The notes beneath the pieces are model-generated. The model saw nothing but the letters and a program-made list of their open reading frames with translations, did not search any database and was not told the origin of the DNA. Below are positions 1 to 48,715 of a stretch of 48,715 nt of DNA, one piece after another (the stretch's first letter is position 1; each line of letters starts with the position of its first letter). The stretch is from Roseomonas sp. (lineage in GTDB: Bacteria; Pseudomonadota; Alphaproteobacteria; Acetobacterales; Acetobacteraceae). The position numbers and the translations under genes were made by a program. The DNA lies in contig JADCFP010000129.1 of assembly GCA_020249465.1 (NCBI GenBank), positions 1 to 48,715 of the forward strand, given 5' to 3'.

Positions 1-2
1 AA

Positions 3-1481
3 CTGGAACGTCTGCGTGCCGAACCCGCCGATGAGGAAGTCCAGAAAATTCTGGAAACGCTCGCGACCCGCAATGGTGAATTGACGGATGTGGCCGATGC
101 CCGCCCGGCTACCAAGGGTGAGGTGATGGTGTGCGATTTTGCTGGCTCCGTCGTGCCGGATTTGCTGACCAATGGCCCGGCCCTTGGCGCCGTGCCCGGC
201 ATTCCGGGCCAGGCGCCCCGCGGTTGGGAGATTGCGCTTTCGGGTGGCCTGAAGTCCGAAATCGCTTCCATCGGCACCGAAGAAGCGCTGCCCTATTTCG
301 ATCTGCGCGTCAGCGGCACGGCGAGCGAAGCCGGCTGGGTTCAGGTATTCCTGGAAGGGCCGAAGGGCATTGCCGCGGCGCCGGGTGCTACGCAAAGCCT
401 GATGGTCAGCACCAAACTGGCTGGTGGCAGCCTGCCGGAAGGCACCCAGGGCAAGCTTGGCTTCAATTTCTACAGCCTGCGCGCCGATGGCGTCGATTTC
501 CTGGATATGCAGCGCGATGCCTTTGACGTGGCGGCCGGGCGCAGCACGCTTGCCTTCACCTTCCCCAATCAGGCGGAAATCGGCGCCTGCCGTCCCTTCA
601 TCTATCTGCACGGCATGCCGGCGGGTGCTGCGGTGGAATTCACGCTGCGCATTGGGCCTGCGCGGTTGATCGCGGGCACAGAAGAACCGGCCCTTGCCCC
701 CTTCGCGGGTGGTTCAGCCACCGATATGCCTATCGAAGTGGGTGGCCCCGGCTTCATCCCGGGCTTCACCGAACAGATGGAAGGGCTTTCCGTCGGCGAC
801 AGCCGCGATATCCAGGTGGTGTTTCCGCTGGATTATGGTTCGGCAGACTTGGCGGGGAAGCGTGCTGTCTTCTCCATTACGGCGAAGAAGCTGCAGCAGC
901 GCGTGCCGCGCGCCATTGATGATGAATTGGCAAAAACCGTGGGCCAGGCGGACCTTGCCGCCCTACAGGCACAGGTGAAGGAAGGCCTGCAGCGCGAATA
1001 TGACGCCATGGCGCGCATGCGCCTGAAGCGCGCCCTTTTGGACAAGCTTGCCGATCAGGCGAGCTTCCCCGTGCCGGAAGGCATGGTGGAGGGTGAATTC
1101 AGCCAAATCTGGCAGCGCGTGGAAGCCGATTTGAAGGCTGGGCGGCTTGATTCCGATGACGCCGGCAAGGATGAGGCGACGCTGCGCGACGAATATCGCG
1201 GCATCGCCCAGCGGCGCATCCGGCTTGGCCTGCTGCTTTCTGAAATTGGCCGCAGCAACAACATCCAGGTGACACCGGATGAGCTGAGCCGTGCGCTTCG
1301 CCAGGAAGCGTCACGCTACCGTGGCCAGGAACAGCAGGTGATCGAATTCTTCCGCAAGAACCCGGAAGCGATGGAAAACCTCCGCGCCCCGATTTTTGAG
1401 GAAAAGGTCGTGGATTTCATTCTGGAATTGGCCAAGGTGGCCGAGCGCCAGGTGAAGCCTGAGGAATTGTCGGAAGCCTGA
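3..1481 (+). CDS. tig: Trigger factor (ribosome-associated chaperone/PPIase), 5'-truncated, with an inserted domain
   Basis: Trigger factor binds the ribosome exit tunnel and folds nascent chains in the cytosol. The frame is open from the window edge, so the N-terminal ribosome-binding domain (about 110 residues in E. coli) lies outside. A TTG at 81 is internal to the gene, not its start. Counting residues from codon 81, the PPIase domain begins with VMVCDFAGSV (15-24). It is interrupted by about 180 residues (roughly 25-206) and resumes at PFAGGSATDM, GFIPGFTEQMEG and the FPLDYG strand (207-283). The C-terminal chaperone domain follows (about 284-466) with LLLSEIGRSNNI and IEFFRKNPEAMENLR, both typical of the family. 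The insert sits in the loop that normally reads DFxGxVDGxxFxGG. Reading frame and codon use are continuous across it. No clpP follows; a strong terminator does. Identity of the host protein is very secure. The nature of the insert (phage-structural-like beta domain) is inference. Confidence 0.93.
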   Translation: MERLRAEPADEEVQKILETLATRNGELTDVADARPATKGEVMVCDFAGSVVPDLLTNGPALGAVPGIPGQAPRGWEIALSGGLKSEIASIGTEEALPYFDLRVSGTASEAGWVQVFLEGPKGIAAAPGATQSLMVSTKLAGGSLPEGTQGKLGFNFYSLRADGVDFLDMQRDAFDVAAGRSTLAFTFPNQAEIGACRPFIYLHGMPAGAAVEFTLRIGPARLIAGTEEPALAPFAGGSATDMPIEVGGPGFIPGFTEQMEGLSVGDSRDIQVVFPLDYGSADLAGKRAVFSITAKKLQQRVPRAIDDELAKTVGQADLAALQAQVKEGLQREYDAMARMRLKRALLDKLADQASFPVPEGMVEGEFSQIWQRVEADLKAGRLDSDDAGKDEATLRDEYRGIAQRRIRLGLLLSEIGRSNNIQVTPDELSRALRQEASRYRGQEQQVIEFFRKNPEAMENLRAPIFEEKVVDFILELAKVAERQVKPEELSEA

Positions 1482-1503
1482 TTGGGGCATACCTAAGAGC
1501 TGG

Positions 1504-1535
1504 AAAGGGCAGGGGGCAACCTCTGCCCTTTTTTT
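1504..1535 (+). terminator. Rho-independent terminator of trigger factor gene
   Basis: A perfect 9-bp stem AAAGGGCAG/CTGCCCTTT with a 10-nt loop is followed by a run of seven T. It begins 22 nt after the stop codon of the trigger factor gene and separates it from the transporter operon downstream. Confidence 0.9.
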
Positions 1536-1628
1536 GTTCACGCGCCGCTCTACTGATTTTTGTCGGGAAATGAAGGGGGTGGCTTGCAGGAAGGCCGAGC
1601 CTCGCATAGGTAGGGTTCAAAGAGGCTT

Positions 1629-1644
1629 GGCGGTATCAACCGCC
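1629..1644 (+). promoter_or_regulatory. Small hairpin just upstream of livG start
   Basis: Perfect inverted repeat GGCGGT-ATCA-ACCGCC ending 5 nt before the ATG at 1650. It occupies the place where a ribosome-binding site would be, so it may damp translation from 1650 or lie in the leader of a downstream GTG start. The structure is seen in the sequence; a role is inferred. Confidence 0.35.
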
Positions 1645-1649
1645 GTAAG

Positions 1650-2438
1650 ATGGGGGGCGTGGTTCGGGTGTCTGACACCATCCTTGAAACGGAAGGGCTT
1701 ACGAAGGAATTCCGGGGCTTCGTCGCAGTCAGCGACGTGAACCTGAATGTCCGCCGCGGCACCATCCATGGCTTGATCGGCCCTAACGGCGCCGGCAAGA
1801 CCACTTGCTTCAATATGCTGACGAAATTCCTGCCGCCAACCCGCGGTGCCATTCGCTATGATGGTCGCGACATCACGGGGATGAAGGCGGCCGAGGTGGC
1901 CCGCCTTGGCCTGGTGCGGAGCTTTCAGATCTCTGCCGTGTTTCCACATTTGACCGTGCTTGAAAATGTGCGCGTGGCTCTGCAACGCGCGCGTGGCGGT
2001 TCCTTCGATTTCTGGCGTTCCGATTCGGTGCTGCGCAAGTTCGATGCGCGGGCTGAGGAATTGCTGGCGGATGTGGGCCTGACCGAATGGATGCATCTGA
2101 CGGCAGGCGAATTGCCCTATGGTCGCAAGCGCGCCTTGGAAATCGCTACCACGCTCGCGCTTGATCCGGTGATGATGCTGCTGGATGAACCAACTGCCGG
2201 CATGACGCATGATGACGTGGAACGCGTGGTGGCGCTGGTGAAGCGCGTCTCGGTTGGTCGTACCATTCTGCTCGTGGAACATAATCTCCGCGTTGTGCAA
2301 GGGCTTTGCGATACCATCACCGTGCTCGCGCGCGGCAGCGTGTTGGCGGAAGGTGACTACGCGGCCGTGTCGCGCAACCCTGATGTGGTCGCGGCGTATC
2401 TTGGTACGGAAGCCCCGACGGAGGCCGCCCATGGTTGA
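1650..2438 (+). CDS. livG: Branched-chain amino acid-type ABC transporter ATP-binding protein (LivG-like)
   Basis: One of two cytosolic ATPases that power a HAAT-family importer. The 262-residue product has Walker A GPNGAGKT (44-51), the LivG-type signature LPYGRKRALEIA (about 155-166) instead of canonical LSGGQ, Walker B VMMLLDEP (174-181) and the switch histidine in LLVEHNL (about 210). The C-terminal VVAAYLGTE is typical of LivG. The ATG at 1650 has no convincing ribosome-binding site and lies behind a hairpin. GTG at 1668 (protein starting MSDTILETEG), preceded by a G-run at 1652-1657, is a realistic alternative. The next gene overlaps by 8 bp, so the two ATPases are probably translationally coupled. 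Confidence 0.93.
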   Translation: MGGVVRVSDTILETEGLTKEFRGFVAVSDVNLNVRRGTIHGLIGPNGAGKTTCFNMLTKFLPPTRGAIRYDGRDITGMKAAEVARLGLVRSFQISAVFPHLTVLENVRVALQRARGGSFDFWRSDSVLRKFDARAEELLADVGLTEWMHLTAGELPYGRKRALEIATTLALDPVMMLLDEPTAGMTHDDVERVVALVKRVSVGRTILLVEHNLRVVQGLCDTITVLARGSVLAEGDYAAVSRNPDVVAAYLGTEAPTEAAHG

Positions 2439-3174
2439 TGTGATGACCGCGCCCGCGGGCACCAAGCCCAGCACCGGTGCACTGATGGAAGTTCGCGGGC
2501 TTGAGGCCTGGTATGGCGAAAGCCATGTTCTGCACGGCGTGGATATTGATATCCGCGAAGGCGAAGTGGTGACGCTGCTTGGCCGCAATGGCGCGGGCAA
2601 GACCTCCACGCTTCGGTCCGTCATGGGGCTGGTGCCGCGCCGCAGCGGTTCCATCAAGTATGAGGGCAAGGAATTCGTCAATGCGCGTTCGGATGTGATT
2701 GCGCGCGCCGGCATTGCCTATTGCCCTGAGGAGCGCGGGATTTTCGCCTCGCTCGACGTGACCGAAAACCTGATGCTGCCGCCCATGGTGCGCCCCGGTG
2801 GGCTGCCCTTGGATGAAATCTACACGCTATTCCCGAATTTGAAGGAAAGGGCGCGCAGCCAAGGCACCAAGCTTTCGGGTGGTGAACAGCAAATGCTGGC
2901 CATTGCGCGGATTCTGCGCACGGGGGCGCGCCTGCTGCTGCTGGATGAGCCATCAGAAGGCTTGGCGCCGGTGATTGTGCAGCAAATCGGGCGCACCATC
3001 CGCGAATTGAAGAAGCGCGGCTTTACCGTGCTGCTGGTCGAGCAGAATTTCCGCTTCGCGCAAACAGTCGCGGATCGGCACTATGTCATGGAACATGGCC
3101 GTGTGGTGGATATGGTCGCCAATGAAGACCTGAATGCATCACTTGACCGGTTGCATGAATATCTTGGCGTTTAA
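2431..3174 (+). CDS. livF: Branched-chain amino acid-type ABC transporter ATP-binding protein (LivF-like)
   Basis: Second ATPase of the HAAT importer, 247 residues. Walker A GRNGAGKT is at 51-58, signature LSGGEQQ at 148-154, Walker B LLLLDEPSEGL from 168, and the switch region LLVEQNF follows. The YCPEERGIF stretch is characteristic of LivF. I chose ATG 2431 because GGAGG lies 6 nt upstream and the overlap with livG is short; a longer open frame upstream is only read-through of livG in another frame. The three binding-protein genes follow after 52 nt. Confidence 0.93.
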   Translation: MVDVMTAPAGTKPSTGALMEVRGLEAWYGESHVLHGVDIDIREGEVVTLLGRNGAGKTSTLRSVMGLVPRRSGSIKYEGKEFVNARSDVIARAGIAYCPEERGIFASLDVTENLMLPPMVRPGGLPLDEIYTLFPNLKERARSQGTKLSGGEQQMLAIARILRTGARLLLLDEPSEGLAPVIVQQIGRTIRELKKRGFTVLLVEQNFRFAQTVADRHYVMEHGRVVDMVANEDLNASLDRLHEYLGV

Positions 3175-3226
3175 CAGGGCCGTTTTCCAAGCCGGGGCGG
3201 TCAAGCAAAAAAGGGGAAACCAAAAA

Positions 3227-4462
3227 ATGAGCCTTTCACGTCGGGACATTTTGGCCGGTTCAGCGGGCGCCACCGCATTTGGCGCGCTGCCCTATCGCAG
3301 CGCCAAGGCCCAGGCTGCGAATACCATGCGCATCGGCGTCTTGAATGACATGTCGGGCATGTATCGCGACATTTCGGGCATGAGCTCGGTGGTGTGCGCG
3401 CGCGCCGCGGTGCAGGAATTTGCGGGCCGTGGCTTCAATGTTGAAGTGCTGTCGGCTGACCATCAGAACCGCGCCGATGTTGGCGTGAATATCGCACGCC
3501 AGTGGATTGATCGCGAAGGGGTGGATGTGCTGCTGGATGTGACCACATCCTCGGTGGCGCTCGCGGTTTCCGATATCTGCCGCGAAAAGAACAAGGTGCA
3601 CATCAATTGCAGCGCGGCGACCAGCGACCTGACGGGTGCGCGCTGCAATGCCAATACCGTGCATTGGACTTATGACACCTGGATGTGCGCCAAATCCACC
3701 GGTGGGGCGATGGTGCGTGCCGGCGGCGATAGCTGGTTCTTCATCACGGCGGATTACGCCTTCGGCCATGCGCTGGAACGTGACACCAGCAACTTCATCC
3801 GTGCCGCGGGTGGGCGCGTTTTGGGGCAGGTGCGTACGCCCTTCCCGGGGACGACCGATTTCTCCTCCTTCCTTGTGCAGGCGCAGGCATCGCGGGCCAA
3901 GGTGATTGGGCTTGCCAATGCGGGCGCGGATACCACCAATTGCGTGAAGCAGGCCGCTGAATTCGGCATTACGCGCCGCGGCATCAAGATCGCTTCCTTG
4001 CTCATGTTTATCAATGATGTGCATGCGCTTAGCTTGCAGACGGCGCAGGGGCTGGTGCTGACCGAAACCTTCTATTGGGATCTGAATGACGCAACGCGGC
4101 GCTTCACCAATCGGGTTCGTTCCGCCATGGCGCCGAATATGCCGGCCATGACCCATGCTGGCACCTATGCCGGTGCGCTGCATTACCTGAAGACGGTGGC
4201 CGATATGGGCGTTGCAGCGGCCAAGGCCGATGGCGCGGCGGCGGTTGCGCGCATGAAGGCGATACCGACGGAAGATGATTGCTTCGGCAAGGGCACTATC
4301 CGCGCCGATGGCCGGAAGCTGCACCCCGCCTATTTGTTCGAAGTGAAGACGCCGGCCGAAAGCCGCGGTCCCTGGGATTACTACAAGCTTTTGCAGACCA
4401 CCCCGGGTGAGGAAGCCTTCCGGCCTTTGGCCGAGGGTGGCTGCCCGCTGGTGCGTAGCTGA
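3227..4462 (+). CDS. ABC transporter substrate-binding protein, HAAT type, tandem copy 1
   Basis: Periplasmic type I binding protein (Peripla_BP_6/LivJ-like) of 411 residues that captures solute and delivers it to LivHM. The N-terminus has a twin-arginine-like motif SRRDILAG (4-11), a hydrophobic stretch and a likely cleavage near AKAQA (about 31), so Tat export is plausible. Landmarks shared with its paralogues are RIGVLNDMSG, DHQNR, the GGDSWFFITADYAFGHALERD block and DFSSFLVQAQASRAKVIGLANAG. ATG 3227 follows an AGGGGA ribosome-binding site; the open frame extends upstream but lacks a better start. It is the first of three tandem paralogues (also 4496 and 5749), with a fourth at 23007. Ligand unknown; an amino acid, amide or aromatic acid is possible. 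Confidence 0.92.
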   Translation: MSLSRRDILAGSAGATAFGALPYRSAKAQAANTMRIGVLNDMSGMYRDISGMSSVVCARAAVQEFAGRGFNVEVLSADHQNRADVGVNIARQWIDREGVDVLLDVTTSSVALAVSDICREKNKVHINCSAATSDLTGARCNANTVHWTYDTWMCAKSTGGAMVRAGGDSWFFITADYAFGHALERDTSNFIRAAGGRVLGQVRTPFPGTTDFSSFLVQAQASRAKVIGLANAGADTTNCVKQAAEFGITRRGIKIASLLMFINDVHALSLQTAQGLVLTETFYWDLNDATRRFTNRVRSAMAPNMPAMTHAGTYAGALHYLKTVADMGVAAAKADGAAAVARMKAIPTEDDCFGKGTIRADGRKLHPAYLFEVKTPAESRGPWDYYKLLQTTPGEEAFRPLAEGGCPLVRS

Positions 4463-4495
4463 TCCAACAACATCATCGCTTGAGGGAGATAAGAA

Positions 4496-5722
4496 ATGCA
4501 GGTTTCACGTCGTAGTGTTTTAGCCGGAGCGGCCGCGACCGGCGCCCTGCCGCTCTCTCTTGCGCGCGCGCAGGCAACGAACACCGTTCGCATCGGTGTC
4601 ATGACCGACATGTCCGGCATGTATCGTGACAATACCGGCCCGACTTCGGTTGCCGCCGCGCGTGAAGCCGCGTCGGAATTCGGCGCGAGCCACGGCTTCC
4701 GGGTGGAAATCATCGAAGCCGATCACCAGAACCGCCCGGATGTCGGCGTCAATCTGGCGCGGCAATGGTATGATCAGGGCGTGGACCTGATCATTGATGT
4801 GCCCACCTCCTCCGTGGGGTTGGCCGTTTCCAATGTCGCGCGTGAAAAGAACAAGGCCTATATCAATGTCGGTTCAGCCACCGCTGACCTGACGGGCGCG
4901 CAATGCAGCCCGAATACGATCCATTGGGCCTATGATACCTTCATGCTTGCGCGTTCCACCGGTGGGGCGACGGTGCGCGCGGGCGGCGATTCGTGGTTCT
5001 TCATCACCGCCGATTACGCCTTTGGCCACGCGCTTGAACGCGATACCTCGAATTTTGTGCGTGCGGCTGGCGGGCGTATTATTGGTCAGGTTCGCACTCC
5101 CTTCCCGGGCACGACGGATTTCTCCTCCTTCCTCGTGCAGGCGCAGGCCTCCCGCGCGAAGGTGATTGGCCTCGCCAATGCGGGCGCGGATACGCAGAAT
5201 TGCGTGAAGCAGGCGGCGGAATTCGGGCTCACGCGGCGCGGCATCAAGCTTGCCTCCTTGCTGCTTTTTGTGAATGACGTCCATGGCCTTGGGCTGCAAA
5301 CGGCGCAGGGGCTGGTTTGCACCGAAAGCTTCTATTGGGATCTGAATGACAAGACCCGCGCCTGGACGGAACGCATGCTGCGGCGCGTTCCGACCAATTA
5401 TCCGAACATGATCCATGCTGGCTGCTATTCCGGCACGCTGCACTTCCTGAAGACCGTGGCGGCGATGGGTGTCCCGGCGGCCAAGGCTTCCGGCCTTGAT
5501 CTCGTGAACCGGATGAAGGCGCAGCCTTCCGAGGATGATCTCTATGGCAAGGCCACCATCCGCCCGGATGGCCGGCGCCTGATTCCTTCCTACCTGTTTG
5601 AGGTGAAGACGCCGGCCGAAAGCAGGAAGCCCTGGGATTACTACAAGCTGCTGCAGACGACGCCCGCCGAGGAAGCCTTCCGCCCGATTGGTGAAGGCGG
5701 CTGCGCGCTCGTGCGTTCGTGA
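4496..5722 (+). CDS. ABC transporter substrate-binding protein, HAAT type, tandem copy 2
   Basis: Second of three tandem periplasmic binding proteins, 408 residues. It starts MQVSRRSVLAG (Tat-like RR) and has a short signal ending near LARAQA. GAGGGAG lies about 8 nt before the ATG. The central GGDSWFFITADYAFGHALERD and DFSSFLVQAQASRAKVIGLANAGADT blocks match copy 1 almost exactly. The segments between residues about 300 and 360, and the replacement of TWMCAKSTGG by TFMLARSTGG, differ. The gap from copy 1 is 33 nt. Conservation of the core with divergence elsewhere suggests duplication followed by ligand drift, but specificity cannot be read from sequence alone. Confidence 0.92.
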   Translation: MQVSRRSVLAGAAATGALPLSLARAQATNTVRIGVMTDMSGMYRDNTGPTSVAAAREAASEFGASHGFRVEIIEADHQNRPDVGVNLARQWYDQGVDLIIDVPTSSVGLAVSNVAREKNKAYINVGSATADLTGAQCSPNTIHWAYDTFMLARSTGGATVRAGGDSWFFITADYAFGHALERDTSNFVRAAGGRIIGQVRTPFPGTTDFSSFLVQAQASRAKVIGLANAGADTQNCVKQAAEFGLTRRGIKLASLLLFVNDVHGLGLQTAQGLVCTESFYWDLNDKTRAWTERMLRRVPTNYPNMIHAGCYSGTLHFLKTVAAMGVPAAKASGLDLVNRMKAQPSEDDLYGKATIRPDGRRLIPSYLFEVKTPAESRKPWDYYKLLQTTPAEEAFRPIGEGGCALVRS

Positions 5723-5748
5723 TCTGATTTATTGAGGAAGGAAACGTC

Positions 5749-6984
5749 ATGACAACAACAAGGCGTAGTGTTCTTGGGGGTGCCGCCGTTGGCGGTACCG
5801 CTCTTGGTGGCTTGCCATGGCGTTCTGCCCGCGCGCAGGCGGCGAATACCATTCGTATCGGTGTGCTGAACGACATGTCCGGCCCGTATCGCGATATCAG
5901 CGGTCCCTATGGGCTGGAATGCACGCGCCAGGCCGTGCAGGAATTCGGCAATCGCGGCTTCAATGTTGAAGTCATCAACGCCGATCACCAGAACCGCCCA
6001 GATATCGGCGTGAATATCGCGCGCCAATGGTATGACCAGGGCGTTGATATGATTATTGACGTGCCGACATCTTCGGTTGGTCTCGCTGTCGCCAATATTG
6101 CGCGGGAAAAAAACAAGGTCTGTGTGAATACCGGTTCTGCAACGTCGGACCTGACGGGGCCGGCCTGCACGCCCAATACCGTGCATTGGATGTACGATAC
6201 CTACATGCTGGCGAAATCCACTGGCGGTGCGATGGTGCGCGCGGGTGGCGATAGCTGGTTCTTCATCACCGCCGATTACGCCTTCGGCCATGCTTTGGAA
6301 CGCGATACCGCGAATTTCGTGCGCAATGCCGGTGGCCGCGTGATGGGGCAGGTGCGCTATCCCTTCCCGGCAACGACTGACTTTTCCTCCTTCCTGGTGC
6401 AGGCGCAGGCTTCCCGCGCCAAGGTGATCGGCATGGCCAATGCCGGTGCCGATACCATCAACACCGTGAAGCAGGCGGCCGAGTTTGGCATTACGCGCCG
6501 TGGCGTGAAGCTTGCCGCGCTGCTGATGTTCCTGCCGGATGTGCATGCGCTTGGCCTGCAAACGGCGCAGGGGCTGATCCTGACGGAAAGCTTCTATTGG
6601 GATTTGAATGACCGCACCCGCGCCATTTCCGAAAGGCTGCGCCCGAGGCTGCGTGATGTGCGGCCCAATATGGCGTCCATCGCCAATTACTCTGGGGCGC
6701 TGCATTACCTGAAGGCCATTGCCGATATGGGGGTCGCTGCTTCAAAGGCTTCAGGCGCAGAAGTGGTTGCGCGCATGAAGTCCATTCCTTGTGATGATGA
6801 CGCCTTTGGCCCTGGCACCATCCGCGCCGATGGGCGCAAGCTTTGCCCTTCCTATTTGTTTGAAGTGAAGGCGCCATCCGAAAGCCGTGGGCCTTTTGAC
6901 TACTACAAGCTGCTGCAAACCACGCCGGCAGAGGAAGCCTTCCGCCCGATGAATGAGGGCAATTGCCCCATGATCCGGGCCTGA
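5749..6984 (+). CDS. ABC transporter substrate-binding protein, HAAT type, tandem copy 3
   Basis: Third tandem binding protein, 411 residues, starting MTTTRRSVLGG with a Tat-like double arginine and a signal ending near ARAQA. A GAGGAAGG ribosome-binding site precedes the ATG, and the gap from copy 2 is 26 nt. It differs from the other copies by VRYPFPATTDF (others PFPGTTDF), IGMANAGADTINTVKQ and the C-terminus NEGNCPMIRA. An intercistronic hairpin (7018-7035) separates it from the permease genes. That is a common way to keep abundant binding-protein mRNA while lowering permease expression, though here this is inference. Confidence 0.92.
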   Translation: MTTTRRSVLGGAAVGGTALGGLPWRSARAQAANTIRIGVLNDMSGPYRDISGPYGLECTRQAVQEFGNRGFNVEVINADHQNRPDIGVNIARQWYDQGVDMIIDVPTSSVGLAVANIAREKNKVCVNTGSATSDLTGPACTPNTVHWMYDTYMLAKSTGGAMVRAGGDSWFFITADYAFGHALERDTANFVRNAGGRVMGQVRYPFPATTDFSSFLVQAQASRAKVIGMANAGADTINTVKQAAEFGITRRGVKLAALLMFLPDVHALGLQTAQGLILTESFYWDLNDRTRAISERLRPRLRDVRPNMASIANYSGALHYLKAIADMGVAASKASGAEVVARMKSIPCDDDAFGPGTIRADGRKLCPSYLFEVKAPSESRGPFDYYKLLQTTPAEEAFRPMNEGNCPMIRA

Positions 6985-7017
6985 GATGAAACTTGGCCTA
7001 TCCACTTCGCACCCCGC

Positions 7018-7035
7018 CCGTGACACCCGTCACGG
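7018..7035 (+). promoter_or_regulatory. Intercistronic hairpin between binding-protein array and permease genes
   Basis: Perfect 7-bp stem CCGTGAC/GTCACGG with an ACCC loop, with no T-run after it, 31 nt upstream of the livH start. It probably acts as an mRNA stability or partial-attenuation element rather than a terminator. Confidence 0.45.
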
Positions 7036-7065
7036 CGCGGCAGTGCCCTGAGGGAAATTCTCCGC

Positions 7066-7950
7066 ATGGATGAGATATTCGGCATACCGGCGCCGCTGCT
7101 CTTTGGGCAGCTTCTGCTCGGACTGATCAATGGCGCCTTTTACGCGATGCTGTCACTCGGCCTCGCGGTGATTTTCGGGCTGCTCAACATCATCAACTTC
7201 ACCCATGGCGCCCAATTCATGATGGGCGCCTTCGTTGCCTGGATGCTGCTGCATTACCTTGGCATTGGCTATTGGTGGGCGCTGATCCTCTCGCCGTTGC
7301 TGGTGGGGCTCACGGGGGTGATATTGGAACGAACTATGATCTGTCGATTATACAAGATGGATCATTTGTACGGGATGCTGCTGACCTTCGGGATATCGCT
7401 GATCCTTGAAGGCGTTTTCCGAAACCAATACGGGTCGTCCGGTATGCCTTACCGCATTCCCTCGCAGCTTTCCGGCGCCTGGGATTTGGGCTTCATGTTC
7501 ATGCCGGTCTATCGCGGTTGGGTTGTGGTGTTCGCGCTATTTGCCTGTATCACCACTTGGTTGGTGATCGAAAAGACTCGGCTTGGCGCCTATCTGCGCG
7601 CGGCGACGGAAAACGCGCCGCTGGTGCAGGCCTTTGGCGTGAATGTGCCGCGCATGATCACGCTCACCTATGGAGCGGGTGTGGCGCTGGCCGCGCTTGC
7701 CGGGGTGCTGGCAGCGCCGATTTATTCGGTCAATCCGCAAATGGGCACAAACCTCATTATCGTGGTGTTTGCCGTGGTGGTGATCGGCGGCATGGGCTCC
7801 ATTCTCGGTTCCGTTCTGACCGGCTTTGGCCTCGGTATCATTGAAGGTCTTACCAAGGTTTTCTACCCGGAAGCCTCGGCCACTGTTATCTTCATCATCA
7901 TGGTTATCGTCTTGCTGGCGCGTCCTGCCGGCCTTTTCGGGAGGGCTTGA
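7066..7950 (+). CDS. livH: Branched-chain amino acid-type ABC transporter permease (LivH-like)
   Basis: Inner-membrane permease of 294 residues with about eight hydrophobic helices. LivH hallmarks are LINGAFYAMLSLGLAVIFGLLNIINFTHG near the N-terminus, the cytoplasmic coupling region RLGAYLRAATENAPLVQAFGVN, and VVIGGMGSILGS before the final helices. AGGGA lies 10 nt before the ATG. It is the membrane partner of livM (4 nt downstream) and the LivG/LivF ATPases encoded upstream. All three binding proteins presumably dock on this single pair. Confidence 0.94.
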   Translation: MDEIFGIPAPLLFGQLLLGLINGAFYAMLSLGLAVIFGLLNIINFTHGAQFMMGAFVAWMLLHYLGIGYWWALILSPLLVGLTGVILERTMICRLYKMDHLYGMLLTFGISLILEGVFRNQYGSSGMPYRIPSQLSGAWDLGFMFMPVYRGWVVVFALFACITTWLVIEKTRLGAYLRAATENAPLVQAFGVNVPRMITLTYGAGVALAALAGVLAAPIYSVNPQMGTNLIIVVFAVVVIGGMGSILGSVLTGFGLGIIEGLTKVFYPEASATVIFIIMVIVLLARPAGLFGRA

Positions 7951-7953
7951 TCC

Positions 7954-8940
7954 ATGGCCGGTCATTCCATGACAAGCAGCGCGGTGCCGGCGGGACCGCA
8001 GGAAGAAATCTTCGGCTTTACCAAGGCGCAATTCGTGGCCCTCTTGGTCATGTTCGCGGCCTTGGTGGTGGCACCCTTCTTCCTCTATCCCGTCTTCCTG
8101 ATGAAGCTGCTCTGCTTCGCGCTGTTCGCCTGCGCCTTCAATCTGCTGATTGGTTATGTCGGGCTGACTTCCTTTGGCCATGCAGCCTATTTCGGCATGG
8201 GCGGCTATATCGCCGCGCATAGCGCCAAGGTTTGGGGGCTGACGCCGGAGCTTTCCATCATCGTCGGCGCCTTATTGGCCGGCGTGCAGGGGGCGATTTT
8301 CGGTTGGATCGCCATTCGTCGCCAGGGCATTTACTTCGCCATGATCACGCTGGCGCTGGCGCAGATGATCTACTTCTTCTGTCTGCAGGCGCCCTTCACC
8401 GGCGGTGAGGATGGCATCCAGGCCGTGCCGCGTGGCCATCTGTTTGGTGTGATCAGCCTTGCCAATGACATGACGATGTATTGGTTTGTCGCAGCGGTTT
8501 TTGTGGCTTGCTTCCTGCTGATCCATCGCATTGTGCATTCGCCCTTCGGCCAGGTGCTGAAGGCCATTCGTGAAAATGAACCCCGCACCACATCGCTTGG
8601 CTATCGGACGGATGACTACAAGCTGGTCGCCTTCATCCTTTCCGCAACGCTGGCTGGTGTTGCGGGTGGCACCAAGTCGCTCGTGTTCGGCATTGCGACG
8701 CTGACGGATGTGCATTGGTCCATGTCGGGTGAAGTGCTGCTGATGACGCTGGTGGGCGGGCTTGGCACGGTTTTCGGGCCCATGATCGGTGCCGCAGTGA
8801 TCGTCGCCATGCAGAACTACCTGGCCGAAATGGGCGCCTGGGTCACGGTGATCCAGGGTGTGATCTTTATTGCCTGCGTGCTCGCCTTCCGCCGCGGCAT
8901 TGTGGGCGAAATTGGCAATCTGTTGCGTGTGCGCCTGTAA
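7954..8940 (+). CDS. livM: Branched-chain amino acid-type ABC transporter permease (LivM-like)
   Basis: Second inner-membrane permease, 328 residues. Typical LivM features are CAFNLLIGYVGLTSFGHAAYFGMGGYIAA, the coupling segment SPFGQVLKAIRENEPRTTSLGY, and LVGGLGTVFGPMIGA followed by terminal helices. Start ATG 7954 lies 4 nt after livH; ATG 7969 is a possible later start. It ends the operon, as a terminator lies about 25 nt after the stop. Confidence 0.94.
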   Translation: MAGHSMTSSAVPAGPQEEIFGFTKAQFVALLVMFAALVVAPFFLYPVFLMKLLCFALFACAFNLLIGYVGLTSFGHAAYFGMGGYIAAHSAKVWGLTPELSIIVGALLAGVQGAIFGWIAIRRQGIYFAMITLALAQMIYFFCLQAPFTGGEDGIQAVPRGHLFGVISLANDMTMYWFVAAVFVACFLLIHRIVHSPFGQVLKAIRENEPRTTSLGYRTDDYKLVAFILSATLAGVAGGTKSLVFGIATLTDVHWSMSGEVLLMTLVGGLGTVFGPMIGAAVIVAMQNYLAEMGAWVTVIQGVIFIACVLAFRRGIVGEIGNLLRVRL

Positions 8941-8965
8941 GACGCCGCGACGCTTCTGAAACAGG

Positions 8966-9005
8966 GCGCCTCTGCTGCAGTTCGCGGCAGGGGCGCTTTG
9001 CTTTT
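8966..9005 (+). terminator. Terminator of the liv-like operon
   Basis: 10-bp stem GCGCCTCTGC/GCAGGGGCGC (one G-T pair) with an 11-nt loop, followed by TTTGCTTTT. It stands between livM and the first dipeptide-type operon. Confidence 0.8.
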
Positions 9006-9122
9006 GGGCAGGCTGCATCATGGCCCCGGCGTGCTGCATCAGGTCAGGGCTTGCGAAAGAACCGCTTTGGGGGTTTTTAGACGCGTGATGAAGCCGCCCA
9101 TCTCAGCCAGAGGGATTTGCCA

Positions 9123-10112
9123 GTGACCGCGCCGGTGCTGGACGTGTCCGGGCTCAGCCTTGGCTTTCGCCAGGATGGGCGCATGCTGTCCATTCTGGAT
9201 CGCATTTCCTTTCGCGCCGAAGCGGGCAAGACACTCGCGATTGTGGGGGAAAGCGGTTGTGGCAAATCGGTGGCCTCTCTCGCCATCATGGGATTGTTGC
9301 CGGAGAATGCAGCGGTTACGGGCAACGCGCGGCTGATGGGGCGGGAGTTGATCGGCCTGCCCGCGGAAGAACGCCGGGCCTTGCGCGGCGCCGAAATGGC
9401 GATGATTTTTCAGGAACCCATGACCAGCCTGAACCCGGCCTTCACCGCCGGCGAACAGGTGTCCGAGGCGTTGCGGCTCCACCAAAAACTTGACCGCGAC
9501 GCGGCCTTCAAGGCGGCGGTCGCGATGCTGGAGAAAGTGCGCATCCCCGATGCGGCAAGGCGGGCGCGACAATACCCGCATCAGCTCTCGGGGGGCATGC
9601 GTCAGCGGGTGATGATTGCAATCGCGCTTGCCTGCAGGCCCAAGTTGCTGATTGCCGATGAACCAACCACGGCCCTGGATGTGACCGTGCAGGCGCAAAT
9701 CCTGGCCCTGCTTGATGATTTGAAGCGGGAGACCGGCACGGCGGTGATCCTTATCACGCATGATCTTGGCGTGGTTGCGGATCACGCCGATGATGTTGTG
9801 GTGATGTATGCCGGGCGCGTGGCGGAACAGGCGCATGCTGCTGATCTTTTTGCGCGACCGGAACATCCCTATACGGTTGGGCTGCTGGGCGCGGCACCAG
9901 CGGCAGGGGTGCGCGGTGAGAGGCTCGCCAGCATTGAAGGCACCGTGCCGGATTTGCGCGCGCCGCCGCCCGGCTGCCGCTTCGCGCCGCGCTGCCCCTT
10001 TGCCATTGCGCGCTGCGCTGATGGCGTCCCCGCCTTGACCGAGGTCGCGCCCGGGCATTTCAGCGCCTGCCTGCGTGCGCCGCTGGATGGCATGCTCGGG
10101 GCGGCGGCATGA
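9123..10112 (+). CDS. dppD: Dipeptide/oligopeptide-type ABC transporter ATP-binding protein (DppD-like), system 1
   Basis: Cytosolic ATPase of a peptide-type (PepT family) importer, 329 residues. Walker A GESGCGKS is at 42-49, a [13 protein letters not shown]-loop follows, then signature LSGGMRQR, Walker [13 protein letters not shown] and switch HDLGVV. The C-terminal oligopeptide domain carries the family cysteine set ([15 protein letters not shown] and a later C). I preferred GTG 9123 because AGGGA ends 7 nt upstream; a TTG at 9117 is too close to it. This operon places its two ATPases first, unlike the second dpp-like operon in this window. The stop overlaps the next start by ATGA. Confidence 0.92.
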
Positions 10113-11170
10113 CGGCGTTGTTGGAACTCCGTGATGTTGTGAAGCATTTCCCGGTGCGTGATGCGCTTGGCCGGCGCGCGGGTGCGGTACATGCGGTGGA
10201 TGGCGTTTCGCTCTCGGTTGCGGAAGGTGAGGTTCTCGCCATCGTTGGCGAAAGTGGCTGCGGCAAATCCACCCTCGGGCGCGTGATGTTGCGGCTGATT
10301 GAACCCGATAGCGGTTCTGTGCGCTTTGCCGGTGAAGACCTTGCCAGCCTTTCGCCAGCCGCCTTGCGTGCGCGCAGGCGCGATATGCAAATCATCTTCC
10401 AGGACCCTTTCGGCAGTCTTGATCCGCGCATGACGGTGGCTCAAGCGATTGCGGAGCCGCTTCGGTTGCATCGCGTGGTGCCGCGCGCCGAGGAAGCCGG
10501 CCGCGTTGCGGAATTGCTCCGCCGCGTTGGCCTGCGGCCGGAAAATGCTGGGCGCTGGCCGCATGAATTCTCGGGTGGGCAGCGCCAGCGGATCGCAATA
10601 GCGCGCGCCCTTGCCAGCAATCCGCGCCTGATCATTGGTGATGAACCGGTGAGTGCGCTGGATGTTTCCGTGCAGGCGCAGGTGATCAATCTGCTACGCG
10701 ATCTGATCCGTGATTTGCGCCTGACCTTTGTCCTGGTCAGCCACGATCTTGGCGTGGTGCGCCATGTCGCGGATCGTGTCGCGGTGATGTATCTGGGGCG
10801 CATCGTGGAAGAAGGCCCAGCCGAGGAAGTATTGGGCGCGCCGCGCCATCCCTATACGCGCGCGCTGGTCGCCGCCATGCCGGGCGCGCAGACCAAAACG
10901 CCGCCCTTGGAAGGCGATGTGCCAAGCCCCATCGCGCCACCATCCGGCTGCCGCTTCCATACGCGCTGCGCTTTTGCGGCCGGGCGCTGCCGCGCTGAAA
11001 CGCCGCGTCTTGAAGGTACCGGCCATGCGGTCGCCTGCCATTTTGCCGAGACCCTACCGCCACCTGCAACGCGCATCGCCGCCCTTGGTGGCGGGGAAAG
11101 GCTCGCGCGGTTGCAATCCTTTTTCCGGGGCCAAGCCCCTTCACCCACCGGGATGGGAGAACAAACATGA
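10109..11170 (+). CDS. dppF: Dipeptide/oligopeptide-type ABC transporter ATP-binding protein (DppF-like), system 1
   Basis: Partner ATPase to DppD, 353 residues. Walker [10 protein letters not shown]-loop FQDPFGSLDPRM, signature [16 protein letters not shown], Walker B LIIGDEPVSALD and HDLGVV are all intact. The C-terminal domain has [15 protein letters not shown] and a final C, as expected for the family. The last about 35 residues (PPPATRIAALGG onwards) extend beyond the usual end and look low in conservation. It overlaps both neighbours by 4 bp, giving a tightly coupled operon. Confidence 0.92.
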   Translation: MTALLELRDVVKHFPVRDALGRRAGAVHAVDGVSLSVAEGEVLAIVGESGCGKSTLGRVMLRLIEPDSGSVRFAGEDLASLSPAALRARRRDMQIIFQDPFGSLDPRMTVAQAIAEPLRLHRVVPRAEEAGRVAELLRRVGLRPENAGRWPHEFSGGQRQRIAIARALASNPRLIIGDEPVSALDVSVQAQVINLLRDLIRDLRLTFVLVSHDLGVVRHVADRVAVMYLGRIVEEGPAEEVLGAPRHPYTRALVAAMPGAQTKTPPLEGDVPSPIAPPSGCRFHTRCAFAAGRCRAETPRLEGTGHAVACHFAETLPPPATRIAALGGGERLARLQSFFRGQAPSPTGMGEQT

Positions 11171-12681
11171 AAACCATGATCCGCGCGGCGCTTGCCGCTT
11201 TTGGGGTGCTCGCTATCGCAGCGGTGCCCGCCAGCGCGCAGCATTTGCGCATTGCGCTGAAGGAAGACCCCGATATCCTGGACCCGACGCTGTCGCGCAC
11301 TTTCGTCGGGCGGATTGTCTATGCTGCGCTGTGTGACAAGCTTTTTGACATCAACGAAAGGCTGGAAATCGTCCCGCAATTGGCGACCGGCCATCGCTGG
11401 GAAGACCCGCGCAGCCTGATCATTACCCTGCGGGAAGGGGTGCGCTTTCACGACAATGAAGTGATGGATGCGGAAGCGGTACGCTATTCGCTGATGCGGC
11501 ATCTGACCTTGCAGGGCAGTTTCCGCCGCAGCGAAATCGCCGATATGGAAGCGGTGGAAGTGGTGGACCAGAAGACCATCCGCATCCGCCTGAAGGGACC
11601 ATCCGCTTCCTTCCTCGCGGCACTCACGGATCGCGCCGGCATGCCGGTAAGTCCCAAGGCTGCGGAAGCGCTTGGGCGGAATTTTGGCACGCGCCCTGTC
11701 TGCACCGGACCCTTTCGCTTTGTGGAACGTGTGGCGCAGGAACGCATCGTTGGTGAACGTTTCCCTGAATATTGGGATGCGCGGAATATCCATCTGGCGC
11801 GCGTGACCTATCTTCCCATTCCGGACAACACCGTGCGCTTGGCGAATCTGCAATCCGGCGCGGTGGAATTCGCCGAGCGCATGGAACCCGATGACATGAA
11901 GCCCATCCAGCGCAATCGCAATCTGCGCGCCGTTGCGGTGGATGAACTTGGCTATCAAAGCATCAGCATCAATACCGGCAATGGCGAACGCGCCAATACG
12001 CCCTTCGGGCGCGATGCGCGCATCCGCCGCGCCTTTGAATTGGCGATTGATCGCGCCGCGGTGAACCAGGTGGTGTATGAGGGCATGTATGTGCCAACGC
12101 GCCAGCCCTTCCCGCCGGCGAGCCCTTTCCATGTGCGTGATTTCCCAGCGACCACGCGTGATCTGGCGCGCGCGCAGGCGCTGCTGCGTGAAGCAGGCGT
12201 AACTCTGCCGATCACGGTTGAAATGACCGTGCCGAACAACCCGGACCTGCGGCAGGTTGGTGAGGTTATCCAGGCCATGGTGAAGGAAGCGGGCTTTGAT
12301 CTTCGCTTGCGTGCCATGGAATTCGCTTCTTCCTTGCAGGCCGCCGCGCGGGGCGAGTTTGAAACCTATCTGGTGGGCTGGTCTGGCCGCACCGATCCGG
12401 ATGGCAATATCTACAGCTTCAGCCGCACCGGCGGCGGGCAGAATGATGGCCGCTATTCGAATGCCGAGGTGGACAGGCTGTTGGATGAGGCGCGCACGGA
12501 ATTGGACCTGGCGAAGCGCCAGGCGCTTTACGCCCGTGCCGCGCGCATCGCCTTTGGGGAGGATGTGCACCGCATCTATCTTTGGCACCGCAAGAACATC
12601 ATGGCGCATAGCGCGCGGCTTTCCGGCTATCGGCCGATTGCGGATGGGCTGGTGCGGCTGCAAGGCGTGCGGTTGCAGTAA
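11167..12681 (+). CDS. Peptide-type ABC transporter substrate-binding protein (SBP_bac_5), system 1
   Basis: Periplasmic solute receptor of 504 residues. A Sec-type signal peptide (MKTMIRAALAAFGVLAIAAVP) ends near ASA-QH at about 24. SBP family 5 marks are ILDPTLSRTFVGRIVYAALCDKL, ITLREGVRFHDNEVMDAEAV, GTRPVCTGPFRF, and RRAFELAIDRAAVNQVVYEGMYVPT. It differs from the three binding proteins of system 2 in having a Sec rather than RR-type leader and a different opening sequence. Translation is coupled to the ATPase upstream (ATGA overlap). Ligand unknown: peptides, opines, or glutathione-like compounds are all handled by this family. Confidence 0.9.
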   Translation: MKTMIRAALAAFGVLAIAAVPASAQHLRIALKEDPDILDPTLSRTFVGRIVYAALCDKLFDINERLEIVPQLATGHRWEDPRSLIITLREGVRFHDNEVMDAEAVRYSLMRHLTLQGSFRRSEIADMEAVEVVDQKTIRIRLKGPSASFLAALTDRAGMPVSPKAAEALGRNFGTRPVCTGPFRFVERVAQERIVGERFPEYWDARNIHLARVTYLPIPDNTVRLANLQSGAVEFAERMEPDDMKPIQRNRNLRAVAVDELGYQSISINTGNGERANTPFGRDARIRRAFELAIDRAAVNQVVYEGMYVPTRQPFPPASPFHVRDFPATTRDLARAQALLREAGVTLPITVEMTVPNNPDLRQVGEVIQAMVKEAGFDLRLRAMEFASSLQAAARGEFETYLVGWSGRTDPDGNIYSFSRTGGGQNDGRYSNAEVDRLLDEARTELDLAKRQALYARAARIAFGEDVHRIYLWHRKNIMAHSARLSGYRPIADGLVRLQGVRLQ

Positions 12682-12686
12682 GCGCC

Positions 12687-13634
12687 ATGTGGGTCTGGCT
12701 CCTCAAGCGGATTGGGCAGGTTCTGCCCACGCTTTTCATCCTCTCCATCCTGATCTTCGGGCTGCAACAACTCATGCCCGGCGATCCGGCGCTGATTTTA
12801 GCCGGGGAGGAGAGGGGCGACCCGCAAGTGCTGGCGCAAATCCGTGCGGAGCTCAGGCTTGATCGGCCAGTTTACGAACAATACCTCTATTGGATCGGCA
12901 ACGTACTGACCGGTGATTTCGGCTTTTCCTGGCGCATCAGGATGCCGGTCAGTCAGCTTATTCTGGATAAGCTGCCGGTCACCGCGCAGCTTGCCGCCAT
13001 GTCCTTCATCATTGCGGTGCTGATCGGCGTGCCGGCGGGCATTCTTTCCGCCGTCAAGCGCGATCAGCCGGCGGATTGGGCGGCGAATGGTGTCGCGCTA
13101 TTCGGCATTTCGACGCCGAATTTCTGGCTCGGCATTATGATGATCCTGTTTTTCAGTGTGGAGCTCGGCTGGCTGCCGCCATCCGGGTATGTGCCGCTCA
13201 CTGAGGATTTCTGGCAATCCATCGCGACAACCATCATGCCGGCCTTTGTGCTTGGCACTGGCGTTGCTTCCGTGCTGATGCGCCATACGCGCGCGGCGAT
13301 GCTGACGGCGCTGTCGCAGGATTATGTGCGCACGGCGCGCGCCAAGGGGCTACGCGAAAGGGTCGTTGTCTGGAAGCACGCGCTGCGCAATGCGCTGATC
13401 CCTGTGGTGACCTTGGGCGCGATTGAATTTGGCCGGCTACTGGCCGGTGCGGTACTCACCGAACAGGTCTTCACCATTCCGGGCTTTGGCAAGCTGATTG
13501 TGGATGCGGTGTTCAACCGGGATTATCCGGTGGTGCAGGGTGTTGTGCTGGCCACGGCGCTGATTTTCGTGCTGCTCTCCCTGGTGGCTGATCTGCTTTA
13601 CATGGCGATCAATCCAAGGCTGCGTCAGGCATGA
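12687..13634 (+). CDS. dppB: Peptide-type ABC transporter permease (DppB-like), system 1
   Basis: Inner-membrane permease, 315 residues, about six helices. N-terminal LKRIGQVLPTLFILSILIFGLQQLMPGDPA, the BPD coupling motif ALSQDYVRTARAKGLRERVVVWKHALRNALIP, and EQVFTIPGFGKLIVDAVFNRDYPVVQG are classic DppB features. It begins 5 nt after the binding-protein gene and overlaps dppC by 4 bp. Confidence 0.94.
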   Translation: MWVWLLKRIGQVLPTLFILSILIFGLQQLMPGDPALILAGEERGDPQVLAQIRAELRLDRPVYEQYLYWIGNVLTGDFGFSWRIRMPVSQLILDKLPVTAQLAAMSFIIAVLIGVPAGILSAVKRDQPADWAANGVALFGISTPNFWLGIMMILFFSVELGWLPPSGYVPLTEDFWQSIATTIMPAFVLGTGVASVLMRHTRAAMLTALSQDYVRTARAKGLRERVVVWKHALRNALIPVVTLGAIEFGRLLAGAVLTEQVFTIPGFGKLIVDAVFNRDYPVVQGVVLATALIFVLLSLVADLLYMAINPRLRQA

Positions 13635-14500
13635 ATGCGCCGGCCATCACCATGGGCGAAAGCCCCGCGCGCCGCGCGCTGAAGCGCTTCTTTCGCCACA
13701 AGCTTGCGGTCTTTGGCTTGGTGGTGGTGGTGGCCTTTGTGCTGATTGCGCTGCTGGCACCCTTCATCGCCCCATACGATCCGCTGCAAACAAGCTGGAG
13801 CCGTATCCGCAAACCCCCATCGGCCGAGCATTGGTTCGGCACGGATGAAAACGGGCGCGATGTGCTTTCCCGCGTTATTTGGGGCGCGCGGGCTTCGCTG
13901 ATGGCGGGCGTGATTTCGGTACTCGGCGCGCTGTTTATTGGCGTGCCGCTGGGATTGCTCGCGGGCCTGATCGGTGGCTGGGTGGATGGGCTGATATCGC
14001 GCGTGGCGGATGCCATGCTCTCAGTGCCCTTCCTGATTCTGGCGATTGCGCTGGCGGCGTTTTTGGGGCCTGCCCTGGAAAATGCCATGCTCGCCATTGC
14101 CATCACCGCATCGCCGGTATTCGTGCGGCTCACGCGCGGCATGGCACTTGATGCGAAATCAACCGATTGGGTGGAGGCAGCGCGCGCGCTGGGCAATCCG
14201 CCATGGCGCATCGGGCTATTTCATGTGCTGCCCAATATCATCCCGCCCTTGCTGGTGCAGGCGAGCCTTGCGATTGCCGAGGCCATCATCGCCGAGGCAT
14301 CGCTTTCCTTCCTGGGGCTTGGGCAGCAACCGCCGGCACCTTCCTGGGGGTCCATGCTGAACAGCGCACAGCGGTTCCTGACGCAGGCGCCCTGGCTTTC
14401 CATCATGCCGGGGCTCGCGATTTTCGTTGTCGTGCTGGCCTTCAACCTGGTGGGTGATGGGCTGCGCGATGCCTTGGACCCAAGGGCGGATCGGAAGTGA
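13631..14500 (+). CDS. dppC: Peptide-type ABC transporter permease (DppC-like), system 1
   Basis: Second permease, 289 residues. The N-terminal OppC region (LKRFFRHKLAVFGLVVVVAFVLIALLAPFIAPYDP), FGTDENGRDVLSRVIWGARASL, the coupling loop STDWVEAARALGNPPWRIGLFHVLPN, and ASLSFLGLG followed by NLVGDGLRDALDPR identify it. The gene overlaps dppB by 4 bp. Its stop touches the start of the metallophosphoesterase gene. Confidence 0.94.
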   Translation: MNAPAITMGESPARRALKRFFRHKLAVFGLVVVVAFVLIALLAPFIAPYDPLQTSWSRIRKPPSAEHWFGTDENGRDVLSRVIWGARASLMAGVISVLGALFIGVPLGLLAGLIGGWVDGLISRVADAMLSVPFLILAIALAAFLGPALENAMLAIAITASPVFVRLTRGMALDAKSTDWVEAARALGNPPWRIGLFHVLPNIIPPLLVQASLAIAEAIIAEASLSFLGLGQQPPAPSWGSMLNSAQRFLTQAPWLSIMPGLAIFVVVLAFNLVGDGLRDALDPRADRK

Positions 14501-15213
14501 TGGAAATACGTGGCGCACCTGGGCATTTGCCGCGCGGGCGGCGCATTTACGCCATTGGCGATATTCATGGCACCTTGCCTCAGCTGCGCGATCTGCACGC
14601 GCAAATCGCCGAGGATTTGCGCCGCCGCCCGGTGGCTTCCGCGCTGCTGATCCATCTTGGCGATTACGTGGATAAGGGGCCGGATTCACGCGGCGTGGTG
14701 GATTACCTTTCGGAACGCGACCCCGTTCCCGGCCTGCCCACGCTGCATCTGATGGGCAATCATGAGGAAACCATGCTGGGCGCGCTTTCGGGCGATGGCG
14801 CGGCCGCCGCGGATTGGCTCTGGGGCGGGGGCAGGGCGACGCTCGATTCCTGGGGTGTTGCGCCCGATGCACCGCGCGAGACTTGGCCCGAGGCGATTGC
14901 CCCGCATCAGCGCCGCTTCCTGCGTGATTTGTCACTTTGGCATGAGGAAGGCGGCTATTTGTTCGTCCATGCCGGCATACGCCCCGGTGTGGCGCTGGAA
15001 GATCAATCGCGCGAAGATTTGCTGCGCATCCGGCATGATTTTCTGAACAGCCCGCGCGATCATGGCTTTGTGGTGGTGCATGGGCATACGGCGGGGTTCA
15101 TGCCGGTGGTGCGGGAGAACCGCATTTGCATTGATACCGCCGCCTGGTCCGGCGGGGGGCTGACGGCGGTGATGCTGGAAGGCGAAAGCCTCGCGTTTCT
15201 GCAGGCAAAGTGA
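14500..15213 (+). CDS. Metallophosphoesterase (PPP-family serine/threonine phosphatase or ApaH-like)
   Basis: A 237-residue cytosolic metal-dependent phosphoesterase. All PPP signature blocks are present: GDIHG (about 20), GDYVDKGPDSRG (about 53), GNHE (about 87), HAGIRPG (about 163) and HGHT (about 198). These provide the two-metal ligands. Bacterial relatives act on phosphoproteins or dinucleoside polyphosphates; the substrate is not evident. The ATG at 14500 shares one base with the dppC stop (TGATG); GTG 14497 is the alternative. Why it is coupled to a peptide importer is unclear. It could simply exploit the operon promoter, or could dephosphorylate an imported compound. Confidence 0.88.
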   Translation: MEIRGAPGHLPRGRRIYAIGDIHGTLPQLRDLHAQIAEDLRRRPVASALLIHLGDYVDKGPDSRGVVDYLSERDPVPGLPTLHLMGNHEETMLGALSGDGAAAADWLWGGGRATLDSWGVAPDAPRETWPEAIAPHQRRFLRDLSLWHEEGGYLFVHAGIRPGVALEDQSREDLLRIRHDFLNSPRDHGFVVVHGHTAGFMPVVRENRICIDTAAWSGGGLTAVMLEGESLAFLQAK

Positions 15214-15217
15214 GGCG

Positions 15218-16147
15218 CTATTCGCGCGCCTTCTTCTTATGCCCCAGCACCCCCATCAACCGCCGATCCCGCCAGGCTGATCGCTCACCAATCTTCTCCA
15301 AGGGCAGTGCCGCGCGGCGTTCTGCGGTCACGCGGGCAACCGTCGCTTCATCATACAGAAACGGCGTCTGTTCTTCCGTAATGCCGCCCATCAGCCCGCC
15401 AAAGCGCGCGGCGTAATCCGCAACCCCGCCCGGCGCATTCAGATCAATCGTCTCAAACGGCCCCATGAAGGACCAGCGGAGCCCGAGCCCATCCTTCACG
15501 CAGGCATCCACATCTTCCACGCTCATGACGCCATCGCGCACCAGGCGGAAGGCCTCGGCAACCAGCGCCGCCTGCAGCCGGTTCAGCACAAAGCCGCGGG
15601 TTTCCTTCATCGCTGTCACCGGCACCTGACCGACACGCGCCATCAGCGCGCGCGTGCGCGCCACCACTTCAGGCGCGGTCCAGGGCGCGCCCACCAATTC
15701 CACCAGGGGCACCAGATAGGGCGGGTTCACCGGATGCGCGACCAGGCAGCGCGCGCGCCCGGCCAGCCCCTCGGTAAAGGCGCTTGCTGGAATGCCGGAG
15801 GTTGAGGATGCCAGCACCACATCCGGCCCGCACAGCGCATCAAGCTGCGCGAAAAGTGCGCGCTTCGGCTCCACGCGTTCCGGCCCGTTTTCCTGCACAT
15901 GCGCGGCCCCTGCGACACATGCTTCCATGCTGGCGGCGGCGCTGATGCGGGCCGCAATGACCGCTGGCGTTTCGCTGATCAGCCCGGCATCGGCCAAATC
16001 CTGCAGGCTTTGCCCGATCAGGCCGAGGGCCGTTTCGGAAACCCCCGCCACCGGGTCCCAAATCCGCACGGGGTGGCCGGCGCGGGCGAAAACCATGGCC
16101 CAGGCGCGGCCAATCAGCCCGGTTCCGATGATGGCGATCTGTTCCAT
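15218..16147 (-). CDS. 3-hydroxyacyl-CoA dehydrogenase-like / lambda-crystallin-type NAD oxidoreductase
   Basis: NAD-dependent 3-hydroxyacid dehydrogenase, 309 residues. The N-terminal Rossmann fold carries GTGLIGRAWAMVFARAGH (GxGxxG) and the VQENGPE motif. The catalytic region has SSTSGI and AHPVNPPYLVPLVELV. The C-terminal helical domain starts near ETRGFVLNRLQAALVAEAFRLV. AHPVNPPYLVPLVELV is typical of the L-carnitine dehydrogenase, L-gulonate dehydrogenase and lambda-crystallin branch rather than of fatty-acid beta-oxidation FadB. I chose ATG 16147 because AGGAG sits 6 nt upstream; the longer open frame lacks signals. It ends 4 nt from the convergent phosphoesterase gene and diverges from the 16210 operon over about 60 bp. 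Confidence 0.9.
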   Translation of the reverse strand: MEQIAIIGTGLIGRAWAMVFARAGHPVRIWDPVAGVSETALGLIGQSLQDLADAGLISETPAVIAARISAAASMEACVAGAAHVQENGPERVEPKRALFAQLDALCGPDVVLASSTSGIPASAFTEGLAGRARCLVAHPVNPPYLVPLVELVGAPWTAPEVVARTRALMARVGQVPVTAMKETRGFVLNRLQAALVAEAFRLVRDGVMSVEDVDACVKDGLGLRWSFMGPFETIDLNAPGGVADYAARFGGLMGGITEEQTPFLYDEATVARVTAERRAALPLEKIGERSAWRDRRLMGVLGHKKKARE

Positions 16148-16209
16148 GGTGCAACTCCTGCTTGCTGCCGGTCTTGATAGGGCCGAGCACAAAGGCGATG
16201 TAAGGCCGC

Positions 16210-16368
16210 GTGAGTGAAAACCGCAACGCGCCCCTGCCGGCGCCCCTAACCCCAAGCCTGCCACTGGCCCTCAAACGCTGGCTTGGCTTCATGCTGCTTT
16301 GCGGCACCATGGCGCTGGCGGGCTTGCTGGCACTTTGGCGCGCGGTTGCTTCGGTGTTCGGGCTGTGA
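16210..16368 (+). CDS. Small single-pass membrane protein, first gene of the XpaC-TelA operon
   Basis: A 52-residue frame with a GTG start: a proline-rich polar head (NAPLPAPLTPSLPLALKRW) followed by one hydrophobic helix (LGFMLLCGTMALAGLLALW, about 25-43) and a short tail. It overlaps the next gene by GTGA, the same coupling used between the next two genes, and AAGG lies 4 nt before the start. The tight overlap, divergent upstream gene and coherent membrane topology support a real gene. I know no family for it. It could anchor or regulate the XpaC/TelA proteins, but this is inference. Confidence 0.6.
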   Translation: MSENRNAPLPAPLTPSLPLALKRWLGFMLLCGTMALAGLLALWRAVASVFGL

Positions 16369-17075
16369 ACACTTTCTGGCGCCTTTGGCTGCTGCCCATG
16401 ATGGGCCTTGCGATGCTGCCGGCCGCGTTCTTCAATTTGTTTGCCATGCGCCAGACAGCGCTGATCGGCTGCCTGCTTGGCATCGGGCTGCCCTTCATCG
16501 CCGCGCGCATCATGAAACGCGGCAGGCGCGGCGACGCCAAGCGCGCTGCCGTGCTGATGGGGGTGGCGGCGGGCCTCGCCACCGGGCTTGGCGCCGGGGC
16601 AGGGCTGATCATTGGGGTATTGTTCGCTCTCGGCGCCTGGGGCGGCACGCGGTTGCTCTATGCCGAAATTCCGGAAGCCGCGCCGCCCGCGCCGCCGCCG
16701 CCGCCACCCTCCGGCCCGCTCGCGGATGCGCGCATCAGGCTGGCAGGGGTTGCGGCCACCGCAGCGCGCGGCAATGAACCGCGCCTGATCCCGGTTGCGC
16801 AGGCGATTGGCCAGGTGCTGGATGATCTGGAAGCGCGGCCCGAGGGTATTGCCCGCGCGCGTCGCTTCCTGGTGGTGCATTTGGATGGGCTGGAACGCAT
16901 CGCATCGCGTCTTGAAGCCGGTGCAGCGCCACCGCCCGCGCTTGGTGCGCTGCTGCGTGATCTGGAAGCCGCTGCACGGCGCTTGCGCGAAGATCTCCGC
17001 GCCGAGGAAAGCGCCGCACTCGATATCCAAGTGAAGGTTTTGGCCGATAGGCTGCGTGAGGAAGGTTATTCATGA
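16365..17075 (+). CDS. XpaC-like (5-bromo-4-chloroindolyl phosphate hydrolysis) membrane protein
   Basis: A 236-residue protein with two or three hydrophobic helices in the first about 95 residues (LWLLPMMGLAMLPAAFFNLF; AAVLMGVAAGLATGLGAGAGLIIGVLFALGAWGG), a proline spacer (PPAPPPPPPSG), then a helical cytosolic domain rich in Arg, Leu and Ala. The layout and its position next to telA match the XpaC family, named for a Bacillus phenotype; no enzyme activity is established for the family. The GTG start at 16365 gives a 4-bp overlap with the small upstream gene. The open frame extends to 16299, but that part reads through the upstream gene. Assignment rests largely on architecture and telA adjacency. 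Confidence 0.7.
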   Translation: MNTFWRLWLLPMMGLAMLPAAFFNLFAMRQTALIGCLLGIGLPFIAARIMKRGRRGDAKRAAVLMGVAAGLATGLGAGAGLIIGVLFALGAWGGTRLLYAEIPEAAPPAPPPPPPSGPLADARIRLAGVAATAARGNEPRLIPVAQAIGQVLDDLEARPEGIARARRFLVVHLDGLERIASRLEAGAAPPPALGALLRDLEAAARRLREDLRAEESAALDIQVKVLADRLREEGYS

Positions 17076-18133
17076 GCGACATCATCACCACTCCCGAAGA
17101 ACGCAGGGCTGAGGTTGAACGCCTAGCCGCGCAGCTTGATGTGACGGATCCGGCTGCCGTCCTCCGCTTCGGACAGGAAGCGCAGACCCGTGCCTCGGCG
17201 GCGGCTGATGCCATGCTGGAAGGCGCGAAGAACCGCGAAGCGGGGGAGGCAGGGCAAACGCTTGGCAGCTTGCTCACGACACTGCGTGGCTTTGATGTAT
17301 CAGGGCTTGCGGAAAAGCCGGGCTTTTTTGCGCGCATGTTCAACAAGGCGGGTGCTGAAGCTGCGCAGGTGGTCAGCCGCTATGAAGGCCTGAAGGACCA
17401 GGTAGAGGCGATTGGCGACAAGCTTGATGCGCATCGCACGCGGCTTTTGGAAGATGTCGAAAAGCTGGAACGGCTTTATGGCGCCACGCTTGATTGGTTC
17501 CACGGCCTTGGCGATCACATCGCCGCTGGCGAGATGGTGCTGAACAACACGGACAGCACCGCGATCCCGGAAGCGGAGGCCAAGGCAACGTCAGGTGATA
17601 TGCTCGCCGCTCAAAAGCTGCGGGATTTGCGCGCGGCGCGGGATGAGCTTGATCGGCGCATCCATGATCTGCGCCTGACGCGGCAGGTTGCGATGCAGGC
17701 GCTGCCTTCCATCCGGCTCATTCAGGAAAATGACAAGGCGCTGGCTGCGAAGATTCAATCCGTGGTGGCCAATACCGTGCCGCTATGGCGCCAGCAATTG
17801 GCGCAGGCACTTGCCATTCAGCGCATGCGCGATGCGGGGCAGACGCTGAAGCAGGCCAATGACCTCACCAATCAATTGCTGACCGCGAATGCCGAGAGGC
17901 TGCGCCAGGGCAATGCGGAAGCGCGTAGTGAAATTGAACGCGGCGTTTTCGATCTGGCCGCAGTGAAGCAGGCCAATGCGCTGTTGGTCGCAACCATTGA
18001 AGACAGCCTGACTATCGCCGAACGCGCCCGCGCCCAGCGCGCCGATGCGGCGGTGGAATTGGACAAGGCAGAAGCCGAAATCAGACGTGCGCTGATGGCC
18101 GCAAAGGCCCTGACGCCGGCGCCAAAAACCTGA
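17072..18133 (+). CDS. telA: Toxic anion resistance protein TelA
   Basis: Soluble, largely helical protein of 353 residues of the TelA family, associated with tellurite and envelope-stress tolerance in other bacteria, mechanism unsettled. Recognised by the middle and C-terminal core: MQALPSIRLIQENDKALAAKIQSVVANTVPLWRQQLAQAL (about 208-247), then ANDLTNQLLTANAERL, and EIERGVFDLAAVKQANALLVATIEDSLTI. The N-terminal third has FFARMFNKAGAEAAQVVSRYEGLKDQVE. It overlaps xpaC by ATGA. In many bacteria XpaC and TelA are encoded as neighbours, which supports both calls. Confidence 0.9.
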   Translation: MSDIITTPEERRAEVERLAAQLDVTDPAAVLRFGQEAQTRASAAADAMLEGAKNREAGEAGQTLGSLLTTLRGFDVSGLAEKPGFFARMFNKAGAEAAQVVSRYEGLKDQVEAIGDKLDAHRTRLLEDVEKLERLYGATLDWFHGLGDHIAAGEMVLNNTDSTAIPEAEAKATSGDMLAAQKLRDLRAARDELDRRIHDLRLTRQVAMQALPSIRLIQENDKALAAKIQSVVANTVPLWRQQLAQALAIQRMRDAGQTLKQANDLTNQLLTANAERLRQGNAEARSEIERGVFDLAAVKQANALLVATIEDSLTIAERARAQRADAAVELDKAEAEIRRALMAAKALTPAPKT

Positions 18134-18188
18134 ATTTAAATGCTGCACGGGTCACGGTCGTCAGTCACCACATGGGCTGAGACCGACT

Positions 18189-18229
18189 GGAGCGGATTGC
18201 GTGAACCGATGTGAACGCAACATGCTCTA
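18189..18229. repeat. Imperfect inverted repeat, REP-like intergenic element
   Basis: GAGCGGATTGCGT and ACGCAACATGCTC flank GAACCGATGTGA: the outer GAGC/GCTC and inner TTGCGT/ACGCAA arms pair, with three unpaired positions between them. It lies between the convergent telA and DUF1835 genes. Elements of this shape are commonly dispersed in alphaproteobacterial genomes; copy number here cannot be judged from one window. Confidence 0.5.
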
Positions 18230-18263
18230 GCCCATATCCTGTCCAAGAATGGGCTGCGCCGCC

Positions 18264-19082
18264 TCAGCCTTTCAGTCGCCTTACCGAATAATCCCGAAGA
18301 GCCGTGCGCGGCCCTTTCGCTTCGATGCGCCCGGCATCAATTAACGCATTTAGTCGGGCGCTGAAGAAAACATCGCCCATCAGGTTGCGCCGGTCGCAGC
18401 TTCCCATTGCGGCACCAACAACCCGCGCGGCCATTTGCCAATCCGGTCCACATGCAGCCAGCAGCAAGGGATCGTAGTATTCAACTGGCACAGCGATCAC
18501 ACGGTCGGCTTCCAAGCGCCGGAGCAGGCCGCTGGTCTCGCGGATGCGCACGAAATCCTGCGTCAATTGCTGTCGTTCAGCACTGCTCAGAAGCACACGG
18601 TTGGCGTAAAATGCTGCAAGCTGTTCCGGCGAATACATGGCGACATGGCTGCCCGTGTCGCGCCCAGAAACGCTTATCCGCCACACTGGCTCATGTCGCT
18701 GCATGAGCCGGTCGCAGGCCATAGCGATGAAGGTTGCATCATTCACATTATTGCCAGTCCAGATGATTACGGCGTCGGTTCGCGCGCGTTTCAGATGCTC
18801 GACAACCAGGCGCCATTCACCAAACGGGGTATAGCCATCAATGTCCTCGTCGCCGTAACCCTTGATAACCTCCCGCATATAGCCGATGCGTGCCGCATCA
18901 TCATTCAGCGGACCCTGTGCAAGGTCATCTGCAAAACTGACCACGACACCCGGGATACCGAAGGACGCGCAGGCCGCGCGCAAGCACCCCGCAGCGCTGT
19001 CGCCCGTTACTAAATGCAGTGGATTAACCAGCGAGGGCGGCGCTGCTGCGGGCAATTTTTCGTATCCTGGAAAACCCGGCAT
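18264..19082 (-). CDS. DUF1835 domain-containing protein (with DUF3658-like C-terminus)
   Basis: A 272-residue cytosolic protein of unknown function. The N-terminal LHLVTGDSAAGCLR and SFADDLAQGPL are the DUF1835 landmarks. The middle has VIIWTGNNVNDATFIAMACDRL. The C-terminal stretch FSARLNALIDAGRIEAKGPRTALRDYSVRRL resembles DUF3658. ATG 19082 is the likely start, with only a weak AAAAG element before it. It is monocistronic, facing telA across a repeat element. DUF1835 proteins are often encoded as stand-alone genes and no activity has been assigned to them; I do not infer one. Confidence 0.78.
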   Translation of the reverse strand: MPGFPGYEKLPAAAPPSLVNPLHLVTGDSAAGCLRAACASFGIPGVVVSFADDLAQGPLNDDAARIGYMREVIKGYGDEDIDGYTPFGEWRLVVEHLKRARTDAVIIWTGNNVNDATFIAMACDRLMQRHEPVWRISVSGRDTGSHVAMYSPEQLAAFYANRVLLSSAERQQLTQDFVRIRETSGLLRRLEADRVIAVPVEYYDPLLLAACGPDWQMAARVVGAAMGSCDRRNLMGDVFFSARLNALIDAGRIEAKGPRTALRDYSVRRLKG

Positions 19083-19178
19083 GATCTTTTCGCAACGCCC
19101 AGTTCGCGAGTGGCAGCGGCTGATCCGCACGGAGCAACCCGTCCTTCCGCGCCCTTATGCGCTAACGCCTGACATCAC

Positions 19179-19214
19179 GCCGAGTGGACTGGCCTTATCC
19201 CCAGCCAGCTCGGC
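19179..19214. other. Bulged inverted repeat between two minus-strand genes
   Basis: GCCGAG-TGGA-CTGGC pairs with GCCAG-CTCGGC around a 10-nt loop, giving 11 bp with one four-base bulge. It lies between the YidB-like gene (stop at 19254) and the start of the DUF1835 gene. It may be a terminator or leader element for the minus strand, though no clear T-run accompanies it. Confidence 0.3.
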
Positions 19215-19253
19215 ACGCGGCGCCACCCCATACACCTGATTGCTGGCGCCAGC

Positions 19254-19973
19254 TTAGCGCCGCCGAAAGAGCCCGCCCGGATCACCAAGCGGGTTGCGCG
19301 GGTCAACATCATTATCTCGGTAGCCGGCACCAGTGCTGCCCTTGCCGCTACTGCCAAGGGCGGCCGGCTTGCTCGGCAGTTCATCGCCCGGCGGCAGAAC
19401 CTTGCCGCCCTTGCCGGCCATGCCCGCCGCAGTGGCCGCACCCGCCCCGCCAAGGAGGCCACCGAGCAAGCCGCCCAAGCCCCCGCCTCCCTGTGCTTGC
19501 TGGCCGCCGGCCATCGCGCCCATCAGCGGGCCCAAAACATCCATCAGCCCACCTTGGGCCTGTTGCTGCTGCCCGCCCATCATGCCGGACAGCACGCTGC
19601 CCAGCACATCGCCAAGCCCACCGCCCATATCGGCCTGGCTTTGCGGCAGCCGCCCTTGCGGGGTCATGCCATTGATCACGGCGGGCAGAAGCTGCGCCAG
19701 AATCGCCGCCATGGCGCCGCCGGAAGCTGCGCCGCCACCAAAACGCTGCGCCAGCCCGGCAAGCTCATCACCGCCAAAGGCCTGGGCCAAGCGTTCGGGC
19801 GCCACGGGAAGGTTCTCGCTAGAGCCCACCCAGCTTTCCACTTCCTGGCCAAGCCCGCCCTGTTGCAGCTTGCCAACAAGGGAAGCGAGGCCATCAGGCG
19901 AACCGCCCCCCATCATGGCGCCCAGCAAATCACCAAGACCACCGCCAGCGCCCTGACCCCATGGATTACTCAT
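19254..19973 (-). CDS. YidB family (DUF937) protein with Gly/Gln-rich tail
   Basis: A 239-residue protein. The first about 110 residues match the YidB/DUF937 pattern: LGDLLGAMMGG, LVGKLQQGGLGQEVESWVG, LPVAPERLAQAFGGDELAGLAQRFG and LLPAVINGMTPQGRLPQ. The second half is low complexity: GGLGDVLGSVLSGMMGGQQQQ-type repeats, GGGGLGGLLGGLLGGAGAATAAG, and a polar tail (VDPRNPLGDPGGLFRRR). GGAGG lies 6 nt before ATG 19973, so the far longer open frame running to 20726 is antisense to the alcohol dehydrogenase and not coding. Function of the family is unknown. Confidence 0.85.
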   Translation of the reverse strand: MSNPWGQGAGGGLGDLLGAMMGGGSPDGLASLVGKLQQGGLGQEVESWVGSSENLPVAPERLAQAFGGDELAGLAQRFGGGAASGGAMAAILAQLLPAVINGMTPQGRLPQSQADMGGGLGDVLGSVLSGMMGGQQQQAQGGLMDVLGPLMGAMAGGQQAQGGGGLGGLLGGLLGGAGAATAAGMAGKGGKVLPPGDELPSKPAALGSSGKGSTGAGYRDNDVDPRNPLGDPGGLFRRR

Positions 19974-20120
19974 ACGCGTTCCTCCGGTTGATGCCGCAAG
20001 CTTAGGCGGCTTTCCCGCAACGTCAAACAAAACTGGACCAGCCATTGCGCCGAAGCGCTTGACCGCAAGCCCAAGGCTTGTTCCCATGCTCCCAACACGA
20101 GAAACATGAGGAAGTCCGCC

Positions 20121-21188
20121 ATGCGCGCCTGGGCCGTTATTGAAGCCGGTAAACCCTTGCAGGAAATCGAGATCCCAACGCCCGAGCCCACCGGCCAGCA
20201 GGTGTTGCTGGAAATCACCCATGCCGGGGTTTGCCATTCGGATCTGCATATCTGGGAAGGCGGCTATGATCTTGGTTCGCGCGGTTATCTGAAACTTTCT
20301 GATCGCGGGGTGAAGCTGCCGCTGGCCATGGGGCATGAAATTGTCGGGCGCGTGCTGAAATGGGGCCCGGATGCCAATGGCGCCGGCCTCAAGGTCGGTG
20401 ACCATATGGTGGTCTTCCCCTGGGTTGGCTGTGGCACCTGCGAATCCTGCTGCGCGGATGAGGATAATATGTGCCTCACGCCCAAAAGCCTCGGCGTTTA
20501 TCAGCATGGTGGCTATGCGACGCATGTGCTGGCGCCGGAACCACGGCATTTGGTGCCGGTGGGCAACCTTGATCCCGCTTTGGCCGCAACCTATGCCTGT
20601 TCCGGCATTACGGTGTTCAGCGCCATCAATAAGGTGATGCCGATGCCGGCCGATGAGCCGATCGTGCTGATCGGCGCGGGTGGTCTCGGCCTGAACGCGA
20701 TTGCCGTGCTGAAGGCCAAGGGCCATCGGCGAATCGTGGTGGTGGATGTGAGCCCGGCCAAGCTGGAAGCCGCCAAGCGGGAAGGGGCCACCGATATCGT
20801 TCAGGGTGGTGATGCCGAGACGGCCAAGCGCATCATGGAAGCCTGTGGCGGCCCGGTGCGCGCCATTATTGATCTGGTGAACGGCACCGAGACAGCGCGG
20901 AGCGCCTTTGATGCGCTGCGCAAGGGCGGCAAGCTGGTGCAGGTGGGCCTGTTTGGCGGTGAATTGGCCGTGCCGCTGCCGGTGATGCCGATGCGGGCGC
21001 TGACCATCCAGGGTTCATATGTGGGCAATGTCAAGGAGTTACGGGAATTGGTCGGTATTGCTCAGAAGGGTGGCTTGCCGGGTATTCCGATTACCCGCAT
21101 GCCGCTCAATCAGGCCGACATGGCGCTCAATAGGTTGAAAGACGGCCGGGTGACTGGCCGAATTGTTCTGACGGCGGAGGGTCTTTGA
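20121..21188 (+). CDS. Zinc-dependent alcohol dehydrogenase (MDR family)
   Basis: Cytosolic NAD(P)-dependent medium-chain dehydrogenase, 355 residues. Catalytic zinc ligands are in GVCHSDLH (Cys about 37) and GHEIVGRV (His about 73). Structural zinc cysteines lie in GCGTCESCCADEDNMC. The cofactor fold has GAGGLGLNAIAVLKAKGH followed by VVDVSP, an acidic residue after the second strand favouring NAD. ATG 20121 is preferred over ATG 20106 because GAGGAAG lies 6 nt upstream of the former. It is divergent from the YidB-like gene. The substrate could be a primary or aromatic alcohol; sequence alone does not decide. Confidence 0.9.
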   Translation: MRAWAVIEAGKPLQEIEIPTPEPTGQQVLLEITHAGVCHSDLHIWEGGYDLGSRGYLKLSDRGVKLPLAMGHEIVGRVLKWGPDANGAGLKVGDHMVVFPWVGCGTCESCCADEDNMCLTPKSLGVYQHGGYATHVLAPEPRHLVPVGNLDPALAATYACSGITVFSAINKVMPMPADEPIVLIGAGGLGLNAIAVLKAKGHRRIVVVDVSPAKLEAAKREGATDIVQGGDAETAKRIMEACGGPVRAIIDLVNGTETARSAFDALRKGGKLVQVGLFGGELAVPLPVMPMRALTIQGSYVGNVKELRELVGIAQKGGLPGIPITRMPLNQADMALNRLKDGRVTGRIVLTAEGL

Positions 21189-21242
21189 AAATTACTAAAC
21201 TAAAAGTTGCAATTGCTTCCAAAATGCTCAATCCTGCGTTTC

Positions 21243-21857
21243 ATGGATAACGGAAGCGCCCTTGTGCAAGACATCGCCCCGCTGCGAGACTTTGTCCGCG
21301 GCATGACAGCCCTGGCCGAAGCGGGGGCCGATGAGCCCCGCTTCCTGAAGGACGCACCAGACCTGCTCCGAAGGCTTGTGCTTTCGGATAATTGGTTGCC
21401 GCCGGAATATACGGCGCCTACCGATACGTATCGGCAATTATTGCTGCATTGCGATCCCCAAGAACGTTTCTCGGTCGTCTGTTTTGTCTGGGGGCCTGGT
21501 CAGCAGACGCCCGTGCATAATCATACTGTTTGGGGCCTGGTTGGCGTGCATCAGGGTGAGGAGATTTCCACCGAAATGCTCGCGGACCCAAATGGTGGGC
21601 CGATGCGCCCGGGCCGGGTTGATCGCGCCAAGCGCGGCGATGTGGTGGTCCTCAGCAGCGACAGTTACGACACGCATCGCGTCGAAAACGCGGTGGAAGG
21701 TCGCACCAGCATCAGCATTCATGTCTATGGCGCCAATATCGGCGCGGTAAGGCGTGCGATGTTCAATGCCGAGACAAGCCAGCCTGAATATTTCATCTCC
21801 GGCTACGACAATAAGTCCGTCCCCAATCTTTGGGATTTGAGCCGCTCGGCTAATTGA
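21243..21857 (+). CDS. Cysteine dioxygenase-type thiol dioxygenase (cupin)
   Basis: A 204-residue mononuclear-iron cupin that adds O2 to a thiol, giving a sulfinic acid. The metal-binding pattern is present: PVHNHTVWGLVGV (the HxH pair near 89-91) and the third histidine in SDSYDTHRVEN (about 141). The HNHTVWG context resembles bacterial 3-mercaptopropionate dioxygenases more than mammalian cysteine dioxygenase. ATG 21243 begins the conserved region; the frame is open to 21207 without a better start, and the ribosome-binding site is weak. It lies upstream of a 2-oxoglutarate oxygenase and a HAAT binding protein. Confidence 0.87.
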   Translation: MDNGSALVQDIAPLRDFVRGMTALAEAGADEPRFLKDAPDLLRRLVLSDNWLPPEYTAPTDTYRQLLLHCDPQERFSVVCFVWGPGQQTPVHNHTVWGLVGVHQGEEISTEMLADPNGGPMRPGRVDRAKRGDVVVLSSDSYDTHRVENAVEGRTSISIHVYGANIGAVRRAMFNAETSQPEYFISGYDNKSVPNLWDLSRSAN

Positions 21858-21859
21858 AA

Positions 21860-21889
21860 ACGCCTCTTGCGCAGATGTGCCTGAGGCGT
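21860..21889 (+). other. Inverted repeat after thiol dioxygenase gene
   Basis: ACGCCTC and GAGGCGT are separated by 16 nt (21860-21866 and 21883-21889), starting 3 nt after the stop codon. There is no following T-run, so termination would be weak; it could instead be an mRNA 3' end stabiliser. Confidence 0.35.
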
Positions 21890-21923
21890 GATGCTACCTG
21901 CCTATAAGCAGGGATCAACCGCC

Positions 21924-22913
21924 ATGGCCGACAGCATTCCCGTTCTTGATCTGGCGCCCTTGCGCGCTGGAGCGTCAGGCGCACTCGACAGACTGGGCGA
22001 AGAACTCCGCCACGCCTTCACTGAAGTTGGCTTCTATTTCGTTCGCAATCACGGCATTTCGGAAGCGCTGCTCGATCAAACCTTCGCCGAGGCAGCGCGC
22101 TTTCACGCGCAACCCTTGGACGCGAAACTGAGCCTCAAGATCAATGAACATAATATCGGCTATATGCCGATGCGGGGTGCGACCACGCGCGTGAATGCGG
22201 TGGGTGATGTGGCTTTGCCGAACGCGAATGAGGCCGTATTCTTCAAGCGGGACCTGCCCGCTGATCATCCCGATGTTCTGGGCAAGGTGCGCTTTCGCGG
22301 CGCCAATCAATGGCCGGATTTGCCGGGCTTTCGCACCAACATCCTTCAAGCCTGCGCAGCATTTGAAGGACTGGGGCTGTCGCTGCTGCCCATTTATGCG
22401 CGCGCGCTTGGCCTGCCGGCTGATTACTTCGCACCGTTTTTTCAGGAACCCATGTTCACGCTGCGCATGTCCCATTACCCGCCGCAGGAGCCGACCGCGC
22501 CCGAGAATGAATACGGCATCGCACCCCATATGGACACAAGCTTCATGACCATTCTGGCGCAGAACAAGGTGCCGGGCCTGTCGCTTCGGCTGCCCGATGG
22601 GCGCTGGCTGGATGCGCCGGCACCTGAAGGCGCGTTGTTAATCAATGGCGGGATGATGCTAAGGCGCTGGACAGATAATCGCTTCCTCGCGACCCCGCAT
22701 CGCGTCATTAATCGCTCTGGCCGCGAACGCTATGCGATCCCGTTTTTCATGGATGCGAATTACCGCGCTGTCATGAAACCGATCACGGCGGATGGCGCAA
22801 CGGCGAGGATGGAACCCATCACCTATCCCGATTTCATGACTGGGTATCAGCGCGCCAATTTTCATCACGCCGCAGAAAAATCCGAAGAAAAGGTGCAGTT
22901 GCAGGGCGCCTGA
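21924..22913 (+). CDS. Isopenicillin-N-synthase-like Fe(II)/2-oxoglutarate oxygenase
   Basis: A 329-residue non-haem iron oxygenase. The N-terminal DIOX_N region has SIPVLDLAPL and VGFYFVRNHGIS. The iron ligands are in APHMDTSFM (H-x-D) and TPHRVINRS (distal H). The cosubstrate arginine is in RERYAIPFF, where the usual R-x-S reads R-x-A. The ATG at 21924 is preferred to upstream GTG/ATG codons because AGGGA lies 9 nt before it and conserved sequence begins there. Family members hydroxylate or desaturate small molecules; the substrate is unknown. It is 66 nt after the thiol dioxygenase gene and 93 nt before the fourth HAAT binding-protein gene. Confidence 0.87.
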   Translation: MADSIPVLDLAPLRAGASGALDRLGEELRHAFTEVGFYFVRNHGISEALLDQTFAEAARFHAQPLDAKLSLKINEHNIGYMPMRGATTRVNAVGDVALPNANEAVFFKRDLPADHPDVLGKVRFRGANQWPDLPGFRTNILQACAAFEGLGLSLLPIYARALGLPADYFAPFFQEPMFTLRMSHYPPQEPTAPENEYGIAPHMDTSFMTILAQNKVPGLSLRLPDGRWLDAPAPEGALLINGGMMLRRWTDNRFLATPHRVINRSGRERYAIPFFMDANYRAVMKPITADGATARMEPITYPDFMTGYQRANFHHAAEKSEEKVQLQGA

Positions 22914-23006
22914 AAGCTGGTTCGACCGGGGGGCTTTACCTTCCTTCCAAATGGCGTAGCCTTTTTCAGGCCGGCTAGGCTGAGAATCAATTTGGGAGGA
23001 AAATTC

Positions 23007-24245
23007 ATGCAAGTTACACGTCGCACGGCCCTTGCGGCCGGTGCGGGCATTGGCACCGGTATTGGTGGCCTGCCCTGGCGGAGCGCAAAGGCGCAGGCCG
23101 CGAATACCATCAAGATGGCGCTGCTTTGCGACTTCTCCGGAACTTATCGCGATGTGACCGGCCCCACGTCTCTTGCCTGCGTGCGTCAGGCGGCGGCGGA
23201 GATGGCCAATCGCGGCTTCAATATCGAAGTGCTGTTTGGCGATAACCAGAATCGCCCGGATGTCGGTTCAAACCTCACGCGGCAATGGATTGATCGCGAA
23301 GGGGTTGATCTGATCATTGATGGCGGCGCTTCATCCGTGGCGCTGGCGGTGGCGGATATCGTGCGCGAAAAGAACAAGGTGTTCATGAGCACCTCGACCG
23401 CGACCTCTGATCTGACAGGGCGCGCCTGCACGCCCAATACCGTCCATTGGACCTATGATACCTATATGCTCGCGAAATCCACCGGCGGTGCGACCGTGAA
23501 GGCGGGTGGGGATAGCTGGTTCTTCATCACGGCGGATTACGCCTTCGGCCATGCTTTGGAACGCGATACGGCGAATTTCGTGCGTAATGCAGGCGGGCGG
23601 GTTCTCGGCCAGGTGCGCACACCTTTCCCAGGCACCACTGATTTCTCGTCCTTCCTGGTGCAGGCGCAAGCATCCCGCGCCAAGGTCATTGGCCTCGCCA
23701 ATGCGGGTGGCGATACCATCAACTGCATCAAGCAGGCAGCGGAATTCGGCATCACACGTCGTGGTACGAAGCTCGCGAGCCTTCTGATGTTCTTGCCCGA
23801 TGTGCATGCGCTTGGCTTGCAGACGGCGCAGGGACTGGTTTGCACAGAGACCTTCTATTGGGATTTGAATGACCGCACGCGCGCCTTTTCCACGCGCATC
23901 CGGCCACAGATTGGCCAGAATGCGCTCTGCATGAACCATGCGGGCACTTACGCGGCGCCGTTGCATTACCTGAAGACGGTTGCCGACATGGGCGCCGCAG
24001 CTGCCAAGCAGAATGGCGCGGCAACGGTTGCGCGCATGAAGGCCATTCCCTGCGATGATGATTGCTTTGGCCCCGGCAGCATCCGCCCGGATGGTCGCAA
24101 GCTCCATCCCGCCTATCTGTTTGAGGTCAAGAAGCCCGAAGAGAGCAGGGGGGCTTTCGACTACTACAAGCTGCTGCAAACAACAGCCCGCGAAGAAGCT
24201 TTCCGCCCGCTCAATGACGGTGGATGCAGCCTCGTCCGCAGCTGA
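23007..24245 (+). CDS. ABC transporter substrate-binding protein, HAAT type, orphan fourth copy
   Basis: A 412-residue paralogue of the tandem trio at 3227-6984, sharing GGDSWFFITADYAFGHALERD and DFSSFLVQAQASRAKVIGLANAG. The leader MQVTRRTALAAGAGIGTGIGG is Tat-like. Distinct features are CDFSGTYRDVTGPTS, LFGDNQNRPDVGSN (others have DHQNR) and INCIKQAAEFGITRRGTK. GGAGGA lies 6 nt before ATG 23007; the frame begins at 22992 but that TTG is inside the ribosome-binding region. No permease or ATPase gene is adjacent, so it probably uses LivHMGF encoded 15 kb upstream or another locus. It ends in a strong hairpin shared with gtrA. Confidence 0.92.
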   Translation: MQVTRRTALAAGAGIGTGIGGLPWRSAKAQAANTIKMALLCDFSGTYRDVTGPTSLACVRQAAAEMANRGFNIEVLFGDNQNRPDVGSNLTRQWIDREGVDLIIDGGASSVALAVADIVREKNKVFMSTSTATSDLTGRACTPNTVHWTYDTYMLAKSTGGATVKAGGDSWFFITADYAFGHALERDTANFVRNAGGRVLGQVRTPFPGTTDFSSFLVQAQASRAKVIGLANAGGDTINCIKQAAEFGITRRGTKLASLLMFLPDVHALGLQTAQGLVCTETFYWDLNDRTRAFSTRIRPQIGQNALCMNHAGTYAAPLHYLKTVADMGAAAAKQNGAATVARMKAIPCDDDCFGPGSIRPDGRKLHPAYLFEVKKPEESRGAFDYYKLLQTTAREEAFRPLNDGGCSLVRS

Positions 24246-24256
24246 AGACTGAAGGA

Positions 24257-24283
24257 CGCGGCGGGCTTACCCATCCCGCCGCG
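24257..24283. terminator. Bidirectional hairpin between binding protein and gtrA
   Basis: Perfect 9-bp stem CGCGGCGGG/CCCGCCGCG with a 9-nt loop between the convergent ends of the binding-protein gene (stop ends at 24245) and gtrA (minus, stop at 24285). The flanking sequence is only mildly T-rich, so factor-independent termination may be partial. Confidence 0.6.
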
Positions 24284-24284
24284 C

Positions 24285-24734
24285 CTAATTCTTCACGCCG
24301 AACACCAATCGGCGTGACAGCACAAAATTCCCGAACATCCCGGCAATCGCCCCGGCAGCGACACCAAGAACGGGATGCGCTGCCACCAGCGGCACAAAGG
24401 CAATCAACGCGGCATAGGTGCCGTAATTCATCGCAAAGCCCACCAGATTGACAACCAGGAACAGCGCCCATTGCTGATGCACCGGGCCATTGCCGCGCCC
24501 GCGAAAGGTCCAAACGCGATTGAGCGCCCAGGTCGTGGTCGCCGCCACCAGATATGACACGGCGCGCCCACCATAAAGCCCAAGGCCGAGCGCGAGCCCG
24601 GCATAAAGCACCGCAGTATCCACCACGAAACCGACGGTGCCCACCACACCAAAACGCAGGAATTCCATCAACACGCCAAAGCGTGCCGCGCCGATCATGC
24701 CTTCAATGCGGGTAAGGATCGCTTGCACTGCCAT
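24285..24734 (-). CDS. GtrA family membrane protein
   Basis: A 149-residue protein with four predicted transmembrane helices (about 24-46, 50-68, 85-106 and 113-137). GtrA markers are EFLRFGVVGTVGFVVDTAVLY and TTTWALNRVWTF, followed by GFAMNYGTYAALI and GMFGNFVLSRRLVF. GtrA proteins are thought to flip or transfer polyprenyl-linked sugars during surface polysaccharide modification. The start at 24734 has a modest ACAGG element; ATG at about 24668 (MEFLRFGVVG) is possible. No glycosyltransferase lies next to it. Confidence 0.9.
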   Translation of the reverse strand: MAVQAILTRIEGMIGAARFGVLMEFLRFGVVGTVGFVVDTAVLYAGLALGLGLYGGRAVSYLVAATTTWALNRVWTFRGRGNGPVHQQWALFLVVNLVGFAMNYGTYAALIAFVPLVAAHPVLGVAAGAIAGMFGNFVLSRRLVFGVKN

Positions 24735-24842
24735 GCGCGCCTGTAACGCAGGAAAGCGGGGTGGGGCAAACCGCCTTGGCCCTCATGCGGTTCCGGCGCT
24801 ATCACATGGCACCGAAAAATCCTGGCCTGAAGGGAAGCGCGC

Positions 24843-25700
24843 ATGGTCGCTGTGATTGGTCTCGGCAATATGGGCATGGCCATGCTCAAGCGGTTATTGG
24901 CCATGGGCCACCAAATAAGCGCCTGGGATCTGGACCCCGCCAAGCGCGCGGCGGCGCAGGAAGCGGGTGCGGCGATTGGTGCAAATCTCGCCGGTAGCGT
25001 TGCGGATTTCACCATCCTATCCCTGCCGCATGATGCCGCGGTGGCCGAGGTACTCACACAAATACTGCCCGCCTTGCCCCACGATGCCGTTATTGTTGAT
25101 ACCTCCACCCTGTCGCCGCGGGCCGTGCGCGGTTTTGCGGAACAGGCCAAGGCGCGGGGCGTCTCCTATTTGGATGCGCCGGTCTCGGGCGGTCCGGCGG
25201 GTGCCGCGGCGGGCAGCATGGCCATGATGGTGGGCGGCGATGCCACTGCCTTGGAACGCGCAACCCCCTTGCTGCAACACCTCACCGCGCGGCTTTTGCA
25301 TATCGGGCCATCCGGTGCGGGGCAGGTGGCGAAGCTGGTGAATAATCTGCTCGTCGCAAGCCATCTGGTCACCGCTGGTGAGGCGCTACGCCTTGGCGCC
25401 GCTGCCGGGGTGGCGCCGGAAGCGCTTTTGCCGGTGTTGAATGGTGCCTCTGGCCGATCCGCAGTGACCGAGGTGAATTGGCCGCGCTGGATCATCCCCG
25501 GCAGCTTTGACTCAGGCTTCAGCGCCGGGCTGATGCGCAAGGATGTGGGCCTGGCGCTGGAATTGGCGCGGGAATTGGACGTGACCCTGGAAGCCACTGG
25601 CCGCGCTGCCGCGCTGTGGCAGGAATTGCGTGAAGCGGTGCCGGATGAGGCTGATTTCAACCGCCTTTCGGCCGTGCTTTTTGAAGGAGCCAAGCCATGA
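24843..25700 (+). CDS. 3-hydroxyisobutyrate dehydrogenase-like NAD(P)-dependent oxidoreductase
   Basis: A 285-residue beta-hydroxyacid dehydrogenase. The N-terminal Rossmann motif is VIGLGNMGMAMLKRLLAMGH; the substrate motif DAPVSGGPAGAAAGSMAMMVGG and the catalytic lysine region GAGQVAKLVNNLLVASHLV are intact. Members reduce tartronate semialdehyde or oxidise 3-hydroxyisobutyrate and related acids. The stop overlaps the following aldehyde dehydrogenase start by ATGA. A coupled hydroxyacid and aldehyde oxidation sequence is plausible, comparable to valine catabolism where 3-hydroxyisobutyrate dehydrogenase feeds a semialdehyde dehydrogenase. That exact pathway is inferred, not shown. Confidence 0.9.
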   Translation: MVAVIGLGNMGMAMLKRLLAMGHQISAWDLDPAKRAAAQEAGAAIGANLAGSVADFTILSLPHDAAVAEVLTQILPALPHDAVIVDTSTLSPRAVRGFAEQAKARGVSYLDAPVSGGPAGAAAGSMAMMVGGDATALERATPLLQHLTARLLHIGPSGAGQVAKLVNNLLVASHLVTAGEALRLGAAAGVAPEALLPVLNGASGRSAVTEVNWPRWIIPGSFDSGFSAGLMRKDVGLALELARELDVTLEATGRAAALWQELREAVPDEADFNRLSAVLFEGAKP

Positions 25701-27217
25701 CCCCCTTCAGCGCCAAAACCATTCTTGCCACCGAAGTCACCGCACTTTTGGGTGGGCGCACGGGCAGCCTGGTTGATGGCGAAATCATCGCAGGCGATGG
25801 CAGCACCATCACCCTGCAAGACCCGACAACCGGCGCGGCATTGCTGGAATATACCAGCGCTGGCCCTGGCCTTGTCGCGCAAGCCACCAGCGGCGCCGCC
25901 CGCGCTCAGCACGCTTGGCAAGCGCTGAGCGGTGCAGAGCGTGGCCGACGGCTTTGGGCCATCGCGCCCTTGCTCCGGCAAAACGCGGAAAGCTTGGCGC
26001 GCCTGGAATCCGCGCAAACCGGCAAGCCCTTGCGCGATACGCGGGCCGAGGTCGCGCGTGTGGCGGAAATGGCGGAGTATTGGGCCGGCTGGTGTGACAA
26101 GATCGAAGGCCGCATCATCCCCGTCCCGTCCGGTCACACAGTCATGGTGCGGCGCGAGGCGCTTGGCGTGGTGCTTGCCATCACGCCCTGGAATGCGCCG
26201 ATTTTCACCGCCGGCTGGAATGTCTTTCCCGCTTTGGCCGCGGGCAATGCTGTCGTGCTGAAGCCATCTGAATTCACGCCGCTGACATCGCTCGCCCTTG
26301 GGCTGCTCGCGGAAAAAGCCGGGCTGCCGCGCGGCCTGTTTCAGGTGATCGCCGGGCCGGGACAGGGCACGGGTACGGCGCTACTTGCCGCCCCAGAAAT
26401 CGCCAAGGTGGTATTTGTGGGTGGCGTCACGGCAGGCCGTGCGGTTGCCGCCGCTGCCGCCGCGCGCGGCGTGCCGAGCTTGCTCGAACTTGGCGGCAAA
26501 AGTGCGAATATCGTTTTTGACGATGCGGATTTCGCCAGCGCCATCCAAGGCGCGCAACAGGCGATCTATGCTGGCAGCGGGCAATCCTGTGTCGCGGGAT
26601 CACGGCTTCTGGTGCAGCGCCGCCTGCATGATCGTTTTGTCGCTGCCCTTGCCGAAGCGCAGCGGCGCATTCGCTTGGGCGATCCCATGGATGCCGCAAC
26701 CGAAATGGGCCCTGTCGCCAATGCGCGGCAATTCGCCCATGTGCGGGAATTGCTCGCCGCAGGTGCTGCTTCCGGTGCTGCGATCATGGCGGCGGCGCGG
26801 CCAGGCGCATTACCGGAAGGCGGCTTTTGGGTGCCACCCACTTTGCTCGCTGGGCTTTCCAATGATGCCCGGCCAGCGCAGGAGGAAATCTTCGGCCCCG
26901 TCGTCGCCGCCATCCCCTTCGATGATGAGGATGAGGCCATAACGCTGGCCAATGCCACGCCCTTTGGCCTCGCCGGCGCGGTCTGGACACGTGATTTGGG
27001 CCGGGCGCATCGCGTGGCGGCCAGGGTCAGGGCTGGGACGTTTTGGGTGAATGGCTATCGCACCATCCATGTCTCGGTGCCTTTTGGCGGCTTTGGTGCC
27101 TCTGGCCATGGCCGCTCCTCAGGGCAGGAGGTTCTGGCCGAGCTGACGCAAAGCAAGGCAATCTGGATCGATACTGCCCAGGAACCGGCCTTGGGTTTCG
27201 GCCACAAGCCGGGCTGA
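25697..27217 (+). CDS. Aldehyde dehydrogenase (ALDH superfamily)
   Basis: NAD(P)-dependent aldehyde oxidation to the acid, 506 residues. GVVLAITPWNAPIF and LKPSEFTP form the cofactor-binding region, LELGGKSANIVFDDAD carries the general base Glu, and GQSCVAGSR carries the catalytic Cys (about 302). EEIFGPVVAAIPFD and PFGGFGASGHGRSSG are the C-terminal signatures. FVGGVTAG replaces the more usual FTGSTxxG in the loop after the Rossmann helix. It is most like the betaine/aminobutyraldehyde-type subgroup by eye. Coupled by 4-bp overlap to the upstream dehydrogenase; 67 nt downstream begins the second peptide transporter operon. Confidence 0.92.
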   Translation: MTPFSAKTILATEVTALLGGRTGSLVDGEIIAGDGSTITLQDPTTGAALLEYTSAGPGLVAQATSGAARAQHAWQALSGAERGRRLWAIAPLLRQNAESLARLESAQTGKPLRDTRAEVARVAEMAEYWAGWCDKIEGRIIPVPSGHTVMVRREALGVVLAITPWNAPIFTAGWNVFPALAAGNAVVLKPSEFTPLTSLALGLLAEKAGLPRGLFQVIAGPGQGTGTALLAAPEIAKVVFVGGVTAGRAVAAAAAARGVPSLLELGGKSANIVFDDADFASAIQGAQQAIYAGSGQSCVAGSRLLVQRRLHDRFVAALAEAQRRIRLGDPMDAATEMGPVANARQFAHVRELLAAGAASGAAIMAAARPGALPEGGFWVPPTLLAGLSNDARPAQEEIFGPVVAAIPFDDEDEAITLANATPFGLAGAVWTRDLGRAHRVAARVRAGTFWVNGYRTIHVSVPFGGFGASGHGRSSGQEVLAELTQSKAIWIDTAQEPALGFGHKPG

Positions 27218-27284
27218 GACCAAACGGCGCTTGCGCCGCCCGCCGCAAGCGGGTCTGATACAAAGAAATCAATAGGGGGTTCTC

Positions 27285-28886
27285 ATGCAAAGACGTGATG
27301 TCTTCAAACTTGGCGCCGCAGCAGGTGCCGCTGCAGCAGCAAGCACGCTGCCATCCTTCGCCATTGCGCAGCCCGCGCAAAATCGCGTGCTGAAAATGGT
27401 GCCGCAGGCGAACCTCACCAGCCTCGACCCCATTTGGACCACGGCCAATATCACCCGCAATTTCGGGCATATGGTGTTTGATTCCCTTTATGGGATGGAT
27501 GCGCAATTCCGCCCGCAGCCACAAATGGCCGCCGGCCATAGCAGCGATGATGGCGGGCGGAGTGTCACCATCACGCTTCGACCGGGGCTCAAATTCCATG
27601 ATGGGGAACCGGTGCGCGCGCAGGATGTGGTGCCAAGCCTGCAGCGCTGGATGAAGCGCAACCCGTTTGGCCAGAAGTTGGCGACTGTCACGGATGATAT
27701 TCTGGTGGTGGATGACATGCGCATCCGCTTCCGGCTGAAAAAACCCTTCCCGCTGCTGTTTCATGCGCTGGCCCAGGTTTCAAATAGCCCGGCCTTCATC
27801 ATGCCAGAGCGTCTGGCCAAGACCGATCCCTTCCAGCAGGTGCGCGAAGCCATCGGTTCCGGCCCCTTCCGCTTCAAGGCCAATGAATTCAATTCCGGCA
27901 GCCTAGTGGTCTATGAGCGTTTTGGCGATTACGTCCCCGTGCAGACCGGCACAACAAGCCTGACCGCCGGGCCCAAAATCGCCCATTTTGATCGCGTGGA
28001 ATGGCACATTATTGTTGATGCCGCGACGGCCGCGGCCGCGCTGCAAACCGGTGAGATTGACTGGTATGAACAGCCGCCGCCGGAGGTGCAGCAATTGCTC
28101 CGCCGCAACCGGCAGGTGGTGATTGAAGCGATTGACCCGCTGCCGCTGACCGGCATCCTCCGCTTCAACCATGCGCACGGCCCCTTCAACAACAAGGCTT
28201 TGCGTCAGGCCATGCTGCCCGCGATCAGCCAACAGGATTTCATGCAGGCCTCGGTGGGGACGGATGCGTCGCTTTACACCACGGGTGTTGGCATGTTCAC
28301 GCCGGGTACGCCGCTCGCCAATGATGCGGGCCTCGCGCCGCTCATGGGGCCGCGCAGCCTTGACCGTGCGCGGGCCTTGATGCGCGAAGCTGGCTACACG
28401 AACCAGACCATGCGGCTGATTGGCCCCACGGATATTCTGGTGCCGGCGGCACTCACGCAGGTGGGTGCCGATCTGGTGCGCCGGCTTGGCTTCAATGCTG
28501 ACATCGTCTTGAGCGATTGGGGCACCACGGTGCAGCGCCGCACATCGCGTGAGCCGGTGGAGCGTGGCGGTTGGTCCATGCTGTTCACCTCCTTCTCCTC
28601 CTTTGATTTTGCCGATCCGGCGGCGCATTTCCCGCTGCGCGGCAATGGCACCAATGCGTGGTTCGGCTGGCCGGATATCCCAAGGCTTGAGGAATTGCGC
28701 GATGCCTGGTTTGACGCGCCGGACCTTGCAGCGCAGCAGGCCATCGCGCGGGATATGCAAACGGTGGCGATGGATGAACTGCCCTATATTCCGCTTGGCT
28801 CGTACAAATCCATGACCGCCTTGCGCGCCAATCTGACTGGGCGCGTGCCGGGTCTGGCACTCTACTGGGGCATCAGGCGAGGCTGA
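27285..28886 (+). CDS. Peptide-type ABC transporter substrate-binding protein (SBP_bac_5), system 2 copy 1
   Basis: Periplasmic receptor of 533 residues, first of three tandem paralogues. The leader MQRRDVFKLGAAAGAAAAAS carries a twin-arginine-like start and ends near FAIAQ. The mature protein opens with VLKMVPQANLTSLDPIWTTANITRNF, then TLRPGLKFHDGEPVRAQDV, EAIGSGPFRFK, and NAWFGWPDIPRLEELRDAWF near the C-terminus. AGGGGG lies upstream of the ATG. The SBP_bac_5 fold is clear. Compared with copies 2 and 3, the stretch IDWYEQPPPEVQQLLRRN near the middle differs, consistent with altered ligand preference. Confidence 0.92.
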   Translation: MQRRDVFKLGAAAGAAAAASTLPSFAIAQPAQNRVLKMVPQANLTSLDPIWTTANITRNFGHMVFDSLYGMDAQFRPQPQMAAGHSSDDGGRSVTITLRPGLKFHDGEPVRAQDVVPSLQRWMKRNPFGQKLATVTDDILVVDDMRIRFRLKKPFPLLFHALAQVSNSPAFIMPERLAKTDPFQQVREAIGSGPFRFKANEFNSGSLVVYERFGDYVPVQTGTTSLTAGPKIAHFDRVEWHIIVDAATAAAALQTGEIDWYEQPPPEVQQLLRRNRQVVIEAIDPLPLTGILRFNHAHGPFNNKALRQAMLPAISQQDFMQASVGTDASLYTTGVGMFTPGTPLANDAGLAPLMGPRSLDRARALMREAGYTNQTMRLIGPTDILVPAALTQVGADLVRRLGFNADIVLSDWGTTVQRRTSREPVERGGWSMLFTSFSSFDFADPAAHFPLRGNGTNAWFGWPDIPRLEELRDAWFDAPDLAAQQAIARDMQTVAMDELPYIPLGSYKSMTALRANLTGRVPGLALYWGIRRG

Positions 28887-28900
28887 GGGAGAAAACGCAA

Positions 28901-30487
28901 ATGGATCGCAGAAGTTTCATTGGCGCCACCGCTGGCCTTGCGGCTGCAGGGCTCGGCGCGCCGGCCTATTCGCAAGGGGCGGCGGCGCGCACGCTCCGCG
29001 TCATTCCGCAGGCGAACCTCACCAGCCTGGATCCGGTTTGGACCACGGCGGTGGTGACCCGCAACAACGCCTTCATGATCTATGACCAGCTTTGCGCCGA
29101 AAACGCGAAGGGCGAGATCAAGCCGCAAATGGCCGAAGGCTGGGAGACTTCCCAGGATGGGCTGACGCTGACCTTCAAGCTCCGTGATGGGCTGATGTTC
29201 CATGATGGGGAGAGGGTGCTTGCCAAGGATTGTGTGGCGTCCATCAATCGCTGGGCGCGGCGCGATCCCTTCACGCAGGTGCTGTGGCCCAATGTGGCGG
29301 TGCTGGAAGCCTTGGATGACAAGCGCTTTCGCTTCCGCTTCCACAAGCCCACACCCTTGCTGATCATGGCCCTGGGGCAGACGCAATTCCCTTGTTTCAT
29401 CATGCCAGAACGCATCGCGGCGACCGATGCCTTTCAGCAAATCCGCGAAACCGTGGGCAGCGGGCCGTTCCGCTTCATCCGCGAAGAATGGAACCCTGGC
29501 CAGCGCGCGGTCTGGGTGAAGAATGAACGCTATGTGCCGCGCCAGGAAGAAGTTGATGGCCTGGCCGGCGGGCGCCCCCCAAAGATTGATCGCGTGGAAT
29601 GGACCATCATCACGGACCCCGCCACCAGCGGCAATGCCATGGTGACGGGCGAACAGGATTACTGGGAATACCCGCTGCATGATCTGCTGCCACAGTTGCG
29701 TCGCGCACGCGGTGTCACGGTGCAGCAAAGGCTTCTGGATGGCACTTACGGCGTTTGCCGCTTCAATACGCTGCAACCGCCCTTCAACAACCCGGCCATT
29801 CGCCGTGCCGTCGCCATGGCGGTGGATCAGCGCGACTATCTGACTGCGGTTGCCGGCAATGACCCCGCCGGCTGGGGCGTGTGTGAGGGTGTTTTCACAT
29901 GCGGCACGCCCCTCGCCAATGAACAGGGCAGCGAGACGCTGAAAACCCGCAATATCGAACGCGCGCGGGAAGCGCTGCGCGCGGCCGGTTATAATGGCGA
30001 AAAGGTCGTGCTGATCGCTCCGGGTGACTATCCGCAGATCAATGCGCTATCGCTCATGACCGCAGATATTATCCGCCGCCTGGGGATGAATCTGGAATTG
30101 ATCGCAGCCGATTGGGGCACGCTGGTGCAGCGGCGCACCAGCAAGGAGCCGGTGGAGCGCGGCGGCTGGAGCATCATCCACACCACCTCTTCCGGTCAGA
30201 GCCTGGCGCTGCCGGTCTATCACCTGTTCCTGCGCGCCAATGGCGACAATGCCTGGTTCGGCTGGCCCAATGTGCCGGAGATTGAGGCCCTGCGCGCCGA
30301 ATGGGTCGAAAAGGGCGGCGATCCGGCGGAAAGCCAGCGCATCGCACGGTTGCTGAACGCCAAGGCGATGGAACACATGTATTATATCCCCTTGGGCTTT
30401 TATTGGCAGCCCTCTGCCTGGCGAAGCAACGTTACGGGAGTCTTCCGGGCGCCGGCGACGGTCTTCTGGAATATCGGCAAGGGATGA
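28901..30487 (+). CDS. Peptide-type ABC transporter substrate-binding protein (SBP_bac_5), system 2 copy 2
   Basis: 528-residue paralogue starting MDRRSFIGATAGLAAAGLGA (Tat-like RR) 14 nt after copy 1, with GAGGGAG before the ATG. Shared marks are ARTLRVIPQANLTSLDPVWTTAVVTRN, FKLRDGLMFHDGERV, ETVGSGPFRFIREEWNPGQ and NAWFGWPNVPEIEALR. Copy-specific features are EQDYWEYPLHDLLPQLRRA and the paired cysteines in WGVCEGVFTCGTPLAN, absent from copies 1 and 3. These could form a disulfide in the periplasm. A 189-nt gap with a strong inverted repeat follows before copy 3. Confidence 0.92.
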   Translation: MDRRSFIGATAGLAAAGLGAPAYSQGAAARTLRVIPQANLTSLDPVWTTAVVTRNNAFMIYDQLCAENAKGEIKPQMAEGWETSQDGLTLTFKLRDGLMFHDGERVLAKDCVASINRWARRDPFTQVLWPNVAVLEALDDKRFRFRFHKPTPLLIMALGQTQFPCFIMPERIAATDAFQQIRETVGSGPFRFIREEWNPGQRAVWVKNERYVPRQEEVDGLAGGRPPKIDRVEWTIITDPATSGNAMVTGEQDYWEYPLHDLLPQLRRARGVTVQQRLLDGTYGVCRFNTLQPPFNNPAIRRAVAMAVDQRDYLTAVAGNDPAGWGVCEGVFTCGTPLANEQGSETLKTRNIERAREALRAAGYNGEKVVLIAPGDYPQINALSLMTADIIRRLGMNLELIAADWGTLVQRRTSKEPVERGGWSIIHTTSSGQSLALPVYHLFLRANGDNAWFGWPNVPEIEALRAEWVEKGGDPAESQRIARLLNAKAMEHMYYIPLGFYWQPSAWRSNVTGVFRAPATVFWNIGKG

Positions 30488-30544
30488 CGCCTTGGTTGGC
30501 ACGGCAAGTGCTTCGCTGACCGGGTGTGGCTGGAAGGTCAGGGC

Positions 30545-30569
30545 GGAAGCGGCTATAGCCGCCGCTTCC
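30545..30569 (+). promoter_or_regulatory. Hairpin in the gap between binding-protein copies 2 and 3
   Basis: Perfect 9-bp stem GGAAGCGGC/GCCGCTTCC with a 7-nt loop inside a 189-nt gap, which is much longer than the other gaps in this operon (14 and 21 nt). It may be an mRNA processing or attenuation point, or mark a separate promoter region for copy 3 onward. No convincing T-run follows. Confidence 0.4.
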
Positions 30570-30676
30570 AAAGCGGGCTAAGCGACCTTCGAGAGGCGTC
30601 GCTGCTGCCCGCCAAGGCAGACTGGCGTTTTCATGGGCAGACTGGGCTGCCCCGAACACAGAATGGGAGATGGGCG

Positions 30677-32278
30677 ATGGATCGTAGAAATTTCCTCAAG
30701 GCAACAGCCGGTATTGCGGCGCTGTCGGGCACGGCTGGGCTTTCCGCCCCGGCGCTGGCGCAGGGCGCGGCCGCGCGTACGCTGCGCTTTGTGCCGCAGG
30801 CCAATCTGGCCAATTTCGACCCGATCTGGGGCACGCAATATGTGGTGCGCAACGCCGCGGCCCTGGTCTGGGACACGCTTTACGGCTTTGACGACAAACT
30901 GGAATCCAAGCGCCAGATGGTGGAAAGCGAGGAAGTTTCGTCTGACGGCAAGGTCTGGACCTTCCGTCTGCGTGACGGGCTGATGTGGCATGATGGCACG
31001 CGCGTAACCGCGGCGGATTGCGTCGCCAGCCTCAATCGCTGGGCGGTGCGTGATGGCATGGGCCAGATGATCCGCGCGATCCAGGAAGAACTGGTCGCGG
31101 TGGATGATCGCACCTTCCGCTGGCGCCTGAAGGCGCCTTACCCCAAGATGCTGCTGGCGCTTGGCAAGAACAATACGCCGATGGCCTTCATGATGCCGGA
31201 GCGTATTGCACGCACAGATCCCTTCCAGCAGGTCACGGAATTCGTCGGTTCCGGCCCCATGCGCTTTGTGCGCAATGAATGGGTCCCCGGTGCCCGCGCG
31301 GTCTTCACCCGCTTTGAACAATATGTCCCGCGTAATGAGCCTCCGTCCTGGCTGGCGGGCGGGAAGCGCATGGGGGTGGACCGCATCGAATGGATCATCA
31401 TGCCTGACCCGGCAACCGCTTCGGCGGCATTGTCGAATGGCGAAATTGATTGGTGGGAAACCCCGCTGACGGACCTGATCCCGTCCTTGCGGCGCAACCG
31501 CAATGTGCGTGTGGATATTGCCGATCCGCTCGGCAATATCGGTTCCTTCCGCTTCAACCATTTGCATGCGCCCTTCAATGATGTGCGCGCGCGCCGGGCC
31601 GTTGCCATGGTGCTGAACCAGGAAGACTATATGCGTGCGGTGGTCGGTGATGACCGGGCGCTGTGGCAAACCCTGCCTTCCTTCTTCACGCCCGGCACGC
31701 CGCTTTATACGGAAGCCGGCGGAGATATCCTGAAGGGGCCGCGCAATGTTGAAGCCGCCCGCGCGCTGCTGCGTGAATCTGGCTATAATGGCCAGCCGAT
31801 TACGGTGCTGGTCGGGCAGGACCAGGCACCGCTCAAGGCCATGGGTGAAGTCACCAATGCGCTGCTGCGTTCCATTGGCATGAATGTGGATTTTGTGGCG
31901 ACCGATTGGGGCACGGTTGGTCAGCGCCGCGCGTCCAAATCCCCGCCCGGTCAGGGCGGCTGGCACATCTTCCACACCTGGCATGCGGGTGCGGATTGCA
32001 TCAACCCGGCGGCCTATCTTGCCCTTCGCGCCCATGGCGATGGCGCCTGGTTCGGCTGGCCCAAGGATGATGCGGTGGAAGCGGCCCGTGACAAGTGGTT
32101 CGCCGCACCCGATGTGGCGGCGGAAAAGGCTGCGGTTGCGGAAATGAATGCCGCGGCCATGAGCCACATGACCTATGCGCCGACCGGCTTCTACAAGACC
32201 TATCAGGCGTGGCGCAGCAATGTCACCGGCATTGTCGGCGGCCCGCTGCCCTTCTTCTGGGGTGTTAACAAGGCCTAA
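30677..32278 (+). CDS. Peptide-type ABC transporter substrate-binding protein (SBP_bac_5), system 2 copy 3
   Basis: 533-residue third paralogue, starting MDRRNFLKATAGIAALSG, with a Tat-like double arginine and cleavage near ALAQG. It has ARTLRFVPQANLANFDPIWGTQYVVRN, FRLRDGLMWHDGTRV and EFVGSGPMRFVRNEWVPGAR. Lower-identity segments are RQMVESEEVSSDGKVW and HIFHTWHAGADCINPAAYLALR. I chose ATG 30677 (GGGAGATGGGCG before it) because the signal peptide begins there; the frame is open to 30524 but that segment is not protein-like. Immediately followed by the permeases. Confidence 0.92.
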   Translation: MDRRNFLKATAGIAALSGTAGLSAPALAQGAAARTLRFVPQANLANFDPIWGTQYVVRNAAALVWDTLYGFDDKLESKRQMVESEEVSSDGKVWTFRLRDGLMWHDGTRVTAADCVASLNRWAVRDGMGQMIRAIQEELVAVDDRTFRWRLKAPYPKMLLALGKNNTPMAFMMPERIARTDPFQQVTEFVGSGPMRFVRNEWVPGARAVFTRFEQYVPRNEPPSWLAGGKRMGVDRIEWIIMPDPATASAALSNGEIDWWETPLTDLIPSLRRNRNVRVDIADPLGNIGSFRFNHLHAPFNDVRARRAVAMVLNQEDYMRAVVGDDRALWQTLPSFFTPGTPLYTEAGGDILKGPRNVEAARALLRESGYNGQPITVLVGQDQAPLKAMGEVTNALLRSIGMNVDFVATDWGTVGQRRASKSPPGQGGWHIFHTWHAGADCINPAAYLALRAHGDGAWFGWPKDDAVEAARDKWFAAPDVAAEKAAVAEMNAAAMSHMTYAPTGFYKTYQAWRSNVTGIVGGPLPFFWGVNKA

Positions 32279-32299
32279 TCAGGAAAGATCGCCGGGATC

Positions 32300-33241
32300 A
32301 TGTTCGCCTATATCGTACGACGCGTCTTGGCCACCATTCCGGTGATGGCCTTTGTCGCGCTCTTTGTCTTCAGCCTGCTCTATATCGCGCCGGGTGATCC
32401 GGCCGCGGTGATTGCAGGCGATCAGGCGACGCCTGAAGATGTGGAACGCATCCGCGCCAGCCTTGGCCTCGACCGGCCGTTTTTGATCCGGTTCGGGGAA
32501 TGGGTCTGGCGTATTCTTCAGGGTGATCTCGGCGTTTCGATTTTCACCAATCTGCCGGTCTCGACCATGATCCAGCAGCGTATTGAACCGACGCTGTCGC
32601 TCATGATCATCACATTGATCCTGGCGGTTTCGGTTGCCATCCCGATGGGGGTGATCGCCGCCTGGAAGCAGGGAACGACAATTGACCGCACGGTGATGGG
32701 CTTTGCGGTGCTGGGCTTTTCCGTGCCGGTCTTCGTGGTGGGCTATGTGCTGGCCTATGTCTTTGCGCTGGAACTCGATTGGGTGCCGGTGCAGGGCTAT
32801 ACGCCAATCAAGCAAGGTTTCTGGCCTTGGTTCCAGAATTTGATCCTGCCCGCGATTGCGCTTGGTACGGTCTATATTGCGCTGATCGCGCGCATTACGC
32901 GCGCGACCATGCTTGAAGTGCTGCAGCAGGATTACATCCGCACCGCCCGCGCCAAGGGTGCCGGGCAGCGCAACATCCTGTTCCTGCATGCGCTGAAGAA
33001 TGCCGCCGTGCCGATCGTGACCGTGATTGGCATTGGTATCGCGCTGCTGATTGGCGGCGCCGTGGTCACTGAAAGCGTCTTCGCCATCCCAGGCCTCGGT
33101 CGGCTCACGGTTGATGCCATTCTGCGGCGCGACTACCCGGTCATTCAAGGCGTCGTGCTGCTGTTTTCCTTTGTCTATGTGTTGGTGAATCTGATGATTG
33201 ACCTGCTCTACACCATTCTGGACCCGAGGATCAGATACTGA
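32300..33241 (+). CDS. dppB: Peptide-type ABC transporter permease (DppB-like), system 2
   Basis: Inner-membrane permease of 313 residues. It has MFAYIVRRVLATIPVMAFVALFVFSLLYIAPGDPA at the N-terminus, the coupling segment QQDYIRTARAKGAGQRNILFLHALKNAAVPIV, and ESVFAIPGLGRLTVDAILRRDYPVIQG. About six transmembrane helices are evident. It starts 21 nt after binding-protein copy 3 and its stop shares one base with the dppC start. This operon runs binding proteins-B-C-D-F, the classic dpp order. Confidence 0.94.
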   Translation: MFAYIVRRVLATIPVMAFVALFVFSLLYIAPGDPAAVIAGDQATPEDVERIRASLGLDRPFLIRFGEWVWRILQGDLGVSIFTNLPVSTMIQQRIEPTLSLMIITLILAVSVAIPMGVIAAWKQGTTIDRTVMGFAVLGFSVPVFVVGYVLAYVFALELDWVPVQGYTPIKQGFWPWFQNLILPAIALGTVYIALIARITRATMLEVLQQDYIRTARAKGAGQRNILFLHALKNAAVPIVTVIGIGIALLIGGAVVTESVFAIPGLGRLTVDAILRRDYPVIQGVVLLFSFVYVLVNLMIDLLYTILDPRIRY

Positions 33242-34167
33242 TGTCCGCTTCCGTCCTCGACCCCAAGGGCATCACCGCCGCGAATGTCGCGGTAGCGCCT
33301 TCGTTGCCCGACATCATGCCGCCGGTGAAGACGCGCAAAGGTTTCTTCGGCTTCATGCGGCGCAATCCGGCGATTGCCATTGGCGGATCGCTGGTCATGC
33401 TGATGGTGCTGATCGCGATCTTCGCGCCCTTCCTGTTCACGACCGACCCAACCGCCCTGGCCCCCGCGCGGCGCACGCGCGAACCATCGGCGATGTATTG
33501 GTTCGGCACGGATATGCTGGGCCGAGATATATATTCGCGTGTGCTTTATGGCGCGCGGGTATCGCTGCTGGTTGGGTTTTCGGTGGCCGTGCTGGCTTCC
33601 ATCATCGGGCTCACCATCGGCATGATTTCGGGCTTCGTGCGCTGGGCGGACAGCATCATCATGCGCGTGATGGATGGCATGATGTCCATCCCGCCGATCC
33701 TGCTGGCGATTGCGCTGATGGCGCTTACGCGCGGTTCGGTGCAGAATGTGATTATTGCTATCACCATTGCTGAAATCCCGCGCGTCTCGCGCCTGGTGCG
33801 CGGCGTGGTGCTGTCCTTGCGTGAACAGCCTTATGTGGATGCGGCAGTGGCGGCGGGTACGCGCACGCCGGTGATCATCTGGCGCCATATTCTGCCGAAT
33901 ACGCTGGCGCCCATCACGGTGCAGGCAACCTACATCTGCGCCTCGGCAATGATTGTGGAAAGCATCTTGTCCTTCATTGGTGCGGGCACGCCGCCGATCA
34001 TTCCATCTTGGGGAAATATCATGGCCGAAGGCCGCGCGCTTTGGCAGGTGAAGCCCTATATCGTGTTCTTCCCGGCCATTTTCCTGTCCATCACCGTGTT
34101 GGCGGTGAACCTGCTTGGCGATGGTCTCCGCGATGCCCTCGACCCGCGCATGGCAAAGAGGCTCTGA
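33241..34167 (+). CDS. dppC: Peptide-type ABC transporter permease (DppC-like), system 2
   Basis: 308-residue permease with a cytosolic N-terminal segment (about 40 residues, longer than in system 1), then FGFMRRNPAIAIGGSLVMLMVLIAIFAPFLF, FGTDMLGRDIYSRVLYGARVSL, the coupling loop EQPYVDAAVAAGTRTPVIIWRHILPN, and ESILSFIGAGTPP with a closing NLLGDGLRDALDPR. It is paired with DppB of system 2. Confidence 0.94.
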   Translation: MSASVLDPKGITAANVAVAPSLPDIMPPVKTRKGFFGFMRRNPAIAIGGSLVMLMVLIAIFAPFLFTTDPTALAPARRTREPSAMYWFGTDMLGRDIYSRVLYGARVSLLVGFSVAVLASIIGLTIGMISGFVRWADSIIMRVMDGMMSIPPILLAIALMALTRGSVQNVIIAITIAEIPRVSRLVRGVVLSLREQPYVDAAVAAGTRTPVIIWRHILPNTLAPITVQATYICASAMIVESILSFIGAGTPPIIPSWGNIMAEGRALWQVKPYIVFFPAIFLSITVLAVNLLGDGLRDALDPRMAKRL

Positions 34168-34170
34168 CCC

Positions 34171-35160
34171 ATGGCGATTCTCGAAATTGACAATCTACAA
34201 ACCCATTTCCGCACGCCTGATGGCATCAATCGGGCGGTGGATGGCGTTTCCTTCCATGTTGAGGCCGGGGAGACCTTGGCCGTGGTGGGCGAAAGCGGTT
34301 GCGGCAAATCCGTCACCGCCATGTCCATCCTGCGCCTGATACCGGAACCGCCCGGCAAGCTTGCCGGCGCCATCCGCTTCAATGGCAGGAACCTGCTGGA
34401 ACTTTCAGAAGCCGAAATGCGCGACATTCGCGGCAATGAGATCAGCATGATCTTCCAGGAGCCGATGACGTCGTTGAACCCGGTGCTGACGGTGGGCCGC
34501 CAGATCGGGGAGACACTGCGCCTTCACCAAGGCATGTCAGCGCAACAGGCGGAAGACCGCGCGGTTGATATGCTGAAGCTGGTCGGCATTCCCGAACCGG
34601 AACGCCGCGTGAAGGAATATCCGCACCAGCTTTCGGGCGGCATGCGCCAGCGCGTGATGATTGCCATCGCACTCGCCTGCAACCCGAAGCTACTGATTGC
34701 CGATGAACCAACCACGGCGCTTGATGTGACCATTCAGGCGCAGATTTTGGACCTGATGCGGGATCTCAAGCATCGCGTCGGCGCGGCCATTGTGCTGATC
34801 ACGCATGATCTTGGCGTGGTGGCGGAAGTGGCTGAGCGCGTGGTGGTCATGTATGCCGGTCGCAAGGTGGAAGAAGCGAAGGTTGGGCCCTTGTTCCGGA
34901 CCCCGCGCCATCCCTATACCCAGGGCTTACTCGGGTCCGTGCCGAAGCTTGGGTCCTCGCTGGATGGGACGGAAACGCGCTTGCAGGAAATCCCGGGCCT
35001 GGTGCCGAGCCTGAAGCAGAAGCTGCAGGGCTGCGTCTTCGCCAGCCGCTGCGCCTATGCCACTGATCTATGCCGCAGCGTCGCCCCGGGCCTTGAAGAA
35101 AAGGCGCCCGGTCATATCGTCGCCTGTCATTACGCCGTGAAGGAGGCCGCCGCGGCATGA
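34171..35160 (+). CDS. dppD: Dipeptide/oligopeptide-type ABC transporter ATP-binding protein (DppD-like), system 2
   Basis: 329-residue ATPase. Walker A GESGCGKS (about 41-48), [15 protein letters not shown], signature [17 protein letters not shown], Walker [17 protein letters not shown], switch HDLGVV. The C-terminal domain has [15 protein letters not shown] and a later conserved C, the family cysteine set. It starts 3 nt after dppC and overlaps dppF by ATGA. Confidence 0.93.
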
Positions 35161-36188
35161 GCACGCCTCTGCTCGAGGTCAATGACCTCAAAAAACACTT
35201 CCCAATCCGCGCTGGCTTCCTGGGCGGTGTCACCGGCCATGTCTATGCGGTGGATGGCATTTCCTTCTCCATCGCCAAAGGGGAAACCCTGTCGCTGGTG
35301 GGTGAATCCGGCTGCGGTAAATCCACCGTCGGCAAGGCCATTCTGCGCCTGTTTGATATTACGGGTGGCCAAGTGACCTTGGATGGCACGCGGATTGACG
35401 ATATGCCCGCCGGTACGCTTCGCCCGCTGCGCCGGCGCATGCAGGTGGTGTTTCAGGACCCGTATTCCTCGCTAAACCCGCGTATGCGGGTGCGGGATAT
35501 CCTGGCCGAGCCTATCCGCAATTTTGGACTGGCGAAGGATGCGGCTGACCTCGAAAAACGCGTGGGCGACCTGATGGACCGCGTGCGGCTGCCGCGTGAT
35601 GCCGTCGGGCGCTGGCCGCATGAATTCTCGGGCGGGCAGCGCCAGCGTATCGGCATTGCCCGCGCCTTGGCCGCTGAGCCTGACCTGATCATCTGCGATG
35701 AGGCCGTATCGGCGCTGGATGTGTCCGTGAAGGCGCAGATCGTGAACCTGTTGCAGGATTTGCAGAAGGAACTCGGCCTCGCGCTGCTGTTCATCAGCCA
35801 TGATTTGGCGATTGTGGAACACATGACGCATCGCGTGGCGGTCATGTATCTTGGCAAGATCGTGGAAGTGGCCCCGAAGCGGGAGTTGTTTGCCGCGCCC
35901 AAGCACCCCTACACCGAAGCGCTGCTTTCCGCCGTTCCGGTGCCCGAACCGGGGGCGCAGCGGGAACGGATTATCCTGAAGGGCGATGTGCCAAGCCCGA
36001 TCAACCCGCCCAAGGGCTGCCGCTTCCATACGCGCTGCCCCTATGCCTTTGATCGCTGCCGGCAGGATGAACCCGCGCTGCGCCAGACGGAGCCCGGGCA
36101 TTGGTCCGCCTGCCATTTGCATGACCGCCCGGCTGCGGAAAATCCGCTGGCGGGGGCCAAGGGCGCGGCGTTGATCGCAAAACACTGA
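35157..36188 (+). CDS. dppF: Dipeptide/oligopeptide-type ABC transporter ATP-binding protein (DppF-like), system 2
   Basis: 343-residue partner ATPase with [45 protein letters not shown], Walker [15 protein letters not shown] (DEA where DEP is usual) and [23 protein letters not shown]. The C-terminal [15 protein letters not shown] is typical. It is the last gene of the operon; a GC-rich hairpin follows 8 nt after the stop. Confidence 0.93.
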
Positions 36189-36196
36189 AGCAGGTG

Positions 36197-36220
36197 GGCG
36201 CCCCCTTGCGTTGGGGCGCC
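36197..36220 (+). terminator. Hairpin at the end of the second peptide-transporter operon
   Basis: Perfect 8-bp stem GGCGCCCC/GGGGCGCC with an 8-nt loop. Only TT follows, so strong intrinsic termination is not certain; mRNA end protection is equally possible. Confidence 0.5.
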
Positions 36221-36337
36221 TTCCGCAGGCAAGATTTCATATTGAAAAGCTTGACGAAGCCCCGCCTTACAGGTGAGGCTCTGGGTTGAAACACCCCTGG
36301 CCAATGGTCCGGGCAGAACATGATTGGGAGACGCGCT

Positions 36338-36841
36338 ATGCCGCAGGTGACACTGACCGTGAATGGTCAAACCCATACCGCCGAGGTTGAAGGCCGCACG
36401 CTTTTGGTGGAAATGCTGCGCGAAAAGCTCCGCATGACCGGCACGCATGTCGGCTGCGATACCAGCCAATGCGGCGCCTGCGTGGTGCATGTGAATGGCG
36501 AAAGCGTGAAATCCTGCACGACCCTCGCGGTGATGTGCAATGGCGCCAATGTCACCACCATTGAAGGCCTCGCGGCTGCTGATGGCACGCTGCATGTGAT
36601 GCAGGAAGCCTTCCGCGAATACCACGCGCTGCAATGCGGCTTCTGCACGCCGGGCATGGTGATGAGTGCGATTGACCTTGTGAACAAGCACCCGAATGGC
36701 ATCACGGAACAGCAAATCCGCGAAGGGCTGGAAGGCAATCTCTGCCGCTGCACGGGCTATCACAATATCGTCAAGGCCATCGCGGCGGCGGCAGAAGTAA
36801 TGCAGGGCAAGCGCAGCGAAATGGCGCGCGCCGCTGACTAA
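36338..36841 (+). CDS. coxS: CoxS-type [2Fe-2S] subunit of a xanthine-oxidase-family molybdenum hydroxylase
   Basis: 167-residue iron-sulfur subunit, cytosolic. The plant-type cluster cysteines are [21 protein letters not shown] (about 41-61). The second cluster cysteines are CGFCTPG (about 102) and CRCTGY (about 137). GGGAG lies 7 nt before ATG 36338; ATG 36320 would extend it by six residues without a site. It transfers electrons from the molybdenum centre of CoxL to the flavin of CoxM. A 166-nt gap separates it from coxL, unusual for this cluster and possibly holding a second promoter. Confidence 0.92.
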
Positions 36842-37007
36842 TGGGGCAGGGGTATAGCGTGATCCGTATTACGTATCCCGCTGTCTCTTGTTTTGAGCGA
36901 CTGATTCACCGCTCCGGTGATTCCACCTTCGCGGATCAGGCGCTGCCCCACCTTCGCGTCCGTTAAAGGTCGCATCAAAACAATCAGCCTGATGGGAGGC
37001 GATAGAC

Positions 37008-39398
37008 ATGAACGTGGTGACACCCTTCGAAGGTATCGGCGCCAGCGTCCGCCGCAAGGAAGATTTCCGCTTCCTGCAGGGGCGGGGCGCTTACACGGAT
37101 GATGCGGATAAGCCCGGCCAATTGCATGCCTGGATCCTGCGCAGCCCGCACGCCCATGCCCGCATCAAATCCGTGGACATCTCGGCAGCCGCTTCCATGC
37201 CGGGTGTCGTCGAAATCTACACCGGCGCCGATATGGCGAAGGATGGCGTGGGTGGCCTGCCTTGCGGTTGGCAGATCCACAACAAGGATGGTTCGCCCAT
37301 GGCCGAACCGCCGCATCCCGTGCTGGCACACGAAAAGGTGCGCCATGTGGGCGACCCGGTGGCCGTTGCCATTGCCGCGACACGCCAGCAGGCGCGAGAT
37401 GCTGCCGAAGCCATTGCGGTTGATTACGAAGTTCTGCCCGCCGCCGCCACCATGGATGCGGCGCTGAAGCCTGGTGCCGCCGCCATTCATGACGGTGTCG
37501 CCGGCAACCTCTGCTATGATTGGCACATCGGCGATAAGGCCGTGGTGGATGCCGCCTTTGCCGGTGCCGCGCATGTGGTGAAATTCGATCTGGTGAATAA
37601 CCGCCTGATCCCGAATGCCATGGAACCCCGTTCTGCGGTTGGCGAGTTTGATCGCACCACGGGCGATTATACACTCACCACCACCAGCCAGAACCCGCAT
37701 GTCATTCGCCTACTGATGGGCGCCCATGTGCTACATCTGCCGGAATCGAAGCTGCGCGTGATTGCGCCTGATGTCGGCGGCGGCTTCGGCAGCAAGATTT
37801 ACCATTATGCGGAAGAAGCCATCGTCACCTGGTCTGCCGGCAAGCTCGGCCGCCCGGTGCGCTGGACAGCGGATCGCACCGAAAGCTTCATGTCGGATGC
37901 CCATGGCCGCGACCATGTGAGCCACACGGAATTGGCGCTGGATGCCAATGGCAAGATCCTCGGGCTTCGTGTTTCCACCCTTGCGAATATGGGCGCCTAT
38001 CTGTCCACCTTCGCGCCTTGCGTGCCGACCTATCTTTACGCCACGCTGCTAGCGGGCGTTTACACGACGCCGGTGATCTATTGCGAAGTGAAGGCGGTCT
38101 TCACCAATACCGTGCCGGTGGATGCCTATCGCGGCGCCGGTCGGCCGGAAGCGACCTTCCTGCTGGAACGCTTGATGGATGTGGCGGCGAAGCAAACCGG
38201 CATTGACCGGGTGGAACTCCGTCGGCGGAACTTCATCCAGCCCGATCAATTCCCCTATCAAACGCCGGTCGCGCTGCAATATGACAGCGGCAATTACCAC
38301 GCCACACTTGATCAGGCGATGGCATCCGCCGATTGGGCCGGCTTTCCGGCGCGGCGTGCGGAGGCCGCCAAGCGCGGTAAGCTGCGCGGCATTGGCTGTT
38401 CCACCTATCTGGAAGCCTGCGGAATCGCGCCTTCCGCCGTGGTTGGCAGCCTTGGTGCTCGCGCGGGTCTTTATGAGGTCGGCACCATCCGCGTGCACCC
38501 AACCGGCAGCGTGACGGTGCTGACCGGCGCGCATAGCCATGGCCAGGGGCACGAGACCACCTTCGCGCAGCTTGTTGCCGATAAGCTTGGGGTGCCGGTG
38601 GCACAGGTTGATATCGTGCATGGCGATACCGCCAAGGTGCCCTTTGGGATGGGGACCTACGGGTCACGCAGCCTTGCCGTGGGTGGTAGTGCGATGATGA
38701 AGGCGATGGACAAGATCATCGCCAAGGGCAAGCGCATCGCGGCACATCTGATGGAAGCCTCGGTCGATGACATCGAATTCGAACGCGGCACTTTCCGCGT
38801 TGCGGGTACCGATAAGACCAAGGCCCTGGTGGATATCAGCGTCGCTGCTTACGTGCCGCATAATTACCCGATTGAGGAATTGGAACCGGGCCTGGAAGAA
38901 ACCGCCTTCTATGATCCGAAGAACTTCACCTATCCGGGTGGTTGCCATATCGCGGAGGTGGAGATTGATCCAGAAACCGGCCGCGCTGCCGTGGTGAATT
39001 TCACCGCCGTGGATGATGTGGGCCGCGTGATCAACCCGATGATTGTGGAAGGCCAGGTGCAGGGCGGTGTCGCGCAGGGGATCGGGCAGGCCTTGCTTGA
39101 AACCTGCGTCTATGACGCGGATGGCCAGCTGCTATCCGGTTCCATGATGGATTATACCATGCCAAGGGCGGATGATCTGCCGCCCGTTTCGGTCGCCACC
39201 CACACCACGCTTTGCACCCACAACCCGCTTGGCGTGAAGGGCTGCGGCGAAGTGGGCGCGATTGGCTCACCGCCTGCCGTGATCAACGCGGTGGTGGATG
39301 CGCTATCCGATTATGGCGTCACCCATGTTGAGATGCCGGCGACCCCGGCGAAGCTCTGGCAGATCATCAATAGCGGCCGCCGCGCGGCGGCAGAATAA
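37008..39398 (+). CDS. coxL: CoxL-type molybdenum-cofactor catalytic subunit, form II (not a CO dehydrogenase)
   Basis: 796-residue catalytic subunit of a xanthine-oxidase-family hydroxylase, binding the molybdopterin cofactor. The N-terminal domain begins [23 protein letters not shown]. Cofactor motifs include [32 protein letters not shown] and [12 protein letters not shown]. The catalytic Glu lies in [11 protein letters not shown] near the C-terminus. The loop [11 protein letters not shown] is the form II signature; true CO-oxidising CoxL carries AYRCSFR with an active-site Cys, which is absent. So it is a hydroxylase of an N-heterocycle, aldehyde or other small molecule, not proven to oxidise CO. 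GGGAGG precedes the start. Gene order S-L-M differs from the M-S-L order of carboxydotrophs. Confidence 0.92.
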
Positions 39399-39410
39399 GG
39401 AACAAGATCC

Positions 39411-40202
39411 ATGTATGATTTCGCCTATCACAAGCCCACCAACCTTGCCGATGCCGCGAAGCTTTTGGCTGATCCGGATGCCAAGGCGGTCTCTGGCGGG
39501 CATACGCTGATCCCGGCGCTGAAGCACCGGCTGAACAAGCCATCAGCGCTGGTGGATTTGTCCGGCATTGCGGAGATGAAGGGCATTCGCCGTCAGGGTA
39601 ATGCCATCATCATCGGCGCGCTGACGCGCCATGTGGAAGTCGCCAATAGCGCGGAAGTGAAGGCCGCCATTTCGGCTTTGGCCTATATGGCGTCCCATAT
39701 CGGTGATGTGCAGGTGCGCAATCGCGGCACGATTGGTGGTTCGGTTTCCAATAACGACCCTGCGGCGGATTACCCGGCAGCCGTGCTTGGCCTTGGCGCC
39801 ACCATCCATACCAATAAGCGCAAGATCGCCGCTGATGATTTCTTCCAGGGCATGTTCACGACAGCTTTGGCAGCGGATGAGATTTTGGTGGCGGTGGAAT
39901 TCCCGATCCCAGAGAAGGCCGGCTATGCCAAGATGAAGAACCCGGCCAGCCGTTACGTCATGGCGGGTGTATTCGTCTCCAAGGGTGCGGGGGGCGTGCG
40001 GGTTGCGGTCAATGGCGCCGGGCCTTGCGTGTTCCGGCAGGCCGATATGGAAAAGGCGCTCGCGGCCAATTGGTCCGCCAATGCGGTGGCCGGCATCAGC
40101 CAATCCGCCGATGGCCTCAATAGCGATATCCATGGCAGCGCCGAATATCGCGCCCATCTGGTGGGCGTGATGGCCAAGCGCGCGCTGGCAGCAGCCGTCT
40201 GA
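39411..40202 (+). CDS. coxM: CoxM-type FAD-binding subunit of molybdenum hydroxylase
   Basis: 263-residue flavoprotein subunit. FAD-binding motifs are KAVSGGHTLIPALKHRL (about 25-41; commonly AGGxxLxP) and RNRGTIGGSVSNNDPAADYPA (about 103-123). It starts 12 nt after coxL and closes the S-L-M operon, followed by a UUCG-tetraloop terminator. Together with CoxS and CoxL it forms the (alpha-beta-gamma)2 complex expected of the family. No accessory coxD/E/F/G maturation gene is found in this window. Confidence 0.92.
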   Translation: MYDFAYHKPTNLADAAKLLADPDAKAVSGGHTLIPALKHRLNKPSALVDLSGIAEMKGIRRQGNAIIIGALTRHVEVANSAEVKAAISALAYMASHIGDVQVRNRGTIGGSVSNNDPAADYPAAVLGLGATIHTNKRKIAADDFFQGMFTTALAADEILVAVEFPIPEKAGYAKMKNPASRYVMAGVFVSKGAGGVRVAVNGAGPCVFRQADMEKALAANWSANAVAGISQSADGLNSDIHGSAEYRAHLVGVMAKRALAAAV

Positions 40203-40229
40203 AGCGCTTTCGGCTTCCGCAACATAAAA

Positions 40230-40255
40230 AATGGCGGCCTTCGGGTCGCCATTTG
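40230..40255 (+). terminator. UUCG-capped hairpin after coxM
   Basis: An 11-bp stem (AAATGGCGGCC with GGTCGCCATTT, including one G-T pair) capped by a TTCG tetraloop closed by C-G, the extra-stable class. T content after the stem is modest (GCGTTT). Confidence 0.7.
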
Positions 40256-40332
40256 CGTTTCCGGCCCTGGCCTGCTGGCACCCCGCGCACTTCTGCGCCA
40301 TGATCGATCAATAAGTCACGGGAGAAGCCGCC

Positions 40333-40737
40333 ATGGAAATCAACAATCCCGAGATCATCGCCGAAGTCCGCGCGGTGTTTGACCGCTATGAAGCCGCCAT
40401 CGCCGCCAATGATGCGGCGGTGTTGGACAGCTCCTTCTGGGATGATCCCCGCGTGGTGCGTTACGGCATCACGGAACTGCTCTACGGCATTGACGCCATT
40501 CGCGCCTTCCGCGCCAGCGTGAAATCCTATGCGCCGCGTGCGCAGAAGAAGATCACCATCACCACCTTCGGGCGCGACTTCGCGACCACAAATCTGGAAT
40601 TTCAGCGCCTGGATAGCGGGTTGATCGGGCGCGAGACCAAAATCATGGCGCGTATCCCGGAACATGGCTGGCGCATTGTCTCCGCCCATGTCTCACTAAT
40701 GGCGCAAACCGATCCGGGCCGTGTGGCGAAAGGCTGA
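40333..40737 (+). CDS. AtzH/HpxZ-like protein (DUF3225, NTF2-like fold)
   Basis: 134-residue small protein of the SnoaL/NTF2-like DUF3225 family, known as HpxZ beside oxalurate-degradation genes and as AtzH in s-triazine (cyanuric acid) degradation. Family landmarks are INNPEIIAEVRAVFDRYEAAIAANDAAVLDSSFW, VRYGITELLYGIDAIRAFR and FATTNLEFQRL. GGGAGAAG precedes the ATG. Unlike those cases no amidase is beside it; its neighbours are coxM upstream and a GST-like isomerase downstream. It may act on a urea-type or amide intermediate from the hydroxylase, which is inference. Confidence 0.84.
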   Translation: MEINNPEIIAEVRAVFDRYEAAIAANDAAVLDSSFWDDPRVVRYGITELLYGIDAIRAFRASVKSYAPRAQKKITITTFGRDFATTNLEFQRLDSGLIGRETKIMARIPEHGWRIVSAHVSLMAQTDPGRVAKG

Positions 40738-40741
40738 TGCC

Positions 40742-41392
40742 ATGAGCAAAACCGTCGAATGCTTCTATACGCTCTCCTCCCCCTGGATGTATCTGGGGGG
40801 CAAACAATTATCCGAAATCATCAAGCGCCACGGCGCCAATCTTGTGCTGCGGCCTTATGATTTCCGCCTGGTGGTGCCGCATACGGGGGGCATTGCGCTC
40901 CGTACCCGCCCGGAGCCGCGACAGGATTACCATGCGCTGGAACTGGACCGCTGGGCGCTCCATCTTGGCATCCCGATCAAGCTGAAGCCAAAGCACTACC
41001 CACCAACAGATCAGCGGCAGGCCGGCCATATGGTCATGGCGGCGGCAGCGCGCGGCATGGATGCGATGCGGCTTTCCCATGCGCTGCTGACCGCGCTTTG
41101 GCTGGAAGACCGTGACATTGCCGACCCGCACATTCGCGTTGCCATCGCCGAAGAACAGGGCATGCCAGGCGAAAGCCTGCACCGGGAAGAAGAAAGTGCG
41201 AGCATCCAGGCGGAGTTCGACCGCAACAACCGCGACGCCATCGCCCGCGGCGTCTTCGGCGCCCCCACCTATGTCTGCGAGGAGCTGTTCCTCTGGGGCC
41301 AGGACCGGCTGTTTTTTCTGGACAAGTATCTGAGCGGCCAGCCCGTACAATCCGGCCCGGTCAAGACCATCGCCAAGACCCGGGCGCGCTGA
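40742..41392 (+). CDS. 2-hydroxychromene-2-carboxylate isomerase / DsbA-kappa-GST family protein
   Basis: 216-residue thioredoxin-fold protein. The N-terminal VECFYTLSSPWMYLGGKQLSEII contains the kappa-class serine site (SSPWMYLG) instead of a CxxC. RPYDFRLVVPHTGG, GVFGAPTYVCEELFLWGQDRLFFLDKYL are characteristic. Family members isomerise hydroxychromene carboxylate in naphthalene degradation or act as GSTs. It starts 4 nt after the DUF3225 gene, so probably the same transcript. ATG 40742 is preferred over GTG 40721, which lies inside the upstream gene. Confidence 0.86.
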   Translation: MSKTVECFYTLSSPWMYLGGKQLSEIIKRHGANLVLRPYDFRLVVPHTGGIALRTRPEPRQDYHALELDRWALHLGIPIKLKPKHYPPTDQRQAGHMVMAAAARGMDAMRLSHALLTALWLEDRDIADPHIRVAIAEEQGMPGESLHREEESASIQAEFDRNNRDAIARGVFGAPTYVCEELFLWGQDRLFFLDKYLSGQPVQSGPVKTIAKTRAR

Positions 41393-41394
41393 GC

Positions 41395-42666
41395 ATGCCG
41401 CGCCATGTCGTGGTGATCGGTGCTGGCGCGGTTGGCGCTGCCTCGGCGCTTGCGGCGCTGAAGGAAGGCTACCGCGTCACCATCCTCGATCCCGGAGAGC
41501 CCGGCGGGGACCAGGCGGCATCCTATGGCAATGGCTGCTGGCTCAGCCCCATGTCGGTGATCCCGCCGGCGGTGCCGGGCATTTGGAAGAAGCTGCCGAA
41601 ATTCCTCTCGGACCCGCTGGGGCCTCTCGCCATTCGCTGGAGCTATTTGCCGAAGGTCGCGCCCTGGCTGATCCGCTATCTGGCGTCCGGCTGGCGCTGG
41701 GAAGATGTGGCGAAGACGGCGGGGGCGCTCCGCCCGCTGGTGCAGGATGCGCCCCGGCTGCACAAGGCTTTGGCTGACCAGGCCGGGGTTGGCCATCTGA
41801 TCGAAAGGCGGGGGCTGATGTACATCTACCCCTCCCGCGCCGATTTTGAGGCTGAACGGAAGGCCTGGGACATTCGCCACCAGGTCGGCGTGCGCTGGAT
41901 TGAACTTGACGCGGATGAACTGCGCCAGCGGGAACCGGAGCTCGACCGCCGCTACGGTTTCGGCATTTTCGTGGATGAGGGCGGGCATTGCACCGACCCT
42001 GGCGCCTATGTCGCGGCCCTGATTGCCCTTGCCCAAGCCGAGGGTGCCAAGCTGCACCGCGACCACGCTACCGGTTTCCGCATTGAAGCCGGGCGGTTGC
42101 TTGCCGTGACGACAGGGCAGGGGGAGGTCGCCTGCGATGCCGCCGTGATCGCCGCTGGAGTGCATTCCAAGCCGCTGGCACGGGCTGCTGGGGATGATGT
42201 GCCGCTCGAGAGCGAACGCGGCTATCACGCGGAAATCAGCGCGCCCGAGGTCTCACCCCGCCACGGGCTGATGCCATCCGATGGCAAAATGTCCATCATG
42301 CGCACCGCGCGTGGTTTGCGTTGCGCGGGGCAGGTGGAAATTGCCGGAATTGACGCCGCGCCGAATTGGCAAAGGGCGGAAATCCTGAAAAATCATCTGC
42401 TTGGCTGCTTTCCTGCCCTGCCGCGCGATCTGCCGACGGGGCGGGTGAAATTCTGGCTTGGGCATCGGCCTTCCATGCCCGATGGCATGCCCTGCCTTGG
42501 TCCATCGCGCGCGACGCCGGATGTGATCCACGCCTTTGGCCATGGCCATACGGGGCTGGTAGGCGCCGCCCGGACCGGGGAGGTGGTGGGGGCTTTGCTT
42601 GCGGGCCGTAGCCCGCCAATCCCCATCACCGCCTTCGACTCGCGGCGATTCAAGGCGTTTTTTTAG
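41395..42666 (+). CDS. FAD-dependent amine oxidase/D-amino acid dehydrogenase (DAO family)
   Basis: 423-residue flavoprotein. The Rossmann motif is VVVIGAGAVGAASALAALKEGYRVTILDP (4-32). SYGNGCWLSP, DEGGHCTDPGAYVAAL, and FGHGHTGLVGAARTGEVV near the C-terminus mark the DadA-like branch. It deaminates an amine or D-amino acid and passes electrons to quinone or oxygen. It starts 2 nt after the isomerase stop, in the same operon. Substrate unknown. Confidence 0.88.
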   Translation: MPRHVVVIGAGAVGAASALAALKEGYRVTILDPGEPGGDQAASYGNGCWLSPMSVIPPAVPGIWKKLPKFLSDPLGPLAIRWSYLPKVAPWLIRYLASGWRWEDVAKTAGALRPLVQDAPRLHKALADQAGVGHLIERRGLMYIYPSRADFEAERKAWDIRHQVGVRWIELDADELRQREPELDRRYGFGIFVDEGGHCTDPGAYVAALIALAQAEGAKLHRDHATGFRIEAGRLLAVTTGQGEVACDAAVIAAGVHSKPLARAAGDDVPLESERGYHAEISAPEVSPRHGLMPSDGKMSIMRTARGLRCAGQVEIAGIDAAPNWQRAEILKNHLLGCFPALPRDLPTGRVKFWLGHRPSMPDGMPCLGPSRATPDVIHAFGHGHTGLVGAARTGEVVGALLAGRSPPIPITAFDSRRFKAFF

Positions 42667-42783
42667 CCTTTCGTACGCTTCACTTAAGATTTTTCTCGCT
42701 TTTCGTGAAACGAGGTGTCATGCTGCCAAATACCAGCGTTGCATCCCGCGCGTTGCGGTCATTTATGTGTGGATAGTCAAACA

Positions 42784-43545
42784 GTGTTTCCTGAAAACGA
42801 GCACCAGGATAGCACCGGGCCGATCGAGGCCGAGGTGAAGTGGTATAACTCCCGTAAAGGCTTCGGCTTCGTACTGGGACCAGATGGGCAGGATGTGTTT
42901 TTTCACGCCTCTGCCCTGACAGAGGCAGGCATTGAGCCGCCCGATACCGGCGACAAGCTGGTATGCGAGATTGGGTCTGACCGGCAGGGCCGGCGCCTGA
43001 TCACGCGGATCATGCAGCTGAAGAAGGGCGAAGGCGGTGGCGAAGCGCGCCCGCCGCGCCGTGAATTCGGCGGCGGTGGCGGCTTTGGGGATCGTCCCCC
43101 GCGCCGCGATTTCGGGGACCGTCCCCCGCGCCGTGATTTCGGTGATCGCCCCCCGCGCCGTGATTTCGGCGGTGGCGGCGGCTTTGGTGGCGGTGGCTTC
43201 GGTGATCGTCCCCCGCGCCGTGACTTCGGTGGTGGCGGCGGCTTCGGCGGTGGCGGTGGCTTTGGCGATCGTCCCCCGCGTCGTGATTTCGGGGATCGTC
43301 CGCCGCGGCGCGAATTCAACCGCGATGAAGGCGGCCCGACCTATGACATCGCTGGCACGGTCAAGTGGTTTGATCAGGTGCGCGGCTTTGGCTTCGTGAC
43401 GCCGGAAGATGGCGGCCAGGATGTCTTCCTGCATTCATCGGTGCTGCAACGCGCCGGCAAGCAGGATGTGCAGCAGGGCGAAAAGGTCGCCCTTGAAGTG
43501 CGCGATGGTCAGCGCGGCCGCCAGGCCGTGAATATGAAGGACTGA
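42784..43545 (+). CDS. Two-domain cold-shock (CspA-like) protein with Gly/Arg repeat linker
   Basis: 253-residue RNA/ssDNA-binding protein. CSD1 (about 13-80) has RNP1 KGFGFVLG and RNP2 VFFHASAL. The linker (about 89-180) contains seven RPPRR(D/E)F units separated by FGD or GGGGGF runs. CSD2 (about 186-253) has RGFGFV and DVFLHSSVL. The start is uncertain: I prefer GTG 42784 (protein MFPENEHQ) because CSD1 begins soon after; the frame is open to GTG 42715, but that N-terminus (four Cys, no homology I can see) is unconvincing. The region between the previous stop (42666) and 42784 would be a leader of about 100 nt, as cold-shock genes often have. Confidence 0.9.
   Translation: MFPENEHQDSTGPIEAEVKWYNSRKGFGFVLGPDGQDVFFHASALTEAGIEPPDTGDKLVCEIGSDRQGRRLITRIMQLKKGEGGGEARPPRREFGGGGGFGDRPPRRDFGDRPPRRDFGDRPPRRDFGGGGGFGGGGFGDRPPRRDFGGGGGFGGGGGFGDRPPRRDFGDRPPRREFNRDEGGPTYDIAGTVKWFDQVRGFGFVTPEDGGQDVFLHSSVLQRAGKQDVQQGEKVALEVRDGQRGRQAVNMKD
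43048..43320. repeat. In-gene degenerate tandem repeat encoding RPPRR(D/E)F units
   Basis: Seven degenerate copies of a CGTCCCCCGCGCCGTGAT-like unit with variable GGC/GGT glycine spacers. The array is in frame inside the cold-shock gene, and identity between units is high enough for slippage-driven length variation. Confidence 0.8.
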
Positions 43546-43587
43546 AGCAGCCAGCGTTGTGGTCCATTGGGCTGCAACGGGGCTGAG

Positions 43588-43617
43588 AAAACGAGGGGCA
43601 TGTCCCCTCGTTTTTTT
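43588..43617 (+). terminator. Rho-independent terminator of the cold-shock gene
   Basis: 11-bp stem AAAACGAGGGG/CCCCTCGTTTT with a 5-nt loop, running directly into a T-run (seven T from 43611 to 43617). It sits 43 nt after the stop codon and separates the gene from the flagellins. Confidence 0.93.
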
Positions 43618-43765
43618 GTGGCGTAGCGACGCTGATAATGTTTCCATTTCTGATTGAGAAAACTGAAGCAAGCGAAAGCGTCTTTACCGAATTTCAATAA
43701 AAAACACGTTTTTTCAATAGTTTATTTAACCGCTTTTTCATTTCCCTCTGCGAAATTGCGTTTGT

Positions 43766-43798
43766 CCCGAAAATCGGGCGCAGCGAAGGGAAAATCCC
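43766..43798 (+). promoter_or_regulatory. Twin-hairpin leader of flagellin gene 1
   Basis: Hairpin A: CCCGA-AAA-TCGGG (43766-43778). Nine nucleotides later, hairpin B: GGGA-AAA-TCCC (43788-43798), ending next to the ATG at 43799, with the GAAGGGA ribosome-binding site forming its left arm. The same layout with compensating base changes stands before flagellin gene 2. Alphaproteobacterial flagellin translation is known to be leader-controlled (FlbT in Caulobacter); a similar role here is inferred. Confidence 0.55.
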
Positions 43799-44629
43799 AT
43801 GAATCTGAATTCTGTTAACACCAATCTTGGGGCAATGACCGCCCTTCAGTCCTTGAACAGGACCAATGACGCGCTCGCCGCGGTGCAGAAGCGCGTCTCG
43901 ACAGGCTTTCGCGTGGCTGATGCCAAGGATGATGGTGGCGCCTTTGCTGTCGCCCAATCCGTGCGCGGCGACGTCGCGGGCCTTACCGCTGCCAATGAGC
44001 AGTTGGGCGGCCTCAAGGGGGTTGTTGACGTCACGCTCAACAGCCTTGGTCAGGTATCGAAGACCATGGTGGAACTGCGGACCGTGCTGACGCGCCTTGC
44101 CGATGGTACGATCAATGATACGCAGCGTGGTCAATACGAACAGCAATATGCGCAATTGAAGACGCAGGTTGAACGCTTCATCGACGATGCGACCTATAAT
44201 GGCCGCACGCTGCTCTCAACAGACGCGGCCACCGGGGGTGGCGATATCGTCACGATCCGGAATGAGCAGGGCACTACCCTGACCCTGGCAGCCTTTGATG
44301 GAGCGACCGATTTCGTGGTCGATGATGCGCCGACTGACGCTGCAACCGCGCAGACGGCCATCACTGGCAATTGGACCGATATCAATGAGGCGTTGAATGA
44401 TGCGCTTAATCGGCTTGGGGCTGATGCGCGTTATATTGACGCACAAGTCGGCTATAATCGAGACAAGCTTGATGCAATTGAAGGCGGGCTTGGTGCCTTG
44501 ATTGACGCCGATATCGCGAAGGAAGCCGCAAGGCTTCAGGCATTGCAGATACGTCAGCAGCTTGGAACGCAAACACTTTCCATCACCAACCAGGCACCTC
44601 AGGCGCTGATTTCGCTTTTTGGTCGCTGA
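43799..44629 (+). CDS. Flagellin, copy 1
   Basis: 276-residue flagellar filament protein, exported by the flagellar type III system, hence no signal peptide. The N-terminal D0/D1 domain begins NLNSVNTNLGAMTALQSLNRTNDALAAVQKRVSTGFRV. The C-terminal D1/D0 ends IAKEAARLQALQIRQQLGTQTL. The central variable region (about 140-200) is short, as in many alphaproteobacterial flagellins. The downstream copy at 44858 is similar. No flaF or flbT gene is next to it in this window. Confidence 0.93.
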   Translation: MNLNSVNTNLGAMTALQSLNRTNDALAAVQKRVSTGFRVADAKDDGGAFAVAQSVRGDVAGLTAANEQLGGLKGVVDVTLNSLGQVSKTMVELRTVLTRLADGTINDTQRGQYEQQYAQLKTQVERFIDDATYNGRTLLSTDAATGGGDIVTIRNEQGTTLTLAAFDGATDFVVDDAPTDAATAQTAITGNWTDINEALNDALNRLGADARYIDAQVGYNRDKLDAIEGGLGALIDADIAKEAARLQALQIRQQLGTQTLSITNQAPQALISLFGR

Positions 44630-44644
44630 AGTTGATCAGTTCCT

Positions 44645-44670
44645 GCGTGATCCAGTCTGAAGGATCACGC
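44645..44670 (+). terminator. Hairpin after flagellin copy 1
   Basis: Perfect 9-bp stem GCGTGATCC/GGATCACGC with an 8-nt loop, starting 15 nt after the stop. There is no T-run, so it may be a weak terminator or an mRNA 3' stabiliser. The rest of the 228-nt gap is AT-rich towards flagellin copy 2. Confidence 0.5.
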
Positions 44671-44820
44671 CGGCATGATGAGCGCTGCGGCAGGAATGCT
44701 GCGGCGTTTTGTCATGGTGACTGGATGTTAAACGAACAAATCATGCGATTTTTTGACTTGAAATACAAAATAAACTGAATCATTTACTGAAAATTATTTT
44801 CTTTCCGGCAATCTGAGACG

Positions 44821-44856
44821 AACCCAAAAATGGGTTTGCCATGAAGGAAAAATTCC
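44821..44856 (+). promoter_or_regulatory. Twin-hairpin leader of flagellin gene 2
   Basis: Hairpin A: AACCCA-AAAA-TGGGTT (44821-44836). Nine nucleotides later, hairpin B: GGAA-AAA-TTCC (44846-44856), one nucleotide before ATG 44858; its left arm overlaps the AAGGA ribosome-binding site. Compared with gene 1, stem B has a G-C pair replaced by A-T on both sides, a covariation that favours a conserved RNA structure over chance. Confidence 0.55.
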
Positions 44857-44857
44857 G

Positions 44858-45706
44858 ATGAGCATGACATCCGTCATCACCAATTCCGGCGCCATGCTGG
44901 CGCTACAATCCCTCAATCGCACCAATGACGCGCTTGCCCAGGTACAAAAGCGCGTCTCGACCGGCTATCGCGTGGCTGATGCCAAGGATGACGGGGGCGC
45001 CTTTGCTGTCGCGCAAACCGTGCGTGCCGATACGGCGACGCTCACTGCCGTCAATGAGCAAATGGGCGGCATGCGCGGCCTGGTAGATGTTTCCTTGACC
45101 GGGCTTGAGCAGGTTTCAAAAACCATGATCGAAGTGCGGACAGTGCTGACGCGTCTTGCTGATGGCACGCTGAACGGGCAGGCGCGCGATCAGTATAATC
45201 AGCAATATGCCCAGCTTCGTACGCAGATCACCAATTTTCTGGATGACGCGGATTATTACGGCCGCAATCTTCTGACGGGTACCTCGCCCACGGATGATGT
45301 GGTGAGCATGCGAAGCGAATCAGCAGAAACCGCTGATCTCTATACGCTCGCCGCACTCGGACCTTTCACGAATTTTCTGGTCCAGGCCGGTCCTTTTGCG
45401 ACCGATGCCGATGCTCGGGCGGCCTTGGATCCGGCAACAGGGGATTTCACCCTCATCAATACCGCCATAAATAACGCGATGAACCGGCTTGGGGCGGATG
45501 CGCGCTACATTGATGCGCAAATCAACTACAACCGCGACAAGATCGATTCCATCGAAGCGGGCTTGGGTTCATTGATTGATGCCGATCTGGCCAAGGAATC
45601 AGCACGCCTGCAGGCTTTGCAAATTCGTCAACAGCTCGGCACGCAGACCCTATCGATCGCGAACCAGGCACCGCAGTTTCTGACATCACTCTTCGGCGGC
45701 AGGTAA
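44858..45706 (+). CDS. Flagellin, copy 2
   Basis: 282-residue flagellin paralogue of copy 1, sharing the N-terminal MLALQSLNRTNDALAQVQKRVSTGYRVADAKDDGGAFAVAQTVR block and the C-terminal KESARLQALQIRQQLGTQTLSIANQAP end. The central region is different (TSPTDDVVSMRSESAETADLYTLAALGPFTNFLVQAG). AAGGA precedes the ATG, buried in a hairpin. Two flagellins could give a filament with alternative surface composition, which is inference. Confidence 0.93.
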   Translation: MSMTSVITNSGAMLALQSLNRTNDALAQVQKRVSTGYRVADAKDDGGAFAVAQTVRADTATLTAVNEQMGGMRGLVDVSLTGLEQVSKTMIEVRTVLTRLADGTLNGQARDQYNQQYAQLRTQITNFLDDADYYGRNLLTGTSPTDDVVSMRSESAETADLYTLAALGPFTNFLVQAGPFATDADARAALDPATGDFTLINTAINNAMNRLGADARYIDAQINYNRDKIDSIEAGLGSLIDADLAKESARLQALQIRQQLGTQTLSIANQAPQFLTSLFGGR

Positions 45707-45722
45707 AGCCATTACGTCCTTT

Positions 45723-45739
45723 GGCCGGTAGCACCGGCC
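45723..45739. terminator. Hairpin between flagellin copy 2 and racemase
   Basis: Perfect 6-bp stem GGCCGG/CCGGCC with a 5-nt loop, 16 nt after the flagellin stop and just before the end of the convergent racemase gene. There is no T-run on either strand, so termination is tentative. Confidence 0.4.
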
Positions 45740-45746
45740 TAGGGAT

Positions 45747-46487
45747 TCAGCCAAAGCACCGGGGCCTGAGCCCGGCGTGAAACCAGCTGATCATGGAATA
45801 GATATCATAGACCGGCAGGCCGAGCGCTGCACGCAGCGCCGCCGCATAGGGCGGCATATTGGTGCATTCCAGCACAATCGCACCGACATCGGGGTGGCGC
45901 GCGACCAGTTCGCGCCCCGCATCCAGAATGTCCTGCGTGGCCAGATCAATATCCATATCCTGCTGATCGGCGCGAATCAGCACGCGGAAAAACTCCCGCC
46001 CGCCTTCCGTACCGACACAGGGGATATCGCGCGCGACACCTGCGGCATCCAGATGCGCGGGTGTCAGCGATTGCTTGCTGACGGTAATCACGCCAACGCG
46101 CTTGCCGGGCGGCAGGGTTGCCTGCACCCAGGGCACCTGCATCAGGGATGATGTCGCGACCGGCACCTGCACCGCTTCGGCCAATTCGCGCTGGAACAGG
46201 GATAGGAAGCCGCAATTGGTGGTGATGGCCTCGGCGCCCAGATGCACCAATTCCTGCGCCGCGGCGATGAAATCCGGCAAAAGCCCCTTGGCACCCAGCA
46301 GTACCACTTTTTCGGGTGTGGCGCCGCGCACCACGCGAAACAGTACGGGGAAGGGCCAGGTCTCGCCATTGCCCATATCGCCCGGAATGCGGGGAAAGCG
46401 CGCTTCCAGCATCAATATGCCAAGCGGCGCGCCATAGATGGATTTGCCGCCACGCGCGATGCGCGGCGCTGAATTTGGGGTGTTCAT
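45747..46487 (-). CDS. Aspartate/glutamate racemase family protein
   Basis: 246-residue Asp/Glu/hydantoin-racemase-type protein. The two expected catalytic cysteines lie in TTNCGFLSL (about 92) and VLECTNMPPYA (about 208). The N-terminus reads YGAPLGILMLEARFPRIPGDM; the loop LMQVPWVQATLPPGKRVGVITV is typical of the family. Members racemise amino acids without PLP or isomerise maleate-like acids. The start ATG 46487 is divergent from the TTT binding protein (46543) across 55 bp, a common pairing of a Bug-type binding protein with the enzyme for its ligand, though the ligand is not identified. Confidence 0.87.
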   Translation of the reverse strand: MNTPNSAPRIARGGKSIYGAPLGILMLEARFPRIPGDMGNGETWPFPVLFRVVRGATPEKVVLLGAKGLLPDFIAAAQELVHLGAEAITTNCGFLSLFQRELAEAVQVPVATSSLMQVPWVQATLPPGKRVGVITVSKQSLTPAHLDAAGVARDIPCVGTEGGREFFRVLIRADQQDMDIDLATQDILDAGRELVARHPDVGAIVLECTNMPPYAAALRAALGLPVYDIYSMISWFHAGLRPRCFG

Positions 46488-46542
46488 TCCCGAAGCTTAG
46501 ATGGTTAAACTGACTGCCAACAATCCCGGGGAGTTTCAAACC

Positions 46543-47526
46543 ATGCGCTTTCGCCTGCTTGCGGCCCTTATGGCCGGCCTGATCGCCTCGCCCGCCCTGG
46601 CCCAGGGTGATTGGCCCAATCGCCCCATTACGCTGATGGGCGGTTTCCCGAATGGCGCGGGCACGGATATGTATGCGCGGCGCCTGGCTGAGCCACTTTC
46701 CCGCGCGCTGGGCCAGCCTGTGGTGGTGGATAACCGCACCGGCGCCGGCGGCAATATCGGGTCTGATTTCGTCGCGAAATCCCGGCCCGATGGCTATACT
46801 TTCTATTTCGGCACGGCGGGTACGCATGCGATCAATGCCGCGCTCTACAAAACCCTGCCCTTCGACGTGCAGCGGGATTTCACGCCTGTCGTGTTGCTCG
46901 GCGATGTGCCTAATGTGATGATCGTGAGCACGGATAAGCGCCCGCAATTCCAGAATTGCGCGCAGGTGCTGGCAGCGGCGCGGGCGCGGCCCCAGGCGGT
47001 ATCCTTCGGGTCCACCGGCAATGGCGCCTCCACCCATCTTGCGGGGGTACAATTCGCCATCGCCGCAAATCTTGATCTGCTGCATGTGCCCTATCGCGGG
47101 CAGCCGGGCGCCATGGCATCCTTGCTCGCGGGGGATACCGATCTGTTCTTCAACCAATCCGGCGCTGCCATGGGGCCGATCCGCCAAGGGCAGGTCCGCC
47201 CGCTTGCGGTAATGAGCCCGGCACGGCTTGCCGCGCTCCCGGATGTGCCCACGGTGGCCGAGGCTTGCGGCACAGCGCCCATGGATACCAGCACCTGGTA
47301 TGCGATTCTTGCCCCCGCCAACCTGCCGGATGCGATCCTGTGGCGCATGAATACTGAGGTGAACCGTATCATCGCGACCCCCGAATTCCGCACTTGGCTG
47401 GTGCAGGATCAGGCCATCACGCCCCCCGCCGCGCCCAATACGCCGGAACAATTCCGCGAAACCCTGGCGCGCGATATTGCCCGCTGGGCTGAGGTGGTGC
47501 GGCGTTCCGGCGCCACGGTGGATTGA
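46543..47526 (+). CDS. Tripartite tricarboxylate transporter substrate-binding protein (Bug family)
   Basis: 327-residue periplasmic receptor of the TctC/Bug type. Sec signal peptide MRFRLLAALMAGLIASPALAQ (cleavage near 21). Family marks are DWPNRPITLMGGFPNGAGTDMYARRLAEPLS, VVVDNRTGAGGNIGSDFVAKSRPDGYT and LDLLHVPYRGQPGAMASLLAGDTD. GGGGAG lies 9 nt before ATG 46543; the frame is open to 46501, but the extra 14 residues precede the signal peptide. No TctA/TctB membrane genes are beside it, as is usual for the expanded Bug family. Confidence 0.92.
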   Translation: MRFRLLAALMAGLIASPALAQGDWPNRPITLMGGFPNGAGTDMYARRLAEPLSRALGQPVVVDNRTGAGGNIGSDFVAKSRPDGYTFYFGTAGTHAINAALYKTLPFDVQRDFTPVVLLGDVPNVMIVSTDKRPQFQNCAQVLAAARARPQAVSFGSTGNGASTHLAGVQFAIAANLDLLHVPYRGQPGAMASLLAGDTDLFFNQSGAAMGPIRQGQVRPLAVMSPARLAALPDVPTVAEACGTAPMDTSTWYAILAPANLPDAILWRMNTEVNRIIATPEFRTWLVQDQAITPPAAPNTPEQFRETLARDIARWAEVVRRSGATVD

Positions 47527-47563
47527 CGCCCCTCATCATCTTGCAAGCCCGGCCCGCCAGCCC

Positions 47564-47607
47564 TTAGTCCCTGTCCCCTTCGCGTCCGCTTAGCGGACAG
47601 GGACTAA
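47564..47607. repeat. Long inverted repeat with a competing inner hairpin, REP-like or terminator
   Basis: TTAGTCCCTGTCC (47564-47576) and GGACAGGGACTAA (47595-47607) are perfect 13-bp inverted arms around 18 nt. Inside, GTCCGC (47584-47589) can instead pair with GCGGAC (47593-47598), which overlaps the right arm, so the two foldings exclude each other. A short TTTT follows at 47610. It could terminate the TTT gene or be a dispersed repeat. Confidence 0.65.
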
Positions 47608-47696
47608 ACTTTTATTCGGTCGCATTTTCCGAGCCGGCAAGTGATTTCACTTGGCTTGAAAATGCTCTAATCGGAAGCGAATCCGGAGCAAGACCG

Positions 47697-48715
47697 ATGG
47701 ACATGCATCATTCCCAGGAAGCCCATGCCGAAATTCGTGAGGAAGTGCGCAAGCTCTGCGCCCGCTTCCCTGGCGAATATTGGCGTGAACTTGATACGCG
47801 CCGCGGCTACCCGACCGAATTCGTCAAGGCGCTGACCGATGCCGGATGGCTCGCCGCGCTGATCCCGGAAGAATATGGCGGGTCCGGCCTGCCGCTTTCG
47901 GCGGCTGCGGCGATTCTGGAAGAAATCCACGCCACCGGCTGCAATGCGGCTGCCTGCCACGCGCAAATGTACATCATGGGTACCATTCTGAAGCATGGCA
48001 GCCCCGAGCAGAAGCAGAAATACCTGCCGAAAATCGCCACCGGCGAATTGCGCCTGCAAGCCTTTGGCGTGACGGAACCGACCAGCGGCACCGATACCAC
48101 CAGCCTTCGCACCTTCGCGCAGAAGCAGGGCGACAAATACATCGTGAACGGTCAGAAGATCTGGACCAGCCGGGCGGAGCATTCCGACCTGATGCTGCTG
48201 CTCGCGCGCACCACGCCGCGTGATCAGGTGGCCAAGCGCACCGATGGGCTTTCCACCTTCATCGTGGATATGAAAAAGGCGCTCGGCAATGGGCTCACCA
48301 TTCGCCCGATCCGCACCATGATGAACCATAATTCCTGCGAGGTCTTCTTCGACAATATGGAAGTCCCCGCCGAGAATATGGTCGGCCAGGAAGGCAAGGG
48401 CTTCCGCTATATCCTGGATGGCATGAATGCCGAACGCCTGCTGATTTCGGCCGAGACCATTGGTGACGCCAAATGGTTCATCAACAAGGCAGTGGATTAT
48501 TCCAAGCAGCGCGTGCTGTTCGGCCGGCCCATCGGCCAGAATCAGGGCGTGCAATTCCCGATCGCCAAGGCCTATGCCCAGATGCGCGCTGCTGAGGCTT
48601 TGATCCAAAAGGGCCTCGAGAAATTCGAAGCGGGGCTGCCCTGCGGCGAGGAAGCCAATATAGGCAAGATGCTCGGCGCCGATGCGGCCTGGGCGGCGGC
48701 GGAAGCCTGCGTGCA
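47697..48715 (+). CDS. Acyl-CoA dehydrogenase, 3'-truncated at the window edge
   Basis: FAD-dependent acyl-CoA dehydrogenase; 339 complete codons are present and the frame stays open to the last base. The start ATG 47697 follows CGGAGC. N-terminal helical domain (MDMHHSQEAHAEIREEVRKLC), then the mid-domain motifs FGVTEPTSGTDTTSLRTFA and VNGQKIWTSRAEHSDLMLLLART, and FFDNMEVPAENMVGQEGKGF. The C-terminal domain begins ILDGMNAERLL and continues with RVLFGRPIGQNQGVQFPIAKAYAQM. The expected final approximately 40-50 residues, including the end of the C-terminal bundle, lie outside the window. Substrate chain length is not readable here. Confidence 0.9.
   Translation, partial: MDMHHSQEAHAEIREEVRKLCARFPGEYWRELDTRRGYPTEFVKALTDAGWLAALIPEEYGGSGLPLSAAAAILEEIHATGCNAAACHAQMYIMGTILKHGSPEQKQKYLPKIATGELRLQAFGVTEPTSGTDTTSLRTFAQKQGDKYIVNGQKIWTSRAEHSDLMLLLARTTPRDQVAKRTDGLSTFIVDMKKALGNGLTIRPIRTMMNHNSCEVFFDNMEVPAENMVGQEGKGFRYILDGMNAERLLISAETIGDAKWFINKAVDYSKQRVLFGRPIGQNQGVQFPIAKAYAQMRAAEALIQKGLEKFEAGLPCGEEANIGKMLGADAAWAAAEACV

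Follow-up and report, generated by a model that had tools for sequence, protein, structure and literature searches.

Few bacterial chaperones are as well conserved or as thoroughly studied as trigger factor (TF), and the TF encoded in the window analysed here (48,715 nucleotides, the entire contig C34 of a Roseomonas sp. genome assembled in 162 contigs) contains an additional stretch of domain size within its peptidyl-prolyl isomerase (PPIase) fold. This locus raises the question of what that stretch is, where it came from and what it may do beside the isomerase.

A folded domain occupies a short loop of the window trigger factor

The tig frame of the window (Table 1) matches TIGR00115 at 6.3e-72 (242.7 bits for the truncated protein against a curated cut-off of 180.2), Trigger_C at 2.8e-37 and FKBP_C at 3.2e-08. 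It shares with the TFs of TIGR00115 the domain order, the GFRxGxxP signature, the PPIase-pocket motifs and the C-terminal chaperone domain, and differs from them by a 183-residue beta-sandwich in the first hairpin loop of the PPIase domain. A first-pass annotation of this DNA had suggested codon 81 as the start of the gene; because the TF is truncated at the contig edge and its missing N-terminal part (TIGR00115 positions 1–101) is carried by the end of another contig of this assembly, C150, codon 81 is not the gene start. The central claim of that annotation, an insert of ~180 residues within the PPIase fold, was borne out: the frame reads VCDFAGS, then 183 residues, then PFAGGSATDMPIEVGGPGFIPGFTEQ, and the inserted stretch falls exactly where aligned insert-less relatives have a short loop (GRIGGEEFQGG or GRLIGEDGTPGEPFPGG at the break point). 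The loop is likewise short in Roseococcus, Rubritepida, Crenalkalicoccus, Siccirubricoccus and Dankookia, with a gap measure of 11–19 residues. By alignment the insert lies between DFxG and FxGG and not in the FKBP flap loop, a position that corresponds to the first hairpin loop in the topology of FKBP12. The frame is open throughout with unchanged codon use, as first described, third-position GC being 0.743 in the insert and 0.725 in the C part of the gene.

Table 1 Features of the window discussed in the text
Feature	Position	Strand	Basis or remark
Trigger factor gene (tig)	3..1481	+	492 codons plus stop, single open frame; 5' end lost at contig edge
Last part of N-terminal/linker region and first part of PPIase domain, as far as DFAGS	3..149	+	Alignment against insert-less TFs
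Insert of 183 codons in first hairpin loop of FKBP-type PPIase domain; predicted CBM-like beta-sandwich, phage-tail-related	150..698	+	Boundaries, fold, relatives, selection
Remaining PPIase domain (PFAGG ... GFIPGF ... DYGS ...) and linker to C-terminal domain	699..953	+	FKBP_C match; pocket motifs
C-terminal chaperone domain (Trigger_C)	954..1427	+	Profile match
Periplasmic binding protein, first of tandem	3134-4462		Matches Peripla_BP_6 at 2.4e-95
Periplasmic binding protein, second of tandem	4496-5722		
Periplasmic binding protein, third of tandem	5749-6984		

Structure prediction gave a confident model of the insert as a beta-sandwich of the type found in carbohydrate-binding modules (CBMs), with CBM4, CBM16 and CBM22 as the nearest solved folds. 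Together with the phage-tail-type relatives described below, this folded model upholds the earlier description of a CBM-like beta-sandwich domain akin to phage-tail domains; a disordered loop, considered as the alternative structure, is ruled out by it. The model of the full TF includes a flexible, low-confidence linker at 182–191. The insert alone matched nothing in PHROGs, NCBIfam or Pfam, CBM models included; the gathering score of CBM_4_9 (PF02018) was not reached by the window insert, and the best of 16 phage-type domains attained E 0.0063 (one domain). Searched against the sequences of solved structures, TF inserts alone gave a best E of 0.23, and a phage-type profile gave one match, 5e7t_B (Minor structural protein 5) at 6.5e-4, presumably the Tuc2009 tripod entry, chain BppA. 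Domain 1 of BppA is likened to CBMs in the accessible part of PMC7291167. Positions of the insert that are conserved across genera are mostly those common to the phage domains and look structural, and this comparison of TF inserts found no ligand site.

The insert is carried throughout the genus

The same insert was found in 32 of 34 same-genus relatives, always within the TF frame. The two relatives lacking an insert match, G009 (no TF match) and G026 (TF positions 1–87 only), are uninformative, so that no genus genome with a readable site is without the insert (33 of 33 carry it, window genome included). One insert-bearing relative, G010, is a single-contig 5.5-Mb genome, and a separate genome scan found the insert in named isolates, among them Roseomonas rubea, R. 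rosulenta, Neoroseomonas alba and N. lacus, a set that probably overlaps with the relatives. The window does start at a contig edge within the gene, as an assembly or annotation artefact might; against this stand the 32 relatives, the single-contig genome among them, and the separate finds in N. lacus and N. alba, which leave a practically negligible chance that an artefact explains the insert. A chimeric assembly, raised at first pass, is ruled out by the same relatives and isolates. Nor is the insert particular to one strain: a search of other TFs, proposed with the first annotation, was positive in these relatives and in other genera of the family, with the insert genus-wide here, patchy elsewhere in the family and present also in second TF copies.

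The insert is related to domains of phage tail proteins

Outside TF, the nearest relatives found were proteins of phage-tail type, one of them a Mu gp48-type protein encoded by the genome that contains the window. Weaker matches to the insert in the same genome and a sister genome comprise four gp48-type proteins, all of which match Phage_Mu_Gp48 (Pfam) at ≤2.1e-22 and are called baseplate wedge subunit by PHROGs; in the window genome, the neighbours of gp48 (gpP, gp45, baseplate J) mark a Mu-like tail module. Relatives of gp48 in Bordetella and Alteromonadaceae phages match only the two ends of the protein, with gaps too short for the domain, which therefore sits mid-gp48. The Mu gp48/phrog_203 tail proteins thus resemble the window TF in carrying a homologous domain mid-protein, in the same genome, and differ from it as virion proteins with a TRAAD-type motif after the domain that is absent from TF inserts. 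The domain also occurs in tail protein 49 of Azospirillum phage Cd and in 42 IMG/VR loci (from 2 of 4 scans; the other 2 confirmed none), and a PHROG scan of eight tail-type proteins of the family assigned six to phrog_5939 or phrog_1419 (tail), one to baseplate wedge and one to none.

Profile comparisons tie the two groups together. A TF-insert profile aligned with 16 phage-type domains at 99.8% in hhalign (E 3e-29, 164 columns), and profile A7, built from 16 phage-tail-type domains, matched 59 of 60 TF inserts at E≤1e-3 and none of 1200 shuffled inserts (0/1200). The sole miss, the G293 insert (E 7), was matched by the TF-insert profile at 4.2e-4 and by another TF insert at 2.8e-14. The set of 60 leaves out the window's own insert and includes four second-TF inserts with hand-set boundaries. 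Direct tail evidence exists for 12 of the 16 domains in A7 (four gp48, phage Cd and seven with a PHROG tail or baseplate assignment); the others are L112, without a PHROG match, and L105, L107 and L113, which lay outside the PHROG scan. Residue-by-residue reading of L098–L114 identified 2 TFs, the other 15 being taken as tail-type, and several further matches later turned out to be TFs; the search that yielded L098–L114 scored 8 first-look candidates per genome and can miss copies. Two motifs, N..NP.xEGA.xGTPGT.PT.W and TLR.G, are common to TF inserts and tail-type proteins, and the G224 insert, from another genus, starts NLLSNPGVEGAVAGEPGTLPTGF, near the phage motif N.IRNPR.EGA.AGTPGT.PT.W. 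Direct searches with the window insert returned phage Cd alone among phage records (two records, 3e-3), four Azospirillum records alone among plasmids (9e-3) and no confirmed relative among viral contigs, where one phage-type query likewise found none. Taken together, the profile matches show homology between the insert and domains of phage tail/baseplate proteins, and we hold the identity of the domain, taken alone, with high confidence. The phage-type origin first proposed for the grafted domain therefore holds, on the matches of A7 to inserts as against shuffles and on the gp48 domain in the window's own genome.

Within the gp48-type protein of the window genome (L079 4247-5611, G000:C6) the domain begins with an imperfect internal repeat (NPWFEFAVPGTPGTRHPWFEFPVPGTPGT), which is missing from three gp48 relatives in G033. 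The gp48-type domain on two IMG/VR contigs (L218, L219) shares 95% identity with the one in the sister species' L080 (G033:C284), which makes it probable that a phage of this lineage bearing the domain is in circulation.

Insert-bearing trigger factors are patchy across the family

A TF match was obtained in 372 of 397 family genomes, and in at least 28 of these 372 a long insert interrupts the main TF at the site: 13 of 13 genomes of the window genus in the sample and 15 in seven other genera (three each in g28, g41, g53 and g88, one each in g30, g40 and g61). Family genomes outside the window genus were re-searched where at least two matches appeared. Other species of g28, g40, g41 and g61 lack the insert, a patchiness that provides natural pairs of sister species with and without it. 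The insert's absence from most family TFs and its patchy presence within genera imply that it is dispensable over longer times. Gap lengths at the site are two-peaked, at 11–24 residues in 52 and 160–195 residues in 56 of 108 frames. Insert-less loops near insert-bearing lineages are often 16–24 residues long and share flanks with inserts, as in G365 (insert-less, GRLVDESAEGGLSEPFPGG) and G260 (insert starting GRLVEGG and ending GEAGGLSEPFPGG); such shared flanks would suit loss by deletion or insertion into an already long loop. Flanks in g40 and g61 differ with insert state (GRLV... versus GKIDG or GTLEG/GTLDG), which would suit transfer of the region. In G285 the TF is in two pieces, on C285 and C221 (positions 1–159 and 175–410), the second starting at a contig end near the site; this break possibly hides another insert that the assembler failed to cross.

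A wider search of the class gave a TF match in 201 of 210 genomes (three of the 210 from the family); outside the family, no TF with a long insert at the site appeared among the matches listed, and re-searching 14 suspect class genomes revealed no insert-split TF. No paper on such a TF insert was present among the matches listed in the open-licence PMC literature. What is new here is that the insert occupies this TF loop in seven other genera as well, in 15 or more main TFs, and also in 13 second TFs.

Trees bear on the origin and number of captures

On a tree of the TF core (90 TFs, insert columns removed, second TFs included), insert presence changes state at least eight times. Of 110 TF frames this tree uses 90, the 20 omitted being near-copies, fragments or surplus rows, and its deep part is unreliable because the second TFs are long-branched. 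A quick tree of the domain itself separates 43 TF inserts from 46 phage-type domains, with a support of 99 with flanks and 80 on trimmed columns (43 of 60 TF inserts after dropping 17 g1 main-TF rows; 46 of 59 phage-type domains after dropping 13 that were >85% identical). Two placements that would disrupt this separation were nevertheless not rejected by the AU test: the g88 inserts with the viral domain L251 (p-AU 0.65) and the g53 inserts with L111 (p-AU 0.86), both with a likelihood above that of the free quick tree; these partners were picked after viewing BLAST results. Constraining all phage rows to group with g88, g53 or g1 gave results that suit single and multiple capture alike and carry no weight here. 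The domain tree thus favours a single origin of the TF inserts, and these placements (p-AU 0.65 and 0.86) limit what it says about the number of captures.

From the wider spread of the domain among tail proteins we infer a direction from phage to TF, the trees themselves being unrooted. That lack of a root would also suit a cellular CBM acquired independently by phages and by TF, with no phage-to-TF transfer, as would the frequency of CBMs with this fold in cellular enzymes; since the non-TF relatives examined are tail-type and share the common motifs given above, and since no Pfam CBM model matches the window insert, we regard this route as highly improbable. Transfer from phage being preferred, the TF loop could, as a tentative and rather speculative extension, be a recurrent landing site for phage-adhesion domains, with capture possibly repeated, moves between genera and second TFs that are phage-derived and lectin-like. 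If so, some Acetobacteraceae cells would have a pair of ribosome-type chaperones, of which one would owe its specialisation to a lectin-like domain of phage descent.

Adhesion modules within the loops of other domains are known from virions: in the accessible part of PMC7291167, the 'evolved Dits' of siphophages carry CBMs in loops of the distal tail protein. The window TF resembles them in having a phage-adhesion CBM-like module within a loop of another domain, and differs in that theirs is a virion protein and the host here a cellular housekeeping chaperone.

Divergent second trigger factors retain the insert

Thirteen second, divergent TFs carry the insert. Five belong to species of the window genus and are 46–51% identical to the window TF after the insert; Trigger_N and Trigger_C are present in the four of the five that were scanned, and all five (5/5) have GFRxGxxP together with an altered GFIPGF and tyrosine. 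The eight others, in g28, g41, g53, g72 and g120, show GFRxGxxP in none of the six (0/6) present in the motif table (L169 is gapped there). In seven genomes (G184, G364, G409, G209, G360, G394 and G153) an insert-bearing second TF accompanies a main TF without insert, and in G086 both bear it. Retention of the insert in second TFs whose other parts have drifted suggests that it may matter to their task. A counter-example is the TF-like second copy of G105, which has neither PPIase domain nor insert. This copy (L170, G105:C117) is embedded in a much longer open frame.

According to the accessible part of PMC11559001, a single ribosome-binding TF is the rule in nearly all bacteria, and among 390 multi-TF genomes 23 encode more than one TF with the ribosome-binding motif; the words Acetobacter, Rhodospirill and insertion are absent from its main text. 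The five genus species with a motif-bearing second TF would be further exceptions to the one-ribosome-binding-TF rule as stated there.

Selection, conserved motifs and the likely role of the insert

Median dN/dS, by the Nei–Gojobori method, is 0.080 in the insert versus 0.047 in the TF C part, a ratio of ~1.7 (13 close genomes, 78 pairs, the pairs being non-independent); by this measure the insert is under purifying selection. The motifs DFxG and GFIPGF and the tyrosine, which contain the pocket residues by comparison with FKBP12, are kept in 32 of 32 genus main TFs, and 15 main TFs of other genera nearly keep the pocket motifs (GFIPGF in 12, NFIPGF in 3). The ribosome signature GFRxGxxP, as defined in the accessible part of PMC11559001, is present in 31 of 31 readable genus orthologues, a count that excludes the window's own N part on C150. 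With signature and pocket retained, ribosome binding and prolyl isomerisation should both persist in the insert-bearing TF. In E. coli TF, the PPIase head sits away from the N-terminal ribosome-binding domain; since the site lies in this head, of the two places suggested earlier for a binding surface, the nascent-chain side fits better and the vicinity of the exit tunnel is less probable.

The account that we favour by a small measure, on the analogy of SlyD, is that the phage-tail-type insert assists the neighbouring isomerase by binding clients or a partner. The housekeeping TF of a Roseomonas/Neoroseomonas-like lineage would have received, in the first PPIase hairpin loop, a copy of a domain from a tail gene of a (pro)phage; as a tethered accessory binding domain adjoining the isomerase pocket, it would hold clients or one specific partner and pass them to the isomerase, like the insert-in-flap (IF) domain of SlyD, and in some relatives a second TF would be specialised for the insert-borne job. 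In the accessible part of PMC11013033, the FKBP-loop domain of SlyD binds clients and hands them to the isomerase, and IF-type domains grafted into FKBP12 strongly raise its folding activity. The SlyD/SlpA IF FKBPs likewise have a foreign domain in an FKBP loop near the active site (PMC11013033); theirs lies in the flap and has ~65 residues, whereas here an unrelated CBM-like domain of ~180 residues lies in the first hairpin of a TF, between DFxG and FxGG, and so outside the SlyD-type flap-loop position. A genus-wide TF with a phage adhesion-type domain by its isomerase pocket is nature's parallel to the engineered FKBP12-IF chimeras, and would exemplify the uptake of a virion module by the protein-folding machinery.

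There is some chance, if a minor one, that the insert is instead a tolerated passenger, captured from phage, folding by itself and doing nothing specific in a loop that tolerates a domain. Its patchiness within genera, the state changes on the core tree, the flexible linker of the full model and a dN/dS ~1.7 times that of the C part all agree with this; the purifying selection implied by a median of 0.08, the presence in all 33 readable genus genomes and the retention by 13 second TFs, several without pocket motifs, argue against it. That the insert binds sugars, so that the TF recognises glycosylated or glycan-bound clients in the manner of the lectin-type chaperones calnexin and calreticulin, we consider quite unlikely: a common fold proves no function, conservation between the TF inserts of different genera is sparse outside the shared structural motif, and TF is cytoplasmic, a compartment expected to be poor in glycans. 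In its favour are the CBM4, CBM16 and CBM22 folds nearest to the model and the phage-domain profile's match to 5e7t_B (6.5e-4), taken with the CBM-like domain 1 of BppA (PMC7291167, accessible part).

The presence of the same domain in the Mu-like gp48 of the window's own genome, and of two viral contigs 95% identical to the gp48 domain of the sister species, would accord with an interplay in which the TF-borne domain aids or disturbs the assembly of tails that carry the homologous domain. The odds of such an interplay, and of any role connected with homologous phage tails, are slim, because the domain is confined to TF genes in 24 of 33 genus genomes (E≤1e-3) and non-TF copies are as common without a main-TF insert: in the g28 and g41 genomes searched, such copies, counted by search match, occur in 5 of 6 with a main-TF insert and 10 of 11 without, with no association.

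Downstream of tig, the window has two ABC ATPase genes followed by a tandem of three similar genes for periplasmic binding proteins of branched-chain amino-acid type (Table 1); binding-protein genes also lie downstream of tig in L036 and L054.
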